Assembly: GCF_017834145.1 (NCBI RefSeq)
Contig: NZ_JAFIDA010000001.1
Coordinates: forward strand, 434,001 to 498,000
DNA length: 64,000 nucleotides
From: Leucobacter exalbidus
GTDB lineage: Bacteria > Actinomycetota > Actinomycetes > Actinomycetales > Microbacteriaceae
Direction: 5' to 3'
Shown here piece after piece: positions 1 through 64,000 of the stretch (position 1 is the stretch's first letter; the number at the start of each line of letters is the position of its first letter). The notes beneath the pieces were generated by a model. It saw only the letters and a list, made by a program, of their open reading frames with translations. It made no database searches and was not told where the DNA came from. Position numbers and translations under genes: made by a program.

Positions 1-55
1 AATCGCGCGGCGTACAGGGGTGAGCGGAGCCATGCTGGCCTTTCAAACGGGGGAG

Positions 56-703
56 TTACCAGCCGCGTGAGCGCCAGGCCTCCATTTCAGGAAATTCGCG
101 TGCGATTGAGGTCTCATCACCGTGCCCCGGCAGCACGCGTGTGCTCTCGGGAAGGGTGAACAGCTGCCCGTCAATCGACGAAAGAATGTCGGGGAAGCTC
201 GAGTAATCCCACCTCGTGGCACCGGGGCCTCCCTGGAACAGGGTATCGCCCGTGAGCACCGTGCCGAGACCAGGCAGCGCGAAACACACCGAACCCGGGG
301 TGTGACCCGGGGTGTGCAGCGTTACGACCTCGGTGCCCGCGACGCCAAAGACGGCGCGGTCTGCGAGCTCGAAATCGGGCATCGCATCACCGTGGGTGAG
401 CTCCCACAAAAAGAGATCTGCCGGGTGTAGATAAATGTGAGTGTCGAGCGCCGCGGCCGCGGTGCGGGCCGCGTTGATGTGGTCCTCGTGGCCGTGCGTG
501 AGCAAAATACCCAGCACCTCACGCTCGGCGACCGCCTTTTCGATGGCGGCCGCGTCGTGACCTGCATCGACGACAATCACCTGGTCGTCGTTACCGACGA
601 GCCAGACATTGTTGTCGAGGGTGAGGCCCTCGGGAGGGAACCCCGGGGAGCCTGCCCCAACGTTCCCTACCGTGATGAGTCGTTCGATACGTGCGTCGGT
701 CAT
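56..703 (-). CDS. MBL-fold metallo-hydrolase (glyoxalase II-like)
   Basis: A 215-residue metallo-beta-lactamase-fold hydrolase. The metal-binding signature THGHEDH lies near residue 70, a second ligand region HTPGHTPGS near residue 132, the metal-bridging aspartate in LTGDTLF, and the last histidine in LPGHGDE. This is the single-domain form common to hydroxyacylglutathione hydrolase-like and thiol-ester hydrolases; the substrate cannot be read from sequence. The start codon overlaps the stop of the upstream universal stress gene by four bases (ATGA), so the two are probably translationally coupled. Cytoplasmic; no signal peptide. Bases 1-55 hold nothing I can recognise. Confidence 0.9.
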   Translation of the reverse strand: MTDARIERLITVGNVGAGSPGFPPEGLTLDNNVWLVGNDDQVIVVDAGHDAAAIEKAVAEREVLGILLTHGHEDHINAARTAAAALDTHIYLHPADLFLWELTHGDAMPDFELADRAVFGVAGTEVVTLHTPGHTPGSVCFALPGLGTVLTGDTLFQGGPGATRWDYSSFPDILSSIDGQLFTLPESTRVLPGHGDETSIAREFPEMEAWRSRGW

Positions 704-1551
704 GCTGTGGCGCGGGTCACGATGACGGGGCAGGGCAGGGCCTGCAGTACGCCATGGCTGACCGAGCCGAGCAGCAGGCGCGAAATACCGCCGCGCCCGC
801 GGCTGCCCACGACGAGGGTCTCGACCTCTTCGCCCACTTGCACCAGCGCGGCCACGGGCGGCGACTGCACGATGCGACGCTCGATCGTGAGATCGGGGTA
901 GCGCTCGGCGAGCCCCGCGACACCAATAGCGATGGCTTCTTCGGCCGCCGAGCGCTGAGCTTCAACGAGCTCCTCGCTCCACAGGTACTCGAGACCCGGG
1001 GTGAGGGGCGCCATCCACGCGTAGACTGCGATCAACGGCACACCGCGCATCGACGCCGCCTCGGCGGCGTACGCGATGGCGACCTTCGAGGCTTCAGAGC
1101 CATCGATGCCCACCGCGATACCGGCGCCGGGGGAGACCTCGTGCTTGGGAATCACCGCGACCGGGCAGTGCGCCGTCGCGGCGGCCTTCACCGCACGCGT
1201 GCCGAAGAACGAGCCGGCGAAGCGGCTGCCACTGTGCGCGCCCAAGATGAGCAGGTCGACGCGCTTTGAAGCGGCTTCGAGCTCGGCGATGGGGTGACCC
1301 ACCACTGCGGTGCCTGTGATATTGCCGGTGAAGCCCAGTGTCTTTGCATATGCCGTCTCAGAGTCGAGCATCTGCTGCGAAGCCTGCTGCGCTTCAGACA
1401 GAAATGCGACGCTCTCAGACAGGAACGAATCGTCGGCAACATGGAGCAGCTCAACGTCAGCGTTGCGCTCTGCAGCGCGTGCGAGGCCCCAGGCCAACGC
1501 AACGCGACTGTGCTCCGATCCGTCGACTCCAATGAGATACTTCTCGGCCAT
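700..1551 (-). CDS. Universal stress protein, two UspA domains
   Basis: A 283-residue tandem UspA protein. The N-terminal domain begins LIGVDGSEHS and the second begins AVGIDGSEAS near residue 147; each ends in a glycine-rich nucleotide-binding loop (GAHSGSRFAGS, and GSRGRGGISRLLLGS), the G-x2-G-x9-G(S/T) pattern of ATP-binding Usp proteins. Known actinobacterial tandem Usps are induced by hypoxia and stationary phase; whether this one is cannot be seen here. The ATG is preceded by AGAAGGGA. It is the first gene of a two-gene unit with the MBL-fold hydrolase, which overlaps its stop codon. Confidence 0.93.
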   Translation of the reverse strand: MAEKYLIGVDGSEHSRVALAWGLARAAERNADVELLHVADDSFLSESVAFLSEAQQASQQMLDSETAYAKTLGFTGNITGTAVVGHPIAELEAASKRVDLLILGAHSGSRFAGSFFGTRAVKAAATAHCPVAVIPKHEVSPGAGIAVGIDGSEASKVAIAYAAEAASMRGVPLIAVYAWMAPLTPGLEYLWSEELVEAQRSAAEEAIAIGVAGLAERYPDLTIERRIVQSPPVAALVQVGEEVETLVVGSRGRGGISRLLLGSVSHGVLQALPCPVIVTRATA

Positions 1552-1604
1552 GATCGGTCCCTTCTCGCGGGTGCAAACGCCTAATATGACGTCCTACATA
1601 CAGA

Positions 1605-1639
1605 CTATCGCGCGCGCCCAGAAAGGGCGCGCGCGATAG
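1605..1639 (-). terminator. Hairpin 3' of gap
   Basis: Perfect 15-bp stem (CTATCGCGCGCGCCC and its complement) with an AGAAA loop, 29 bp beyond the gap stop codon on the minus strand and upstream of the usp gene. There is no clear T-run, as is usual for high-GC actinobacterial terminators. Confidence 0.6.
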
Positions 1640-1668
1640 GTAAGAGATTGACCGAAAGCGGTGAATCG

Positions 1669-3108
1669 TTAGGCGTCGAGGGCCGGCAAGTGCGCCGGGT
1701 GGTTGCCCGCGAGCTTCTCGATCACGCGCACCACCTGGCAGCTGTAGCCGTACTCGTTGTCGTACCAGACGTAGACCACGGCGCTGTCACCGGTGACGAT
1801 CGTTGCGAGGCCGTCAACGATGCCCGCGCGGTTTGACCCGACAAAGTCACTCGAGACAATCTCGGGCGATTCGACGAAGTCGATCTGGGTGCGCAGCGCG
1901 CCAGTCAGCGACACCTGCTCAAGGAACTCGTTGATGTCTTCGCGGGTGGTCTCGCGCTCGAGCTGCAGGTTGAGCACCGCCATCGAGACATCGGGGGTGG
2001 GAACGCGAATCGCGTTGCCGGTGAGCTTGCCCTCGAACTCGGGCAGCGCCTTCGACACGGCCTTCGCCGCTCCCGTCTCGGTGAGCACCATGTTGAGGGC
2101 TGCCGAGCGGCCACGACGGTCACCGTTGTGGAAGTTGTCGATCAGGTTCTGATCGTTCGTGTACGAGTGCACAGTCTCAACGTGGCCGCGCTTGACGCCG
2201 TAGCGATCGTTGAGCACCTTCAGTACGGGAGTGATCGCGTTCGTGGTGCACGATGCGGCGCTCAAGATGGTGTGCGAGTCGTCGATCTTGTCGCTGTTCA
2301 CGCCGTACACCACGTTGAGCATGTCGCCCTTGCCGGGGGCGGTGAGCAGCACGCGGGCGATGCCCTCGTTCTTCAGGTGCTGACCGAGGCCCTCGGCGTC
2401 ACGCCAGCGGCCCGTGTTATCAACCAGGATGGCGTCCTTGATGCCGTACTGGGTGTAATCGACGGCCGCGGGGTCGTTCGAGTAGATCACCTGAATGCGC
2501 ACGCCGTTGGCGAGGATCGCGTTTTCGTCTTCGAGCACGCGAATGGTGCCGTTGAAGGGGCCGTGCACCGAGTCACGGCGCAGCAGGTTGGCGCGCTTCA
2601 TGAGATCGTTCTCGCCGCCCTTGCGCACCACAATGGCGCGCAAGTTCAGGCCGTTGGCGCTGCCGGCGTGATCGATGATGATGCGGGCGAGCAGCCGGCC
2701 AATGCGACCAAAACCGTAGAGCACCACATCGGTGCCCGTGCTCGGCCCGGCGTTGATGGCGGGGGCGAGCGTCTCGCGCAGGTATGCATCGAGATCTGTG
2801 GCGCCTGCGGCGCGGAAGCCCGCGGCCAACAGCGCGAGATCGATCGATACCGGGCCGGGCTGAATCTTCGACAGGGCCTCGACGATCGCCGAGGTATCCT
2901 CAAGCGGCAACTCAACGTCGTCGATCTTGCGGGCAAAGCTGTGTGCCCGAATGATGTCGATCGGTGAGCGCCCAATCAGTGACCGGCCATGCACCGACAT
3001 CACAACATCGCGATCGCGATAGAGCTGGCCAATCAGCGGAATCATCCGCTCTGCGAGCTCTTGCTTCGCTTTCCACGCCTCGAGATGAGCATCAGCACGC
3101 TGAATCAT
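1669..3108 (-). CDS. gap: Glyceraldehyde-3-phosphate dehydrogenase, long GapB-type
   Basis: A 479-residue GAPDH, about 140 residues longer than the classical 335-residue enzyme because of an N-terminal helical extension (residues 1-125). The Rossmann motif YGFGRIGR sits near residue 130 and the catalytic motif ASCTTN places the nucleophile at Cys287; WYDNEYGYS near the C-terminus is typical of the family. The length matches Corynebacterium GapB-type enzymes, which work mainly in the gluconeogenic direction; that role here is inference. GAAAGGAA lies just upstream of the ATG. It stands alone, divergent from metQ across a 234-bp spacer that should hold both promoters. Confidence 0.93.
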   Translation of the reverse strand: MIQRADAHLEAWKAKQELAERMIPLIGQLYRDRDVVMSVHGRSLIGRSPIDIIRAHSFARKIDDVELPLEDTSAIVEALSKIQPGPVSIDLALLAAGFRAAGATDLDAYLRETLAPAINAGPSTGTDVVLYGFGRIGRLLARIIIDHAGSANGLNLRAIVVRKGGENDLMKRANLLRRDSVHGPFNGTIRVLEDENAILANGVRIQVIYSNDPAAVDYTQYGIKDAILVDNTGRWRDAEGLGQHLKNEGIARVLLTAPGKGDMLNVVYGVNSDKIDDSHTILSAASCTTNAITPVLKVLNDRYGVKRGHVETVHSYTNDQNLIDNFHNGDRRGRSAALNMVLTETGAAKAVSKALPEFEGKLTGNAIRVPTPDVSMAVLNLQLERETTREDINEFLEQVSLTGALRTQIDFVESPEIVSSDFVGSNRAGIVDGLATIVTGDSAVVYVWYDNEYGYSCQVVRVIEKLAGNHPAHLPALDA

Positions 3109-3342
3109 GTGAACGGAAAATTCCTTTCGGTCTTAACAATTTCGGCCTGCCCGCCGCGACGATGAGCGTCGCACCACAGTATGCCACGCCTGTGACGCTG
3201 TGTGACATCACGATTTCACTGCCGCGCGTCTCGTGCTTCAGTCTTGAGGTGTTCACCTTCAGATTTTCGTGAAGGATGCGCTCAGCCCGCGGGTCATGAG
3301 CAGCACCACCACAACACTTGAACGGCCTGGGAGGGCATCAGA

Positions 3343-4248
3343 ATGTTTAGCAAGAAGCGCGGCATCATCGCCGCATCGATCACCGCTCTCGCCCTCGCTG
3401 GTGCGGCAACACTCGCCGGTTGCGCACCCGCCGCTGACGAGGCCGGCAAGGCTGAAGACGCCGCCGTGCGTATCGGCGTCGTGGGCGCGAGCGATCCCTA
3501 CTGGGCAACGTTCACCGACGCTGCAGCCGAAGAGGGCATCGAGGTTGAGCTCGTCGACTTCACCGACTACAACCAGCCCAACCCCGCACTGAGCGAGGGT
3601 GAGCTCGACCTCAACCAGTTCCAGCACATCGTGTACCTCGCTGACTACAACGTGGCCAACGATGACGACCTGAAGATCATCGGTTCGACCGCGATCTACC
3701 CCCTCGCCGTGTTCTCCACCAAGCACACCAAGCTTGAGGATCTCAAGCAGGGCAGCACCGTTGCTGTTCCCTCCGACCCCAGCAACCGCGCCCGCGCACT
3801 CAACGTGCTGCAGGCAGCCGGCCTCGTTGAGCTGAGCGACGGCGGCACCCTCTTCTCGACCCCCGATGAGGTCGTCGCCGACAAGTCCAAGGTCAAGGTC
3901 ACCGAGATGGACGCATCGTTCACGGCAACCTCACTCGCCGACGTTGACGCGGCCGTTGTGAACAACGACTTCGTCACCGACGCGGGCCTCGATTTCGCCG
4001 ACGCCCTCTACCAGGATGACCCCGAGGATGAGGCAGCACAGCTGTTCGCCAACGTCTTCGCGGTAAAGAACGCCGACGTCGAGAACGAGACCTACCAGAA
4101 GCTCGTCGAGATCTACCAGACGAACGAAGAGGTGCAGGCTGGCGTACTCGAGAACTCGGGTGACAGCGCCATCATGATCAGCACGCCCGTCTCTGACCTG
4201 CAGGCCCTGCTTGCAGATGCAGAAGAACAGGTTCGCGCAAGCAAGTAA
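3343..4248 (+). CDS. metQ: Methionine ABC transporter substrate-binding lipoprotein MetQ
   Basis: A 301-residue NlpA/MetQ-family lipoprotein. It has a short KK-RG n-region, a hydrophobic stretch and a lipobox LAGC, with the lipidated Cys27. The mature part contains family hallmarks such as DFTDYNQPNPAL, followed by LDLNQFQH, and VPSDPSNRARAL. It binds D/L-methionine outside the membrane and hands it to MetNI. The start ATG follows GGGAGGG at 7-8 bases. It is followed by a strong hairpin and then metN, so it is probably transcribed in excess over metNI. Confidence 0.95.
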   Translation: MFSKKRGIIAASITALALAGAATLAGCAPAADEAGKAEDAAVRIGVVGASDPYWATFTDAAAEEGIEVELVDFTDYNQPNPALSEGELDLNQFQHIVYLADYNVANDDDLKIIGSTAIYPLAVFSTKHTKLEDLKQGSTVAVPSDPSNRARALNVLQAAGLVELSDGGTLFSTPDEVVADKSKVKVTEMDASFTATSLADVDAAVVNNDFVTDAGLDFADALYQDDPEDEAAQLFANVFAVKNADVENETYQKLVEIYQTNEEVQAGVLENSGDSAIMISTPVSDLQALLADAEEQVRASK

Positions 4249-4280
4249 GCTGCTTTCTAGAGTAAGCAAGCGCACACCAA

Positions 4281-4313
4281 TCAGGGCGTTCGGTTTTCTT
4301 CCGAACGCCCTGA
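4281..4313 (+). terminator. Intra-operon hairpin between metQ and metN
   Basis: Perfect 13-bp stem TCAGGGCGTTCGG / CCGAACGCCCTGA with loop TTTTCTT, followed by TTTG. It lies 33 bp after the metQ stop and 43 bp before the metN start. A leaky terminator or a 3'-end stabiliser here would give more binding protein than transporter. Confidence 0.75.
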
Positions 4314-4356
4314 TTTGCGTTTCCCACCAGTTGTCAGCATCGAAGGGAATGTATCG

Positions 4357-5385
4357 ATGACACGCGTACAGATGATCGGGGTCGGCAAACGCTACCCGGG
4401 TCGGGGAAAAGGGGCGGCCCCCGTGATCGCCGTTGATGATGTTTCGATCGACGTCGCATCGGGCGAGATCCACGCGATCATCGGGTACTCGGGTGCCGGT
4501 AAGAGCACCCTGTTGCGCCTGGTGAACGGCCTCGAACAGGCCACGAGCGGCCAGATTCTCGTGGGCGATGACGATATCACCGCGCTGCCCGAAGCGAAGG
4601 TGCGCGCCGCCCGCGGCGGCATCGGCATGATCTTTCAGCAGTTCAACCTCTTCCACTCGAAGAACGTGGCGAAAAACGTTGAGTACCCGCTGATCATCGC
4701 GGGGATGCCGTCGGCCGAGCGGAAAGCGCGCGTCGCTCAGCTGCTCGAGTTCGTGGGGCTCGCAGACAAGGCCACCGCCTTCACCGATCAGCTTTCGGGT
4801 GGGCAGAAGCAGCGCGTGGGCATTGCCCGTGCGCTCGCGACGAACCCCGGTGTGTTGCTCGCCGACGAGGCGACGAGCGCCCTCGACCCCGAGACCTCGC
4901 AGGAGGTGCTCGCCCTGCTGCAGCAGGTGAACCGCGACCTCGGCATCACGATCATTTTGATCACGCACGAGATGGAGGTGGTGCGCTCGATCGCCCACCG
5001 CGTCACGGTGATGGACGGCGGCCGCGCCGTCGAGCAGGGCGACGTGTACGAGGTCTTCTCTGCCCCGAAGTCTGCGACCACCAAGAAGTTTGTGGCCACT
5101 GCGCTGCCGACTGAGCCCGAGGCCGCGCACCTCGAAGAGCTGCGCAAGCGGCACCGCGGCAAGCTGGTGTTCATGACCTTCCGCGACGGTGACGTCGACC
5201 AGCCCGTGGTGTTTCGCACCCTCGCCGAGCGCGGCGTGGGCGTCAACATCGTGCACGGCGGCATCGCAGACGTGGGTGGGCGAAGCTTCGGCCGCCTCAC
5301 CCTCGAACTCATTGGTAACGATCTGCAGGTGGAGCACGCGATCGCGGCCCTTGCACAAGAAACCGAACTGGAGGTGCTCGCGTAA
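4357..5385 (+). CDS. metN: Methionine ABC transporter ATP-binding protein MetN
   Basis: A 342-residue MetN. Walker A GYSGAGKST near residue 45, ABC signature LSGGQKQR, Walker B VLLADEATSALDP and the H-loop THEME are all intact. The last ~80 residues form the NIL domain that senses internal methionine and inhibits transport in MetN homologues. I chose the ATG at 4357 because it follows GAAGGGAA at 7 bases; an upstream in-frame TTG at 4315 lies inside the preceding terminator. The stop codon overlaps the metI start by one base (TAATG). Confidence 0.95.
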   Translation: MTRVQMIGVGKRYPGRGKGAAPVIAVDDVSIDVASGEIHAIIGYSGAGKSTLLRLVNGLEQATSGQILVGDDDITALPEAKVRAARGGIGMIFQQFNLFHSKNVAKNVEYPLIIAGMPSAERKARVAQLLEFVGLADKATAFTDQLSGGQKQRVGIARALATNPGVLLADEATSALDPETSQEVLALLQQVNRDLGITIILITHEMEVVRSIAHRVTVMDGGRAVEQGDVYEVFSAPKSATTKKFVATALPTEPEAAHLEELRKRHRGKLVFMTFRDGDVDQPVVFRTLAERGVGVNIVHGGIADVGGRSFGRLTLELIGNDLQVEHAIAALAQETELEVLA

Positions 5386-6050
5386 TGGATAAGCTCCTCG
5401 AACTCCTTGCAGACGGCAAAGTCCTTGAAGCCACCATTCAGACGCTCATCTATGTCGTCATCGCCATGGGCCTCGGCGGCATCTTTGGACTGATCGTGGG
5501 CGTGGCGCTCACCGTGACGCGCCAGGGCGGCCTGCTCGCCAACCGGGCCGTGTTTTGGATCTTGAACTTCCTCGTGAACTTCTTCCGCCCGATTCCGTTC
5601 GTGATTCTCATCGCGGCGCTGCAGCCCCTGGCGCGCGTCGTTGTGGGCACCGGTATCGGCGACCCCGCGCTGCTGTTCGTGCTGACGTTCGCCGCAACCT
5701 TTGGCATCGCCCGTCTCGTCGAGCAGAACCTGCTCACCGTGAACCCCGGTGTGATTGAAGCCGCGCGCGCGATGGGGGCGCACCCGCTGCGCACCATCTG
5801 CACCGTGCTGATTCCCGAGGGCCTTGGGCCGCTCGTGCTCGGCTATACCTTCGCGTTTATCGCCGTGGTCGATATGACCGCAATGGCCGGCGTGATTGGC
5901 GGCGGCGGCCTGGGTAACTTCGCCCTGCAGTACGGCTACCGTCAGTTCAACCCGATCGTGACGTGGGCCGCCGTCATCATCATCATCATCATCGTGCAGA
6001 TCGTGCAGGTGCTGGGCAACCGCATCGCTCGCAAGCTGCTGCGGAGGTAA
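5385..6050 (+). CDS. metI: Methionine ABC transporter permease MetI
   Basis: A 221-residue inner-membrane permease with five to six hydrophobic segments. The EAA loop that docks on MetN is visible as VIEAARAMGAHPLRT followed by IPEGLGPLV. The length is normal for MetI. Its ATG overlaps the metN stop by one base. The C-terminal membrane segment contains a run of isoleucine codons (ATC repeats at about 5974-5993), unusual in base composition but ordinary for a helix. Confidence 0.95.
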   Translation: MDKLLELLADGKVLEATIQTLIYVVIAMGLGGIFGLIVGVALTVTRQGGLLANRAVFWILNFLVNFFRPIPFVILIAALQPLARVVVGTGIGDPALLFVLTFAATFGIARLVEQNLLTVNPGVIEAARAMGAHPLRTICTVLIPEGLGPLVLGYTFAFIAVVDMTAMAGVIGGGGLGNFALQYGYRQFNPIVTWAAVIIIIIIVQIVQVLGNRIARKLLRR

Positions 6051-6053
6051 CCC

Positions 6054-6917
6054 ATGGAGTCCACACACACCCTCGCCGACCTGCGCGCGGCCGCCCAGCG
6101 GCTGTGGCCCGTCGAGACCGCAGAATCATGGGATCGGGTCGGGCTCGTCTCGGGCCGTGACGACGCGCCGCTCACGCGGGTGCTGCTCGCGGTCGACGCG
6201 GTCGCATCGACCGTCGATGAGGCGATCGAGTGGGGGGCGAGCGCGCTTCTCACCCATCACCCGCTGCTGTTGCGCGGCATTCACACCCTCGCCGAAGACA
6301 CCGCAAAGGGTGCGCTGCTGGCGCGCATGATCCGCGCCGATTGCGCGCTCTATGCCGCGCACACGAACGCTGATCAGCCCGCAGCTGGCGTCTCTGACGT
6401 GATTGCGAAACGTCTGGGGCTCCAGCACGCAACGCCGATCGTGCCCCACGCCTCTGACGCCGCGATCGGCATCGGGCGCGTGGGCGACCTTGCGCGCCCC
6501 GAGCGCCTCGCCGACTTCGCTGAGCGGGTCGCTGCGATACTGCCCGCCACGGTGAGCGGGGTGCGGGTGGCCGGGGATCCGGATCGCGCCGTGCAGCGCA
6601 TCGCCCTGCTCGGCGGCGCGGGCGATAGTCTGCTCGACCACCCGGCCGTGCGCGGCGCAGATGTCTACCTCACGAGCGATCTGCGGCACCACCCGGCGCA
6701 GGAGTCAATCGAGCTGACACTCGCCACCGGTGGCCCCGCGCTCATCGACGTGGCGCACTGGGCCAGTGAGTCACTGTGGCTCGACGGCGCGGCCGAGATA
6801 CTCGCCGAGATGCTGCCCGGAGTAGAGGTGCGCGTGAGCCAAAAGCGCACCGACCCGTGGGACTTCGCCGTGGGCTCTGCCGCAGGTGCTGCCAGCGCCG
6901 CCGCCAAGGGCCGGTAG
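6054..6917 (+). CDS. Nif3-like dinuclear metal-centre protein
   Basis: A 287-residue Nif3/YbgI-family protein. Metal-ligand motifs are present: LTHHPLLLRGI near residue 65, AHTNADQP near residue 102, and the C-terminal DVAHWASE near residue 230. The family forms a hexameric ring with a di-metal site; its cellular reaction is still debated (GTP cyclohydrolase I type 2-like). The ATG is 3 bp after the metI stop and is followed closely by the DUF164 gene, so the Met-transport transcript may continue into it. This Nif3-DUF164 pairing is common in actinobacteria. Confidence 0.9.
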   Translation: MESTHTLADLRAAAQRLWPVETAESWDRVGLVSGRDDAPLTRVLLAVDAVASTVDEAIEWGASALLTHHPLLLRGIHTLAEDTAKGALLARMIRADCALYAAHTNADQPAAGVSDVIAKRLGLQHATPIVPHASDAAIGIGRVGDLARPERLADFAERVAAILPATVSGVRVAGDPDRAVQRIALLGGAGDSLLDHPAVRGADVYLTSDLRHHPAQESIELTLATGGPALIDVAHWASESLWLDGAAEILAEMLPGVEVRVSQKRTDPWDFAVGSAAGAASAAAKGR

Positions 6918-6927
6918 GATGGGAGAC

Positions 6928-7656
6928 ATGAAGGCTAGCCCCCGCCAGCAGCGATTGCTGCTCGACCTGCAGGACCTCGACACAACGATCGCGCAGCAGC
7001 AGCGCAAACGAAAGACGCTTTCGCAGCGCGCCGCACTCGCGGGGCTGTCGGGGGAGTTGACCGCCGCGAAGCAGAGCTTCATGGCTGCCCAGCGCGACCT
7101 CGATACGCACTCGGCTGAGTTCGACCGCATCCAGTCGGATGTTGTGCTCGTTTCTCAGCGCGTGAAGCGCGACGAAGAGAAGCTCGCTTCGAGCAGCTCA
7201 GCGAAGGAAGCGCAGGCGCTGACGGCCGAGCTCGAGCAGCTCGCCGCCCGCACCGAAAAGCTTGAAGAGAAGCAGTTCGCCATCATGGAGCTGCAGGATG
7301 CCGCCAACCAGGCATTCGCTGCCGCAGAGGCGGCGCTCGCGGGCGTCGACGGGCGACGCGCAGAGTTTCAGGCCGAACTCGACAAGGCCGAGGCCGCGAT
7401 TGATCGCGAATTGGCGATCAACGTGAAGGAACGCCTCGGGCTGTCGGCCGAGCTGCAGCGCGACGTCTACGACCTCTACGAGTCGCTGCGTAAGCGCATC
7501 GGCATCGGCGCGGCGCGACTGCGCGGCAACGTTTCTGAGGCCAGCAACATGACCCTCGCGCCCGCAGAAATCAGCGACATTCGTCAGGCTCCCATCGACG
7601 AGCTCGTGTTCTGCCCGGGCACCGGCGCGATCCTCGTGCGCGTCGACGAAGACTAG
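6928..7656 (+). CDS. DUF164-family coiled-coil protein with degenerate zinc ribbon
   Basis: A 242-residue protein of the C4-type zinc-ribbon/DUF164 family. Residues 1-165 are almost continuous coiled coil (many A, E, K, Q and L). The C-terminus carries the family sequence APIDELVFCPGTGAILVR, but where relatives have two CxxC pairs only one cysteine remains, so a zinc ribbon cannot form. I chose the ATG at 6928, preceded by TAGGATGGGAG; an ATG at 6919 is the alternative. Function unknown. Transcription probably comes from nif3, and the -10 box of rnpB begins only 8 bp after the stop. Confidence 0.88.
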   Translation: MKASPRQQRLLLDLQDLDTTIAQQQRKRKTLSQRAALAGLSGELTAAKQSFMAAQRDLDTHSAEFDRIQSDVVLVSQRVKRDEEKLASSSSAKEAQALTAELEQLAARTEKLEEKQFAIMELQDAANQAFAAAEAALAGVDGRRAEFQAELDKAEAAIDRELAINVKERLGLSAELQRDVYDLYESLRKRIGIGAARLRGNVSEASNMTLAPAEISDIRQAPIDELVFCPGTGAILVRVDED

Positions 7657-7663
7657 AACCGGG

Positions 7664-7669
7664 TATACT
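7664..7669 (+). promoter_or_regulatory. -10 box of the rnpB promoter
   Basis: TATACT at 7664-7669, eight bases upstream of the 5' end of the RNase P RNA, with a weak -35 candidate (around GTCGAC, 7642-7647) inside the end of the DUF164 gene. The distance from the -10 box to the mature 5' end is about right for direct initiation. Confidence 0.7.
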
Positions 7670-7677
7670 CAGTTCAC

Positions 7678-8060
7678 GGAATGGGTTGGTGAGGCGGCCG
7701 CGTCGCGGCACGTAAGTGTTCGCGCCGAGGAACGTCCGGGCTCCACAGGGGAGAATGGTGGGTAACACCCACCCGGGGTAACCCGCGAGAAAGTGCAACA
7801 GAGAGTAGACCGCCTGCCGCAGCTTGCTGCGGTCGGTAAGGCTGAAAGGGTGGTGTAAGAGACCACCGGCGCACGTGGTAACACGAGCGGCCAGGTAAAC
7901 CTCGTTCGGAGCAAGACCAGACAGAGGATGATGACGCGCCCCGCCGAGTCCTCGGGTAGGTTGCTAGAGAGTGCCGGTAACGGTAATCCGAGATAGATGA
8001 CCGCCACCCTGAGCGTTAAACCTTGGGGGACAGAACCCGGCGTATGATCTGGCCCATTCC
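7678..8060 (+). ncRNA. rnpB: RNase P RNA, bacterial class A
   Basis: The ~383-nt catalytic RNA that matures tRNA 5' ends. Its termini pair (GGAATGGGT at 7678 with GGCCCATTCC at 8051-8060). Conserved core elements are present: GAGGAACGTCCGGGCTCC near 7727-7744, the AGAGAGTAGACCGCC region near 7800, CAGAGGATGATGACG near 7923, and the 3' universal segment ending in ACAGAACCCGGCGTA. A -10 box lies immediately upstream and an intrinsic terminator immediately downstream. Confidence 0.97.
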
Positions 8061-8063
8061 ACC

Positions 8064-8108
8064 AAGCCCCCAACATCGGCATGAATATGCTGAAGTTGGG
8101 GGCTTTTT
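8064..8108 (+). terminator. rnpB terminator
   Basis: 11-bp stem AAGCCCCCAAC / GTTGGGGGCTT around a 20-nt loop that itself folds, followed by a T-run (TTTTT). Confidence 0.9.
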
Positions 8109-8128
8109 GTGTGCCAAGCGAGAGGTCT

Positions 8129-8998
8129 TTACTCCGAGACGGTGAGCAGTTCAAAACCGTTCTCGCGCACCACGATGGTGTGCTCGAACTGGGCGGTGAT
8201 GCTCTTATCGCTCGTGGTGACCGTCCACTCGTCTGCCCACTGGCGCCACTGGTGTGTGCCGAGTGTGAGCATCGGCTCAACCGTGAACACCATGCCCGGC
8301 ACGATGATGTCGCCGTAGGTGGGGGCCGAGTCGTAGTGGGGGATGATGAGCCCCGAGTGGAACGATGACCCGACACCGTGCCCGGTGAAGTCGCGCACCA
8401 CGCCATAGCCGAAACGCTTTGCGTAGGTTTCGATGACGCGGCCGATCACGTTCACGGCGCGGCCGGGCTTGGCCGCCTTGATGCCGCGCATCATGGCCTC
8501 GTGGGTGCGCTCGATCAACAGGTCGACCTCTTCAGACACCTGCCCCACCCGGTAGGTGCGGTTCGTGTCGCCGTGCATACCGTCGAGGTATGCGGTGACA
8601 TCGACGTTCACGATGTCGCCCTCGCGCAGCACCGTGTCATCGGGGATGCCGTGGCAGATGACCTCGTTGACCGAGGTGCACGATGAGGCGCGGTAGCCGC
8701 GGTACCCCAGCGTCGAGGGGTAGGCGCCGTGTGACACGACGTACTCGTGTGCCACGCGATCGAGCTCGGCGGTGGTGACGCCGGGGCGCACCGCTTCACC
8801 GACGGCATCGAGCGCGCCCGAGGCGATGCGGCCAGCGGCGCGAATGCGGGCTACTTCTTCATCGTTGTAGGTGTTGTCGCCGGTGTACGGCGGGGGAGTT
8901 TTGAGCCCTACATAGGGTGGGCGAATGATCTCCTGTGGAACCGCACGTACGGGCGGAAGAGAACCTGGAATTAAATGTCCGTGTGCATCGAAGGGCAT
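8129..8998 (-). CDS. map: Methionine aminopeptidase type I
   Basis: A 289-residue type I MetAP that removes the initiator methionine from new proteins. Metal ligands are visible in NVDVTAYLDGMHGD, TGHGVGSSFH, FTVEPML and FEHTIVV. The ~40-residue proline-rich N-terminal extension (SLPPVRAVP, RPPYVG) matches the actinobacterial MetAP1c form, where it resembles an SH3-binding linker to the ribosome. It is convergent with rnpB, and its promoter must lie in the 49-bp gap shared with the divergent small gene at 9048. Confidence 0.95.
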   Translation of the reverse strand: MPFDAHGHLIPGSLPPVRAVPQEIIRPPYVGLKTPPPYTGDNTYNDEEVARIRAAGRIASGALDAVGEAVRPGVTTAELDRVAHEYVVSHGAYPSTLGYRGYRASSCTSVNEVICHGIPDDTVLREGDIVNVDVTAYLDGMHGDTNRTYRVGQVSEEVDLLIERTHEAMMRGIKAAKPGRAVNVIGRVIETYAKRFGYGVVRDFTGHGVGSSFHSGLIIPHYDSAPTYGDIIVPGMVFTVEPMLTLGTHQWRQWADEWTVTTSDKSITAQFEHTIVVRENGFELLTVSE

Positions 8999-9047
8999 GG
9001 CTCTAGTCTAGGAGTGTGCGCAAGGTGCGCCAAAGGAGGCGATGGCT

Positions 9048-9251
9048 ATGAGTGGCAAAGACTGGGGTATCGACGATCCCCAAGAGACTTACTGGTTCAA
9101 TACCCGCACCAATCAGGTTGAGCGCGGGCCGCAGTCGTTTGGCGTTGACCGTATCGGGCCGTACAAGACCCCCGAAGAGGCCGCCCACGGCCAAGAAGTC
9201 ATTAACGAGCGCGCCCGGCTGTGGCGCGAAGAAGACGCAGAAAATGACTAA
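9048..9251 (+). CDS. SPOR-like small protein
   Basis: A 67-residue hydrophilic protein (MSGKDWGIDD...) containing YWFNTRTNQVERGPQ and GPYKTPEEA, the pattern of the small SPOR-annotated proteins found between map and glnA2 in Microbacteriaceae. No signal peptide or membrane segment, so a classical cell-wall SPOR role is doubtful. AAAGGAGG at 9032-9039 is 8 bases from the ATG at 9048 and only 2 from the ATG at 9042, so I prefer the second. Function unknown. Confidence 0.78.
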   Translation: MSGKDWGIDDPQETYWFNTRTNQVERGPQSFGVDRIGPYKTPEEAAHGQEVINERARLWREEDAEND

Positions 9252-9361
9252 CACTCCGTAAACGAAACATGCCCGACATGCTCGCCCGATAAGGTGGGCA
9301 GGTGGAAGGTCGCGGCGGGCGGCCACCAGCAGCCAACAACCCATGGCAGGACGGAGTAGGC

Positions 9362-10699
9362 GTGAGCAAGCAGCGAGATTTTGTTCTTCGTACCATCGAG
9401 GAGCGCGGGGTCAAATTTGTGCGACTCTGGTTTAGTGATGTCTCGGGCACGCTGAAGTCTGTGGCGCTTGCGCCGGCCGAGGTTGAGGGTGCTTTCAACG
9501 AGGGCATCGGCTTTGACGGGTCAGCGATCGAGGGGCTCACGCGTGCGTATGAGTCTGACTTGCTCGCGGTACCTGATCCGGCGACGTTTCAGTTGCTGCC
9601 GTGGCGCAGCAAGCAGGCTCCCACGGCCCGCATGTTCTGCGACATCAGCACCCCCAATGGTGAGCCCGCGGTCGCCGACCCGCGCAACGTGCTGAAGCGC
9701 ACGCTCGCGCAGGCCGCCGATCGCGGCTTCACGTTCTACACGCACCCCGAGATCGAGTTCTACCTGCTGAAGTCGAAGGAGTTTGGCCCCGAGGGCCCGA
9801 TTCCCGTTGACCGCGCGGGCTACTTCGATAACGTTCCCGGGGGCACCGCCCACGATTTCCGTCGCGAAAGCGTCGAGATGCTCGAGGATCTCGGCATCTC
9901 GGTTGAGTTCAGCCACCACGAGGCGGGCCCCGGCCAGAATGAGATCGATCTGCGTTACGCAGACGCGCTCACCACGGCCGACAACATCATGACCTTCCGC
10001 ACAGTGGTGAAGGAGGTTGCGATCTCGCAGGGCGTGCACGCCACCTTTATGCCCAAGCCGCTGGCGGGCCACCCGGGCTCGGGCATGCACACGCACCTCT
10101 CGTTGTTTGAGGGTGATACCAATGCGTTCTATGATCCGGGAGCGAAATACCAGCTGTCGCAGACCGGCCGCCGCTTCGTTGCGGGCCTGCTGCGCCACGC
10201 CCCCGAAATCACCGCGGTCACCAACCAGTACATTAACTCGTACAAGCGTCTGTGGGGCGGCGACGAAGCCCCCTCGTTCGTGAGCTGGGGTCACAACAAC
10301 CGTTCGGCCCTCGTGCGCGTGCCGATGTACAAGCCGGGCAAGGGCGGCGCGGCGCGCGTCGAATACCGCGGCATGGACAGTGCCGTGAACCCCTACCTGG
10401 GCTTCTCGGTGATGCTCGCCGCCGGGCTGAAGGGCATCGAGGAAGAGTACGAGCTGCCGCCCGAGGCAGAGAACAACGTGTGGGCGCTCAGCGACGGTGA
10501 ACGCCGCGCGATGGGCTTCGACGCGCTGCCGACGAGCCTCGACCACGCCCTCGCGGTGATGGAGCGCTCTGAGCTCGTCGCCGAAACGCTGGGCGAGCAG
10601 GTGTTCGCGTATCTCATTCGCGATAAGCGTCGCGAGGTGGCCGAGTACCGTAGCCAGGTCACGCCGTACGAGCTCAGCTCGATGCTCGACACGATCTAA
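9362..10699 (+). CDS. glnA2: Glutamine synthetase, GlnA2 type
   Basis: A 445-residue type I-alpha-like glutamine synthetase (glutamate + ammonia + ATP to glutamine). FDGSAIEG near residue 52, HEAGPGQNEID, GSGMHTHLSLF and NRSALVRVP are catalytic and nucleotide-binding motifs. The GTG at 9362 follows GGAGTAGGC; the N-terminus then matches mycobacterial GlnA2. The region aligned with the GlnA1 adenylylation loop keeps a tyrosine (EEYELPPEA), but the following EEAKNIPQV sequence is absent. It lies 2 bp upstream of glnE, a conserved actinobacterial pair. Confidence 0.93.
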   Translation: MSKQRDFVLRTIEERGVKFVRLWFSDVSGTLKSVALAPAEVEGAFNEGIGFDGSAIEGLTRAYESDLLAVPDPATFQLLPWRSKQAPTARMFCDISTPNGEPAVADPRNVLKRTLAQAADRGFTFYTHPEIEFYLLKSKEFGPEGPIPVDRAGYFDNVPGGTAHDFRRESVEMLEDLGISVEFSHHEAGPGQNEIDLRYADALTTADNIMTFRTVVKEVAISQGVHATFMPKPLAGHPGSGMHTHLSLFEGDTNAFYDPGAKYQLSQTGRRFVAGLLRHAPEITAVTNQYINSYKRLWGGDEAPSFVSWGHNNRSALVRVPMYKPGKGGAARVEYRGMDSAVNPYLGFSVMLAAGLKGIEEEYELPPEAENNVWALSDGERRAMGFDALPTSLDHALAVMERSELVAETLGEQVFAYLIRDKRREVAEYRSQVTPYELSSMLDTI

Positions 10700-10701
10700 C
10701 A

Positions 10702-13700
10702 ATGGCAGTGTCGCCCGTCGAGCTTCGTCTCGCTGATGTCGCACGCGCCGGCTTTCAGGAGCTCGGCGGGTCGCGTGAGTTGCTCGGCGAACTCGCCGCG
10801 CAACTCGATAAGCCCGTGATGCAGGTGCTCAACGGGTTCGTGGGCGTTGCCGACCCTGATGCTGCGCTCACCCCGATTCTTCGGTTGGTGGAGCAGCATC
10901 AGGATCGCGCGCGTGCGCTCGATTCAGCGAGCCTCGCCAGGTTTTGCCTGCTCGTGGGTGCCTCGCCCGCGCTCGGCAATTTCTTTATTCGGCACCCCGA
11001 GCGGCTTGAGCAGATTCTCGCGGGCGGGGGCCGTGTCATCGGCCTTGATGAAGCGCGCAGCGAGCTGCTGCGGGCGATCGGCGCCGCGCCCGATGCGCTT
11101 CCTGGCACCCCCCTCACGGCCGAAGCCGGCTGGGTGGCGCTGCGCACGCGCTACCGCGAGCTGCTCGCTGAGCTGAGCCTGTACGATCTGCTGGCGGGCC
11201 GCGATGGCCGTGCGACCGACGTCTTTGAAGAGGTGGCGCACTGCCTCTCTGATCTCGCGGCGGCCGCCATCGATGCCTCGCTGCAGGTGGCCCGCGCCAC
11301 GCTGCTCGCCGGTGAATCAGGGCCGCCGATTCAGGCCGAGCGCCTCGCCGCAGTGCGGCTCGGTATTGTCGGCATGGGCAAGTGCGGTGCGCAAGAACTG
11401 AACGTCGTCTCTGACGTCGACGTCATCTTCGTCGTCGACTCGGCCGATGAATCAGTGGTCGAGGGCGAGGCCCTCATCAGGTACGGCACGCGACTCGCGA
11501 GCGAGACAATGCGCGGCATTCAAGACCCCGCGCTCGAGCCCCCGCTGTGGGAGCTCGACCCCAATCTGCGGCCTGAGGGCCGCCAGGGCCCCCTCGTACG
11601 CACGCCCGGATCGATGCAGGCCTATTACAGCCGCTGGGCGAAGGCGTGGGAATTTCAGGCGCTGCTCAAGGCACGCCCGCTCGCCGGCGATCTCGAGCTC
11701 GCCGCAGATTTCACGCGCGACACCCGTGAGGCCGTGTGGACCTCGGCCTCACGCACCGACTTTGTGGGATCGGTGCAGCGCATGCGCCAGCGCGTCACCG
11801 AGCACATTGCCGACGAAGACCTTGAGGTGCAGCTGAAGCTGGGCCCGGGCGGCCTGCGCGATATCGAGTTCAGTGCGCAACTGCTGCAGCTCGTGCACGG
11901 TCAATACGATGATCGGCTGCACGTGGCCGGCACCCTCGATGCACTGCGGGCGCTCGTAGAGGGCGGGTACATCGCGCGCGCAGACGGCGAACGGCTGGGC
12001 GCCGATTACCGGCTGCTGCGGGTGCTCGAGCACAGACTGCAGCTGCAAGATCTGCGGCGCACCGCCATCATGCCCACCGGTGATGACGAACTGCGGGTGT
12101 TGGCCCGTGCCTCTGGCCTCGCCGCCACCGGCAGCGACCTGCGTGCGCTGTGGGAAGAAACCAAGCGCGAGGTGCGCAAGCTGCACCTCAAGATTTTCTA
12201 TGCCCCGCTGCTCAGCGCGGTGGCCGCGTTGCCCGATGAAGAGCTGGTGCTGGGCAGCGATGCCGCGCTCGCACGGCTGTCGAGTATCGGGTTTCGCGAT
12301 CCGGCGGGCGCCATGCGGCACCTCGCCGCGCTCACCCGCGGCACCACCCGGCGCGCGCGCATCAGACGCAATCTCATGCCGGTGTTGCTGGGATGGCTCT
12401 CAAACGGCACCGACCCCGACTATGGGCTGCTCGCGTTTCGCCGGGTCAGCGAGGCCAACCTGGGCAGCCCGTGGTATCTGCGGCTGCTGCGCGACGGCAC
12501 CGACGCGGCCGAACGCCTCATGCGGGTGCTGTCGAGTTCACGGTTCACCGCCGATCTGCTCGAGTCAATCCCTGACGCGGTGGCGTGGCTTGAACGCGAC
12601 GAGCACCTCGCCCCGCGTGCGCTCGCCCCGCTGGTCGAAGAGATGCGCTCGCTCGCATCTCGCCGCGACACCGCCGCCGAGGCTGCCGTCTCGCTGCGCG
12701 CGGTGCACCGCCGCGAGGTACTGCGCCTCGCGATGGGGCGTGTCACCGGGGTGCTCTCTGACGCCCAGGTCTCAGGCGGGCTGGATGCCGCACACACCGC
12801 CCTGCTCGATGCGTTGCTGTCGGCCGTGCGCCGGGACAGTGCGGGCTCTGCCCCCGCCGGTTTCGAGCTTGCCCTCATCGGCATGGGCCGGTTCGGCGGC
12901 GGCGAGCTCGGCTTCGCCTCAGACATTGACCTCGTAGCCGTGTATCGCGGTGGCGCGGGAGAGAACGAGGGCGCGGCGGCGTCACCCGAAGCGGTGTCGC
13001 GGTACGCCATGAAGATCGTGGGGGAGCTGCGCAGTCTCGTCTCCGACCCCAAGTTTCCCGTCGACCTCGACTTCGATCTCCGACCCGAGGGTAAGAACGG
13101 CCCCATCGCGCGCAGCCTCGAGTCATACCGCAGCTACTATGCACGGTGGTCAGTCACATGGGAGGCGCAGGCGCTCTTGCGTGCCCGCGCGGTGGCCGGC
13201 GACGCTGCCCTCGGAAAAGACTTTATGACGCTCGCCGACGAACTGCGTTTCCCCCCGCAGTTTCCCGAGGACCGGGTGCGCGAGGTGCGCCGCATGAAGG
13301 CGCGCGTCGAAGCCGAGCGGCTTCCGCGGGGCGGCGATCCGCGCCGGCAGCTCAAGCTGGGGCCGGGCGGTGTGAGCGACGTGGAGTGGCTCGTGCAGCT
13401 GCTGCAGCTCGAACACGGCGGCGCACACGAGAGCCTGCGCACGGTATCGACGCTGGGCGCGCTGGCCTCAGCCGTGAAGCTCGACCTGATCGACGCCACT
13501 GACGCCGAGCAGCTTGAGGAGTCGTGGGAGTTCGCAAGCTCGGTGCGCTCAGCTTTGAAGCTGTGGAACGGTCGCGGGGGAGACTTCCTCCCCACTGACT
13601 GGAACGACCTTGAAGGCATCACCGGGGTGCTGGGCTGGGAATCTGGCCGCACCACCGAGCTTGAAGAGCGCTGGCTCACCGTCTCGCGGCGTGCCCGCAA

Positions 13701-13758
13701 GGTCACCGAGCGCGTGTTCTTTGGGTATGCCGAGGGGGAGCGGTTTCCGCTGCAGTAG
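10702..13758 (+). CDS. glnE: Bifunctional glutamine synthetase adenylyltransferase/deadenylase
   Basis: A 1018-residue GlnE with two nucleotidyltransferase domains. The N-terminal (deadenylylating) domain has GMGKCGAQELN and SDVDVIFV near residue 225; the C-terminal (adenylylating) domain has GMGRFGGGELG and SDIDLVAVY near residue 727. Each is followed by a conserved GPGGLRDIE or GPGGVSDVE segment. It switches glutamine synthetase off by adding AMP to a tyrosine when nitrogen is plentiful. The start is 2 bp after glnA2, so it is the second gene of that operon. Full length for the family. Confidence 0.97.
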   Translation: MAVSPVELRLADVARAGFQELGGSRELLGELAAQLDKPVMQVLNGFVGVADPDAALTPILRLVEQHQDRARALDSASLARFCLLVGASPALGNFFIRHPERLEQILAGGGRVIGLDEARSELLRAIGAAPDALPGTPLTAEAGWVALRTRYRELLAELSLYDLLAGRDGRATDVFEEVAHCLSDLAAAAIDASLQVARATLLAGESGPPIQAERLAAVRLGIVGMGKCGAQELNVVSDVDVIFVVDSADESVVEGEALIRYGTRLASETMRGIQDPALEPPLWELDPNLRPEGRQGPLVRTPGSMQAYYSRWAKAWEFQALLKARPLAGDLELAADFTRDTREAVWTSASRTDFVGSVQRMRQRVTEHIADEDLEVQLKLGPGGLRDIEFSAQLLQLVHGQYDDRLHVAGTLDALRALVEGGYIARADGERLGADYRLLRVLEHRLQLQDLRRTAIMPTGDDELRVLARASGLAATGSDLRALWEETKREVRKLHLKIFYAPLLSAVAALPDEELVLGSDAALARLSSIGFRDPAGAMRHLAALTRGTTRRARIRRNLMPVLLGWLSNGTDPDYGLLAFRRVSEANLGSPWYLRLLRDGTDAAERLMRVLSSSRFTADLLESIPDAVAWLERDEHLAPRALAPLVEEMRSLASRRDTAAEAAVSLRAVHRREVLRLAMGRVTGVLSDAQVSGGLDAAHTALLDALLSAVRRDSAGSAPAGFELALIGMGRFGGGELGFASDIDLVAVYRGGAGENEGAAASPEAVSRYAMKIVGELRSLVSDPKFPVDLDFDLRPEGKNGPIARSLESYRSYYARWSVTWEAQALLRARAVAGDAALGKDFMTLADELRFPPQFPEDRVREVRRMKARVEAERLPRGGDPRRQLKLGPGGVSDVEWLVQLLQLEHGGAHESLRTVSTLGALASAVKLDLIDATDAEQLEESWEFASSVRSALKLWNGRGGDFLPTDWNDLEGITGVLGWESGRTTELEERWLTVSRRARKVTERVFFGYAEGERFPLQ

Positions 13759-13796
13759 CGGTTCACCGATCGTTCACTGATTGGTTACGTCAAATT

Positions 13797-13827
13797 TTGC
13801 AACACCTCTAGCAAAATTCGTTATACA
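13797..13827 (+). promoter_or_regulatory. Candidate promoter 3' of glnE
   Basis: TTGCAA at 13797-13802 and TATACA at 13822-13827, 19 bp apart, in a locally AT-rich stretch between glnE and a strong terminator at 13969-14012. The spacing is slightly long. It would drive a transcript of roughly 180 nt. Confidence 0.35.
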
Positions 13828-13844
13828 AGCGTAACCTTATCGTT

Positions 13845-13922
13845 ATGCAGTACTTACAAAGCTTCCTCGAAGCCCTACTCTCAGAAGACGGGGCTGAGTT
13901 CGAAGACGAACTTGAATCCTGA
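13845..13922 (+). CDS. Possible 25-residue acidic peptide
   Basis: A 25-codon reading frame (MQYLQSFLEALLSED...ES): an amphipathic helix followed by a very acidic tail. It lies between a plausible promoter and a strong terminator, but no Shine-Dalgarno sequence precedes the ATG, so translation is uncertain and the transcript could equally be a small RNA. No family recognised. Confidence 0.25.
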   Translation: MQYLQSFLEALLSEDGAEFEDELES

Positions 13923-13968
13923 CCAAACGCCCACCTATCCCGCGCCAGTGATGTCGCGCCCGAGCTAT

Positions 13969-14012
13969 GAACGCCCCACCAGCTGATCCTCAAGATCGCT
14001 GGCGGGGCGTTC
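13969..14012 (+). terminator. Strong hairpin terminator
   Basis: GAACGCCCC-A-CCAGC pairs with GCTGG-C-GGGGCGTTC around a ~14-nt loop. It may end glnE read-through, the small candidate transcript upstream of it, or both. Confidence 0.75.
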
Positions 14013-14067
14013 TACGTTGTGTGCCCGAGTCTCAGTCGGAGAGCTCACAATTCGTGCCATCGATGAT

Positions 14068-14223
14068 CTATCTGGCGGTCGAGGAACCTTGCGTGAGTGT
14101 GGCTTCGGCGATGCAGTGACCAGCTGCCTCGATGATGAGGGTCCCGGTGTCGACTACTTGACCACAACCATTCATGGAGCCCACTATGAGGAGGCTGGCC
14201 ACAATCCCAACGCAGCTTTTCAT
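14068..14223 (-). CDS. Possible small lipoprotein or lipoprotein remnant
   Basis: A 51-residue frame that starts MKSCVGIVASLLIVGS, followed by the lipobox-like MNGC (Cys20), then a short mature part ending SSTAR. That is a plausible lipoprotein signal on a very short protein. GGGA precedes the ATG by 8 bases. The surrounding 14.0-14.45 kb has lower GC and no other convincing gene, so this may be the start of a decayed longer gene rather than a complete one. Confidence 0.3.
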   Translation of the reverse strand: MKSCVGIVASLLIVGSMNGCGQVVDTGTLIIEAAGHCIAEATLTQGSSTAR

Positions 14224-14507
14224 GGTTATGGTCCCACATTGGCATGGGCGTCATCCAGAGAGCAAGAACCGGTCATGCCGCCTGTCCAATAGCGTGGAGG
14301 CACTCGAGATATGTCTCACGTTGCGCATGGACCTGCGGGGTATTCGTGGGCGAGCCTACGATGATCGCCCACACTGGTTATCACGCCTACAGCTTGCCAA
14401 TCTGAAGTACCGGTGATTCCCCGACGTTTCCACGGGGCTGCACGATTAAAGTAGAAGTCTCTGCCGCGTTTGCCCCAAACTGCGGCACCATCACGAAGGA
14501 ATCTCCC

Positions 14508-15446
14508 GTGAGCGCAAGCTTCTTCGCATTATTTGATGACATCGCAGTGCTCGCCAAGGCTGCCGCCGCTTCGCTCGATGACGTGGCGGTCGGCGCGGCG
14601 AAGGCCTCCGCGAAGGCGGCGGGGGTCGTCATCGACGACGCCGCGGTTTCGCCCCAGTATGTACAGGGCCTGAACCCGAAGCGTGAGCTGCCGGTGGTGT
14701 GGAAGATCACGCGCGGCTCCCTCATCAACAAGGCCTTTATCGTGGCCGGCATCATGTTGCTGAGTACGTGGGCACCCTGGGTGTTTCCGTGGTTGCTGCT
14801 AGTTGGTGGCACGTACCTCGCCTATGAGGGTGCAGAAAAGCTTTGGCACTCCATCGGCAAACGGCACAGCGATAATCACAGCGTGGCAGAAGTGCTCGAG
14901 CGCACCGAGACGTCTGAGAAACAGATCGTGTCGAGCGCGGTACGCACCGATCTCGTGCTGTCGATTGAGATCATGCTCATCTCACTCGCCAATATCGAGA
15001 CCGATTCGTGGGGCATTCGCCTCGCGATTCTCATCGTTGTGGCGATCATGATGACGGTCGCGGTCTACGGCACCGTCGCGCTGCTCGTCAAGATGGACGA
15101 TGTTGGATTCTGGCTGCGCCGCAAGCCCCCGCGCTTCTTGAAGATCGTGGGCACTTGGCTCGTCAAAGCCATGCCGTGGGTATTCAAGGCCCTCAGCCTC
15201 GTGGGAATGGTAGCGATGCTTTGGGTAGGCGGACACATTCTGCTGGCGAACCTAGCCGAGGTGGGCGTCCCCGCACCGTACGGTGTGCTCTCGAGCATTA
15301 CACACGCGATTCCTGGCACGGGCATCGTGGTCTGGCTCTTAGACAGCGGCTTATCTGCGGTTTTCGGCCTCGCCTGGGGTGCGGTTCTTGTCGCGGTGCT
15401 CGCCGTGATTGCCCGAATGCGCTTTAAGAACTCCAGCGCGCGCTAA
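14508..15446 (+). CDS. DUF808 family membrane protein (YedI-like)
   Basis: A 312-residue DUF808/YedI protein. The N-terminus SASFFALFDDIAVLAKAAA and the following SLDDVAVGAAKASAKAAGVV are diagnostic; at least five hydrophobic segments follow (about residues 75-105, 145-200, 220-250, 280-305). Function of the family unknown. GTG start preceded by AAGGAA. Monocistronic, with a hairpin downstream. The 90 bp upstream are AT-richer and probably hold its promoter. Confidence 0.88.
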   Translation: MSASFFALFDDIAVLAKAAAASLDDVAVGAAKASAKAAGVVIDDAAVSPQYVQGLNPKRELPVVWKITRGSLINKAFIVAGIMLLSTWAPWVFPWLLLVGGTYLAYEGAEKLWHSIGKRHSDNHSVAEVLERTETSEKQIVSSAVRTDLVLSIEIMLISLANIETDSWGIRLAILIVVAIMMTVAVYGTVALLVKMDDVGFWLRRKPPRFLKIVGTWLVKAMPWVFKALSLVGMVAMLWVGGHILLANLAEVGVPAPYGVLSSITHAIPGTGIVVWLLDSGLSAVFGLAWGAVLVAVLAVIARMRFKNSSAR

Positions 15447-15455
15447 CGCACAAAA

Positions 15456-15485
15456 GACCCCGAGCTGCGTAAACAGCCCGGGGTC
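15456..15485 (+). terminator. Hairpin 3' of the DUF808 gene
   Basis: GACCCCGagCTG pairs with CAGccCGGGGTC, nine bases after the stop codon; no T-run. The following ~170 bp (15486-15658) contain no recognisable gene. Confidence 0.6.
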
Positions 15486-16066
15486 ATGCCGAACGTGGAG
15501 GTTCGACATTGCTAAGCCTACCCTACGCGGGACGCAAGGAATGACCACATGGTGTCCATGTGCGCCCCGCCCATATTCGCACTAACCAGTCGACGCGTTG
15601 CACGCATCACGAAGAGCACGTGAACTCGGGGCAAGGAAAGCATCGACGGTGCTGAACTTCACTTCAGACTTTGGGCAAGCATGACTAAGATCCCACTCGG
15701 ACCCCGCACATAAGTGAGTCTGTATTGGTCTTCGTAGGTTGCGATGCCACGAAGCGGGTAGCAATCATGTTTTGCGGCAGCGTCTAGCGCGGCCTCGAGA
15801 CACTCCACTGAGAACGCAACACGGTGCATTCCGATCGCGTTGGGAAGTGTCGGGTCAGTCTCAACCGCCATCGGAAAAATGTATTCGAACAGTTCAACGA
15901 AATCCTGACCGCCCGGGGTTTGCAGAAGAGCAATCTTGGCGTGGTTTCCGTCAAACCCCACCGCAGTGTCAGCCCACTCACCACTGATCGTATCCCTGCC
16001 CACAACGGTGAGACCGAGATCAACGAAGAATGCGATCGCATCCTCAAGATCACTTACTGCGATCCC

Positions 16067-16120
16067 TGTTTAGCAGAGGCTTCGGAGAGCGCCTGTGTAT
16101 CGATCCGATAGCGCGGGCGT
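16067..16120 (+). repeat. Left terminal inverted repeat of the IS-derived element
   Basis: Begins TGTTTAG; shares the blocks GGAGAGCGC, TGTGT, CGA and CCGATAGC with the right repeat (reverse complement of 16617-16668), with one single-base gap. Confidence 0.85.
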
Positions 16121-16207
16121 AACGAGACGAAAGCAGTCGACCCCGCCCGCCCGTGCTCTAGCCGGGCCAGGCGACGACCTTCACCTCTCGACCGCGTTCT
16201 GCCCCCA

Positions 16208-16510
16208 CTAGATGAAGCAGTACTGGCATGCACGACACTGCCGATCCGGTCTCCTAGTATTTCTGCTGACACTGCGGGCATCTGACGTGTGGCAGCAGCC
16301 TCGGTACGCTGCGCAGAGGAGGACCCTCAACCTGACCCCAACTTTTTCGAGCTCTCCATGTAGTTGGTGCCAGCCGGGCTGTTCGTAGATACTCCCGCGG
16401 TTCCTTCTGTCGGGGAAGAGCCGTTCGTGGACTTCTGACTCGGTCATATCTGCCACGGTCTCCCATATGAGCTGCTCACGGGCGGCGCGCGCTTTGATCT
16501 TATGTACCAT
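16208..16510 (-). pseudogene. IstA transposase fragment (IS21 family)
   Basis: A 100-codon frame starting MVHKIKA, the usual start of one IstA subgroup, joined directly to WETVADMTESEVHERLFP and then GWHQLHGELEKVGV, which are IstA sequences normally about 40 residues further on. The HTH between them is deleted, and after residue ~65 the similarity fades; the DDE catalytic core is absent. A dead remnant inside the 602-bp element. Confidence 0.7.
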
Positions 16511-16616
16511 CAGAGTTGCTTCTTCTGTCGTCCGGTAACAGCGGACGGCAGAAGGAGCCTACGAGCGTGGCCCCCCAAAGACCTCCATATTGACTCGGGC
16601 GCTATTGGATACCTAC

Positions 16617-16668
16617 ACGCCCGCTATCGGGTCGTCACACAAGCGCTCTCCAATGCACCGACTAAACA
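16617..16668 (-). repeat. Right terminal inverted repeat of the IS-derived element
   Basis: Read on the minus strand it begins TGTTTAGTCGGTGC and continues GGAGAGCGCTTGTGT. A further partial copy of the CGCTAT block occurs just inside (around 16600), in keeping with the multiple terminal repeats of IS21 elements. Confidence 0.82.
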
Positions 16669-16804
16669 ATCCCTACGTTTTCTAACTTGATATTCATTCC
16701 AGGAATCGTACGCCTGCACTCCCTATAACACCGCAATTATTCACATGAAATGGGTGAATGACCGTGTCCCAATCGTGCGACGAACGCGAGCGGGATCCTC
16801 CTCG

Positions 16805-17020
16805 TCATTCACCGTTGAATGAAAACTCATTCTCGGCTAATGCTGCCTCGAGAATACGTATCGCTTTCGGACCGACCCCGTGTAGCTTCAATAGCTCCAA
16901 ACGCGTAAGCATTGAAACCTGCTCCAGGGTTGAGACAGCAGTCCCCTTCAACGCTGCAGTGGCAGGTTTCCCAATATTGGGAAACACACACTCCACCCGA
17001 GGGGCTTCGCTGCTAGTCAT
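16805..17020 (-). CDS. Small helix-hairpin-helix protein
   Basis: A 71-residue protein with two HhH-like turns: FPNIGKPATAAL near residue 14 and LLKLHGVGPKAIRILEAAL near residue 43. This matches a family of small HhH DNA-binding-like proteins resembling the RNA polymerase alpha C-terminal domain. Complete; cytoplasmic. It lies 18 bp downstream of the unknown gene ending at 17039 and upstream of the interrupted VOC gene, all on the minus strand. Shine-Dalgarno weak. Confidence 0.75.
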   Translation of the reverse strand: MTSSEAPRVECVFPNIGKPATAALKGTAVSTLEQVSMLTRLELLKLHGVGPKAIRILEAALAENEFSFNGE

Positions 17021-17038
17021 GATCTAATTGAGTGTGAG

Positions 17039-17269
17039 CTAGCTTAGCCGCTCGAGCAGAATCTCCCTGGCGCGTGCCTCGACAACAGCGATGTCGATCC
17101 CGTCTACATTCAGATCAAGATCGAACGCAGCCGCCGCTGCTTGATCGGCGTCATTTACGCCCAACTCCATCGCCCGGTCTGCCGCGGCTAGGGAGACCTG
17201 CTCGGAAGCGGCGTCCATTACGGCCTTCATGATGTCTCCGGCGTCGAAGTCTGAACTCATATCGAACAT
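17039..17269 (-). CDS. Hypothetical acidic protein, 76 residues
   Basis: I do not recognise the family. The protein (MFDMSSDFDAGDIMKAV...REILLERLS) is acidic, alanine-rich and predicted mostly helical. The ATG at 17269 follows GGCAGGA at about 6 bases; a longer frame starting at 17368 would begin inside the glnA1 terminator and is unlikely. It appears to form a small minus-strand unit with the HhH gene. Confidence 0.55.
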   Translation of the reverse strand: MFDMSSDFDAGDIMKAVMDAASEQVSLAAADRAMELGVNDADQAAAAAFDLDLNVDGIDIAVVEARAREILLERLS

Positions 17270-17350
17270 CAATATCCTGCCTCTGCGTTTATACGATGCA
17301 GCGACCAAACCAATTACTGGCACGGGGTCGCCGATTATGGGTAAAACTAA

Positions 17351-17396
17351 GTCCGCACGTGCTGTCATTGCTTTCGCAACGACAGCACGTGCGGAC
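17351..17396 (-). terminator. glnA1 terminator
   Basis: Perfect 16-bp stem GTCCGCACGTGCTGTC and complement; the 14-nt loop can extend the helix (TTGC/GCAA). On the minus strand it is followed by TTAGTTTTA, consistent with intrinsic termination of glnA1. Confidence 0.88.
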
Positions 17397-17441
17397 CAAG
17401 GTTGTGGTGATCAGTTCGTGCCGATCACCGGTTTGTATGGC

Positions 17442-18866
17442 TTAGATCCCGTAGTAGAGCTCGAACTCGTACGGGTGCGGGCGCAGCGCCATCGGAGCGA
17501 TCTCGGTCTCGCGCTTCATCGTCACCCAGGTCTCAATGAGCTCCTCGGTGAACACGTCACCCTCGAGCAAGAACTGGTGATCGAGCTCGAGTGCCCGCAG
17601 CGCCTCTTCGAGCGATGCGGGTACCTGAGGAATGTTCTTAGCCTCCTCGGGGGGAAGCTCGTAGAGATCCTTATCAATCGGATCCATCGGCTCAATGCGG
17701 TTACGAATACCGTCGAGGCCGGCCATCAGCTGAGCAGCGAAGGCGAGGTACGGGTTACCCGATGCATCGGGTGCACGGAACTCGATGCGCTTGGCCTTGG
17801 GGTTCGAGCCGGTGAGCGGAATGCGTACGGCGGCCGAGCGGTTACCTGCCGAGTAGGCGAGGTTGACCGGTGCTTCGTAGCCCTTGACCAAGCGACGGTA
17901 GCTGTTAATGGTGGGGTTCGTGAACGCGAGCAGCGCGGGTGCGTGGTGCAGAATGCCACCGATGTACCAGCGGGCCAGATCTGACAGACCGGCGTAACCG
18001 TTCTCGTCGTAGAACAGCGGCTCGCCGTCCTGCCACAGTGACATGTGGGTGTGCATGCCTGAACCGTTGTCACCGAACACGGGCTTGGGCATAAACGTTG
18101 CCGTCTTGCCCCACATGTCGGCCGTGTTCTTGACGATGTACTTGAACTTCAGCACGTCATCTGCCGCGCACACCATCGTGTTGAAGCGGTAGTTGATCTC
18201 GGCCTGGCCGGGGGCGCCCACCTCGTGGTGTGCACGCTCGAGAATCAGACCGGCTTCGATCAGGCGCAGCGAGATGTCGTCGCGCAGATCGGCCTGCTTG
18301 TCGGTGGGGGAGACGGGGAAGTAGCCGCCCTTTTCGCGGGTGGTGTACCCGGGGTTGCCGCCCTCCATCTTGCGGCCCGAGTTCCAAGCTGCCTCTTCTG
18401 AGTCAATCTCGTAGAAGGTGCGGCGAGGGGTGGTCTCGTAACGCACCGAGTCGAGAATGTAGAACTCGGCCTCGGGAGCGAAGAAGGCCGTATCGGCGAT
18501 GCCGGTCGAAGCGAGGAAACGCTCGGCCTTCTTCGCAACCTGACGGGGATCCTTTGCGTAGATCTCACCCGTGCGGGGGTTGAAGATGTCACACACGACG
18601 ATCAGGGTGCGCTCGGCACGGAACTGATCGATGTAGCAGGTGCTGGGATCGGGAATCAGCTGCATGTCTGATTCTGCGATGCTTGCGAAGCCAGCGATCG
18701 ACGAACCGTCAAACATCTGACCGATTTCAAAGAAATCAAGGTCAGCTGCCGAAGCCGGGATGTTGAAGTGCTGCTGCACGCCCGGAAGATCGGTGAAACG
18801 GATGTCGACGAACTTGACGTCCGTCTCCTTAATGAAGTCGATGACTTCCTGGGGATTCTTGAACAT
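17442..18866 (-). CDS. glnA: Glutamine synthetase type I, GlnA1 (adenylylation-regulated)
   Basis: A 474-residue GSI-beta, the main ammonium-assimilating enzyme. Motifs include [36 protein letters not shown] near residue 263 and NRSAAVRIP. The adenylylation loop [17 protein letters not shown] is intact, with the target Tyr402, so GlnE encoded 3.7 kb away should control it. I chose the ATG at 18866, which follows GAGGAG at 4 bases; an upstream in-frame ATG at 18878 overlaps that Shine-Dalgarno. A GlnR-type box lies 64-101 bp upstream, and a strong terminator follows. Confidence 0.97.
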
Positions 18867-18929
18867 GCTGCTCCTCATTGCTGATGCGCCGAACGGTATC
18901 GCTCGTTAGCACCAGCTTACGCGAATCGC

Positions 18930-18967
18930 ATTTCACCACCATGAGAAGTATGTTTCGCGTGTGTTAC
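18930..18967 (-). promoter_or_regulatory. Candidate GlnR double box upstream of glnA1
   Basis: Read on the minus strand: GTAAC-N6-GAAAC (18967-18952), a 6-bp gap, then CTCAT-N6-GAAAT (18945-18930). The first half-pair matches the actinobacterial GlnR consensus gTnAC-n6-GaAAC fully; the second is partial. The arrangement with 6-bp spacing equals the a/b site organisation known for glnA in Streptomyces. GlnR itself is not in this window. Confidence 0.7.
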
Positions 18968-18975
18968 AGATGCGA

Positions 18976-19404
18976 TTACGCGCGAATCAGTACAGTCCCA
19001 GCGATTTTGTCGTGGAAGCCACGCTCATCTGAGTCCCATACCGCAACCGGTATGACGAGGCAGAGCAGCACCGTGCGCACGAGGGGGCGCCAGATCCCCA
19101 CCCAGCCGCCGGCGATCGGCAGTACGCGCATGCCCAACAGGCGGTGCCCGATGGAGCCACCGATAGTGGGGATGAAGATGATTTGCATGCCGGCAAAAAT
19201 GGCGAGCTGCCACCATGCTGCGTACGGGCCGCCAATCAACAGGTAGGCGGGCAATGAGGCAAGCGCCCAGTCGATCGCGATGGCGGCGAAGCGCCGACCA
19301 ATGCGACCAACTGAGCGCTGACCCTCTGCGGGGAGGCCGAGGCGTTCGCCCGGCCACTCACTGGGAGCGAGGTCCCCAAATTTCTGCGGTTGTGATTTCG
19401 ACAT
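18976..19404 (-). CDS. RDD family membrane protein
   Basis: A 142-residue RDD protein: RFAAIAIDWALASLPAYLL (first helix), a second helix near residues 60-80, the loop SIGHRLLGMRV, and a last helix VRTVLLCLVIPVAVW. The arginine and two aspartates that name the family are represented by R-x6-D in the first segment. Function unknown. It lies 3 bp downstream of the DUF4191 gene, upstream of glnA1 on the same strand. Confidence 0.87.
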   Translation of the reverse strand: MSKSQPQKFGDLAPSEWPGERLGLPAEGQRSVGRIGRRFAAIAIDWALASLPAYLLIGGPYAAWWQLAIFAGMQIIFIPTIGGSIGHRLLGMRVLPIAGGWVGIWRPLVRTVLLCLVIPVAVWDSDERGFHDKIAGTVLIRA

Positions 19405-19407
19405 TGC

Positions 19408-20100
19408 TTAGCGGGGCCGCTGCGAACGAACCTTGTTGGGGTCCATTCCCTTGGGGATCCCCACGGGAGTGCCCTGCAGCGATGCGAGGCGGTTGAACAC
19501 GGCCGCGATCTCGTTGCGGTTCAAGGCGGGCTTGAGCTTCACGAGCGACTTCGAGAGCTTGGCGAGGGGGATGCCGTCGCCATCGGGGCCGACGTACAGG
19601 TGCACGACGGTGACGCCCGAAAGCGCGCGCTTCACCTTGCGCTCTTCATCAGAAGCCATGCGCTGCGTGCGCTGGCGTGAGCCCTCTGAGATCAGCACGA
19701 CGCCGCCGCGACCGATGACGCGGTAGACCGCATCCTGGTTGCGGTTGATGGCGACGGGAACCTCTGAGCCACGCCATGAGCGACGCAAGGCGCTCTGTAC
19801 TACGGCGCCCACAGCGCCCGGGCGACCCTCGATCTGGTCGTACGCCACCTTTTCGGCGCGGCGACCCAGCACGATCATGACGAGCAGAATGCCCACCAAG
19901 ATGCCCGTGACGGGCCACAGGATCCAGCTGAACCACACGCTACCGGGCAGCAGCAGCGCGAGCAGCACAGCCACCACAATGGGGCCGAGGAAGCACGCGA
20001 GCAATGCCAACGGCAGGTTTCGATCATGAACCTTGGTGGTCCGATAGACCTCGATCATCTGCTTAATGCGACCGGGACGCTTCGCCTTCTTTTCTGCCAT
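19408..20100 (-). CDS. DUF4191 family membrane protein
   Basis: A 230-residue actinobacterial DUF4191 protein with a basic N-terminus, two membrane helices (about residues 29-50 and 56-78) and a cytoplasmic domain containing GRPGAVGAVVQSALRRSW. Always found next to lipoyl/E2-related genes and glnA in this group; function unknown. First gene of a DUF4191-RDD unit that may read into glnA1. Confidence 0.9.
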   Translation of the reverse strand: MAEKKAKRPGRIKQMIEVYRTTKVHDRNLPLALLACFLGPIVVAVLLALLLPGSVWFSWILWPVTGILVGILLVMIVLGRRAEKVAYDQIEGRPGAVGAVVQSALRRSWRGSEVPVAINRNQDAVYRVIGRGGVVLISEGSRQRTQRMASDEERKVKRALSGVTVVHLYVGPDGDGIPLAKLSKSLVKLKPALNRNEIAAVFNRLASLQGTPVGIPKGMDPNKVRSQRPR

Positions 20101-20259
20101 ACCTACCAGAATATCCCCTCTTGCTCAGTGCCGCGCACACAGCGTGCGTTGTCGGGCGCTGTTCGCTCACAGCGCCCCGATTTTGCCCCGGATCATCGAC
20201 TTATTCACATCCCGCACTATCTGGTTGTTTCGCGCCGAAGAACGGGGCATCGTGAAGGG

Positions 20260-20733
20260 ATGATTCCGAGAGATTCGCCACCGCCCGCAGGCCGCACCGC
20301 CGGTGCCGCCGCGATGTTGGCCGATCGGCTCGAACGGTTTTGTGCCCGCGGCATTGGCTACCGCAGTTTGGGGGTGTGCCGCGAACCGGGCGTGAGCGTC
20401 GCGGCGCACGAACGACTTGGGCACGACGCGGGCTGCGCGACGCTCGGCGTGCCGCGCCGCGCGATTGTGATCACGCTCGGCATGTGGGATCGGGTGGGAG
20501 CTACACCGCTGCTATTGGAAGCGATCGATGAGGCGATCACTTCGCTTGCCGAGGCAGGGGCTGCGCGACGCACGGGGGAGTGGAATGCGCAGTTGGCGAG
20601 TGAGTGTGTGGCGTTCGCGATCCGGAGCAAAATTACGCCGAGCCCCAGCGAGCAGGCCGCCCCAACACCGCCGCTAGAAAACACAGCGGCCGCGATGTCC
20701 CGAAGGAAATCGCGGCCGCAGGTGAGGAGGTAA
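20260..20733 (+). CDS. Hypothetical protein, 157 residues
   Basis: I do not recognise the family. The frame from ATG 20260 has typical high-GC codon use (MLADRLERFCARGIGYRSLG..., later VITLGMWDRVGATPLL) and a helical middle part. GAAGGG abuts the ATG, so the start is uncertain. The last ~20 codons run through the terminator hairpin of the convergent sucB gene, which suggests that the true 3' end is unusual or that the frame is fortuitous. Confidence 0.4.
   Translation: MIPRDSPPPAGRTAGAAAMLADRLERFCARGIGYRSLGVCREPGVSVAAHERLGHDAGCATLGVPRRAIVITLGMWDRVGATPLLLEAIDEAITSLAEAGAARRTGEWNAQLASECVAFAIRSKITPSPSEQAAPTPPLENTAAAMSRRKSRPQVRR
20686..20719 (-). terminator. sucB terminator
   Basis: Perfect 11-bp stem GCGGCCGCGAT and complement with a 12-nt loop; on the minus strand it is followed by TGTGTTTTCT. 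It ends the lpd-sucB transcript. Confidence 0.85.
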
Positions 20734-20753
20734 AAACCACCTGGGTGAATCAA

Positions 20754-22439
20754 TTACATTCCGAGGTCGCCCTCGAAGTCGCCAGCCTCGAGGCGCGCGC
20801 GCACCTGGCTGAGGAACCGTGCTGCGTCTGCGCCATCAACGATGCGGTGATCGTACGACAGTGCGAGGTAGACGGTGGAGTGGATTGCCACGCTGTCGCC
20901 CTCGGGAGTCGAAACCACAACGGGCTTCTTCACGACGGCGCCGGTGCCCAAAATGGCCACCTGCGGCAGGAACACGAGCGGCGTGTCGAACAGTGCGCCA
21001 CGTGAGCCGGTGTTCGTCAGCGTGAACGTGCCACCGCTGAGTTCGTCGGGCCTCAGCTTGTTGTCGCGCGTGCGTGCAGCGAGATCAGCGATCTCACCCG
21101 AGATCTGAGCGAGGTTCTTCTCGCCAGCGTCACGCAGTACGGGCGTCAGCAGGCCACGCTCGGTGTCAACAGCAATGCTGATGTTCTCGTGATCGGGGTA
21201 GCTGATCGAGTCACCCTCGACCGTCGCGTTGACGATCGGGTAGGTGCGCAGCGCCTCAGCGGCCGCCAGAGCGAAGAACGGCAGGAAGGAAAGCTTCGAG
21301 CCGGTCTTGGCGAGGAACTCGTCCTTCTTGGCCTGGCGAAGCTTGGCCACGCGAGTGACGTCAACCTCAACCACGGTGGTCAGCTGTGCGGTGCTCTGCA
21401 GTGACTGCACAGCGCGCTCAGCGATGACCTTACGCAGGCGGCTCATCTTGACCGAGGTGCCGCGCAGCGGTGAAACCTCAAGCGGAGCCTTGGCCTTCGC
21501 GGCGGGAGCAGCAGCCGCGGCGGCGGGAACTGCAGCAGCGAGCACATCTTCCTTGCGGATGCGACCGCCCACGCCGGTGCCGGTGACCTTCTCGAGGTCG
21601 ACGCCGCGCTCGTTTGCAAGCTTGCGCACGATCGGGGTGACGTAGGTGGCGTTGCTTGCGTCAGCTGCGGGAGCAGCCACAACCGGTGCGGCGGCCGGAG
21701 CCGGAGCAGCGGGGGCAGCAGCAGGCGCTACAGCAGCGGGTGCCGGGGCAGCCACGGGAGCAGGGGCTACAACGGGTGCGGGAGCCGCAACCGGGGCAGC
21801 GGGGGCTGCAACAGGAGCTGCGGGCGCAGCCGGAGCTGCCGAGCCGATGCGTGCGAGCACGCCGCCGACCTCAACCGTGTCGTCTTCCTGCACCATGATC
21901 GCCTGAACGATGCCGGCGATGGGCGACGGAACCTCGGTGTCAACCTTGTCGGTCGAAACCTCGAGCAGCGGCTCATCGACCTCAATCGAATCGCCAACCT
22001 CCTTCAGCCAGCGCGTGACGGTGCCCTCGGTGATGCTCTCGCCCAGTGAGGGGAGAACAACATCCTGGCCATCGCCTGCGGGGGCAGCGGCTGCCTCAGC
22101 AACCGGTGCAGCAGGAGCTGCCGGTGCGGCAACGGGAGCTGCGGGGGCAGCTACGGGCTCAGCAACCGGTGCGGCTGCGGGAGCCGCGGGGGCTGCCGAC
22201 GTGCCATCACCGATGCGTGCCAGCTCAGCGCCAACCTCAGCGGTCTCGTCTTCTTCTACAAAGATTGCTTCGAGCACGCCAGCTACGGGCGAGGGGATCT
22301 CGGTGTCGACCTTGTCGGTCGAGACCTCGAGCAGCGGCTCGTCAATCTCAACCGTGTCGCCAATGTTCTTCAACCAGCGGGTGACCGTTCCTTCAGTCAC
22401 ACTCTCACCCAGTGCGGGGAGGACTACCGATTCACTCAT
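20754..22439 (-). CDS. sucB: Dihydrolipoamide acyltransferase (E2) with two lipoyl domains
   Basis: A 561-residue E2 subunit. Two lipoyl domains (residues ~1-78 and ~123-200) each carry the lipoylation motif TDKVDTE. Very Ala/Pro-rich linkers follow each, then the peripheral-subunit-binding domain ([15 protein letters not shown], near residue 267) and the catalytic domain ending in the active-site motif [13 protein letters not shown]. It is usually annotated as SucB, but in actinobacteria this protein often serves as the shared E2 of pyruvate and 2-oxoglutarate dehydrogenases, because their SucA carries its own acyltransferase domain. Second gene after lpd. Confidence 0.92.
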
Positions 22440-22477
22440 CGTGTATATCTCCGTTCGTTCTTTAAATCTCTGGGCGA

Positions 22478-23851
22478 TTAAATCGCGTGCAGCGGCTTGC
22501 CAGCGAGCTTCAGCATCGCTTCGCCAATGGTTTCGTTCTGCGTCGGGTGGCCGTGAATCAACGGTGCCACATCCTCGGGGTATGCTTCCCAGTTCACGAT
22601 GAGCTGAGCTTCGCCAACGAGTTCACCGACGCGTGCGCCGATCATGTGCACACCGACCACGGGGCCGTTGTTGACGCGCACAGCCTTGACTGAACCCGAA
22701 GTGCCCAGGATGGAGCTCTTGGCGTTACCGGCGAGGTTGTACTCGTACGCGGTGACGTTGTCTGCGCCGAACTTCTCCTTGGCCTTCGCCTCGGTGAGGC
22801 CGACCGACGCGATCTCGGGGTCACAGTAGGTGACCTTCGGGATGTTGACGTCTTCGACGATCACCGGGTTGAGGCCAGCAATCTCTTCTGCCACGAAGAT
22901 GCCCTGCTGGTAGCCGCGGTGTGCAAGCTGCAGGCCAGGAACGATGTCGCCCACGGCGTAGACGCCGGGAACGTTGGTGGCGAGGCGCTCGTTCGCGAGC
23001 ACGAAGCCGCGATCCATCGCGACGCCAACCTCTTCGAAGCCAGCACCCTGGGTGGCCGGGCCACGGCCCACGGCGACGAGCAAGTAGTCAGCGTTGAGCT
23101 GCGTACCGTCTTCGAGCGTGACGGTGACGCTCGAGGCGTCCTGCGTGACCGACTGGAAACGCACGCCGATCTTGAAGCCGATGCCGCGTTTCTTGAAGGC
23201 ACGCTCGAGCTGCTTTGACACAGACTCTTCCTCGTTGGGCACGAGGTGGGGCAGGCCCTCAACGATGGTGACGTCGGCACCGAATGAACGCCAGACGCTG
23301 GCGAACTCAACGCCGATCACGCCGCCGCCCAAGATGATGACCTTGCTCGGAATCTCTTCGAGCTCGAGTGCGTGCTCGCTCGTGATGACGCGGCCGCCAA
23401 TCTCGAGGCCGGGGAGTGAGCGAGAGTACGAACCGGTGGCGAGCACCACGTTCTTACCGATGATGCGGTCTGCGCCTACCTGCACGGTGTTGGGGGCGAT
23501 GAGCTTGCCCAAGCCGTCAATCACGGTGATGCCGTTGGCCTTCAAGAGTCCCTGCAGGCCCTTGTGCTTTCCGGCAACGAGCGTGTTGCGGTAGTTGTTG
23601 ACCTGCGCGATGTCGATGCCGGCGACGCTCGAAAGCACACCGTACTTCTCGCCCTCGCGCGCAACGTCGGCAATCTCTGCGGAGTGCAGCAGTGCCTTGG
23701 TGGGCACGCAGCCACGGTGCAGGCAGGTGCCTCCGAGCTTGTCTTTCTCAATGACAGCTGCGGTCATACCCAGCTGCGTAGCGCGGATAGCGGTTGCGTA
23801 ACCCGCGCTTCCTCCGCCCAGGACGACAATGTCAAACTGCTGATCGGCCAA
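22478..23851 (-). CDS. lpdA: Dihydrolipoyl dehydrogenase (E3)
   Basis: A 457-residue flavoprotein disulfide reductase that re-oxidises the lipoyl groups of E2 with NAD+. FAD motif [19 protein letters not shown] at the N-terminus, redox-active [18 protein letters not shown] motif [13 protein letters not shown], and the C-terminal catalytic [10 protein letters not shown] chose the TTG at 23851 because it follows GAGGGAG at 7 bases and gives the family N-terminus ([12 protein letters not shown]); a longer frame upstream has no ribosome site. It is 38 bp upstream of sucB, so they form an E3-E2 operon. Confidence 0.95.
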
Positions 23852-24089
23852 GTGGGATCTCCCTCGGTGTGTTCGCATGTAAAAGGGCGCCCGATAAGGG
23901 CGCACGGTGACTAGCCTACACCCGCATGAGGAGTGCTGAGGGATGCACTCGCGGTGCCCGTCGCGAGCATTTGCGCACAGGTGTCGTCGCCGCCCCAATA
24001 TGGGGGCCCGGGGCACCCCCGCTGAGGGTTTCGCTCACGGCGTCACCACAACGGGCCCGATCCGGAGCCGCTGTTCATAGGATGGATAT

Positions 24090-25070
24090 GTGAGCGATTC
24101 AATCTTTTCTGCAGAGTACGCCGATAGGCGCGCCCAGGTGCCCCGTGGCATCCCACTGATTGTTGCGCTGCAAGGGCTCAGCGACGCCGGGGGAGCGATT
24201 TCGCAACTCGAGGAGTATCTGTGGGAGCGGTGCAAGCCCGAGGTGATCGTGCGGTTCAACACCGATCTGTTGCTCGATTACCGATCAAGGCGCCCGGTCA
24301 TCACCTTCGAGAACGACCACTTCACCGATTATGAGCCTGAAGAGCTCACCCTGAGCCTCGCGCACGATGAGCTCGGCAGCCCCTTCCTGCTGCTGAGCGG
24401 GTTCGAGCCCGATTACCGCTGGGAACTGTTCATCGACACGGTGCTGCTGCTCGTGCACGAGTTCGAGGTCTCGATCACGGCGTGGAGCCATGCGATCCCG
24501 ATGCCGGTGCCACACACGCGCCCCATTTCGATGACGGTGAGTGGTTCGCGCGAGGATCTCATTGAGGCGCGTTCGGCGTGGCGCCCCAACACGAAGCTCT
24601 CGGCTTCTGCGGCGCACGTGCTCGAATACCGACTGCACTCGCTGGGCGAGGAGGTCGCGGGCCTCGCGCTTTTGATTCCGCACTACCTCGCGAGCACCGA
24701 ATACCCCGAGGCGCTGTATGCCGCCCTCGACGGGCTGATGGCGGCCACCGGGCTGATCTTTGCCACCGATGATGTGCGGGCCCGGGCGCGCACGTTCACC
24801 GAGCAGGTAGACGCCCAGATCAGTGAGAATCACGAGTCCCTCGAGATGGTGCGCACGCTCGAGAAGCGCTACGACACCTATATGGAAGATCACGAGACGC
24901 GCTCGCCCCTGATCAGCGACGATGGCTCACTGCCCAGCGCCGATCAAATCGCGAGCGAGCTCGAACGATTCTTGGCGCAGCAGCGGGGCCCGGGTGATTT
25001 TGGGTACCCCGAGGCCCCGGGTGACCCGGGCCCTGATTCTGACGAAGCTGCTCCGGATCACGGCGAGTAG
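24090..25070 (+). CDS. PAC2 family protein (proteasome-assembly-chaperone-like)
   Basis: A 326-residue PAC2-fold protein. Family features are LIVALQGLSDAGGAISQLE near residue 23 and a large alpha/beta domain; the last ~45 residues are a Gly/Pro/Asp-rich tail (PGDPGPDSDEA) that looks disordered. Actinobacterial PAC2 proteins are usually encoded beside the primary sigma factor, as here; their role is unknown and this lineage need not have a proteasome. GTG start 24090 preceded by AGGATGG. Confidence 0.88.
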   Translation: MSDSIFSAEYADRRAQVPRGIPLIVALQGLSDAGGAISQLEEYLWERCKPEVIVRFNTDLLLDYRSRRPVITFENDHFTDYEPEELTLSLAHDELGSPFLLLSGFEPDYRWELFIDTVLLLVHEFEVSITAWSHAIPMPVPHTRPISMTVSGSREDLIEARSAWRPNTKLSASAAHVLEYRLHSLGEEVAGLALLIPHYLASTEYPEALYAALDGLMAATGLIFATDDVRARARTFTEQVDAQISENHESLEMVRTLEKRYDTYMEDHETRSPLISDDGSLPSADQIASELERFLAQQRGPGDFGYPEAPGDPGPDSDEAAPDHGE

Positions 25071-25267
25071 CACGATTGGCCCTTCCGTGCCGGCGGCTCA
25101 CGTGGTAAAACACACAGGCGCGATCGTGCAATAATGGAGGGGCTAGCCCATCCAAGTTTGCGTTGAGGTCCCCTATCGGACCGAAGCAGGCTTGACATGG
25201 GTTTTCATGCTGTGAGCACTCGCCCGTTTGGTGACACAGCCCCATTCCGACACAGAGAGGCGGCTGC

Positions 25268-26689
25268 GTGGCAACTGCATCCACCCCCACTACTCGCTCG
25301 ACCTCGGCCAAGACTGCTCAGTCTGCCGCGGAGGATGCCGCAGAGGTGAAGGACGACACAGCGGCGGCGCCAAAGGCGACCGCTAAGAAGACGACCACTA
25401 CGAAGACCGCCACCGCCGCGAAGACCACGGCGACGAAGACTGCGGCCGCCAAGGCCACAGCTACGAAGGCTACGGCCACCAAGGCGGCTACGACGAAGGC
25501 AGCGGCTACTAAGGCCGCAACCACGAAGGCGGCAGCGACCAAGGCTGCTGCTGCAAAGAAGGCCGCTGAAGCTGCCGAGGTAGCACCCGCTGCCAAGAAG
25601 AAGACTTCGAGGAAGAAGTCATCTGACGCGATTGATTACAGCGCCATCGCAGCAGAAGAAGAGCCCGTCGAGGTTGAGAAGCCTGCCGCGACCGTCACCG
25701 AACCGCTGCCCACCGGCGCAATTGTGCTGAAGGCCAGCGAAGAAGAAGACGTACCGACCTACACGACCGCCATCCCCGGCGCGACTGCAGACCCGGTAAA
25801 GGACTACCTGAAGCAGATCGGTAAGGTCGCACTGCTGAACGCGGCCGAAGAGGTCGAGCTCGCTATGCGTATCGAGGCGGGCCTGTTTGCCGCTGAGAAG
25901 CTCGGCACCGAAAAGGGTCTGCCCAAGAAGCTTGAGCGCGAGCTCAAGTGGGTTGCCCGTGACGGCCAGCGTGCCAAGAGCCACCTGCTGGGCGCCAACC
26001 TGCGCCTCGTGGTGTCGCTTGCGAAGCGCTACACCGGCCGCGGCATGCAGTTCCTTGACCTGATCCAGGAAGGTAATCTGGGCCTGATCCGTGCCGTCGA
26101 GAAGTTCGACTACACCAAGGGCTTCAAGTTCTCGACCTACGCCACCTGGTGGATCCGTCAGGCCATCACGCGCGCTATGGCTGACCAGGCCCGCACGATC
26201 CGTATTCCCGTGCACATGGTCGAGGTCATCAACAAGCTCGCCCGCGTGCAGCGTCAGATGCTGCAGGATCTGGGCCGCGAGCCCACTCCTGAAGAGCTGA
26301 GCCGCGAGCTCGACATGACCCCTGAAAAGGTCGTCGAGGTGCAGAAGTACGGCCGCGAGCCCATCTCACTGCACACCCCGCTGGGCGAAGACGGTGACAG
26401 CGAGTTCGGTGACCTCATTGAGGACACCGAGGCGATTGTTCCCGCCGACGCTGTGGGCTTCACGATGCTGCAGCAGCAGCTCGAGCAGCTGCTTGATTCG
26501 CTGTCTGAGCGCGAAGCCGGCGTGATCCGCATGCGCTTTGGCCTCGGTGACGGCATGCCGAAGACCCTCGACCAGATTGGCGACACGTTCGGGGTTACCC
26601 GCGAGCGCATCCGTCAGATCGAGTCGAAGACGATGGCGAAGCTGCGCCACCCGTCGCGGTCGCAGCAGCTGCGCGACTACCTCGAGTAA
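25268..26689 (+). CDS. sigA: Primary RNA polymerase sigma factor
   Basis: A 473-residue group 1 sigma-70. Region 1.2 ([16 protein letters not shown]), region 2 ([20 protein letters not shown], then [14 protein letters not shown]), region 3 and region 4.2 with the HTH ([18 protein letters not shown]) are intact. The N-terminal ~120 residues are a Lys/Ala/Thr-rich tail built from five-residue repeats ([10 protein letters not shown]), like a histone-H1 tail; this replaces region 1.1. GTG start following AGAGAGGCGG. A 21-bp perfect hairpin follows the stop. Confidence 0.97.
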
Positions 26690-26698
26690 ATCGACAGT

Positions 26699-26744
26699 CC
26701 AATAGGTAAGGCCCCGGGAGTGATCCCGGGGCCTTACCTATTGG
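26699..26744. terminator. Bidirectional terminator between sigA and the DUF7455 gene
   Basis: A 21-bp uninterrupted stem (CCAATAGGTAAGGCCCCGGG plus one A, and complement) with a GTGA tetraloop. Serves both convergent genes. No T-run is needed at this stability. Confidence 0.9.
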
Positions 26745-26797
26745 TTCGCCAGCTGCGTGGTCGCAATCTGCGAGGTGCGCGCGCTGGCCCAGCTGGG

Positions 26798-27019
26798 CTA
26801 TGCGCCGAGCTTGTGGCTCTCGTCGTGCCAGGCTTCAGCCATGGGCTTCAGCTTCGCCTCGTGCTTGTTTGCGTGGTGGGCGCAGAACAGTAGTTCGCTG
26901 CCGCCAAGCGCAACTCGCACGTACGCCTGTGCACCACAGCTGTCGCAGCGATCCAGCGACGTGAGTGGGCGATCAGTGGCCTGAGTGTCAGTCGCGAGGT
27001 CATGCTCGATAGTCGACAT
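26798..27019 (-). CDS. DUF7455 small zinc-ribbon protein
   Basis: A 73-residue protein with DRCDSCGAQAYVRV near residue 23 and FCAHHANKHEAKL near residue 45, giving a CxxC plus C/H set able to bind one zinc. This is the actinobacterial DUF7455 protein normally found next to the primary sigma factor. ATG at 27019 follows GGGAGGACGAG. Function unknown; the location suggests a role linked to transcription, which is inference. Confidence 0.88.
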   Translation of the reverse strand: MSTIEHDLATDTQATDRPLTSLDRCDSCGAQAYVRVALGGSELLFCAHHANKHEAKLKPMAEAWHDESHKLGA

Positions 27020-27296
27020 CTCGTCCTCCCGTTCCTCGTCCGATATATGTTCACTTCCTATCCAATCACTCATCACCCAAATGCGCGATTTTTCGTGGGC
27101 CTGGTTCGCTGTGCGCGTAGTGTGACCACCCTTGCCGGCAGCATTTAGGTCTTGGGGTGACCGCTTTTGGGTGTTGCCTGACCCTGCGATGTGTATAGCG
27201 CACTCGAAAGTTTGTACGCGCCGAGCCCGCGGCCAGCCAATGTCGGCGGTGTCAATTAGGCTAGAGAAGTCAACGTCTAATAAGGAGATCCGCCGA

Positions 27297-29432
27297 GTGG
27301 CCGAACAGAACACAGCTTCAGGTGCATCGAAGACCGCAGCATCAGAGTCGAATTATTCGGCCAGGCACCTCACGGTCCTCGAGGGGCTCGAAGCGGTGCG
27401 CAAGCGCCCGGGCATGTACATCGGCACCACCGATTCTCGCGGCCTCATGCACTGCCTGTGGGAGATCATCGACAACTCGGTCGATGAGGCCCTCGCCGGC
27501 CACGGCAACGAGATTGGCATCACGCTGCACGCTGACGGCAGCGTGACCGTGACCGATAAGGGCCGCGGCGTGCCCGTCGACATTGAGCCCAAGAGTGGGC
27601 TGAGCGGCGTTGAGCTCGTGTTCACGAAGCTGCACGCCGGCGGCAAGTTCGGCGGGGGAGGCTACGCCTCCTCTGGTGGCCTGCACGGTGTGGGTGCTTC
27701 GGTCGTCAACGCACTCTCCTCACGTCTCGACGTCGAGGTGGATCGCGCCGGTAAGACCTGGGCCATGTCATTCAGGCACGGTGAGCCCGGCGAGTTCGCG
27801 GGCGAGGGCCCCGAGAGCGCGTTCACCCCGTACGACAACGCCTCGCAGTTGCGCCTCGTGGGCAAAGCAAAGCGCGGGGTCACCGGTACGCGGGTGCGCT
27901 ACTGGGCCGACCCACAGATCTTCTTGGCGACGGCGCGCTTCGAGCCCGAGTCGCTCATCGCGCGCGCCCGACAGACTGCCTTCTTGGTGCCCGGTTTGGC
28001 CATTGAGATTCGCGATGAACGACCCGAGGGTCTTGACGAGGCTGGCGCACCCACGGTGCACTCATTCTCCTACGAGGGTGGGCTCTCTGAGTTCGTTGAG
28101 TTTCTGTCAACCGATTCGCCGCTCACCGACACGTGGCGCATCACCGACGAGGGCAAGTTTAAAGAGACCGTTCCCGTGATGGATGAGGTCACCGGTCACC
28201 TCGTTTCACGCGAGGTCGAGCGCAACTGCGAGGTCGACATTGCGCTGCGCTGGGGCACCGGCTACGACACCTCGGTGCAGAGCTTCGTCAACATTATTTC
28301 AACGCCCAAGGGCGGCACCCACCTGGCCGGCTTCGAGCAGGGCATCACCAGGTTCTTCCGCAAGCAGATCGAAACAAACGCGCGCAAGCTGAAGGCTGGC
28401 ACCGATAAGCCCGATAAGGATGACCTGCTCACCGGGTTGACCGCGGTGGTCACCGTGCGCGTGCCCGAGCCCCAGTTTGAGGGACAGACCAAAGAGGTGC
28501 TCGGCACCGCTGCGGTGCGGGCGATCGTGTCGAAGGCCATCGTCAAGGGCCTCACCGAACGCTTCGAATCGGTCAAGAAGGCCGACCGTGCCCAAACCGG
28601 TGCCCTGCTTGAAAAGATGGTCTCCGAGATGAAGGCGCGCATCTCCCTACGCGCGCAGCGCGACACCGCACGGCGTAAGAGCTCGCTCGAGAGTTCCTCG
28701 CTTCCGGCCAAGCTCATCGATTGCCGCTCCAAGAAGGTCGCAGAGACTGAGATCTTCATCGTGGAGGGCGACAGCGCGCTCGGCACCGCGCGCCCCGCAC
28801 GCGACAGCGAATTTCAGGCGCTCCTGCCCATTCGCGGCAAGATCCTCAACGTACAAAAAGCGTCGGTCGCCGAGATGCTCAACAACCTCGAGTGCGGCTC
28901 GATCATTAAGGTGATCGGCGCGGGCTCTGGGCGTGACTTCGATCTCGAATCGGCGCGGTACGGCAAGGTGATTTTGATGAGCGACGCCGACGTCGACGGC
29001 GCCCACATTCGCACCCTGCTGCTCACCCTGTTCTTCAGGTACATGCGCCCGATGCTTGAGGCCGGTCGCGTCTACGCCGCCGTGCCGCCGCTGCACCGCG
29101 TGATCATTCAGCACGCCGGCCGCAAGGCAAACGAGACGGTATACACGTACAGCGAACAAGAGCTGAACAAGCTGCTGGCCGACCTGCGCAAGCGCGGCAA
29201 GAAGTACCAAGAGCCGATTCAGCGCTACAAGGGTCTGGGTGAAATGGACGCCGATCAGCTGGCCGAAACCACGATGGATCGTGAACACCGCACACTGCGC
29301 CGGGTGCGCCTCGAAGACGCCCACGCAGCGTCGGCGATGTTTGAGCTGCTGATGGGCAACGATGTCGCCCCGCGCAAGGAGTTCATCATCGACAACGCCG
29401 ACGACATGGATCGCGACCGCATCGACGCATGA
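27297..29432 (+). CDS. parE: DNA topoisomerase IV subunit B
   Basis: A 711-residue type IIA topoisomerase ATPase subunit. GHKL motifs RKRPGMYIG, EIIDNSVDEAL and GLHGVGASVVNALS; TOPRIM motifs EGDSALGTAR, LPIRGKILN and DADVDGAHIRTLLLT. EGDSALGTA instead of EGDSAGGSA marks the actinobacterial second GyrB/ParE group. I chose the GTG at 27297, preceded by AAGGAG; the preceding in-frame sequence is not protein-like. Convergent with parC, with which it forms a heterotetramer. Confidence 0.93.
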   Translation: MAEQNTASGASKTAASESNYSARHLTVLEGLEAVRKRPGMYIGTTDSRGLMHCLWEIIDNSVDEALAGHGNEIGITLHADGSVTVTDKGRGVPVDIEPKSGLSGVELVFTKLHAGGKFGGGGYASSGGLHGVGASVVNALSSRLDVEVDRAGKTWAMSFRHGEPGEFAGEGPESAFTPYDNASQLRLVGKAKRGVTGTRVRYWADPQIFLATARFEPESLIARARQTAFLVPGLAIEIRDERPEGLDEAGAPTVHSFSYEGGLSEFVEFLSTDSPLTDTWRITDEGKFKETVPVMDEVTGHLVSREVERNCEVDIALRWGTGYDTSVQSFVNIISTPKGGTHLAGFEQGITRFFRKQIETNARKLKAGTDKPDKDDLLTGLTAVVTVRVPEPQFEGQTKEVLGTAAVRAIVSKAIVKGLTERFESVKKADRAQTGALLEKMVSEMKARISLRAQRDTARRKSSLESSSLPAKLIDCRSKKVAETEIFIVEGDSALGTARPARDSEFQALLPIRGKILNVQKASVAEMLNNLECGSIIKVIGAGSGRDFDLESARYGKVILMSDADVDGAHIRTLLLTLFFRYMRPMLEAGRVYAAVPPLHRVIIQHAGRKANETVYTYSEQELNKLLADLRKRGKKYQEPIQRYKGLGEMDADQLAETTMDREHRTLRRVRLEDAHAASAMFELLMGNDVAPRKEFIIDNADDMDRDRIDA

Positions 29433-29480
29433 CGCGGGCCTTCTGCCCGCGTCACGGCGCCTCGCAGCGCTGACGACAGC

Positions 29481-29519
29481 AAACGGCGCTTCCCAGCATC
29501 ATGCTGGGAAGCGCCGTTT
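29481..29519. terminator. Hairpin 3' of parE
   Basis: A 19-bp inverted repeat (AAACGGCGCTTCCCAGCAT and complement) with a single central base, so the terminal few pairs open as the loop. Confidence 0.85.
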
Positions 29520-29556
29520 CGGTTTGAGTGTGCCGCTTCGCAGTGAGCTGCTTCGC

Positions 29557-29597
29557 CCGGTGTGGGCTGTCCATCAGGCGATGACAGCCCACACCGG
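29557..29597. terminator. Hairpin 3' of parC
   Basis: A 15-bp stem CCGGTGTGGGCTGTC and complement around an 11-nt loop, 10 bp beyond the parC stop codon. Confidence 0.8.
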
Positions 29598-29607
29598 CAG
29601 TACTGGG

Positions 29608-32082
29608 TTAGGGAGCGACGCCCACATAGGCGGCCGCGCCGTCGAGCGGGGTGCCCGAGCCGTCGCGTTTGCCCAGTTCGGTGGGCAGCTTACGTGCCGC
29701 CCCGTCAAGTGACAGCGCGCGCGGTTCGCCCGCGCCCACCCACGCACATGAGATCTGGTCTTCCCATTTCAAGAATCGCTGCACACGCACGCCACCCGTG
29801 GCCCGGCCCTTGGCGGGAATCTCGGCCCAGTCGGTGACCTTCGCGGTGGCGACATCGGTGCCGGGCAGCGTGATGGAGCTGTCTGCCACGGTCACGACTC
29901 GCGCCTCAACACCCTCGGGCACTGCGCCGGCAAACACCACGCGGGCTTCTGCGCCCAGTTTGATGCCCGTCATACCCGCGGCGGGCCGGCCCTGCGCACG
30001 CACGGTCGCCGCGGGGAACCGCAGCAGCTGCGCCTCGCTGGTGACGACGGCGAACTCGGCCCCATCGGGGGCGGGGAACGCCGCGAGCAGCCGGTCGTCG
30101 CCCTTCAGCGTAATGACCTCGAACGTGGGCTTGGCGGGCAAATCACTCAGCACCACACGCTTCACCACGCCCTGGCTGGTGAACAAACCGATCAGGGCAT
30201 CAGATTCGAGGGGCACAATGCCCACGACGCTGAGCTTCTTGTCGGTGATGCCCAGGTAATCGAGCAGTTTCACACCCGCCGAGAAGGCGATGCTTGCGCC
30301 CGGCACGAGCGGCAGATCCACGGGGGTGAATCGCTGCAGCGTGCCGTCGCTGAGAATGGCGCCCAGTTCGCTGCGCACCGTCGCTTCAACGGTGGCCAGT
30401 ACGGCGCCGTGCTTCGTGGCGCGTGATGTTGATCGCGGCAGTTCGCCGCTCTCGGGGTCGCGGTCGACGCGCAACGCCCGGCCCGTGACCGACAGCATCA
30501 CGGCGCAGGGGGAGTCGGCAACCTCGAGTGACTTCGGGGCGGCGCCGGCACGCGCGGGGCGCATAACCGCACCCGTGAGCAGCGTACGCCGCGGTGTGCC
30601 ATACGTTTCGGCGACCTGATCGAGCTCGGTCGCGACCACTTTACGCAGGTTCGCTTCGCTCCCCAAGATCTCAAGCAGTTCGGCGATTTCCTTGCTGAGT
30701 TCGTCGCGTTCGGCTTCAAGCTCGACGCGCGAGAACTTCGTGAGCCGTCGCAGGCGCAGCTCGAGAATGTACTCGGCCTGTGCCTCTGACAGGTCAAACA
30801 CCTGCATCAGGCGTGAGCGCGCGCTGTCAGAGTCATCGCTGGCGCGAATCACCTGAATGACTTCATCAATGTCGAGGATCGCGATGAGCAGCCCCTCAAC
30901 GAGGTGCAGTCGATCGCGGCGCTTACGCAGCCTGAACTCGCATCGGCGGGTGATGACCGAGATGCGGTGATCTAGGAACACCCGCAGCATTTCCCGCAGC
31001 CCCAGGGTCTGCGGCTGGCCCTTGACGAGCGCGACCGAGTTGATGCTGAACGAGTCTTCGAGCGGGGTGTACCGGTAGAGCGCTTCGAGCACCGCTTCGG
31101 GTGAGAACCCGGTCTTGAGCGTGATCACGAGCCGCATACCGTTTTTGCGGTCGGTGAGATCAGCGACGTCAGAAATGCCCGACAGCTTCTTCGCGTCAAC
31201 ACCCTGCTTGATCTTCTCGATCACGCGCTCGGGGCCAACGAGATAGGGCAGTTCAGTCACGACGAGGCCGGTGCGGCGCGGGCCGAGCTGTTCCACCGAC
31301 ACCTTGGCGCGGGTGCGGAAGGCGCCACGGCCGGTGCGGTAGGCATCCTTAATGCCGTCGAGCCCAACGATCGTGCCGCCGCCGGGCAGGTCGGGCCCGG
31401 GGATAAACTCCATTAGCTCTTCGACCGTGGCGCGCGGGTTTGAGAGCAGGTGCTTGGCGCCGTCAACGACCTCGATGAGGTTGTGGGGAGCGAGGTTGGT
31501 CGCCATGCCCACCGCGATACCGCTCGCCCCGTTCACGAGCAGGTTGGGAATCGCCGAGGGCAACACCTCGGGCTGCATGATCTGGTTGTCGTAGTTCGGC
31601 ACGAAATCGACAACGTCTTCGTCAAGCGAGTCAGTCATGGCGATCGCCGCGCCCGCCAGGCGAGCCTCGGTGTATCGCGACGCGGCCGGGCCGTCATCGA
31701 GCGAACCAAAGTTGCCGTGGCCGTCAATGAGCGGCAACCGCAGGGCAAAGTCTTGTGCAAGGCGCACGAGCGCATCGTAGATCGAGGCGTCGCCGTGTGG
31801 GTGGAGCTTACCCATCACTTCGCCGACCACGCGCGCCGATTTCACGTGACCCTTCTCGGGCTTCAGGCCCATATCTTGCATCATAAAGAGGATGCGGCGC
31901 TGTACCGGCTTCATGCCGTCGCGCGCATCGGGCAGGGCGCGCGAGTAAATCACCGAGTAGGCGTACTCGAGAAACGAGCCCTCCATCTCTTGCGAGATAT
32001 CGATGTCCTCGATGCGTTCGCCCGGGGCTTCGTGAGGGTGTGCGGGCGTGACTGCAGAGGTGTTATTCGGGACGTCGGTCAT
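29608..32082 (-). CDS. parC: DNA topoisomerase IV subunit A
   Basis: An 824-residue GyrA/ParC-family breakage-reunion subunit. The catalytic tyrosine lies in AASRYTEARL near residue 136; quinolone-region KSARVVGEVMGKLHPHGD precedes it. The six-bladed C-terminal domain lacks the QRRGGKG GyrA box, which together with the ParE partner supports topoisomerase IV over gyrase. The start ATG (32082) has no Shine-Dalgarno and lies 9 bp from the divergent phosphodiesterase start, so the mRNA may be leaderless. Confidence 0.92.
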   Translation of the reverse strand: MTDVPNNTSAVTPAHPHEAPGERIEDIDISQEMEGSFLEYAYSVIYSRALPDARDGMKPVQRRILFMMQDMGLKPEKGHVKSARVVGEVMGKLHPHGDASIYDALVRLAQDFALRLPLIDGHGNFGSLDDGPAASRYTEARLAGAAIAMTDSLDEDVVDFVPNYDNQIMQPEVLPSAIPNLLVNGASGIAVGMATNLAPHNLIEVVDGAKHLLSNPRATVEELMEFIPGPDLPGGGTIVGLDGIKDAYRTGRGAFRTRAKVSVEQLGPRRTGLVVTELPYLVGPERVIEKIKQGVDAKKLSGISDVADLTDRKNGMRLVITLKTGFSPEAVLEALYRYTPLEDSFSINSVALVKGQPQTLGLREMLRVFLDHRISVITRRCEFRLRKRRDRLHLVEGLLIAILDIDEVIQVIRASDDSDSARSRLMQVFDLSEAQAEYILELRLRRLTKFSRVELEAERDELSKEIAELLEILGSEANLRKVVATELDQVAETYGTPRRTLLTGAVMRPARAGAAPKSLEVADSPCAVMLSVTGRALRVDRDPESGELPRSTSRATKHGAVLATVEATVRSELGAILSDGTLQRFTPVDLPLVPGASIAFSAGVKLLDYLGITDKKLSVVGIVPLESDALIGLFTSQGVVKRVVLSDLPAKPTFEVITLKGDDRLLAAFPAPDGAEFAVVTSEAQLLRFPAATVRAQGRPAAGMTGIKLGAEARVVFAGAVPEGVEARVVTVADSSITLPGTDVATAKVTDWAEIPAKGRATGGVRVQRFLKWEDQISCAWVGAGEPRALSLDGAARKLPTELGKRDGSGTPLDGAAAYVGVAP

Positions 32083-32091
32083 AATGAAACA

Positions 32092-33318
32092 ATGCTATCG
32101 ATAGCCACTGACAACGGCGGGAGGCTTGCCGCGATTGCGCCAGCTGGCCTCGCTGCCCTCGCGCGCGGCCTGGGCCATGACCCCGCCGCCACCCTTGCCG
32201 ACGCATTTTCGCGTCCCATCAGCCCTGATGCACCGCAGCTGGGCGAGTTGCCCGCGATCAGGTCGTTCGTGATCATCGCGGTTGACGGGCTCGGGCACGC
32301 GAACCTCGGCGCGCGCATCGGCCACGCCCCGACGCTCGCCCGCATGCCCCGTAAGCGCATCGAGACGGTCGCTCCGTCGACGACGGGCGCGGCCCTCACC
32401 ACGTTGGTCACAGGCCAGCTGCCGGGCACACACGGCCTCCTGGGCTATCGCATCAGGCACCCTGAGCTGGGGCTGCGCACCACGCTCAGCGAGTGGGACG
32501 GCATCGACGATGTGCGTGCATGGCAACGTAGCGAGCCCCTGTTCCACGCGGCAGAGCGGCTTGGGGCGCAACCCTACGTGATCGGGCGCCCAGCGCACGC
32601 CGATAGCGGCCTGACGCGCGCAAATCTCTCGGGCGCCGAATATCTATCGGGCCAGCGCATCGAGGATCGGTTCGCTGAGGCGGCGCGCGTGGTGCGCGGC
32701 GGTGACCCGAGCTTTGTCTACCTGTACGTCGATGAGCTCGATCGTGCGGCCCACACCTATGGGTGGCAGAGCAACGAATGGGTGCGCAGGCTCGAGCAGC
32801 TCGATGCCTCGCTCGATGGCTTCTTGCGCACCCTGCCGGCTGATGTGGGCGTGGTGCTCACCGCAGACCACGGCATTATCGATGTCGCCGCACACGAGCA
32901 CATGATGCTCGACGCTGACCCCGCACTGATGCAGGGCGTCACCGAGGTCGGGGGAGAGCCCCGGTTTCGGTCGCTATACCTCGATGCGGGTGTCGATGCC
33001 ACGCAGGTGGCGCGGGCCTGGGCCGAGAACCAGGGAGCACTCGCCTGGGTGGGCACCCGCGAAGAATTTATTGCCACGGGCTGCTTCGGTGACGTCGACG
33101 CGCAGGCCGCAGCGCGCCTCGGCGATGTGCTCATCGCGGCACGCAAGCGCGTCGCGTACTACCTCTCCACCGATGACCCCGCGGCCCGCGACATGATCGG
33201 GCAGCACGGTTCATTCAGCGAGGAAGAGCGCGGCATCCCGCTCGCGCTCGGTGGCGCGCTCGTGGGCACCCCGTTTGCGTCGGTGGTGGCGCGGGCCGCA
33301 GCCACTTACGCGCGCTAA
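32092..33318 (+). CDS. Alkaline-phosphatase-superfamily phosphodiesterase/nucleotide pyrophosphatase
   Basis: A 408-residue type I phosphodiesterase/NPP-like protein. Metal and nucleophile motifs: AVDGLGHANLG near residue 63, PSTTGAALTTLVTGQLPGTHG near residue 95 with the probable nucleophile Thr, YVDELDRAAHTYG near residue 210, and LTADHGI near residue 258. No signal peptide, so cytoplasmic. The ATG at 32092 has no Shine-Dalgarno and is 9 bp from parC; the promoter must lie inside parC coding sequence. Substrate unknown. Confidence 0.9.
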   Translation: MLSIATDNGGRLAAIAPAGLAALARGLGHDPAATLADAFSRPISPDAPQLGELPAIRSFVIIAVDGLGHANLGARIGHAPTLARMPRKRIETVAPSTTGAALTTLVTGQLPGTHGLLGYRIRHPELGLRTTLSEWDGIDDVRAWQRSEPLFHAAERLGAQPYVIGRPAHADSGLTRANLSGAEYLSGQRIEDRFAEAARVVRGGDPSFVYLYVDELDRAAHTYGWQSNEWVRRLEQLDASLDGFLRTLPADVGVVLTADHGIIDVAAHEHMMLDADPALMQGVTEVGGEPRFRSLYLDAGVDATQVARAWAENQGALAWVGTREEFIATGCFGDVDAQAAARLGDVLIAARKRVAYYLSTDDPAARDMIGQHGSFSEEERGIPLALGGALVGTPFASVVARAAATYAR

Positions 33319-33354
33319 ACAAGCCTCGGGTGCCTGAGGGCGCCCGAGGCTTGT
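33319..33354. terminator. Bidirectional terminator
   Basis: ACAAGCCTCGGG pairs with CCCGAGGCTTGT; the 12-nt spacer can extend the helix. Located at the phosphodiesterase stop, between convergent genes. Confidence 0.82.
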
Positions 33355-33387
33355 GGCCGCGGTGAGATCGAGATCTGGGATCCGGAT

Positions 33388-34962
33388 CTAGGTTGCAGGG
33401 TCCTCGTCACTTCGCGTGCCGAACAAAATATCGTCCCAGCTGGGAATCGATGCGCGACCCTTTTTGGGCGCGCGCGCATCAGCTGCGGCATCGGCCGGCG
33501 GGGCAGCGGTGACGTTGGTCAGCGCGGGGGTTGCCGCGAGCGTCACGGGCACCAGTGATTTGGGCTGAGCCGGCGCTGCGGGCTCAGCGGGCGCCGCCTG
33601 GGCATCGCGGCTCGTGTCGCTGTCGCTCGCCAGGCTGTCGGGCGTGACACCCGAGGCAACTCCGGCACCACCCCAGATGCTGCGTGACTTCTTCAGGCCG
33701 CGCAGCGGTGCCGCGTCAGCCGGCACCGTCTCGACCGTGGCGGGCGCCTCAGGGCGCGGCGCGGTCGGCTGAGATGCCTGCGCCGGCGTCTGAATGGGCG
33801 TCGTATCGGTGTTGTCGGGCGCCTTCACCTCGGCCAGCTTGCGCTCGCCTCGGCGACGACGCAGCGCATCGAGCAGATCGGCCGTCTGGCTGAAGTCCAC
33901 GGGGCCCGAGTCGTCGCTCTTAATCGCGCGCTGGTCAATCTCGCGGCGCCGCGCATACTCGGCGTTAGCGTCGAGCGGAGCAGCGGGCTTCGAGATCCGC
34001 TTGGGCAGGGGAGCTGGAGCAACAGGGGCACCCTTGGCGACCTTCGCGGGCTGCTCAGCGTTCACCCGAGCCGCCGTAAAGACGTTGTTCACCGGGGCGG
34101 CTGGGGGAGCCGCCGGGCTCGCCACAGCGGCTGGAGCGTGAGGGGCCGCAGCAGGCTTCGGGCGCGTCTGAGCGGCGTCATCGCCCGCGGGCTTCTCGCT
34201 CTTCGAATCGCTCTTCGCCTCGGGCTTCGCCTGTGCTGGCGTCGTTGACTGAGCCGCCGTTGCGCGGTCAGCAGCAGCCACCGCGGGCGTGAGGGGCGCG
34301 GGCGCCGGGCGCGACTGGGCGGGGCTATCGCTCTGCGGTTCGCTGACCTCTGCGAACTGAGAGGTACGGTCGCCGTTATCCACGGCACGCAGCTTCGGAA
34401 TCAGCCGGTCACCGACATCGCCCTGCTTAGACATGCTCACCGCATCAGAGTTGATCGGTGCAAGGGTTTGCTTGCGGTGATCAAAGCTCCACAGTGCGCG
34501 ATGGGCAACGTCACGAGAAATAAATTCGAGGCTGATCAACCAGCCCGTCTCTTCGTCTCGCCACGCTGACCAGTCGGTGGCTTCAGCTTCGAGCACGATG
34601 AGCCGTTCGGCAATCACCGCACCAAACTGCTGATCGCTGTCATCATTGGCATCCGTGCGCACGGGGATGGCGTGGGCACGGTCAAGAATGTAGCGGCGCT
34701 CTGCGAGCACCGGTTCCTCATACCGCTCAATGTCTGCCTCTTCGAGGCCGGTCATGGCGGCAATTTCGGCACGCGATTTTCCGGCGCGCACCAGCGACTG
34801 GATCTCGCGAGGGCGCACACGGCCCGTCTCGCGTTCCTTACGACTGGCGTGCTTGAGTTCAGACATCAGCAGATCGTCAATCACCAGTCGGAATTCATCG
34901 TCGCTCGCGTTCGCGAGAATCAGCGATCGCTCTTCGCGTCGCACAAAACGCAGCTCGTTCAT
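33388..34962 (-). CDS. sepH: Septation protein SepH (DUF3071)
   Basis: A 524-residue protein. The N-terminal ~200 residues are the conserved DUF3071 domain with its HTH-like part (RPREIQSLVRAGKSRAEIA); the remaining ~320 residues are Ala/Pro-rich, low in complexity and presumably disordered, ending in a short conserved tail (GRASIPSWDDILFGT). In Streptomyces SepH stimulates FtsZ assembly at division sites. I chose the ATG at 34962, after GAAGGGAG at 7 bases. Divergent from the DUF4193 gene. Confidence 0.9.
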   Translation of the reverse strand: MNELRFVRREERSLILANASDDEFRLVIDDLLMSELKHASRKERETGRVRPREIQSLVRAGKSRAEIAAMTGLEEADIERYEEPVLAERRYILDRAHAIPVRTDANDDSDQQFGAVIAERLIVLEAEATDWSAWRDEETGWLISLEFISRDVAHRALWSFDHRKQTLAPINSDAVSMSKQGDVGDRLIPKLRAVDNGDRTSQFAEVSEPQSDSPAQSRPAPAPLTPAVAAADRATAAQSTTPAQAKPEAKSDSKSEKPAGDDAAQTRPKPAAAPHAPAAVASPAAPPAAPVNNVFTAARVNAEQPAKVAKGAPVAPAPLPKRISKPAAPLDANAEYARRREIDQRAIKSDDSGPVDFSQTADLLDALRRRRGERKLAEVKAPDNTDTTPIQTPAQASQPTAPRPEAPATVETVPADAAPLRGLKKSRSIWGGAGVASGVTPDSLASDSDTSRDAQAAPAEPAAPAQPKSLVPVTLAATPALTNVTAAPPADAAADARAPKKGRASIPSWDDILFGTRSDEDPAT

Positions 34963-35198
34963 CGGCGCGCTCCCTTCCGTGGTTCGCGAACAAGATTGGC
35001 ACATGACGTGGTAGAAAACACGCATTGACGCGGCGCGTGAGCAACATACGTCTCGATTTTGGTTACTGTGACTTCGCCCCACACTACGCGCACAGTGAAC
35101 TCACTGTCTCAGAGTTTGCGCAAAGGGGCAGATATAGGGCAGACTATGGCCGCTCGAGACTTGAGGTGCCGACACACGGCACGGGATTGCAGGAGAGA

Positions 35199-35489
35199 AT
35201 GGCCACCGATTACGACGCCCCGCGCAAGACAGAAGAAGACGCCGAATCAATTGAGGCGTTGAAGGAGCGCGGCCCCGTTAAGGGAGCCTCGGGTTCTGAC
35301 ACCGAGGACGCAGACAACCCGAGTTTCACGATGGGCGGAACTGATCTGTCTGACGTCGATCTCGACGTTGTTGTGCTGCCGCAGCAGGATAATGAGTTCA
35401 CGTGCGTGAGCTGCTTCCTGGTTCGCCACCGTTCACAGCTCGATCACCAGACCGACATTGGTCCGGTGTGCGCTGAGTGCTCAATCTAA
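35199..35489 (+). CDS. DUF4193 zinc-binding small protein
   Basis: A 96-residue DUF4193 protein with an acidic N-terminal half and a C-terminal zinc site made of CVSC and CAEC pairs (FTCVSCFLVRHRSQL, then GPVCAECSI). ATG 35199 follows AGGAGAGA. The stop codon lies inside the first of three hairpins. Actinobacteria-specific, function unknown; always close to sepH and dut. Confidence 0.92.
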   Translation: MATDYDAPRKTEEDAESIEALKERGPVKGASGSDTEDADNPSFTMGGTDLSDVDLDVVVLPQQDNEFTCVSCFLVRHRSQLDHQTDIGPVCAECSI

Positions 35490-35535
35490 ATCGCGCTAGC
35501 GATTTAGGCACGAAGCGCCGGCACTACAGTGCCGG
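35486..35535 (+). repeat. Two tandem hairpins after the DUF4193 gene
   Basis: Hairpin one (35486-35507): CTAAATCGC / GCGATTTAG, with a GCTA loop, overlapping the stop codon. Hairpin two (35518-35535): CCGGCACT / AGTGCCGG. Neither has a T-run. Confidence 0.6.
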
Positions 35536-35552
35536 GAGCGCTCAATGTGAAT

Positions 35553-35593
35553 CACGAAGGCCCGCGATGGAATTTCCATCGCGGGCCTTCGTG
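35553..35593. terminator. Bidirectional terminator between DUF4193 and DUF3093 genes
   Basis: Inverted repeat of about 20 bp per arm starting CACGAAGGCCCGCGATGGAA, with almost no loop in the linear sequence; the centre would open to form one. Confidence 0.88.
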
Positions 35594-35607
35594 TTGCTAC
35601 CTGCTGG

Positions 35608-36075
35608 TTACTTGCTGGCCTGAATGGCATCAATCAGCTTCTGCGGGTGCCTGGTCGTGATGATCCAATGCGGTGCCGGATCAGCCGGGTCAATGTTCTC
35701 AATACGTACCCCGCGGTGAATCCAGCCGCGCACGAGCATGAAGGTGCGTGCGTCGAGCCCCGGCCCGATCGCCTGGCGCAGTCCCTCTGATCCAAGAGCT
35801 TCTGCCTCACCCAGCTGCGCCACCGGAATACTCGCGTGGCCCGCCGTGAGCGTGCCGCCCTGCACCGTCACCACGGGGGCGAGCAGCAGCAGCGTAATCA
35901 CCGCGATCAGGTAGACCGCGATACCCACGGGCCAGGCGATCCCGCTCTCGATGGGGGTGATCACCAGGGCCACCGCCGGTATCGCCAGCACCAGGGCCAC
36001 AAAAATGCCTGGGCCTGGAACCAGGCGCTCTCGGTATGTGGTCTGCTGGGGCGTCGCTGCGGAGTCACTCGTCAT
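35608..36075 (-). CDS. DUF3093 membrane protein
   Basis: A 155-residue actinobacterial DUF3093 protein. Two membrane helices (about residues 22-42 and 49-70), then a small domain containing ARTFMLVRGWIHRGVRIEN and WIITTRHPQKLIDAI. I chose the ATG at 36075 (AGAGG upstream, tight spacing); a GTG at 36105 is possible. Lies between DUF4193 and the divergent dut, as in related genomes. Function unknown. Confidence 0.9.
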   Translation of the reverse strand: MTSDSAATPQQTTYRERLVPGPGIFVALVLAIPAVALVITPIESGIAWPVGIAVYLIAVITLLLLAPVVTVQGGTLTAGHASIPVAQLGEAEALGSEGLRQAIGPGLDARTFMLVRGWIHRGVRIENIDPADPAPHWIITTRHPQKLIDAIQASK

Positions 36076-36157
36076 ACCTCTAGTATCTCGCGCCTCACCT
36101 GACAATCCTGGTGACGGGGTACACCGTGCCCTGAGCCCGATCCGGTAACCTATTGGC

Positions 36158-36610
36158 GTGACTGATGTCGTAACTATTCCGTTCCTTGCCGAGAGTGCGC
36201 CGAGCTATGCGCACCATGATGATGCCGGCGCCGATTTACGCGCTTCCGAGGCGGTCTCGATTGCACCGGGGGCCCGCGCGCTCGTGGGCACGGGCGTCTC
36301 GATCGCGCTGCCCGAGGGCTACGCGGCGTTCGTGGTGCCGCGCAGCGGCCTGGCCGCGAAGCACGGCATCACCGTGTTGAACGCCCCCGGCACCGTTGAT
36401 GCTGGCTACCGCGGCGAGGTGAAAGTCACCCTGCTCAATACCGACCTTGAACGCCCGTTCGAGGTTGAACCAGGTGACCGCATCGCACAGGTCATCATCA
36501 TGCCCGTTTCACGCGCCGTATTTGTACCCGTGGCAGAGCTGCCCGAGAGCGCGCGCGGGGCGAACGGCTTCGGTTCAACCGGCATCCGCGACGGCGCTTC
36601 AGCCTCGTAG
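36158..36610 (+). CDS. dut: dUTP diphosphatase
   Basis: A 150-residue trimeric dUTPase (dUTP to dUMP + PPi). All five motifs are visible: AGADLRA, VPRSGLAAKHG, NAPGTVDAGYRGEV, PGDRIAQVIIM and the C-terminal GFGSTG. Start is a GTG. Keeps uracil out of DNA and supplies dUMP for thymidylate synthesis. It begins a plus-strand run that continues with DUF3710 and DUF3159. Confidence 0.97.
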   Translation: MTDVVTIPFLAESAPSYAHHDDAGADLRASEAVSIAPGARALVGTGVSIALPEGYAAFVVPRSGLAAKHGITVLNAPGTVDAGYRGEVKVTLLNTDLERPFEVEPGDRIAQVIIMPVSRAVFVPVAELPESARGANGFGSTGIRDGASAS

Positions 36611-36673
36611 GCGCACCCACTTACGCACGATCCATTCCGCCTCGAGCGGTATTTTCAGGAAGCGAAACAGAAC

Positions 36674-37351
36674 ATGACAGAGAACCAGAGCCCCGCAGAC
36701 AAAGCGGCCGATGAGGTCGCACTGCACGATGGCGCCGATGCCACTCCCGAGGTTGACGATTCAAAATCTGCGCCGGCAGACCGCGCCGAGGCGGGCCCCT
36801 TTGACGCTTCAGAGGTTCCCGCAATGCGCCCCTACGTCGACCTGGGCGGCGTGAAGGTAGCTCCGCGCGAGGGGCTGCAGCTGCGCCTCGAGGTTGATGA
36901 GCGCGCCAACCGCGTCGTCGCCGTATCGCTGGAGTACGCAGAGTCACTGCTGCAGGTGCAGGCGTTTGCGGCCCCCAAGACGACGGGCCTGTGGCACGGC
37001 GTGCGCGGCGAGCTCGCACAGCAGTTCGCCACCCAGGGTGCAGTCACGAGCGAAGAAGCAAGCGCGCTCGGCACCGACCTCATTGCTCAGACCCCCGTGC
37101 CCGCTGACCAGGGCGGCGGCGTACGCCCCGTACGGTTCGTCGCGGTCGACGGCCCCCGCTGGATGCTGCGAGGCGTCATCATGGGCAAGGCCGCGGTTGA
37201 CGCCGAGGCGCTGGCCAACGTGGTCGACCTGTTCCGCGAGATCGTCGTGGTGCGCGGCGACCACCCGATGCCCCCGAGCGAATTGCTGCCCCTCAAGGTG
37301 CCCGCCGGCGTGCAGGCACCTCAGCAGCCCAACACCGCGCAGCAGGCGTGA
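36674..37351 (+). CDS. DUF3710 protein
   Basis: A 225-residue DUF3710 protein: acidic N-terminal ~45 residues, then a globular domain (YVDLGGVKVAPREGLQLRLE, later RFVAVDGPRWMLRGVIMG). ATG at 36674, preceded by AGGAAG. Its stop overlaps the DUF3159 start by four bases (GTGA). Actinobacteria-specific and of unknown function. Confidence 0.92.
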   Translation: MTENQSPADKAADEVALHDGADATPEVDDSKSAPADRAEAGPFDASEVPAMRPYVDLGGVKVAPREGLQLRLEVDERANRVVAVSLEYAESLLQVQAFAAPKTTGLWHGVRGELAQQFATQGAVTSEEASALGTDLIAQTPVPADQGGGVRPVRFVAVDGPRWMLRGVIMGKAAVDAEALANVVDLFREIVVVRGDHPMPPSELLPLKVPAGVQAPQQPNTAQQA

Positions 37352-38163
37352 GCGAGGCCCCGTCGCAGCCCGAGGCTTCGGTCCGCGAGCCCGAGGCGGG
37401 CGCAATGCATGATCCGGATCCCCAGACGCCCGAGCGCGCCCGGGCGCTGGGCGGCATGGCGCACGCCATTGGGCGGGTGACCGAGGGGGAGTCGCTGTCG
37501 TCTCGCGGGGTGATGGGCGCGATTGGTGGCGTGCGGGGGATCATCGAAGCGGTGGCTCCCGGGCTGCTGTTTCTGATCGGCTTTACCATCACGCGAGATC
37601 CGAAGATCTCGTCGATCGCTCCGGCCGCCTTTGTGGTGCTGGCGATTGTGGTGCGGCTCGCCCGACGCGAGAACGTCACCTCAGCCATTTCTGGTGCGCT
37701 GGGGGCCGCCGTCGCGGTCGCCGCCACTCTGATGACCGGCCGCGGTGAGAACTTTTACCTGCCCGGGTTTTTGACCAATATCGCCTGGGCCCTCGGTCTA
37801 CTGATCTCGCTTGTGGTGCGGTGGCCGCTGTTTGGCATCATCTACGGTTTTGCGACCGGCCAGGGCAACTCGTGGCGCACAAATCGGCCGATTCGCCGCG
37901 CTGCGATCTGGCTCACCGTGGTGTGGCTCGGCATGTTTGTGCTGCGCCTCGCCGTGCAGTTGCCGCTGTATTTTGCGGCCCGCGCCACCGACGATGCCGG
38001 GTTTACTGACGCGCTGGGCGTCGCCCGCCTCGTCATGGGTCTGCCGTTGTTCGCGCTCGTTGTAGTCGTCACCTGGGTCGTGCTGAGTGGACTGCATCGT
38101 TCATCAGATGAAGTTAGTGGCGATATCGTTGACAGTACTGGCGAAAACACCCCCACCCCGTAA
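37348..38163 (+). CDS. DUF3159 membrane protein
   Basis: A 271-residue DUF3159 protein with six predicted membrane helices between residues 60 and 260. The long hydrophilic N-terminus and C-terminus face the cytoplasm by the positive-inside rule. The GTG start overlaps the DUF3710 stop, so the pair is coupled. Function unknown; no terminator is visible before acn. Confidence 0.9.
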   Translation: MSEAPSQPEASVREPEAGAMHDPDPQTPERARALGGMAHAIGRVTEGESLSSRGVMGAIGGVRGIIEAVAPGLLFLIGFTITRDPKISSIAPAAFVVLAIVVRLARRENVTSAISGALGAAVAVAATLMTGRGENFYLPGFLTNIAWALGLLISLVVRWPLFGIIYGFATGQGNSWRTNRPIRRAAIWLTVVWLGMFVLRLAVQLPLYFAARATDDAGFTDALGVARLVMGLPLFALVVVVTWVVLSGLHRSSDEVSGDIVDSTGENTPTP

Positions 38164-38192
38164 GGGACTGGGTCGCTAAATCAGTGTAGAGT

Positions 38193-38210
38193 TATCTCGA
38201 CATCGAGATA
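38193..38210. promoter_or_regulatory. Palindrome upstream of acn, candidate operator
   Basis: Perfect 7-bp inverted repeat TATCTCG-ACAT-CGAGATA ending 15 bp before the acn start and 4 bp before its Shine-Dalgarno (GGAGGA). Its position suits a repressor blocking transcription; in related actinobacteria acn is controlled by AcnR and iron regulators, but I cannot tell which protein binds here. Confidence 0.5.
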
Positions 38211-38225
38211 TTTTGGAGGAGCCTC

Positions 38226-40895
<2,670 letters not shown>

Positions 40896-40908
40896 CCTAC
40901 GTAGCACA

Positions 40909-40954
40909 CGAACGCCGCCCCTGTCCCGCATTCGCGGGGCAGGGGCGGCGTTCG
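40909..40954 (+). terminator. acn terminator
   Basis: Inverted repeat CGAACGCCGCCCCTG-t-CCCGC / GCGGG-g-CAGGGGCGGCGTTCG around ATTC, one mismatch, followed by TTTCG. Serves acn, immediately upstream of the dxs promoter region. Confidence 0.88.
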
Positions 40955-41015
40955 TTTCGCGGTAGACTGTGGGGATGCGCGGGCCTGGTGGCTCGCAGGG
41001 AAATGGAGTGTACGG

Positions 41016-42929
41016 GTGGCGATTCTGGACCGCATTGAGTCTCCTGCAGACCTCAAGTTGCTGACGCATGAGGAATGCTTGATGCTCGCCGCCGAGATTC
41101 GGGAGTTTTTGATCTCGGAGGTCGCGAAAACCGGTGGCCACCTCGGCCCCAACCTGGGCGTTGTTGAGCTGACGATGGCGCTGCATCGGGTGTTTGATTC
41201 ACCGCACGACCCCATCGTGTTTGACACGGGGCATCAGAGCTATGTGCACAAGATCCTCACCGGCCGCAAAGACTTCAGCGGCCTACGCCAGCGGGGCGGC
41301 TTGGCCGGGTACCCGCAGCGCTCTGAATCAGAGCACGACATTGTTGAGAGTTCACACGCGTCAAGCTCGTTGAGCTGGGCCGACGGTATCTCGCGCGCGT
41401 TCACCCGCACCGGGCAGCTCGACCGCAGCGTGATCGCTGTCGTGGGTGACGGTGCGCTCACCGGTGGCATGACCTGGGAAGCGCTCAATAACATCACCGA
41501 TGATAACGATCGCAACCTGGTGATCGTCGTCAACGATAATGGCCGCTCGTATGCCCCCACCATCGGCGGCATGGCTCGGTTCTTGAACGGTGTGCGGTCA
41601 AAGGGCAGCTACCGCGATCTGCAAGAGGGCAGCGAGAAGCTGTTCTCGCGCCTCGGTCAGCCCGGTCGCACCCTCTACCGCGGTGCCCGCGGAGCGCTAC
41701 ACGGCTTCTTGAGCCGCGCCAGCAACAATGATCACCTCTACTCAAACCTTGATATCAAGTATCTGGGCCCCATTGACGGCCACGATCTCTCAGCGGTCGA
41801 GGAAACCCTCAGACAGGCAAAGGGCTACGGTCGCCCCACGCTCGTGCACGTGATCACCGAAAAGGGATACGGGTACGCCCCTGCAGAGAATGATCTCGCC
41901 GATCAGTTCCACGCGATCGGCAAAATCGATCCCGATAGCGGTGAACCTGTTTCACCCTCGGCTGGCCTCAGCTGGACGAAGGTGTTTCGCCAGCACCTCG
42001 CCGATATCGCCGACGTTGATGAGCGTGTCATCGCCATCACCGCCGCGATGCTGCAGCCGACGGGTCTCGATCTGCTCGCTGAACGGCACCCCGAGCGCGT
42101 CATCGACGTGGGTATCGCCGAGCAGCACGCGGTCACAAGCGCCGCCGGTCTCGCGTATGGCGGCCTACACCCGGTTGTCGCGGTCTACGCAACCTTCATG
42201 AATCGCGCGCTCGATCAGTTGATGATGGATGTCGCGCTGCACCGCGCCGGCGTGACCTTCGCGCTCGACCGCTCAGGCATCACCGGCCCCGATGGCGCGA
42301 GCCACAACGGGGTGTGGGACCTTGCGACACTGCAGGTGGTTCCCGGGATCCGGATCGCCGCGCCTCGCGATGCCGCGACGCTTCGCGAGCTGCTCAGCCA
42401 GGCCGTGAAGATTGATGATGGCCCGACGGTCATTCGTTACCCCAAGGGCTCTGTTCCCGAGGATCTCGTGCCGCTCGAACGGCGCGCAGATGGCGTCGAT
42501 GTGCTGAGCGCCGATACACCAGGTGTCGACACTGACGTGCTGTTCGTCACGGTCGGCCCCATGGCGTCGGTGGCGCTTGAAGCCGCGGCACTGTTGCGCG
42601 CGCAGGGGATTACCTGCACGGTCATTGATCCGCGCTGGGTGGTTCCCGTCGCTGCCTCGGTCGTTGAGATCGCGCGCTCGCACCGACTGCTCATCAGTAT
42701 TGAGGATGGCATTCGCGTGGGGGGAGTCGGCACGCGTATTCGACAGGCGCTGCGCGATGCGGGCGTTGACACCGCAGTGAGTGAGCTGGGCACCCCCGAC
42801 GAGTTCCCCGATCATGCCTCACGCGACGAACTATTACTCGAAGCTGGATTGACCGCAGCACAGATCGCTCAGAACGTTGAGGAACAGGTGCGTGGCCGCA
42901 GGATTCCGATCGCCCGCCCCGAAGCGTAA
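41016..42929 (+). CDS. dxs: 1-deoxy-D-xylulose-5-phosphate synthase
   Basis: A 637-residue DXS, first enzyme of the non-mevalonate isoprenoid pathway (pyruvate + glyceraldehyde-3-phosphate, thiamine-diphosphate dependent). GHQSYVHKILTGR near residue 70, ThDP motif VVGDGALTGGM near residue 147, and transketolase C-terminal features GIAEQHAVTSAAGLA and DRSGITGPDGASHNG. The GTG at 41016 follows GGAG at 7 bases. A TAGACT -10-like box precedes it by about 50 bp. Confidence 0.97.
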   Translation: MAILDRIESPADLKLLTHEECLMLAAEIREFLISEVAKTGGHLGPNLGVVELTMALHRVFDSPHDPIVFDTGHQSYVHKILTGRKDFSGLRQRGGLAGYPQRSESEHDIVESSHASSSLSWADGISRAFTRTGQLDRSVIAVVGDGALTGGMTWEALNNITDDNDRNLVIVVNDNGRSYAPTIGGMARFLNGVRSKGSYRDLQEGSEKLFSRLGQPGRTLYRGARGALHGFLSRASNNDHLYSNLDIKYLGPIDGHDLSAVEETLRQAKGYGRPTLVHVITEKGYGYAPAENDLADQFHAIGKIDPDSGEPVSPSAGLSWTKVFRQHLADIADVDERVIAITAAMLQPTGLDLLAERHPERVIDVGIAEQHAVTSAAGLAYGGLHPVVAVYATFMNRALDQLMMDVALHRAGVTFALDRSGITGPDGASHNGVWDLATLQVVPGIRIAAPRDAATLRELLSQAVKIDDGPTVIRYPKGSVPEDLVPLERRADGVDVLSADTPGVDTDVLFVTVGPMASVALEAAALLRAQGITCTVIDPRWVVPVAASVVEIARSHRLLISIEDGIRVGGVGTRIRQALRDAGVDTAVSELGTPDEFPDHASRDELLLEAGLTAAQIAQNVEEQVRGRRIPIARPEA

Positions 42930-42944
42930 TCACTGCGGATACTA

Positions 42945-42989
42945 CGAGAGCGCCCTCCGGGCAAGATTCTTGCTCGGAGGGCGCTCTCG
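42945..42989. terminator. Bidirectional terminator between dxs and M23 peptidase gene
   Basis: 15-bp stem CGAGAGCGCCCTCCG and complement; the loop adds an internal CAAG/CTTG helix. Confidence 0.88.
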
Positions 42990-43001
42990 TGGGTGAGGCT
43001 G

Positions 43002-43880
43002 TTAAGCCGTGGCGTCGGCGGGTGTCGCAGCGCCCGCTTCAACCGGCTTGGCGACCGTGCGCGGCGTAGTGTTGTACTTGGCGAGAAACTCCATCGGTTC
43101 GGCTGGCTCGTCGTTGATGCGCACCGCAAAGTGCAGGTGAGCGCCAAAGGCCATACCGGTCGCGCCGACCTCGCCCACGAAGTCGCCCATCTTGATGTCT
43201 TCGCCGACCTTATGATCGTGCGAGCCATCAACCATGTGGCAGTAGCGCGTCGATACCTCTAGGCCGTCAATCTCGTGATCGATCTTCAGGCCAAAGCCGC
43301 AGCCGTCATTCGCGAAGCCTGCTTCGACGATGACGCCGTCTGCGACCGCCTGGATCGGCGTGCCCGAGGCTGCCGCAAAGTCTTGTGCGTCGTGGAACTG
43401 CTCGACGGGCGCCGTGCGGTAGCCATACGGGTCGGTGAGCATGACCTGTCGCGCGAAGGGGTAGTTCACCCACACCTTTGGGTTGAATTCATACGATGCT
43501 TCGGTCACCTCGGCCGTGGCCACACCCGCAACCTCGGCGAACGAATCGGGCAGATCGCCGACGGCGGTTTCGGAGAAAAGCTCCTGCTGGGCGAAAAGCT
43601 CTTGCTGAGCCGCAGCCGAGACAGCGACCTCGTCTTGGCTGGCGATCGGCATCACCGCGACAAGCGCGAGGCCCGAGACACACACCGAGGCGGCAGCCGC
43701 AGCAAACTTCTGGCGGGTACTGCGCGGCTTGCGCGGGGGAGCGAGAGCGGGAGCCGCCGCCGGTACATGCGTGCGACGGGGAACCCGAAATGCCATCTCA
43801 TCGCCTGCGTTGCGCAGGGAGGCCCGCAGACCCTTACGAGTGGGAGCATCTATGGGGGGTTCGGGAGGTGCGTCAGTCAT
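43002..43880 (-). CDS. M23 family metallopeptidase, membrane-anchored
   Basis: A 292-residue protein: ~60-residue cytoplasmic basic/proline-rich part, one membrane helix (about residues 60-78: AAAASVCVSGLALVAVMPI), a linker rich in Ala and Glu, and a C-terminal LytM domain. Zinc ligands are visible as FHDAQDF (H..D) and AHLHFAV. It should cleave peptidoglycan cross-links. I chose the ATG at 43880; an in-frame TTG lies four codons upstream. An AT-rich 100-bp region upstream (43881-43983) likely holds the promoter, with TATATTTAAAT. Confidence 0.88.
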   Translation of the reverse strand: MTDAPPEPPIDAPTRKGLRASLRNAGDEMAFRVPRRTHVPAAAPALAPPRKPRSTRQKFAAAAASVCVSGLALVAVMPIASQDEVAVSAAAQQELFAQQELFSETAVGDLPDSFAEVAGVATAEVTEASYEFNPKVWVNYPFARQVMLTDPYGYRTAPVEQFHDAQDFAAASGTPIQAVADGVIVEAGFANDGCGFGLKIDHEIDGLEVSTRYCHMVDGSHDHKVGEDIKMGDFVGEVGATGMAFGAHLHFAVRINDEPAEPMEFLAKYNTTPRTVAKPVEAGAATPADATA

Positions 43881-43983
43881 GCAAGCTTTCAATAGGCGGA
43901 CGTGTACGAGTTCGTCACGATTTAAATATAACGATCAGATTACAGTGTAGTTCTGAAAAACACCAGAATCAGATATTATCTGT

Positions 43984-44643
43984 TCACGCGAGCGGCACAC
44001 TGCGCGCCTGCGCGATGAACTGTTCAATGAGTTCGGCGCTCTTCATGCCCGGGGCCATTTCGACGCCGCTTGAGACATCAACACCCGCGGGCGAGAGATC
44101 CGCAATAGCCGCGGCGACATTTGCGGGGGAGAGCCCGCCGGCGAGTAGCCAGTGGTCACCAAACTCTTGGGGGGCACGATCGCCAAAGTCCCAGCGCTCA
44201 CCCGATCCGGGTGCTGAGCCATCGAGCAGCAGCCGTTCTTCGCCCAGCTCACCCGGCACAATGTGGGGGAAGTGGGCCAGTGAGGCCGCTCGCCACACCC
44301 GCGGAATGATCGCCTGCGCGGCCGCCACGTCTGCTGCGGTGTACTTGCCGTGCAACTGCAGCACGTCAAAGCCAAGCGCGACCGCACGCTGGGCAGCCTC
44401 TTCGGCAGCCATCTTGTTCACCACGAGCACGGTGTCGACAGCGGGCGTTGCGGCACAGGGCTGCCCGGTAGCCGGCGACTCCTGACGCACAGCGGCAATC
44501 ACCGCTCGCGCTTCAGCATCGGTCGCGTGCCGCGGGGTGCCTGGGCTCATGACGACCCCAATGGCCTGCGCGCCAAGCTGCACAGCGAGCTTGGTGAGCT
44601 GCGGATCGCGCATGCCGCAGATCTTCACATAGGGGGAGTCCAT
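43984..44643 (-). CDS. trpF: Phosphoribosylanthranilate isomerase
   Basis: A 219-residue TIM-barrel TrpF (third step from anthranilate to tryptophan). The catalytic cysteine is in VKICGMRDP at the N-terminus; phosphate-binding LLAGGLSPANV and the C-terminal GVDVSSGVE are intact, as is the catalytic aspartate region LLLDGSAPG. Other trp genes are not in the window, so the gene is detached from the trp operon, a common actinobacterial state. Confidence 0.93.
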   Translation of the reverse strand: MDSPYVKICGMRDPQLTKLAVQLGAQAIGVVMSPGTPRHATDAEARAVIAAVRQESPATGQPCAATPAVDTVLVVNKMAAEEAAQRAVALGFDVLQLHGKYTAADVAAAQAIIPRVWRAASLAHFPHIVPGELGEERLLLDGSAPGSGERWDFGDRAPQEFGDHWLLAGGLSPANVAAAIADLSPAGVDVSSGVEMAPGMKSAELIEQFIAQARSVPLA

Positions 44644-44722
44644 CCCACCATTCTACCCGGGCCGTGCTACGGGCCCGACCGGGCTTAGGTGCGGCGGCGG
44701 GTATGACCCGTACATATAAAAC

Positions 44723-44760
44723 GACCCCGGCTGAGCGCTAGTATCACTCGAACCGGGGTC
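44723..44760 (-). terminator. Hairpin upstream of trpF, end of the marR transcript
   Basis: GACCCCGG / CCGGGGTC with a 22-nt spacer; on the minus strand it is followed by GTTTTATAT. It would terminate the MFS-marR transcript before trpF. The surrounding 44644-44866 contains two more short hairpins (CACCCA/TGGGTG and GGTGG/CCACC) and no gene. Confidence 0.65.
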
Positions 44761-44866
44761 TGACCAGACCACCCAGGCGAGTGGGTGATCGTGGCTAATA
44801 TCAGTCTATCTTGCTTTCGCGGTGGCTCTTGACCACCAGGGGCTGTGACCCAACTATCGCGTGCCG

Positions 44867-45361
44867 CTAACCCTGATCTTGGTTAAACCTGCGCAGCCCG
44901 ATCTTGAGCTGCTGCAGGTCTTCGACACTCCAGTCAGTGAAGCGCTCACGATAGGTCTCAGCCCACCGCACCCGAATCCCGTCAAGGAATTCAACGGCTT
45001 GATCGCTCGCGGTCAAACACACCACGCGGCGATCTTCAGGAGTAGCTGCTGCGTCGACGAGCCCCAGCTCGCGCAGCTTCGTGATCTGCCTGCTCACCAG
45101 CGCTTTATCCATATCAAGCAGCTGGCACAGCTCGGTGGCCGTGGTCGATCCATTGCGCCGAATCACCTGCAGCATCGCGATGCCCGCCTTCTTCAACTCG
45201 GGGTGAAACTCTGCCGCGTACCTCGCCCAGCGACCCCGCACGAACGCCACCGTTTCAGAAAACTCAGCGATGATCTCTGGCATCAGGGTGTCACGTGGGG
45301 GAGTCGCGGGTTGAAACGGAACCGCGGGAAGAAACGGAACCGCAGGTTCTGGCGTGTTCAC
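44867..45361 (-). CDS. MarR family transcriptional regulator
   Basis: A 164-residue winged-helix MarR protein. Recognition region TATELCQLLDMDKALVSRQ, followed by the wing with TPEDRRVVCLT. GTG start 45361 lies 2 bp after the stop of the upstream MFS gene, and the N-terminal ~25 residues are Pro-rich (PAVPFLPAVPFQPATPP, a partial repeat). By arrangement it is the second gene of the efflux operon and the probable repressor acting on the two palindromes at 47208-47251. Confidence 0.9.
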   Translation of the reverse strand: MNTPEPAVPFLPAVPFQPATPPRDTLMPEIIAEFSETVAFVRGRWARYAAEFHPELKKAGIAMLQVIRRNGSTTATELCQLLDMDKALVSRQITKLRELGLVDAAATPEDRRVVCLTASDQAVEFLDGIRVRWAETYRERFTDWSVEDLQQLKIGLRRFNQDQG

Positions 45362-45363
45362 GA

Positions 45364-47075
45364 TCAGCGCGAGTCGCGACCCGTGGGCGGGTTCTCACCG
45401 CGATCACGCTCGGCCGCTGCGCGCTCGGCGGCGTCGACGTCAATCATAGGAATCGCACCGGTTGAGACCTCCACGAGCGTCGCACCAGCAGACTCGGCGG
45501 GCAGTTTCTTTGACTGCTCGGCGAGACGCTCAGCGTTGCTTTTCGAGCTCAGCGGAATGTTGGGCAGGAAGATAATTGCGATCAGCGTGACGAGCGCCAG
45601 GGGAGAGACCGCGAAGAACACGTCACCGATGGCGTGACCGTAGGCATCTTCGACCACCGAGCGCAGTGGCTCAGCAATTTCAGAAACCTTCGGCAGTGCA
45701 CCGCTCTGCAACGCTTCAACGCCATCAAGCGCATCGGGTGTGTCTGCGCAAGCTTCGCGATGCCTTCGTTAAGGAAGGTCATCACCTTGTGCGCCAGCAC
45801 GGTGCCCATGATGGACATGCCCACGCTGCCGCCAATGGTGCGGAAAAACGTGACGGCCGAGCTCGCGGCACCCATCTGAGTGGGGGCCACCGTGTTCTGC
45901 ACGATGAGCACGAGATTCTGCATGGTCATGCCCACGCCACAGCCCAAGATGAACATTGAGACGCCCACGTACCACATGTCGGTGTCATAGCGCAGCTGGC
46001 CCATCATGACCGTACCGATGACGAGGCAGACGCCGCCGATAACCATGTAACGCTTCCACTTACCGGTGCGCGAGATGATCTGGCCGACGAGGGTTGATGA
46101 TCCGAGCAGACCGCCCATCATGGGGAGCGTGAGCAAGCTTGATTCGATCACCGAGCGCCCGCGTGCCAGCTGCATGTACTGACCCAGGTACACAACCGTC
46201 GCGAACATTGCCACGCCCACCGAGATGCTGGCGATGGAAGCCAGGGTGAAGGTGCGGTTCTTGAACAGCGTGAGGGGGATGAGGGGCTCTTCGACCTTCA
46301 TCTCCACGATTACCGCGGCCACCAGCATAAGCACACCGGCGCCCACCATCACGAAGGTCTGCCATGACATCCAGTCAAACTCAGACCCACCCAGGGTGAT
46401 CCAGATCAGCAGACTTGAGAAGCCGGCCGAGATGAGCACTGCGCCTGCGTAGTCGATCTTGATCTTGCGCTTTGCGGTGTTGAGGTGCAGGGTCTTTTGC
46501 AGCATGATGATCGACACGATGGCGATCGGCACGGCCACATAGAAGTTCCAGCGCCAGCCGACGGTGTCCGTCAGCAGGCCTCCCAGTAACGGGCCACCCA
46601 CGGTCGCGACTGCCATGATCGCGCCCATAATGCCCATGTACTTGCCGCGCTCACGAGGGCTCACAATTTCAGCGAGAACGATCTGCACCAGGGCGCCGAG
46701 GCCGCCCACACCGAGGCCCTGAAGCACGCGGAAGGAAATGAGCCACGTCGGATCGTGTGCCATGCCCGAGAAGATGGATCCGAGCGTGAAAATCACCAGT
46801 GCCGTCTGAATCAGCACCTTCTTGCTCGTGAGGTCGGCGAGCTTGCCCCAGATGGGAGTGCCGATCGCCGATGCGAGCGAGGTCGCCATTACGACCCAGG
46901 TGTATGACGCCTGTGAGCCTCCGATGTCTGCAATAATGACCGGCATTGAAGTGCCGACCACATTCATTGCAACCATGGAGACAAACATGCTCATGAAGAG
47001 GCCGGTGAGCGCGAGGTTGAGCGCGCGGCCGGTGAGTATTCCGTCACCGGGAACGGAGTTTTTGGAACTGGTCAT
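45364..47075 (-). pseudogene. DHA2-family MFS drug-efflux transporter, frameshifted
   Basis: A 14-helix DHA2-type H+ antiporter. Residues to about 446 read correctly (WGKLADLTSKK, GLGALVQIVLAEIVSPRERGK and so on), up to LAQTHP. At 45734-45741 the frame breaks: continuing gives a nonsense tail ending at 45582, whereas the next frame gives DALDGVEALQSG and the normal C-terminus with the last membrane helix, ending at 45364. One missing base explains this. It may be a sequencing error, because the downstream segment still looks conserved; if real, helix 14 is lost. ATG at 47075. Confidence 0.85.
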
Positions 47076-47207
47076 TCGGGTAAAAATCCTCGCTGGGTTC
47101 AAAGGGGAGTGTTGTGCCCGAGCCGAACGCACGCTGACGCCAGGTAGCGAGAGGGAGCGGCCCGTGAAATCTAAACGAACCGATGCGGGTCACCCCACGA
47201 ATCATTC

Positions 47208-47251
47208 GTTGACGAAAGTCAACTATACGCCATTCGTTGACTTAGGTCAAC
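47208..47251 (-). promoter_or_regulatory. Promoter with two MarR-type operators for the MFS-marR operon
   Basis: Two identical-arm palindromes GTTGAC-N4-GTCAAC at 47208-47223 (spacer GAAA) and 47236-47251 (spacer TTAG), centres 28 bp apart. On the minus strand, TTGACC (47250-47245) and TATAGT (47227-47222), exactly 17 bp apart, form a near-consensus promoter; one operator covers the -35 box, the other sits at the -10 box and start site. Confidence 0.85.
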
Positions 47252-47259
47252 CACCTCGG

Positions 47260-47753
47260 GTTACTGGCCTTGTGGCATGTCGCTCACGAAATAATCCTTT
47301 CGATGACTTGGCCCAGCTGGGCGAACCTGGGTGTGATCTCGAGAACTCATCAATCATCACGAAAGACGGAATGAAGCTTGACATTGGCCCCGTGGCGAGC
47401 GTTGGCGTATCAAGCGCGTGTTGTTCGGCTCAGAACTCGGAGGTTTCGTACCTCTTGGTGAATTGGGGTGTTCCTGGCATCGCAGTGACGCGCACCGAGA
47501 ATCGCAAGGCCGAGACCTGGGGCAGCTCACGCCAAGCCATCGAGTTGCAGGCCCAGCAACGCGCACTGCGGTAGCCGCAGAAAACGGTACAGGTGGGTCA
47601 ACCACAAGAGGGGCATTTCCCTTAAAGCTGACATAATATAGATTATCGACTCAGTGACGAGAAGTGGAAATGAGCCGGTTTGAGCCGCATTGGAGTTGTG
47701 TGGTGAGCTGGCATGATCCGGATCAAAAGACAGCTCACCATACATAGCCGGCG
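47260..47753. other. Gene-free stretch, possibly decayed
   Basis: About 490 bp with no reading frame I trust. One plus-strand frame passes through VTRTENRKAE (around 47489-47518), which resembles the end of an XRE-type HTH, but no start, no second half and no Shine-Dalgarno accompany it. AT content rises after 47620. Confidence 0.4.
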
Positions 47754-48926
47754 TCAGTCCAGCGCTGGCGGCGGAGGGAAACCTGCGTCGAGACTCAGGC
47801 CATCGATGCGGTCGAGCCTGGCGTTGGCAGCAATCAGGTTGCGCAGATACTCGCGCAGGTACGGGAACTTAATATCGACGTACCCGTAGCCCGCCTCCTG
47901 AATCAATCCGGCAGCCAGCAGCCTGGCGCGATACATCGACGCGTACCCCGGCTCAACGTTGCCCATTCTGACGCGAATATCTTCAGAACGGCTCGGGCCA
48001 TCGTCACGTGCCATGGCCGCCAAATAGCTGCGATCCACACGCGATAGCCCAGATAGCGCCGGCTCGTGAATAAATGCGCCCATCGATCGCCGGGCCTTGC
48101 GATGCCCGGTCTCAGCGTCGATCAGTGAAATCTCGCGCGCATCAGGTGTGGCCCGCCAGGCAATATCGCCGATGGACTGCACGAGAAACGGGTATCCCTG
48201 CGCCGCTCGGGCCAGATACTCGAGCGTCGCGTCACTCGCCGCGCGACCGTGTTCAACGATGGGCTTTTGAAACGCTGAGATCGTTTGCTCATACGACAGC
48301 ATGCCAATCGTGACGTGCGCGCAGCGGCGCAGAAAGGTTGATGAACTGTCGGCAAGCAGGCCTTTCACTTCGCCCTGCACCCCGGCGCCCATGAACGCCA
48401 CCTCGGCGTCTTCGCGCACGAGGTGTTGGTACTCCCCCGCAAATACGCCAATTTCGGCGGCCGAGGCCGAAGACACCTCATCGAGCGTAAACAACAGGCC
48501 GCCGCGGCCCGCCTGCAGGTCAAGGATCTGCTTCACCATGCCGCGAAACGTGGGCGTTTCAGTGCGGCCATCAGGGTATTCCACCGAAATACTACCGAGA
48601 GACGCGAGCGAGACCCCGGTGATGCGAAAGGCTGGGCCCGGCCTGAGCCGCTGCAGAATTTGCGGCAGATGTACGCCCACGATGCGTTCGAAAAAGCCGC
48701 GCGAGGCGGTCTCAGACACGACCTGCCAGCCGGCCTCAGCGGCCAGATCCTCGCCGTGGTTCAACATCACCGTTTTGCCGACGCCGCGCAGCCCGGTCAT
48801 CAAGATGCCGCGCTCCTGGGGCCACTGCCCCACCTCGAGACCAGACTGCAGCTGAATCAGGGCGTCGGTGCGTCCCGCCAGAAATGGCGGTGATTTCCCA
48901 AACCCCGGGCGAAACGGACTGTCCAT
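47754..48926 (-). CDS. AAA/Orc1-type ATPase of unknown role
   Basis: A 390-residue ATP-binding protein. P-loop GLRGVGKTVML near residue 45, Walker B LLFTLDEVSSAS near residue 143, sensor-like FMGAGVQG near residue 178, then a helical part and a C-terminal winged-helix-like segment (RMGNVEPGYASMYRARLLAAGLI). This resembles the archaeal-ATPase/Orc1-Cdc6-like STAND ATPases in bacteria, whose substrates are unknown. ATG follows AAGGAGG. The upstream region carries four 9-bp iterons. No partner gene is adjacent. Confidence 0.8.
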   Translation of the reverse strand: MDSPFRPGFGKSPPFLAGRTDALIQLQSGLEVGQWPQERGILMTGLRGVGKTVMLNHGEDLAAEAGWQVVSETASRGFFERIVGVHLPQILQRLRPGPAFRITGVSLASLGSISVEYPDGRTETPTFRGMVKQILDLQAGRGGLLFTLDEVSSASAAEIGVFAGEYQHLVREDAEVAFMGAGVQGEVKGLLADSSSTFLRRCAHVTIGMLSYEQTISAFQKPIVEHGRAASDATLEYLARAAQGYPFLVQSIGDIAWRATPDAREISLIDAETGHRKARRSMGAFIHEPALSGLSRVDRSYLAAMARDDGPSRSEDIRVRMGNVEPGYASMYRARLLAAGLIQEAGYGYVDIKFPYLREYLRNLIAANARLDRIDGLSLDAGFPPPPALD

Positions 48927-48967
48927 GCTGGCCTCCTTGCAATGCCCCCAGCGTAACAGAAACTTGA

Positions 48968-49012
48968 TTTATATGTTTTATATCTCAGATTAGCTTTATA
49001 TCTTTTATATCT
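48968..49012 (-). repeat. Four 9-bp AT-rich iterons upstream of the ATPase gene
   Basis: Five exact 9-bp blocks on the plus strand: TTTATATGT, TTTATATCT, CAGATTAGC (spacer), TTTATATCT, TTTATATCT. They end 42 bp upstream of the ATPase start. Such AT-rich tandem repeats stand out strongly from the surrounding high-GC DNA and look like a cooperative binding site. Confidence 0.88.
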
Positions 49013-49089
49013 TGATCAGGATGTTAGGGCCTCGATGTGCCTGGCCGATTCCAGCCCACCACGCGCGGCCAAGACCCAGGCTGCGCCGG

Positions 49090-50331
49090 TTAAGACCGGG
49101 CTTCGTTATGGATCCCCGGGTTCGCCAGAAACGCCACCATCGTTCGCAGCGCACTCACGGGCTCATTGAGGTCAATGCCCGAAAGCACCCTGATGCGTTC
49201 TAGGCGCGTACGCAATGAATTCTCATGGATCCCCAGCTGCCGCGCCGCCTGCGACAGGTTGCCCCGGTGCTCGAGCGCGGTTAGTACCGTCGGCAGCAGC
49301 CCGCTGTGGTGTACGCGATCGTATTCGGCGAGCAGCGTGAGCAGCTCGGCAAGGGCCGCGCCATGCGGGCGCAGCGCATCACCCGCCCGAATCAACGCGA
49401 GCGCATCTGCGACATCCGCTCCCCCGGCAATACGCAGCCCGCGTGCATCAGCAAGCGCCGGCGCCCCCAACTTGAATTTCAACGCGCGCAGCGTCTCTCG
49501 CGCCACCGCCGCCGATTCATGCAGGCTAAACACCCCCGATACGACCGACCCCACACCGATGGGAAGATCCTCCGAGGTGTGCACGGCCCGGCCGAGGCGG
49601 GCGCGCAGCTCATCGGTCACGCGGGCCTGTGTCTCGACCGGATGCCCCGGGCGCAGCGCCTCGGCAGCAACCACCGAGTGCACGGGCAGCACCGAGAACA
49701 GCACACCGTCAGACAGCACGCTGCGCTCCTCGGGAAACCCGACTGACAACGACAGCCGTAGTGCTTCAAGATCCTTGGAAACGACCGCCGACGCAATCAC
49801 CACGTGGTCAAGGTCGGGCCGTAGCCCCAGCATCGCGGCGGGGACTGCCGCCTCGGTTGTGCCCTGCAACAGCGCGAGCAGGGCGCTTTCTCGTCGGTGA
49901 ACGGCCAGCGCCGCATCGCGCTCCAGTGTTTCTGCGGCTTGTTCAGCTGGGCCGGTCTGGTCATGCGCCGAGATGCGCGTGAGCGAGGTCAATGCCCGAA
50001 TCAACGCGTCCATCGTCACCCACGGTGATCGCCGCAGTACGACCGGTGTGACCGGTGCGCCCGTCATGCTCAGCCCGGCCGCAGTGTCTGGCTGCACAAC
50101 CAGGGCCGCCGCACCGCCGCATTCTGCTTGTATCTGCTGCAGTTTATGAGCGTCGTCGATGACGGTCATTACCAGCACGATGCGGTCGGTGTAATCCGTG
50201 GGTGTGCCCGGCTGATAAATTTCTAGCCCAGTCACGGGCCGCTGAAGCGCCGCCTCGTCTGGCGTCGGGCCCAGCGGAATAAGCAGCCCCTCGGCGGGAG
50301 CGAGCACAGCTTCCAGACGCAGCGTATCCAT
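49090..50331 (-). CDS. PucR-type transcriptional regulator
   Basis: A 413-residue regulator with a PurC-like N-terminal sensor domain, a GGDEF-like central part (residues ~170-310) and the C-terminal PucR HTH: LEHRGNLSQAARQLGIHENSLRTRLERI near residue 365. PucR proteins respond to nitrogen-rich metabolites, usually as activators. It is divergent from the PLP enzyme/transporter/deacylase genes, with a 206-bp spacer, so it probably controls them. Confidence 0.88.
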   Translation of the reverse strand: MDTLRLEAVLAPAEGLLIPLGPTPDEAALQRPVTGLEIYQPGTPTDYTDRIVLVMTVIDDAHKLQQIQAECGGAAALVVQPDTAAGLSMTGAPVTPVVLRRSPWVTMDALIRALTSLTRISAHDQTGPAEQAAETLERDAALAVHRRESALLALLQGTTEAAVPAAMLGLRPDLDHVVIASAVVSKDLEALRLSLSVGFPEERSVLSDGVLFSVLPVHSVVAAEALRPGHPVETQARVTDELRARLGRAVHTSEDLPIGVGSVVSGVFSLHESAAVARETLRALKFKLGAPALADARGLRIAGGADVADALALIRAGDALRPHGAALAELLTLLAEYDRVHHSGLLPTVLTALEHRGNLSQAARQLGIHENSLRTRLERIRVLSGIDLNEPVSALRTMVAFLANPGIHNEARS

Positions 50332-50537
50332 CTGAGCAGCGTAACTCTTTGGCCAGCAGGCTGCACGAACATCGTGAACTTGTGCGCGTTCTGGCTTGTT
50401 TGAACACAGAACCCTGTGTGGTGTGCGCGCTGAGACCAGGGCCAGCGCTGCTTCACCTCAGTAATGCACAGTTGCCACCCTGATATTCATCAGAAACGGA
50501 GGGGCCGGTGAGCGCGCGGCCGACGTAGCCTGACATT

Positions 50538-51911
50538 GTGCTCACCACATCATCGCTTGCTCCGCAAGACATCGATCTCTCGTCACCACTCCTTTCACTG
50601 CACCCCATCACCAGCCGGCGCCAGAGCGTCTTGCCCGAAGTGGCCCGTCGCGGGCTGCTCACCGATGCCGAACCGTTGTGTGCGGTGATCGATCTCGATA
50701 CGCTCGACGAACTCGTTGCGCAGTTACAGCGCGCATATCCCGCTCATGTGGTCGCGTTGCACACGGTGGCAGCCAAGTCTCTCGCGCTGCGCCCCGTGCT
50801 CAAGCACCTGGCCGAGCTCGGGCTGGGCTGCGAGGTGGCGAGCCCCGGGGAACTGCAGATCGCGTTCGCCGCGGGCTTCCCCGCGCACCGCATCATCTAT
50901 GACTCCCCCGCCAAAACCGTCTCAGACATTGCTGAGGCGATCTCACACGGTGTTCACTTCAACGTAGACAACTTTGAAGAGCTCGCCCGCGTCGACCGTG
51001 CGGTGACGGCCTGGCACGGGCCGCTTCCCCGCATCGGTTTTCGCATTAATCCGCAAAGCGGGGCCGGCAGCATCGAAGCGATGAGCACGGGCACCCCCAC
51101 ATCGAAGTTTGGAATCGGGCTCGCCGATTTTGAGCAGCGCATCATCGACGCCTATGTGGCGCGCCCCTGGATGACACAGGTGCACGTGCACTCGGGCTCA
51201 CAGGGCGTCTCGCTGCAGCACACCGCGGGCGATATCGCGGCGGTCGTGCGGCTCGCCGAAAAGGTCGAAGCGGCGGCCAGCGAACAACGCATCAGCACGA
51301 TCGATGTGGGCGGTGGGCTCAGCGTCAACTTCCAGTCAGACGAGATCACGCCCACCTTCGACGACCACGCGCGTGCCCTCCATGAATATGCGCCCGCACT
51401 GTTCTCGGGAAAGTACCGCATTGCGACTGAGTTTGGCCGTGCACTCACCGCGAAGGCCGGAATGCTGATTGGGCGGGTGGAGTACGTCAAACAGGCCGGC
51501 CCCCGCACGATCGCGGTCACCCCCATCGGGGTGCAGGTCGCCACGCGTACGGTGTTCATGCCCGATGCCTGGCCGCTCAGGGTCGAAGTGTATTCGCCTG
51601 AGGGCGTGCCCCGATCCGGAGCTCACCACGCCTACGATATTGCCGGGCCCGCCTGTTTCGCAGGCGACCTGATCGCCACGAATCGGCAGCTCCCTAAGAT
51701 TCATGCGGGCGATCTCATCGCGGTGCCCGACACGGGCGGGTATTACGCAACCAATCACTTCAGCTATAACTCACTGCCCAGGCCAGCGGTTTACACCACT
51801 CGCGCCGGCACTGGTACCGGCACCCGCTCGTTCCAGATTGCGCGCCGGGCCCAGCTCATCAGCGAAGTGGTTGCCGAGGCGGGAGAAGCCCGCCTCATCG
51901 ATCTGCCCTAA
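50538..51911 (+). CDS. Fold-III PLP-dependent enzyme of the Orn/DAP/Arg decarboxylase family
   Basis: A 457-residue alanine-racemase-fold enzyme. The PLP lysine is Lys80 in HTVAAKSLALRP, followed by CEVASPGEL, VHVHSGSQG and the phosphate-binding DVGGGLSVNF. The C-terminal half has GPACFAGD with the conserved Cys373 and DTGGYYATNHFSYN. It is a divergent relative of diaminopimelate decarboxylase, not DapDC itself. Neighbours suggest action on a D-amino acid, as in D-lysine/D-ornithine decarboxylases of this fold; that is inference. GTG start without Shine-Dalgarno; TAGCCT sits 6 bp upstream, so possibly leaderless. Confidence 0.8.
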   Translation: MLTTSSLAPQDIDLSSPLLSLHPITSRRQSVLPEVARRGLLTDAEPLCAVIDLDTLDELVAQLQRAYPAHVVALHTVAAKSLALRPVLKHLAELGLGCEVASPGELQIAFAAGFPAHRIIYDSPAKTVSDIAEAISHGVHFNVDNFEELARVDRAVTAWHGPLPRIGFRINPQSGAGSIEAMSTGTPTSKFGIGLADFEQRIIDAYVARPWMTQVHVHSGSQGVSLQHTAGDIAAVVRLAEKVEAAASEQRISTIDVGGGLSVNFQSDEITPTFDDHARALHEYAPALFSGKYRIATEFGRALTAKAGMLIGRVEYVKQAGPRTIAVTPIGVQVATRTVFMPDAWPLRVEVYSPEGVPRSGAHHAYDIAGPACFAGDLIATNRQLPKIHAGDLIAVPDTGGYYATNHFSYNSLPRPAVYTTRAGTGTGTRSFQIARRAQLISEVVAEAGEARLIDLP

Positions 51912-51942
51912 CCCCATCACTCCCCCACTGGAAGGCCGGTCA

Positions 51943-53397
51943 ATGCAGACCACCACCAAGCCCATCATTGCGCGGGGCGCGCCCCTGCCCTGGCACCGCC
52001 CCATGAACCTGTTTCGCATCGTGATCGCCATCGCCGGCATCGTGCTGGCGATCGTGGTGTCGCCCGCAGTGCGTGCCGCCGCGGGCGCCGGTGGCAGTGA
52101 CCCGGCAGCGCTGTGGGGCCTGATGCCGATTGCGCTGTATGCCGTGCTCGCCATTTCTGGCATGAGTATTTTGGTGTCGACGCTGGTGGCGTTGGCCGCC
52201 GCGTTGCTGCTGAATTTGCCGACGCTGTCGCAGGCTGGCGACATGCTGGTCGGTTCGCTCACGAACCAGGTGACGATCATCGGGTTCATCATCGCGTTGG
52301 GCGCGGGAGTGGGCGGGGTGCTGCGCGAGACCGGAGTGGCCCAGGTGATTGTGGGCGGGGTACTGCGCCTCGTGGGGCACCGCGGCCCGCGCACCGTCGC
52401 GCTCGGCATTATGCTCGCGTGCCTCGTGCTCGTCGCGTCGCTCGGCACCCTCGCCGGGGCACTCGCGATCGCAGCGCCGCTGTTGATCCCGGTCGCCGCT
52501 CGCTTGGGCTACACCCGCATCGCCACCGCCACACTGATGTTCGTTGGTGGCTGTGCGGGGCTCGCGCTCGCCCCCTTCGCGGGCAGCAACGTCGCGATTA
52601 TGCAGGCCGCAAACGTGGGGTACGGGCAGTATGTGCTGTACGGGGCCGGCCCGCTGGCGGCCCTCACGCTCGCCGTTGGCCTGGTGTGGGTGCCCATCGT
52701 GCAGAAACGCAGCGCCCGCGCGGGCAACTTTTATTCCGCCGAAGAAGCTGCCGACACGAGCGCTCCCATCACAAGCTCCTCGCGCCGCGCCACGGTCGTC
52801 TTCGCCGGCCTGCTGGTGGTGCTGGTCGCCGTCGCGATTGTCACTGGCGTCGGGTTGATCTTTCCGCTCATGGCGCTGCCACTGCTGGCGATCGCCACGG
52901 GCATCGGCGCGAAGCTCCCCCTCAAACGCTGGTTCGCCGCGATGGGGCGCGGCATGTGGAGCATGGCCGGGGTGTTCGCCATGTTCTGGCTGCTCGCGGT
53001 GCTGTTTCTGATCATCGACCGGCTGCAGCCCTTCGATACCGTGCTCACGCTGCTCGGCCCACAGCTGCAGTCGAGTTCACCGTTTCTGTTCACACTCATC
53101 GTGGCCCTCATCGGCTGGGTGGGCGTGCCCGGTGCCACCGCGGCCCAGGTGGTGTTGATTGACAAGGTGTTTGGTCCGCTCGCGGGCGAAATGGGCGTGA
53201 GCGCCGGATCCTGGGTAATCGTGCTGCTGTTTGCTTCAAAAGCTGACACGTACGGCCCGTTTCCGAACCCCAACATGGTCAGCACGATGGGGCTGGCCCG
53301 CTCAAAGAACTTACGAATGATGTTGCTGACGGGGTGGATGCTGCTGGTGCCCGCGACCCTGATGTACGCCCTCATGCTGTTTCTCGAAACGAGGTAG
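51943..53397 (+). CDS. Ion-transporter superfamily permease (NhaC/GntP-like)
   Basis: A 484-residue membrane protein with about 12 helices. Repeats typical of the IT superfamily are visible: NQVTIIGFIIALGAGVGG, a Gly/Ala-rich loop SLGTLAGALAIAAPLLIPV, and later GVPGATAAQVVLID. Annotated variously as Na+/H+ antiporter family or transporter; the cargo in this context is probably an organic acid or amino acid. ATG at 51943 follows GGAAGG at 7 bases; 31 bp after the PLP enzyme and 2 bp before the deacylase. Confidence 0.8.
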   Translation: MQTTTKPIIARGAPLPWHRPMNLFRIVIAIAGIVLAIVVSPAVRAAAGAGGSDPAALWGLMPIALYAVLAISGMSILVSTLVALAAALLLNLPTLSQAGDMLVGSLTNQVTIIGFIIALGAGVGGVLRETGVAQVIVGGVLRLVGHRGPRTVALGIMLACLVLVASLGTLAGALAIAAPLLIPVAARLGYTRIATATLMFVGGCAGLALAPFAGSNVAIMQAANVGYGQYVLYGAGPLAALTLAVGLVWVPIVQKRSARAGNFYSAEEAADTSAPITSSSRRATVVFAGLLVVLVAVAIVTGVGLIFPLMALPLLAIATGIGAKLPLKRWFAAMGRGMWSMAGVFAMFWLLAVLFLIIDRLQPFDTVLTLLGPQLQSSSPFLFTLIVALIGWVGVPGATAAQVVLIDKVFGPLAGEMGVSAGSWVIVLLFASKADTYGPFPNPNMVSTMGLARSKNLRMMLLTGWMLLVPATLMYALMLFLETR

Positions 53398-53399
53398 CC

Positions 53400-54980
53400 A
53401 TGTTTGATTCACTCATTACAAACGCGCTGATTGTCGATGGCTCAGGCGCCGCCCCCTTCTTGGGGAGCGTGGGCGTGCGCGACGGCCGGATCGCGGCGGT
53501 CGGCGCCGAGCGCGAGCTCGCGTTCGCAGCGGCGAAGTCGACCACTGATGCGGGCGGCGATGTGGTTGCGCCCGGCTTTATTGATTTGCACTCGCACGCC
53601 GATTTTTCGGTGCAGGGTTCGCCCGCCGCCGAAACCCAGCTAATGCAGGGCATTACCACGGTCGTCACGGGTAACTGTGGCGCGTCAGCGTTTCCCACCC
53701 GCAACCTCGACATGCTGCGACAGGCGAGCGCCCAGTTTGATTCGGTGTTCGACGGCGAGTGGAGTGACGCGGCGGGGTTTGCGCGGGTCACCAATTCGCA
53801 CCGCCCCGGCGTCAACCTCGTCACGCAGATCGGTCACACCTCGCTGCGTGCCCATGTATTAGGCATGGCGAACCGCCCGGCCTCACCCGAAGAGGTGGCG
53901 CAGATGCAGGCAGAGATTCGGCTGGCGGCTGCGCAGGGCGCGCGCGGTTTCACCACGGGTCTCGTCTATGCCCCCGGGTCATACGCTGACGCTGGCGAGA
54001 TCGAAGCCCTCGTGCGTACCGCGGCTGAGGCCGGCCTGCTGTATTCCTCGCACTTGCGCAACGAATCTGGGCAGCTGATTGCGGCGGTCACCGAGGCCAT
54101 CGATGCCGCTGAGGCCACCGGTGCCAGGCTCGAAATCTCACACCTCAAAGCCATGGGCCCCGCCCAGTATGGGCTCACCGCGCAGGCACTCGAGCTGATC
54201 GACGCCGCGCAAAGCCGCGGAGTGGATGTCGCCGCTGACGTCTACCCGTATACGGCGTCGAGCACGACCCTGACGTCGAGACTGCCGGCCTTCGCGCTCG
54301 ATGGCGGGCCGGCGGCCCTGTTGGCGCGGCTCGCAGACCCGACCGAACGCGGCAGGGTCGCGGCCGGCCTTGCCGCCAGGTTTGGGTACGACGTCGACCC
54401 CGCGGGGGTGCGCATCGCCGACCTGGGGCCGGTGACCGGGTCAGACTATCGCTGGGCCGTGGGCCAGTCGCTGACCGAGATCGGTGAGCAGCTCGGGTGC
54501 AGCCCCGAAGAAGCCGCGCTTCGCGTGCTTGCGGGGCACGGTGCCGCCGTCGCAATCGTGAACCATGCCATGGCCGAGGCCGACGTCGCCGCGGTACTGC
54601 AGCATCGACTCGTGTCGGTCGCAAGTGACGGGTGGACGCTGTCAGCCGCCGGCAGCGGAACACCGCACCCGCGCTCGTTCGGCACGTTTGCCCGGGTGCT
54701 CGGAACATATGTGCGCGAACTCGGGCTGCTGAGCCTCGAGGAAGCGGTCAGAAAGATGACGTCGCTTCCTGCCTCACGCATCGGGCTGACCGATCGCGGC
54801 GTGATCGCCCCGAATAGTGTTGCCGATCTGGTGCGGTTTGATCCGGTGCTGATCACGGATCATGCCACCTATACCGACCCGTGGCAGCTCGCCACAGGGG
54901 TCAGCCAGGTGTGGGTGGCCGGGCAGCCCGCGGTGACGGGCGGCGCGGTTACTGGGGAGCGCTACGGCGCGGTGCTGTAG
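53400..54980 (+). CDS. N-acyl-D-amino-acid deacylase
   Basis: A 526-residue amidohydrolase of the D-aminoacylase group (N-acyl-D-amino acid to D-amino acid + carboxylate). Zinc ligands His64/His66 in DLHSHAD, metal-bridging Cys92 in TGNCGA, His in EISHLKAMG, and the later catalytic Asp in VASDGWTLS. The HPRSFGTF motif near residue 425 is characteristic. No signal peptide. ATG follows GAGGT, and starts 2 bp after the transporter stop. Confidence 0.93.
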   Translation: MFDSLITNALIVDGSGAAPFLGSVGVRDGRIAAVGAERELAFAAAKSTTDAGGDVVAPGFIDLHSHADFSVQGSPAAETQLMQGITTVVTGNCGASAFPTRNLDMLRQASAQFDSVFDGEWSDAAGFARVTNSHRPGVNLVTQIGHTSLRAHVLGMANRPASPEEVAQMQAEIRLAAAQGARGFTTGLVYAPGSYADAGEIEALVRTAAEAGLLYSSHLRNESGQLIAAVTEAIDAAEATGARLEISHLKAMGPAQYGLTAQALELIDAAQSRGVDVAADVYPYTASSTTLTSRLPAFALDGGPAALLARLADPTERGRVAAGLAARFGYDVDPAGVRIADLGPVTGSDYRWAVGQSLTEIGEQLGCSPEEAALRVLAGHGAAVAIVNHAMAEADVAAVLQHRLVSVASDGWTLSAAGSGTPHPRSFGTFARVLGTYVRELGLLSLEEAVRKMTSLPASRIGLTDRGVIAPNSVADLVRFDPVLITDHATYTDPWQLATGVSQVWVAGQPAVTGGAVTGERYGAVL

Positions 54981-55000
54981 CTGCCGGGCTCGCGAGCTTG

Positions 55001-55792
55001 TTAGCGGCCCGAGCTGAGCAACAGCAGCGATCGGCTGGCGAGCGCGCTAATGCCGATGCCGCCGAACTGGCCAGCGCTCAGCATGAGATCGGGGCTCTCC
55101 CCCATCCACGCGCCCAGCGCGAGTGCCACGCCGCCGGCGACCAGCACCCAGCCGCACATCGCGAGGCCCACCGAGACGGTGCGGCCCATGATGGGGGCGC
55201 CGCCGCGTGCAGTGGCGGGGCGCAGCAAACACGCGAGCGAGAAGGCCAGCGCACCCAGAGCGACTCCCCCGAGCACATCGCTCGGGCGGTGCCAACCGTA
55301 GGCGAGCAGCTGCCAGCCCGCGGCGCCCAGCAGCACCGCGCATCCCAGGGTCACGAGGGCGCGGCCCCGTGAGGGTACCGCCCAGATGAGGCCCGCGGTC
55401 AAGACGGTAAACACCGTCATGTGGCCGCTCGGAAAGGTGTTGGGCAGGTCAAGCGCGAACAGTTCGGGCCTGGTGAGTAGCTGCTGCTTCAGCAGTTGCG
55501 AGGCCACGATCGCGAGGGCCGGCACGATCGTGACGACCGCCGCACGCCGAATGCCGTGCACCGCGAGGGCAACCACGCCGATGATCAGCAGCGCAACCGC
55601 GACGCTCGGAATCGATACGAGGTTGAGCGGTGGCGGCGGTGACGTGGTGAATTCTGCCGCGTCGAGCACGCTGTCTTCGGCGCGCTGGCCGAACTCGTTG
55701 CGCACCCCCAACATGTAGGAGCCCACGCCCACGGCGGCCCAAAAGATGGAGAACCACAGGGCGCCCCGGCGGCCCACCCGCGACGCGCTCAC
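55001..55792 (-). CDS. PAP2 family membrane phosphatase
   Basis: A 263-residue membrane protein of the PAP2 superfamily. Catalytic signature: KQQLLTRPELFALD, PSGHMTVF and GWHRPSDVLGG with the final His and Asp; six predicted helices. Acts on a lipid phosphate or pyrophosphate, substrate unknown. The GTG at 55792 overlaps the stop of the RNA methylase gene by four bases (GTGA), so the two are coupled. Confidence 0.88.
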   Translation of the reverse strand: MSASRVGRRGALWFSIFWAAVGVGSYMLGVRNEFGQRAEDSVLDAAEFTTSPPPPLNLVSIPSVAVALLIIGVVALAVHGIRRAAVVTIVPALAIVASQLLKQQLLTRPELFALDLPNTFPSGHMTVFTVLTAGLIWAVPSRGRALVTLGCAVLLGAAGWQLLAYGWHRPSDVLGGVALGALAFSLACLLRPATARGGAPIMGRTVSVGLAMCGWVLVAGGVALALGAWMGESPDLMLSAGQFGGIGISALASRSLLLLSSGR

Positions 55793-56628
55793 CGCTTGGA
55801 TCCGCTCTGCTTGCTGCGTGCGTCGCCTGTGCGCACCGCCCACAGTGCAAGTGAAGCCGCGGTCGCCACGTTCAGCGAGTCGACCCCATGTTCCATCGGA
55901 ATCACGACCGACTGGGTCGCCGCCGCGAGGGCGCGCTCGCTCAAGCCGTGACCCTCAGATCCAAACATCAGGGCGAGGCGCTCAGGCACATGGTCGACGT
56001 AGCTCGCGAGGTCTTCGGCGTCGTCGCGCAGCGCGAACGCCGTGAGCTCGTACCCGGTTTCCTTAAACATCGGGCCCGCCTGCGTCCAGCCGGGAAGCCT
56101 GGCCCAAGGCACCTGCAGCACGGCGCCCATGCTCACGCGCACGGCGCGACGGTAGAGCGGGTCGGCGCAGGTGGGGCTCAGCAGCACGGCATCGGCGCCC
56201 AGCGCCGCGACGGCACGGAACACCGCGCCCACGTTCATGTGGTCTGCCAAGCCCTCGAGCACTACGACGCGGCGCGAGTTCTGCAGCAGTTCGAGCGGGT
56301 CGACGGGTGCGGGGCGGTGCATCGACGCGAGTGCGCCGCGATGCATGTTGAACCCGGTGAGCTGCTCCAGCTGCTCAGAGGTGCCGACGTAGACGGGCAC
56401 CTCGGGGTATTCGGCGAGCAGCGGCTCCAACTGCTCAAGCCAAATCTCGAGCAGCAGCACTGAGCGCGGGCGATGCCCGGCCCGCAGCGCGCGCTCGATC
56501 ACCTTGGGTGACTCGGCCAGGTAGAGCCCCTCTGCTGGCTCCAAAATGCGGCGCAGATTAACGTCGGTGAGCTGCGTGTAGTCGCGCAGCTCAGGGATCG
56601 AAAGATCGGTGATGTGAATAATGTTCAT
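55789..56628 (-). CDS. TrmH/SpoU-family RNA 2'-O-methyltransferase
   Basis: A 279-residue SPOUT methylase. Family motifs: VLEGLADHMNVGAVFRAV near residue 123, ALMFGSEGHGLSE near residue 216 and IPMEHGVDSLNVATAASL near residue 242, which build the trefoil-knot SAM site. A small N-terminal substrate-binding domain precedes them. Target (rRNA or tRNA) unknown. Confidence 0.92.
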   Translation of the reverse strand: MNIIHITDLSIPELRDYTQLTDVNLRRILEPAEGLYLAESPKVIERALRAGHRPRSVLLLEIWLEQLEPLLAEYPEVPVYVGTSEQLEQLTGFNMHRGALASMHRPAPVDPLELLQNSRRVVVLEGLADHMNVGAVFRAVAALGADAVLLSPTCADPLYRRAVRVSMGAVLQVPWARLPGWTQAGPMFKETGYELTAFALRDDAEDLASYVDHVPERLALMFGSEGHGLSERALAAATQSVVIPMEHGVDSLNVATAASLALWAVRTGDARSKQSGSKR

Positions 56629-56633
56629 GCGGT

Positions 56634-57542
56634 CTACTCCCCCGCGTGAGCGGTTACATCGTGATGTTCGAAGGTATCGCCCTGGCCGGTCAGATGCCAG
56701 ATAACGTACGCGACCGTGTCTTGAACCGCTTCATAGTGCACCAGGTGACCCGAATCCGGGATCACGCGCAGCGTGGAACCTGCGATGCGGCGGTGCAGCT
56801 CGAGTTGCTTGGCGAGCGGGGTAATATCGTCGCGTTTCCCCGCAATAATCAGGGTGGGCATGGTGTACACCGCGGTCGCTTCGAGCACCGTGTGTGACAC
56901 CGAGGCGCGAAACGCGTCAAGCAGCGTCTTCGCGTCAGAAAAACTACTGAAGTAGGCGGCGTGCTGCCCCTGGATCCAACGGCGCAGCTCACGGTCACGT
57001 GTCTTCGCCATCACCTCGGTCATGCCGCGCACGATGAGGCCGTTACCGAGCAGGGCACGGGCCGGCGTCTCGGGCAGCCAATCGGCCACGCGGTAGTAGC
57101 CGATCGCGAGCTGCGTGAGCACCGCCTGCGGCCCCTCGAGCGCGGGGGCCGAAATGGGATTGATCAAGATCGCGCGCACCGGATCAAGACCGGCCTGCAG
57201 CGCGGCCGTCACCACCAGGGTGCCAAATGAATGGCCCAGGATCGCGAACTTCTCGGGAGCGACCTCGCGTGCGAACGCGCACAGCCACTCGCCGTACAGC
57301 GCAATATCGTGTGTGCGGCCGGGCACCGCTGGCGTCTGCCCAAAGCCGGGCAGATCGGGCACGAGAATGCGCACGCCGGGCTGCTGGCGGGAGAGTTCTT
57401 CGGCGATACCGGCTAGACCGTGGTGATCACCGCGAAAGCCGTGCACGAAAATGATGGTTTCACCATCATCGGGGCCGTGCTGCCACACTCGGGTGGGCAC
57501 GCCCAACGTCTGAACGGTCAGTGTTGGTTGGGCATTAGTCAC
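56634..57542 (-). CDS. Alpha/beta hydrolase
   Basis: A 302-residue alpha/beta-fold hydrolase. FVHGFRGDHHG supplies the oxyanion region, the nucleophile elbow is GHSFGT near residue 104, and DSGHLVHYE near residue 270 provides the catalytic histidine. No signal peptide; substrate unknown. GTG start; 5 bp upstream of the RNA methylase gene, same strand, so part of a three-gene run with the PAP2 gene. Confidence 0.88.
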   Translation of the reverse strand: MTNAQPTLTVQTLGVPTRVWQHGPDDGETIIFVHGFRGDHHGLAGIAEELSRQQPGVRILVPDLPGFGQTPAVPGRTHDIALYGEWLCAFAREVAPEKFAILGHSFGTLVVTAALQAGLDPVRAILINPISAPALEGPQAVLTQLAIGYYRVADWLPETPARALLGNGLIVRGMTEVMAKTRDRELRRWIQGQHAAYFSSFSDAKTLLDAFRASVSHTVLEATAVYTMPTLIIAGKRDDITPLAKQLELHRRIAGSTLRVIPDSGHLVHYEAVQDTVAYVIWHLTGQGDTFEHHDVTAHAGE

Positions 57543-57665
57543 ACAGCTATCGTAGCTTCCGCCTCTGACAGGGGTCTGGACTCCCCCGCGTGCTGCCCGT
57601 GCGCGCGTTGCGCATCGGGCGTGTCAGGGGTGGCCGGTAGCATCGAGGTAACGAAAGGATTTGCC

Positions 57666-58367
57666 GTGACCAATACTCTCCCCCTCTGGGCCACGCACCT
57701 TGCCGTGTTTGACACCGAAACCACCGGCGTCGACACCGCTGAAGCACGTATCGTGAGCGCCGCCGTAGCCCTGCTCGGCCCCGCAGGCGAGGTCCTTGAA
57801 CGCTATGACTGGCTGATTGATCCGGGCGTTGAAATCCCCGAAGGTGCCGCCAATGTGCACGGCATCACGACTGAGATTGCGCAGTCCAGCGGCATGGCCG
57901 CGGGCGTGGGCGTCGCGCAGATCGTCGCGCAGCTGCGCGAGATGATCGATCGCGGGTACCCGATCGTCGCGTATAACGCACCATTTGACCTCAGCCTCAT
58001 GGCCGCTGAGGCTGCTCGCCACGGAGTGGCCTGGCCTGCCGAGGTCGCCCCCGTGCTTGATCCGCTGCTGCTTGATAAGCAGTTTGATCGATACCGCAAG
58101 GGTAAGCGCACGCTCGAGGCCACCGCGGCGCACTACGGCGTAGAGCTGGGTAACGCCCACGACGCCGGCGAAGACGCAATTGCGGCGGGCCGCGTGATGC
58201 AGGCCATCGCGAAGAAGTACGCCGACGTCGCGCCGCCCGAGCTCGACGAACTGCACCGCGCCCAAATTGGGTGGGCGGTCGCCCAGGCCGAGAACTTCCA
58301 GGCCTACATGCGCCGCGCGCGCGACCCGCTGTTTGTCGCTGACGGCCGCTGGCCGGTGCGCGGCTAA
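57666..58367 (+). CDS. DnaQ-type 3'-5' exonuclease
   Basis: A 233-residue DEDDh exonuclease. ExoI FDTETTG near residue 16, ExoII NAPFDLSLM near residue 104, and ExoIII HDAGEDA near residue 160 are all present. Stand-alone proofreading-like or RNase T-like domain. GTG at 57666 follows AAAGGA. Divergent from the hydrolase; a single-gene unit. Confidence 0.92.
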   Translation: MTNTLPLWATHLAVFDTETTGVDTAEARIVSAAVALLGPAGEVLERYDWLIDPGVEIPEGAANVHGITTEIAQSSGMAAGVGVAQIVAQLREMIDRGYPIVAYNAPFDLSLMAAEAARHGVAWPAEVAPVLDPLLLDKQFDRYRKGKRTLEATAAHYGVELGNAHDAGEDAIAAGRVMQAIAKKYADVAPPELDELHRAQIGWAVAQAENFQAYMRRARDPLFVADGRWPVRG

Positions 58368-58405
58368 CTGCAGTTCACGCAGCGCGTGCGCTGCGGCAGG
58401 TGTCT

Positions 58406-58445
58406 TGAGCCTGGCCGATGCCCCATGGGGCGGCGGCCAGGCTCA
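58406..58445. terminator. Hairpin 3' of the exonuclease gene
   Basis: 12-bp stem TGAGCCTGGCCG / CGGCCAGGCTCA; the loop folds further through CCCC/GGGG. Confidence 0.75.
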
Positions 58446-58492
58446 GTGCTTTCCCGAGGCATCTCGATCCTCAGGCACCGCTAGAGACAACA

Positions 58493-58530
58493 AAACAGCG
58501 GCCAAACCCCGAAAGGTTTGGCCGCTGTTT
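58493..58530. terminator. Second hairpin; rpmE2 terminator
   Basis: 16-bp perfect stem AAACAGCGGCCAAACC and complement with a 6-nt loop; its A-rich end gives a U-tract on either strand. Confidence 0.88.
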
Positions 58531-58545
58531 GTATACAGCAGCTGC

Positions 58546-58794
58546 TTACGCGCCGAAGGCCTTGAAGCGCTGGTTGAACTTCTCGACGCGACCGGCCGAG
58601 TCCATGATGCGCTGCTTGCCCGTGTAGAACGGGTGCGAAGCGCTCGAGATCTCTACGTCAAGAACGGGGTACGTTTCGCCGTCGAGCTCGATCGTCTTGC
58701 TGCTGGTCAGCGTGGAGCGCGTGAGGAACGTCTCCCCCGACGCCAGGTCGCGGAACACGATTGCGTTGTACTCGGGGTGGATGTCGGTCTTCAT
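58546..58794 (-). CDS. rpmE2: Ribosomal protein bL31, type B (zinc-independent)
   Basis: An 82-residue type B L31. [19 protein letters not shown] and [12 protein letters not shown] are diagnostic, and the CxxC zinc motifs of the primary L31 are absent. This paralogue usually replaces the zinc form when zinc is scarce under Zur control; I saw no clear Zur box in the 134 bp upstream. ATG at 58794 follows AAGGA. The AT-rich 58800-58890 probably contains its promoter. Confidence 0.95.
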
Positions 58795-58928
58795 GAGTGT
58801 CCTTAAAAAAATCGCGTGGTCATGGTGCGACGCGCGCACCGAAGCGTATGCGGTTTCCCGCGCCAATGTTCAACTCTATCAGAAAGAGTGAATGCATTTA
58901 CCCACCTCACGGCGGGCGTGTCGAGAAA

Positions 58929-59714
58929 CTAGGGTCGAGCGGTCGCCGCGTAGCGGCCGTTTGCCTCTGCCAGCTCAAACTGCATGCCGAATGTCACCTC
59001 GAGATTCTCGGCGGTCAGCGTCTCAGCAATCGGGCCAGCGGCCTGCACCTTGCCACCGCGCATCATGAGCACGTGGGTGAACCCCGGCGGAATTTCTTCC
59101 ACGTGGTGGGTCACCATGATCATGGCGGGCGAGTACGGTGAACGCGCAAAGCCCGAGAGCATCTGCAGCAGGCGCTCACGCGCCCCCAGGTCGAGGCTCG
59201 CGCTGGGCTCATCAAGCAGCAGCATCTCCGGGTCGGTCATCACGGCGCGGGCGATCATGGCGCGCTTCTGCTCGCCATCGCTGAGCGTGCCGAACGTGTT
59301 GTCAGCGAAATCGGCAAGATCCCACTCGGCAAGCACGCGCTCGGCCTGACGCACGTCAATGCTGTCGTACTGCTCGTTCCAACGCCCCTCAACCGAGTAG
59401 GCAGCGGTCAGCACCACATCGCGCACCAGTTCGTGTGCGGGGATGCGGCGCGCCGAAGCCGACGACACAAAGCCGATGCGGGTGCGCAGGTCAAACACGT
59501 CAACCTTGCCGAGGCGTTCGTCGAGCACGTCGACGCTGCCCGTGGTGGGGTAGTCGGCTGCCATCGCGAGCTTCATCAGCGTGGTTTTTCCTGCCCCGTT
59601 GGGGCCAAGCACCACCCAACGCTCAGAATCTTCAACCGACCAACTCACGTTATCGAGAATCGGGCGTTGATTTCGCACGTATGAAACATCGTTGAGGCGC
59701 AGCACGTTGGTCAT
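58929..59714 (-). CDS. ABC transporter ATP-binding protein
   Basis: A 261-residue ABC ATPase. Walker A GPNGAGKTTLM near residue 38, signature LSDGEQKR near residue 143, Walker B MLLLDEPSASLDL and H-loop VTHHVEEIPPGF. The sequence resembles ModF/YlmA-type cytoplasmic ABC proteins encoded without a permease. Divergent from serB; neighbours give no substrate clue. The stop lies 134 bp from the rpmE2 start. Confidence 0.9.
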   Translation of the reverse strand: MTNVLRLNDVSYVRNQRPILDNVSWSVEDSERWVVLGPNGAGKTTLMKLAMAADYPTTGSVDVLDERLGKVDVFDLRTRIGFVSSASARRIPAHELVRDVVLTAAYSVEGRWNEQYDSIDVRQAERVLAEWDLADFADNTFGTLSDGEQKRAMIARAVMTDPEMLLLDEPSASLDLGARERLLQMLSGFARSPYSPAMIMVTHHVEEIPPGFTHVLMMRGGKVQAAGPIAETLTAENLEVTFGMQFELAEANGRYAATARP

Positions 59715-59775
59715 GTTCTTAGCCTAACGAGTTCACCCGTGCGGCAGGGTGCGGCACGCTGCATAGACTGGGAGC

Positions 59776-60414
59776 ATGACAGTGTCTCCCCTTGTTGTGC
59801 TCGATTGTGATTCCACCACCATTCAGGATGAGGTGATTGAACTCATCGCCGATGCCGCGGGTAGCCGCGCGGCCGTCGCCGAGGTCACCGAACGTGCCAT
59901 GCGCGGCGAACTCGACTTCGCCGAGAGCCTGCGTGAGCGCGTCGCCACACTGGCCGGCACCGCCGATACCGTGTTCGCCGACACATATGCGCGCATTCGC
60001 CTGACCCCAGGCATTCGTGAACTGGTGGCCGAGGTGCACCGCCGCGGCGGCAAGGTGGGCGTCGTCTCTGGCGGCTTCCACGAGGTGCTCGACCCGCTCG
60101 CGAAAGAGCTGGGGCTCGATTTCTGGCGCGCCAACCGCCTCGAGGTGGTTGATGGGGCACTCACCGGCCGCACCGTGGGGCCGATCATTGACGCCTCAGC
60201 CAAGGCCGACGCCCTGCAGGAGTGGGCCACAGACAGCGGCATCGCGCTTTCGGCAACCGTCGCCATCGGTGATGGAGCGAATGATCTCGAGATGATGAAG
60301 GTCGCCCAGATCGGCGTGTCTTTCAACGGCAAGCCCGTCGTCGTCGAGCGCGCTGACGAGGCCATCGAGGGCGATCTTGCGCTCGCGATCCCGCTGCTCG
60401 ATCGCCTGAGCTAG
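59776..60414 (+). CDS. serB: Phosphoserine phosphatase
   Basis: A 212-residue HAD phosphatase (phosphoserine to serine). Motif I VLDCDSTTI supplies the nucleophile and acid aspartates; motif II VSGGFHEV; motif III with lysine KADALQEW; motif IV GDGANDLEM. It lacks the N-terminal ACT domain of longer SerB forms. ATG at 59776. Convergent with fabG across a terminator. Confidence 0.93.
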   Translation: MTVSPLVVLDCDSTTIQDEVIELIADAAGSRAAVAEVTERAMRGELDFAESLRERVATLAGTADTVFADTYARIRLTPGIRELVAEVHRRGGKVGVVSGGFHEVLDPLAKELGLDFWRANRLEVVDGALTGRTVGPIIDASAKADALQEWATDSGIALSATVAIGDGANDLEMMKVAQIGVSFNGKPVVVERADEAIEGDLALAIPLLDRLS

Positions 60415-60442
60415 GCCTGACCGGGCAAAGTCCCCAAGAAAA

Positions 60443-60477
60443 CGAGTGGGTGGCAAACTGTGCCTGCCACCCACTCG
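60443..60477. terminator. Bidirectional terminator between serB and fabG
   Basis: 13-bp stem CGAGTGGGTGGCA and complement with a 9-nt loop. Confidence 0.85.
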
Positions 60478-60540
60478 CGAGGCTGTCTGCCTCGTGCTGA
60501 TCCGGATCATTGCCGACCCGGCCCCAGCCTCAGTTCGTGC

Positions 60541-61251
60541 CTAGTGCCCCATGCCCAGGCCACCGTCGACCGGAATCACGGCGCCCGAGATATAGGCGGC
60601 GTCGTCGCCCGCGAGGAACGAAGCAACGCCCGCGATCTCTGACACCTGCGCGAAGCGCGCGGCGGGGATCGACGCGAGGTACTTCTGCTGCTGCTCTTCG
60701 GGGAGCGCTGCGGTCATGTCGGTTTCGACGAATCCGGGGGCGATCACGTTGGCGGTGATGTTTCGTGACCCGAGCTCGCGCGTCAGTGACCGCGCAAAGC
60801 CGACGAGCGCGGCCTTTGACGACGAGTAGTTGATCTGCCCGGGTGAGCCGTACAGGCCGACGACGCTCGAGAGCATGATGACGCGCCCGAAGCGACCCTT
60901 GAGGAAGCCCTTAGCTGCACGCTTCACGACGCGGAACGTGCCCGTGAGGTTCGTGTCGATGACGCTCGTGAACTCTTCTTCAGACATGCGCAGCAGCAGC
61001 GTGTCCTTCGTGATGCCGGCGTTGGCCACCAGCACCTCGATCGGGCCGTACTCGGCCTCGACCTGCGTGAACGCGGCGTCGATGGATGCCGCATCGGTGA
61101 TGTCGGCCCGCACGGTGAGCGCGCCCTCGGGGCCTTCGCCCGAACGTGCGGTCACGGCGACCCGGTGGCCATCGGCGAGCAACCGCTCGGCAATTGCGTA
61201 CCCAATGCCGCGATTGCCACCCGTGATGAGAACGGTGCGCGAGGTAGTCAT
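60541..61251 (-). CDS. fabG: 3-oxoacyl-ACP reductase
   Basis: A 236-residue short-chain dehydrogenase. Cofactor motif TGGNRGIGYAI, NAG motif VANAGITKDTL, and catalytic Ser/Tyr/Lys in SSVVGLYGSPGQINYSSSKAA. The FabG call rests on NAGITKD and the overall closeness to the 3-oxoacyl-ACP reductases of fatty acid synthesis; in lineages with FAS I such genes can serve other roles. ATG at 61251, divergent from DUF3099. Confidence 0.87.
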   Translation of the reverse strand: MTTSRTVLITGGNRGIGYAIAERLLADGHRVAVTARSGEGPEGALTVRADITDAASIDAAFTQVEAEYGPIEVLVANAGITKDTLLLRMSEEEFTSVIDTNLTGTFRVVKRAAKGFLKGRFGRVIMLSSVVGLYGSPGQINYSSSKAALVGFARSLTRELGSRNITANVIAPGFVETDMTAALPEEQQQKYLASIPAARFAQVSEIAGVASFLAGDDAAYISGAVIPVDGGLGMGH

Positions 61252-61349
61252 AGAGATCCTTCCGTCGATGAAACTTGGCTCCAGCTTAGTGAAGCCCGGG
61301 GTACGTCTCAGCCATACGGCGTAGGCTGAAGAGGTTGAAGAGGGAGCGC

Positions 61350-61760
61350 ATGAGCCAGGAATATCGTGTCACGTCTGCAGGAGTGAGTGCCGCCGAAGAC
61401 CGGTCGCACCGCATGCGCATGTATTTCATTGCTATGGCGCTGCGGGTGGCTTGCGTGGTCTCACTTTTCTGGGTGCACGGCTGGTGGGTCATTCTGCCCG
61501 CGATCGGCACCGTGGTGCTCCCCTGGTTCGCCGTGATGGTCGGTAACGCCGTCGCGACTGAGACCCGCACCGAGGTCGACGCGCCCGAGCCGCTCGAGAT
61601 TCACGCCGCCCCCGAGGCTGACAGCCCCGCCGATGAGCCGACACTCATTGTGCTTGATGTTGAGCCGGCACGCCGCTCTGCCCGATCGGCCGCCCCCGGT
61701 TACTCCGAGGGCCGTACTGCAGATCGCACCGCCGATCACGCTCCCGAGGACGCCTCATGA
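61350..61760 (+). CDS. DUF3099 membrane protein
   Basis: A 136-residue DUF3099 protein with two helices (about residues 24-45 and 48-68) joined by WVHGWWV, then a hydrophilic acidic C-terminus. ATG 61350 follows GAGGGAG. Its stop overlaps the next start by four bases (ATGA). Function unknown; often near SURF1. Confidence 0.88.
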   Translation: MSQEYRVTSAGVSAAEDRSHRMRMYFIAMALRVACVVSLFWVHGWWVILPAIGTVVLPWFAVMVGNAVATETRTEVDAPEPLEIHAAPEADSPADEPTLIVLDVEPARRSARSAAPGYSEGRTADRTADHAPEDAS

Positions 61761-61999
61761 GCGGCGTCATTACGCCCGGCATTCTCGGCGGCACCACCTC
61801 GCTGAGATACGAGTGCTCACGCGCGGGCTGCCGCGACGAGGCCGCCTACGCACTGCTGTGGCGCAACCCCAAGATCCACGCCGAAGACCGGCGCAAGACA
61901 TGGCTCGCATGTGAGCCCCACCTACCCACGCTGCGCGATTTCCTTGAGACGCGGGGATTCCCGCTCGAGGTGCGCACGATCGAGGAGATCGATGACTGA
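61757..61999 (+). CDS. Small Cys-containing conserved protein
   Basis: An 80-residue protein: RYECSRAGCRDEAAYAL near residue 17 and WLACEPHLPTLRDFLE near residue 49, giving C-x4-C plus C..H, a possible small zinc site. Homologues in actinobacteria are sometimes labelled acetone carboxylase without support. Overlaps DUF3099 by 4 bp and SURF1 by 8 bp, so the three genes are translated as a coupled set. Confidence 0.85.
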   Translation: MSGVITPGILGGTTSLRYECSRAGCRDEAAYALLWRNPKIHAEDRRKTWLACEPHLPTLRDFLETRGFPLEVRTIEEIDD

Positions 62000-62909
62000 C
62001 ACGCAGACCACCGGCGCCCCCGCCGCTGTGGCCGACGCATCCACCCCGAGCGAAATGCCCGGCTGGTCGTTCTTACGGTCGCGTCGCTGGTTGGGGTATT
62101 TCACCATGATGCTGATCTTCTCGATCGCGTGTGTCTGGTTGGGTAACTGGCAGTTCGAGCGCCGCGGCGAGGCCCGCGCCGAGATTGACCGCATCGACGC
62201 CAACTACGGCGCCCCGGCCATCCCGCTCGCCGAAGAGATCCCCGACCCCGCTTCGTTTGATGAGTCGCTGCAGAAGTGGCGCACCGCCACCGTGACGGGC
62301 ACATATGTGGGCGACCCTGTGCTGGCTCGCAACCGGCCCGGGCCCGACGGGGTGGGCTCAGACATGATTCAGGCGCTGCAGACCACCGACGGTCGCGTGT
62401 TCTACGTCGATCGCGGCTGGGTGCCGGTGGACGGTAACGCCGCCGAGTCGGCTGGATTCGATATGGCGCAGCTCCCCCAGGCCCCCCAGGGCACGGTCAC
62501 CGTTGAGGTGCGGTTGCGCGCGGCTGAGCCCGAGATCTCAGGGCGCACCTCGAGCGCGCTCACGGTCCCCAGTATCGATGTGCCCGCCGTTGCGCAGATC
62601 ACGGGCATTGAGGCAGAAACCTACACCGGTGCCTACGGCATGCTCGTGAGCGAGTCGCCCGCGGGTGAACACGGGGCACTGCCCGCGAAGCCTGAGCGCG
62701 ATGAGGGGCCGCACCTCTCATACGCACTGCAGTGGTACGTCTTCATCTTGATCGCCGGCATCGGCGTGCTGTACGCCGCCAAGCGCGAGTACCGCACGTT
62801 CAACGAGGGCAGTGACGCCGTCGCAGAGCTCGAGCGCCGTGATGCGGTGCGCAAGCGCCGTCGCGGCCCCAGCGATGCCGATATTGAGGATGAGCTGCTC
62901 GGCAACTGA
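61992..62909 (+). CDS. SURF1 family protein
   Basis: A 305-residue SURF1 protein, involved in haem-copper oxidase assembly. An N-terminal helix (about residues 34-54: YFTMMLIFSIACVWLGNWQF) and a C-terminal helix (about 248-268: WYVFILIAGIGVLYAA) flank an extracytoplasmic domain; FYVDRGWVP and the RRGEA segment after the first helix are conserved. I chose the ATG at 61992 after GGAGATCG. C-terminus charged. Followed by a strong terminator. Confidence 0.92.
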   Translation: MTDTQTTGAPAAVADASTPSEMPGWSFLRSRRWLGYFTMMLIFSIACVWLGNWQFERRGEARAEIDRIDANYGAPAIPLAEEIPDPASFDESLQKWRTATVTGTYVGDPVLARNRPGPDGVGSDMIQALQTTDGRVFYVDRGWVPVDGNAAESAGFDMAQLPQAPQGTVTVEVRLRAAEPEISGRTSSALTVPSIDVPAVAQITGIEAETYTGAYGMLVSESPAGEHGALPAKPERDEGPHLSYALQWYVFILIAGIGVLYAAKREYRTFNEGSDAVAELERRDAVRKRRRGPSDADIEDELLGN

Positions 62910-62923
62910 TCAGACAACGGGTA

Positions 62924-62963
62924 TTAAAAATGGTCTTGGCGAAATCGCCAAGACCATTTTTAA
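62924..62963. terminator. SURF1 terminator
   Basis: 19-bp perfect stem starting TTAAAAATGGTCTTGGCGA with an AA loop; A- and T-tracts on both arms make it work in both directions. Confidence 0.92.
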
Positions 62964-62970
62964 TGCCCTG

Positions 62971-63002
62971 CGTGTGTAGCGTGCATGTGCACGCTACACA
63001 CG
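62971..63002. terminator. Hairpin 3' of the ABC-F gene
   Basis: 15-bp perfect stem CGTGTGTAGCGTGCA and complement around TG, 4 bp beyond the ABC-F stop on the minus strand. Confidence 0.82.
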
Positions 63003-63006
63003 ATTG

Positions 63007-64000
63007 CTAGGAAAGCTCGATCAGATCGAGGTAATCCTTCGACCAGTGGTCTTCGGTCGCCTCGGGCATAATCAGCACGCGCTCGGGGTTCAGCGCTTCG
63101 ACAGCGCCGTGATCGTGAGACACGAGCACCACTGCACCGGTGAAGTGCGCCAGCGCGTCGAGAATCTCTTCGCGGCTCGCGGGGTCAAGGTTGTTCGTGG
63201 GCTCATCGAGCAGCAACACGTTGGCGCTCGATACCACGAGCATGGCCAGCGCGAGACGAGTCTTCTCGCCGCCCGAGAGCACTCCGGCCGGCTTCAGCAC
63301 GTCATCGCCCGTGAACAGGAACGAGCCCAGCACGCGGCGCGCTTCCATCTCGGTGAGGTGCTGTGACACCGACACCATGTTCTGCAGCACGCTGGCCTTG
63401 ACGTCGAGCGTCTCGTGCTCCTGCGCGTAGTAGCCAACCTTCAGGCCGTGGCCCTCGATGATCTCACCGGTGTCGGGAGCATCGACCTGCGCGAGCATGC
63501 GCAGCAGCGTGGTCTTGCCCGCACCGTTGAGGCCCAGCACAACCACCTTTGAACCGCGGTCGATCGCGAGATCAACGCCGGCAAAGATTTCGAGCGAGCC
63601 GTACGACTTCGACAGTCCCTGCGCCATCAGCGGAGTCTTGCCACAGGGCGAGGGATCGGGGAAGCGCAGCTTCGCAACGCGATCAACCTGACGCACCTCG
63701 TCAAGGCTCGACAGCATCTTCTCGGCGCGGGCCACCATCTGGTGAGCCGACGCAGCCTTTGAAGCCTTTGCACCGAAGCGGGCAGCCTGGTCCTTGAGCG
63801 CCGAAGCCTTCTTCTCGACGTTGGTGCGCTCCTTGCGGCGGCGCTCCTCATCGGCGGCACGCTGACGCAGGTACAGCTTCCAGTTCATGTTGTAGGTGTC
63901 GATGACCTGACGGTTCGCGTCAAGGTAGAAGACGCGGTTGACGGTCTCGCCCACGAGCTCGATATCGTGAGAAATCACGATCACGCCGCCCTTGTAGGTC
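63007..64000 (-). CDS. ABC-F family ATPase, 3' part
   Basis: The gene enters from the right edge; 331 codons are visible and the start lies beyond 64000. Visible are the end of the first ABC domain (VIVISHDIELV), the charged inter-domain linker (residues rich in R, E and K), and the whole second domain: Walker A GLNGAGKTTLLR, signature LSGGEKTRLALAM, Walker B LLLDEPTNNLDP, and SHDHGAVEAL. ABC-F proteins act on the ribosome (translation factors such as EttA, or antibiotic protection); which subtype is unclear. Confidence 0.92.
   Translation of the reverse strand, partial: TYKGGVIVISHDIELVGETVNRVFYLDANRQVIDTYNMNWKLYLRQRAADEERRRKERTNVEKKASALKDQAARFGAKASKAASAHQMVARAEKMLSSLDEVRQVDRVAKLRFPDPSPCGKTPLMAQGLSKSYGSLEIFAGVDLAIDRGSKVVVLGLNGAGKTTLLRMLAQVDAPDTGEIIEGHGLKVGYYAQEHETLDVKASVLQNMVSVSQHLTEMEARRVLGSFLFTGDDVLKPAGVLSGGEKTRLALAMLVVSSANVLLLDEPTNNLDPASREEILDALAHFTGAVVLVSHDHGAVEALNPERVLIMPEATEDHWSKDYLDLIELS

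Follow-up and report, generated by a model that had tools for sequence, protein, structure and literature searches.

The interrupted VOC gene and the 602-bp element

We analyzed a stretch of 64,000 nucleotides from Leucobacter exalbidus (the window), in which a gene of the VOC/glyoxalase superfamily is interrupted by a TG...CA non-autonomous IS21-type element of 602 bp. The features of the locus are given below in window positions. Group A denotes the IS21 group of a full element in the same genome with matching ends, and group B denotes a second IS21 group, of which scraps occur in the interior.

15659–16066, minus strand: VOC gene, 3' part (longest ORF left, 15659–16003); Pfam PF00903 Glyoxalase
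16062–16066: left target duplication, ATCCC
16067–16668: non-autonomous IS21-type element, 602 bp, TG...CA, with inverted arms; second copy at G000:C1:2918640–2919241
16067–16191, plus strand: left part, matching the istB-side end of the full IS21 with 82% identity over 125 columns and reaching into the last istB bases
16078–16121, plus strand: left end with two 22-bp repeats (16078–16099 and 16100–16121); a weaker third at 16122–16143
16186–16230, plus strand: group-B istB scrap, inverted relative to the IstA remnant
16318–16510, minus strand: group-B IstA remnant with a 31-codon deletion near its start and without the catalytic core
16519–16557, minus strand: decayed group-B istA-leader hairpin, with pairing at 14 of 16 positions on the istA strand
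16597–16668, minus strand: right part, matching the istA-side end of the full IS21 with 94% identity over 72 bp
16614–16657, minus strand: right end with two 22-bp repeats (16636–16657 and 16614–16635); a third at 16592–16613
16669–16673: right target duplication, ATCCC
16669–16697, minus strand: VOC gene, 5' part (ATG begins at 16697)

The arms of the element (16067–16121 and 16614–16668) are 76% complementary without gaps, and their BLAST alignment has 42 identical columns out of 54 with two gap positions (E 2e-5). In both ends, 22-bp repeats follow a tip of 11 bp; two of the repeats are clear and the third is weaker. The borders, the inverted ends of 52–54 bp, the TG/CA termini and the ATCCC on both sides are all as an earlier note on this DNA had described them. 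Members of the IS21 family characteristically have TG/CA tips and inverted ends that contain two or more internal direct repeats, and their target duplications measure approximately 4–8 bp; those of the element are 5 bp in the window copy and 6 bp in the second copy. Functional istA and istB genes also belong to the definition of the family. Because the element contains only remnants of both, it is filed as an IS21 derivative and not as an IS21 insertion sequence. Its remnant ORF matched no Pfam or NCBIfam family at E 0.001. The features that define a MITE are also present: the element is short (602 bp) and without a transposase gene, its ends are common to a full element in the same genome, and it occurs in two copies, each with its own target duplication.

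Disruption of the VOC gene

The insertion point lies in codon 10 of the VOC gene. The frame that starts at the ATG enters the element and stops after 11 residues, and the 114-residue remainder matches the VOC/glyoxalase-superfamily profile PF00903 with 22.0 bits (cut-off 20.6). Joining the flanks with a single ATCCC yields one open frame of 143 residues starting with MNIKLENV, which reproduces the continuous product that the earlier note had obtained by removing the element and one ATCCC. When the 114-residue remainder was used as a query (E 0.001), matches were found in 27 of the 54 genus genomes, including its own. Among the other 53 genomes, 14 have homologs with 66–74% identity and 12 with 32–46%, and no match was found at this threshold in the remaining 27. 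The close orthologs are uninterrupted across the insertion point in 14 of 14 cases and agree with the rejoined MNIKLENVGIAVSDLEDAIAFF. The comparison with relatives proposed in the earlier note is consistent with the rejoined product.

At the 72 columns invariant in the 14 orthologs, the remainder has eight changes, whereas the same count for each ortholog gives 0–4 changes at 64–68 columns. The excess fits relaxed constraint, although a longer species branch may explain part of it. A truncated protein translated from an internal GTG start (ORF 15659–16003) might still work, in which case the gene would be altered and not lost; the remainder is indeed free of stops and frameshifts, but it does not have the conserved N-terminal 29 residues and it carries the excess changes at invariant columns, and we regard continued function as unlikely. 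We infer that the VOC function was lost through the insertion. A 13-nucleotide stretch of the VOC gene that recurs, inverted, in the interior of the element was rejected as a chance match, as the same letters are present in the second copy, outside that gene.

A full IS21 element with matching ends

The genome contains a single full IS21 element (G000:C1:297804–300451, 2,648 bp), in which the frames of IstA (548 aa) and IstB (314 aa) are both open. Its IstA is assigned to NF033546 transpos_IS21 (E 3.1e-63) and its IstB to PF01695 (E 8.4e-46); the IstB score on the NCBIfam equivalog model is 178.6, which is under the cut-off of 200. The motifs of the full element fit the DDE and Walker residues. 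In IstA, VDWAG (from residue 143), VPDNA (from residue 208), and GHVEA (from residue 255) are read as a putative DDE triad by comparison with IS5376 IstA, in which the triad consists of D124, D187, and E233 (PMC10122671).

Across the 3.18 Mb of the genome, an end pattern built from the ends of the 602-bp element and the full IS21 (up to three mismatches) had six matches, which together make up both ends of three elements; the reversed control had none. Since the pattern was derived from these very ends, this result shows their inverted pairing and that no others exist. The genome search for the same ends suggested in the earlier note therefore yielded one further copy and the full IS21 element. 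That note had named two outcomes that would count against its reading, intact VOC homologs at odds with the rejoined product and ends without counterpart in other elements; neither occurred.

The full element has no exact flanking duplication in this genome, its flanks being unmatched. Its relatives have 5-bp duplications in all four copies in Leucobacter salsicius and 6-bp duplications in five of six distinct copies in Ca. Leucobacter sulfamidivorax, the flanks of the sixth (L067) being unmatched. Both sizes, 5 bp and 6 bp, are those seen at the two copies of the 602-bp element. L067 and another Ca. Leucobacter sulfamidivorax copy, L077, have an identical 12-base left flank and different right flanks, with a matching duplication in L077 only, a pattern that reflects inter-copy recombination or misassembly.

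Chimeric interior of the element

The IstA remnant lies in a mechanical ORF (16208–16510), and a weak gapped match tail extends to 16293. Against a group-B IstA (L009:4272–5849), the remnant ORF scored 183.5 (maximum of 100 shuffles, 56.0), whereas against the IstA of the full element it scored 35.5 (shuffle maximum, 46.5); these two IstA proteins are 32% identical. By its position, the 31-codon gap would correspond to the first HTH region, and the remnant ends short of the catalytic core. Upstream of it lies a group-B leader with 88% identity over 81 bp to an element in another genome (G016). The istB scrap scored 55 against L056 (maximum of 34.4 in 200 shuffles), 33 against L054 (shuffle maximum, 26), and 43 against L055 (shuffle maximum, 31). 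The middle of the element (16231–16318, approximately 88 bp) had no match above chance among 13 IS loci (best score 23.8, random maximum 25.0). The terminal parts had no match at E 1 or better in four group-B loci of 7–16 kb (L054–L057), and the two group-B copies in genome G356 diverge from each other at what appears to be a different end sequence.

Judged by these similarities, the element is chimeric, with group-A ends around rearranged group-B scraps. The earlier note was right that the IstA remnant has no HTH and no catalytic core; its reading is amended here in that the remnant belongs to a different group from the ends. A plausible route would be the insertion of a group-B IS21 into a group-A IS21, followed by deletion and inversion to give the chimeric core; an IS21 nested in another IS21 does occur in this genome, where the group-B element is split between its leader hairpin and the start of istA. 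Alternatively, the parent could have been an unsampled full IS21 in which group-A ends and group-B genes were already joined and which was later rearranged. Such a parent would explain the mixture without an insertion of one IS into another, but the lack of matches between L054–L057 and the terminal parts and the apparently different end of the G356 copies argue against it, and the inverted istB scrap would still require a rearrangement; we consider it possible but rather doubtful. Simple internal deletion of the resident full IS21 would agree with the match of both ends and with the extension of the left match into the 3' end of istB, but this origin is refuted by the group-B matches of the remnant, the leader, and the inverted istB scrap, and is highly improbable. 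Since the remnant comes from a different IS21 group from the ends, we favor a chimeric origin over an internal deletion of the resident element.

Second copy and distribution

The genome (3,181,803 bp, one contig) contains one further copy of the element, in which 596 of 602 letters are identical and the first base is C instead of T. GCAGGG is present on both of its flanks, corresponding to a 6-bp duplication, and two copies of one mosaic are accordingly found at unrelated sites, flanked by ATCCC and GCAGGG. A dead relic doubled by segmental duplication would agree with there being only two copies that are 1% diverged, but the identity ends at the element borders and each copy has its own duplication, which makes this explanation almost untenable. 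As to an empty site of the second copy, none of the other 53 genus genomes matched the neighboring GDSL-type hydrolase at E 1e-40. The second copy (L008:1641–2242) is located 170 bp from a dioxygenase-like VOC-superfamily gene (L008:2413–3813, minus strand; PF00903, E 1.3e-23); the copy is not inside that gene, and the proximity is probably a coincidence.

A full-length match was found only in its own genome among the 54 genus genomes and the 398 genomes of the family sample, in which up to two candidates per genome were scored. Partial matches occur in five other genus genomes and in at least six other genomes of the family. At E 1e-5, none of 72,556 plasmid records matched. When the named genome contigs were scanned for exact occurrences of a degenerate end pattern, 12 stretches were obtained, all of which match the full element and two of which are cut by contig ends: six in Ca. 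Leucobacter sulfamidivorax, four in Leucobacter salsicius, and one each in a Microbacterium MAG and a Verrucomicrobiia MAG. The short, low-coverage contig binned as Verrucomicrobiia (L074, JAUIGD010000520.1) carries a Leucobacter-type IS21 and is either misbinned or transferred.

A hairpin in the istA leader of group B

Nine distinct group-B elements have a stem of approximately 16–18 bp, the 3' arm of which consists of the purine-rich, Shine-Dalgarno-like letters before istA. The hairpins are located as follows.

L054:3448–3488, L055:3851–3889, L056:6578–6616
L057:3277–3315, L061:1530–1567, L089:1454–1491
L091:3070–3107, L092:3068–3105, L095:1456–1493

The set is partly biased, as six of the nine were first found by DNA similarity to the 602-bp element; L091, L092, and L095 were found only through IstA, and L093, which begins at IstA residue 79, was left out. 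In L056, which is this genome's own group-B IS21, the hairpin and the istA start codon are now parted by a different IS21 (approximately 6617–9263), an instance of an IS21 nested in an IS21.

Across the outer 15 positions of the nine hairpins, 133 of 135 cells pair and seven positions have changed on both sides; pairing reached at most 128 cells in 1,000 shuffles (mean 121.6), although relatedness can inflate such counts. Three leaders fold 5.1–5.8 standard deviations below their shuffles, and the leaders of the window copy and the full element fold 2.6 and 2.1 standard deviations below theirs, with 4 and 6 of 200 shuffles, respectively, folding as well. The covarying hairpin appears to bury the Shine-Dalgarno-like sequence of istA in the nine group-B leaders examined. 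Compared with the other strand, the istA strand has more pairing positions in five of nine elements, an equal number in three, and fewer in one (L095). The hairpin of the window copy also has fewer pairs on the istA strand (14 versus 16). In L054 and L056, the folding energy slightly favors the other strand. It is the position at the Shine-Dalgarno sequence, and not a strand bias, that makes it likely that the hairpin acts as RNA. By inspection, hairpins are also present near the istA start in the group-A leaders L058, L059, and L070 and in L009 (approximately 4124). A literature search found no report on an istA-leader hairpin. The translation of transposases is reportedly controlled by a 5'-untranslated structure in ISPpu9 and by Hfq at the ribosome-binding site in IS10.

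Discussion

The 602-bp element is very probably a non-autonomous, MITE-like derivative of the IS21 family that was mobilized in trans. The earlier note had proposed a MITE-like IS21 passenger, and this proposal is supported by the structure of the element, its two copies with their target duplications, the broken VOC frame opposite uninterrupted orthologs in 14 of 53 genomes, and a full IS21 element in which the ends match and the frames are open. The points against it are that there are only two copies, that the second starts with C, that the full element has no exact flanking duplication, and that its IstB scores below the NCBIfam equivalog cut-off.

Movement in trans, which is the most likely explanation, could have proceeded as follows. 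Each end of 52–54 bp keeps two 22-bp repeats predicted to bind the transposase and a terminal CA. The most likely source of IstA and IstB, acting in trans, would be the genome's only full IS21 or a close relative of it. The two proteins would then pair the ends, cut at the CA, and join them to a target in the VOC gene with a stagger of 5 bp; after repair, ATCCC would be duplicated and the gene broken in codon 10. Because the left end is only 82% identical to that of the resident IS21, the helper may instead have been a different, unseen element.

The IstA of IS5376 is reported to require a pair of complete direct repeats at each end and to produce 5-bp duplications (PMC10122671). The element resembles IS21-family members such as IS5376 in its CA tips, in the two repeats at either end, in an end length of approximately 55 bp, and in the 5-bp target spacing (PMC10122671, PMC11208146), whereas it has no workable istA or istB. 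MITEAba12 with ISAba12 (PMC6382973), MITEPye1 of the IS1182 type (PMC11578231), and MITEPsy1 with ISPsy2 of the IS5 family (PMC3189936) are likewise short and transposase-free, share their ends with a resident IS, have target duplications, and can break genes. MITEAba12 and MITEPsy1 measure 113 bp and 100 bp, compared with 602 bp here; unlike these three MITEs, the element has ends of the IS21 type, a family in which IstA and IstB are both used, and its interior holds recognizable pieces of a second IS21 group. A literature search, mostly outside subscription journals, found no description of an IS21-type MITE. Tn3-derived TIMEs reportedly produce mosaic non-autonomous transposons. The element is similarly a mosaic that would be moved by the transposase of another element, but it has IS21 ends and not Tn3 ends. 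It is a clear-cut example of an already familiar type of mobile DNA.

On balance, we favor the combined reading in which a chimeric IS21 mini-transposon was moved in nature by IstA and IstB from elsewhere, and in which a whole IS21 group guards istA from read-through translation by a hairpin that buries its Shine-Dalgarno sequence. The element offers a natural case in which a two-protein system, IstA and the AAA+ protein IstB, apparently serves a non-autonomous element, with the passenger and its likely helper together in a single-contig genome and the host genes intact in relatives. If this is true, ends of approximately 55 bp would suffice for the movement of IS21 in trans in vivo. The istA-leader hairpin, for its part, offers a point of control that can be tested in a widespread family of transposons.
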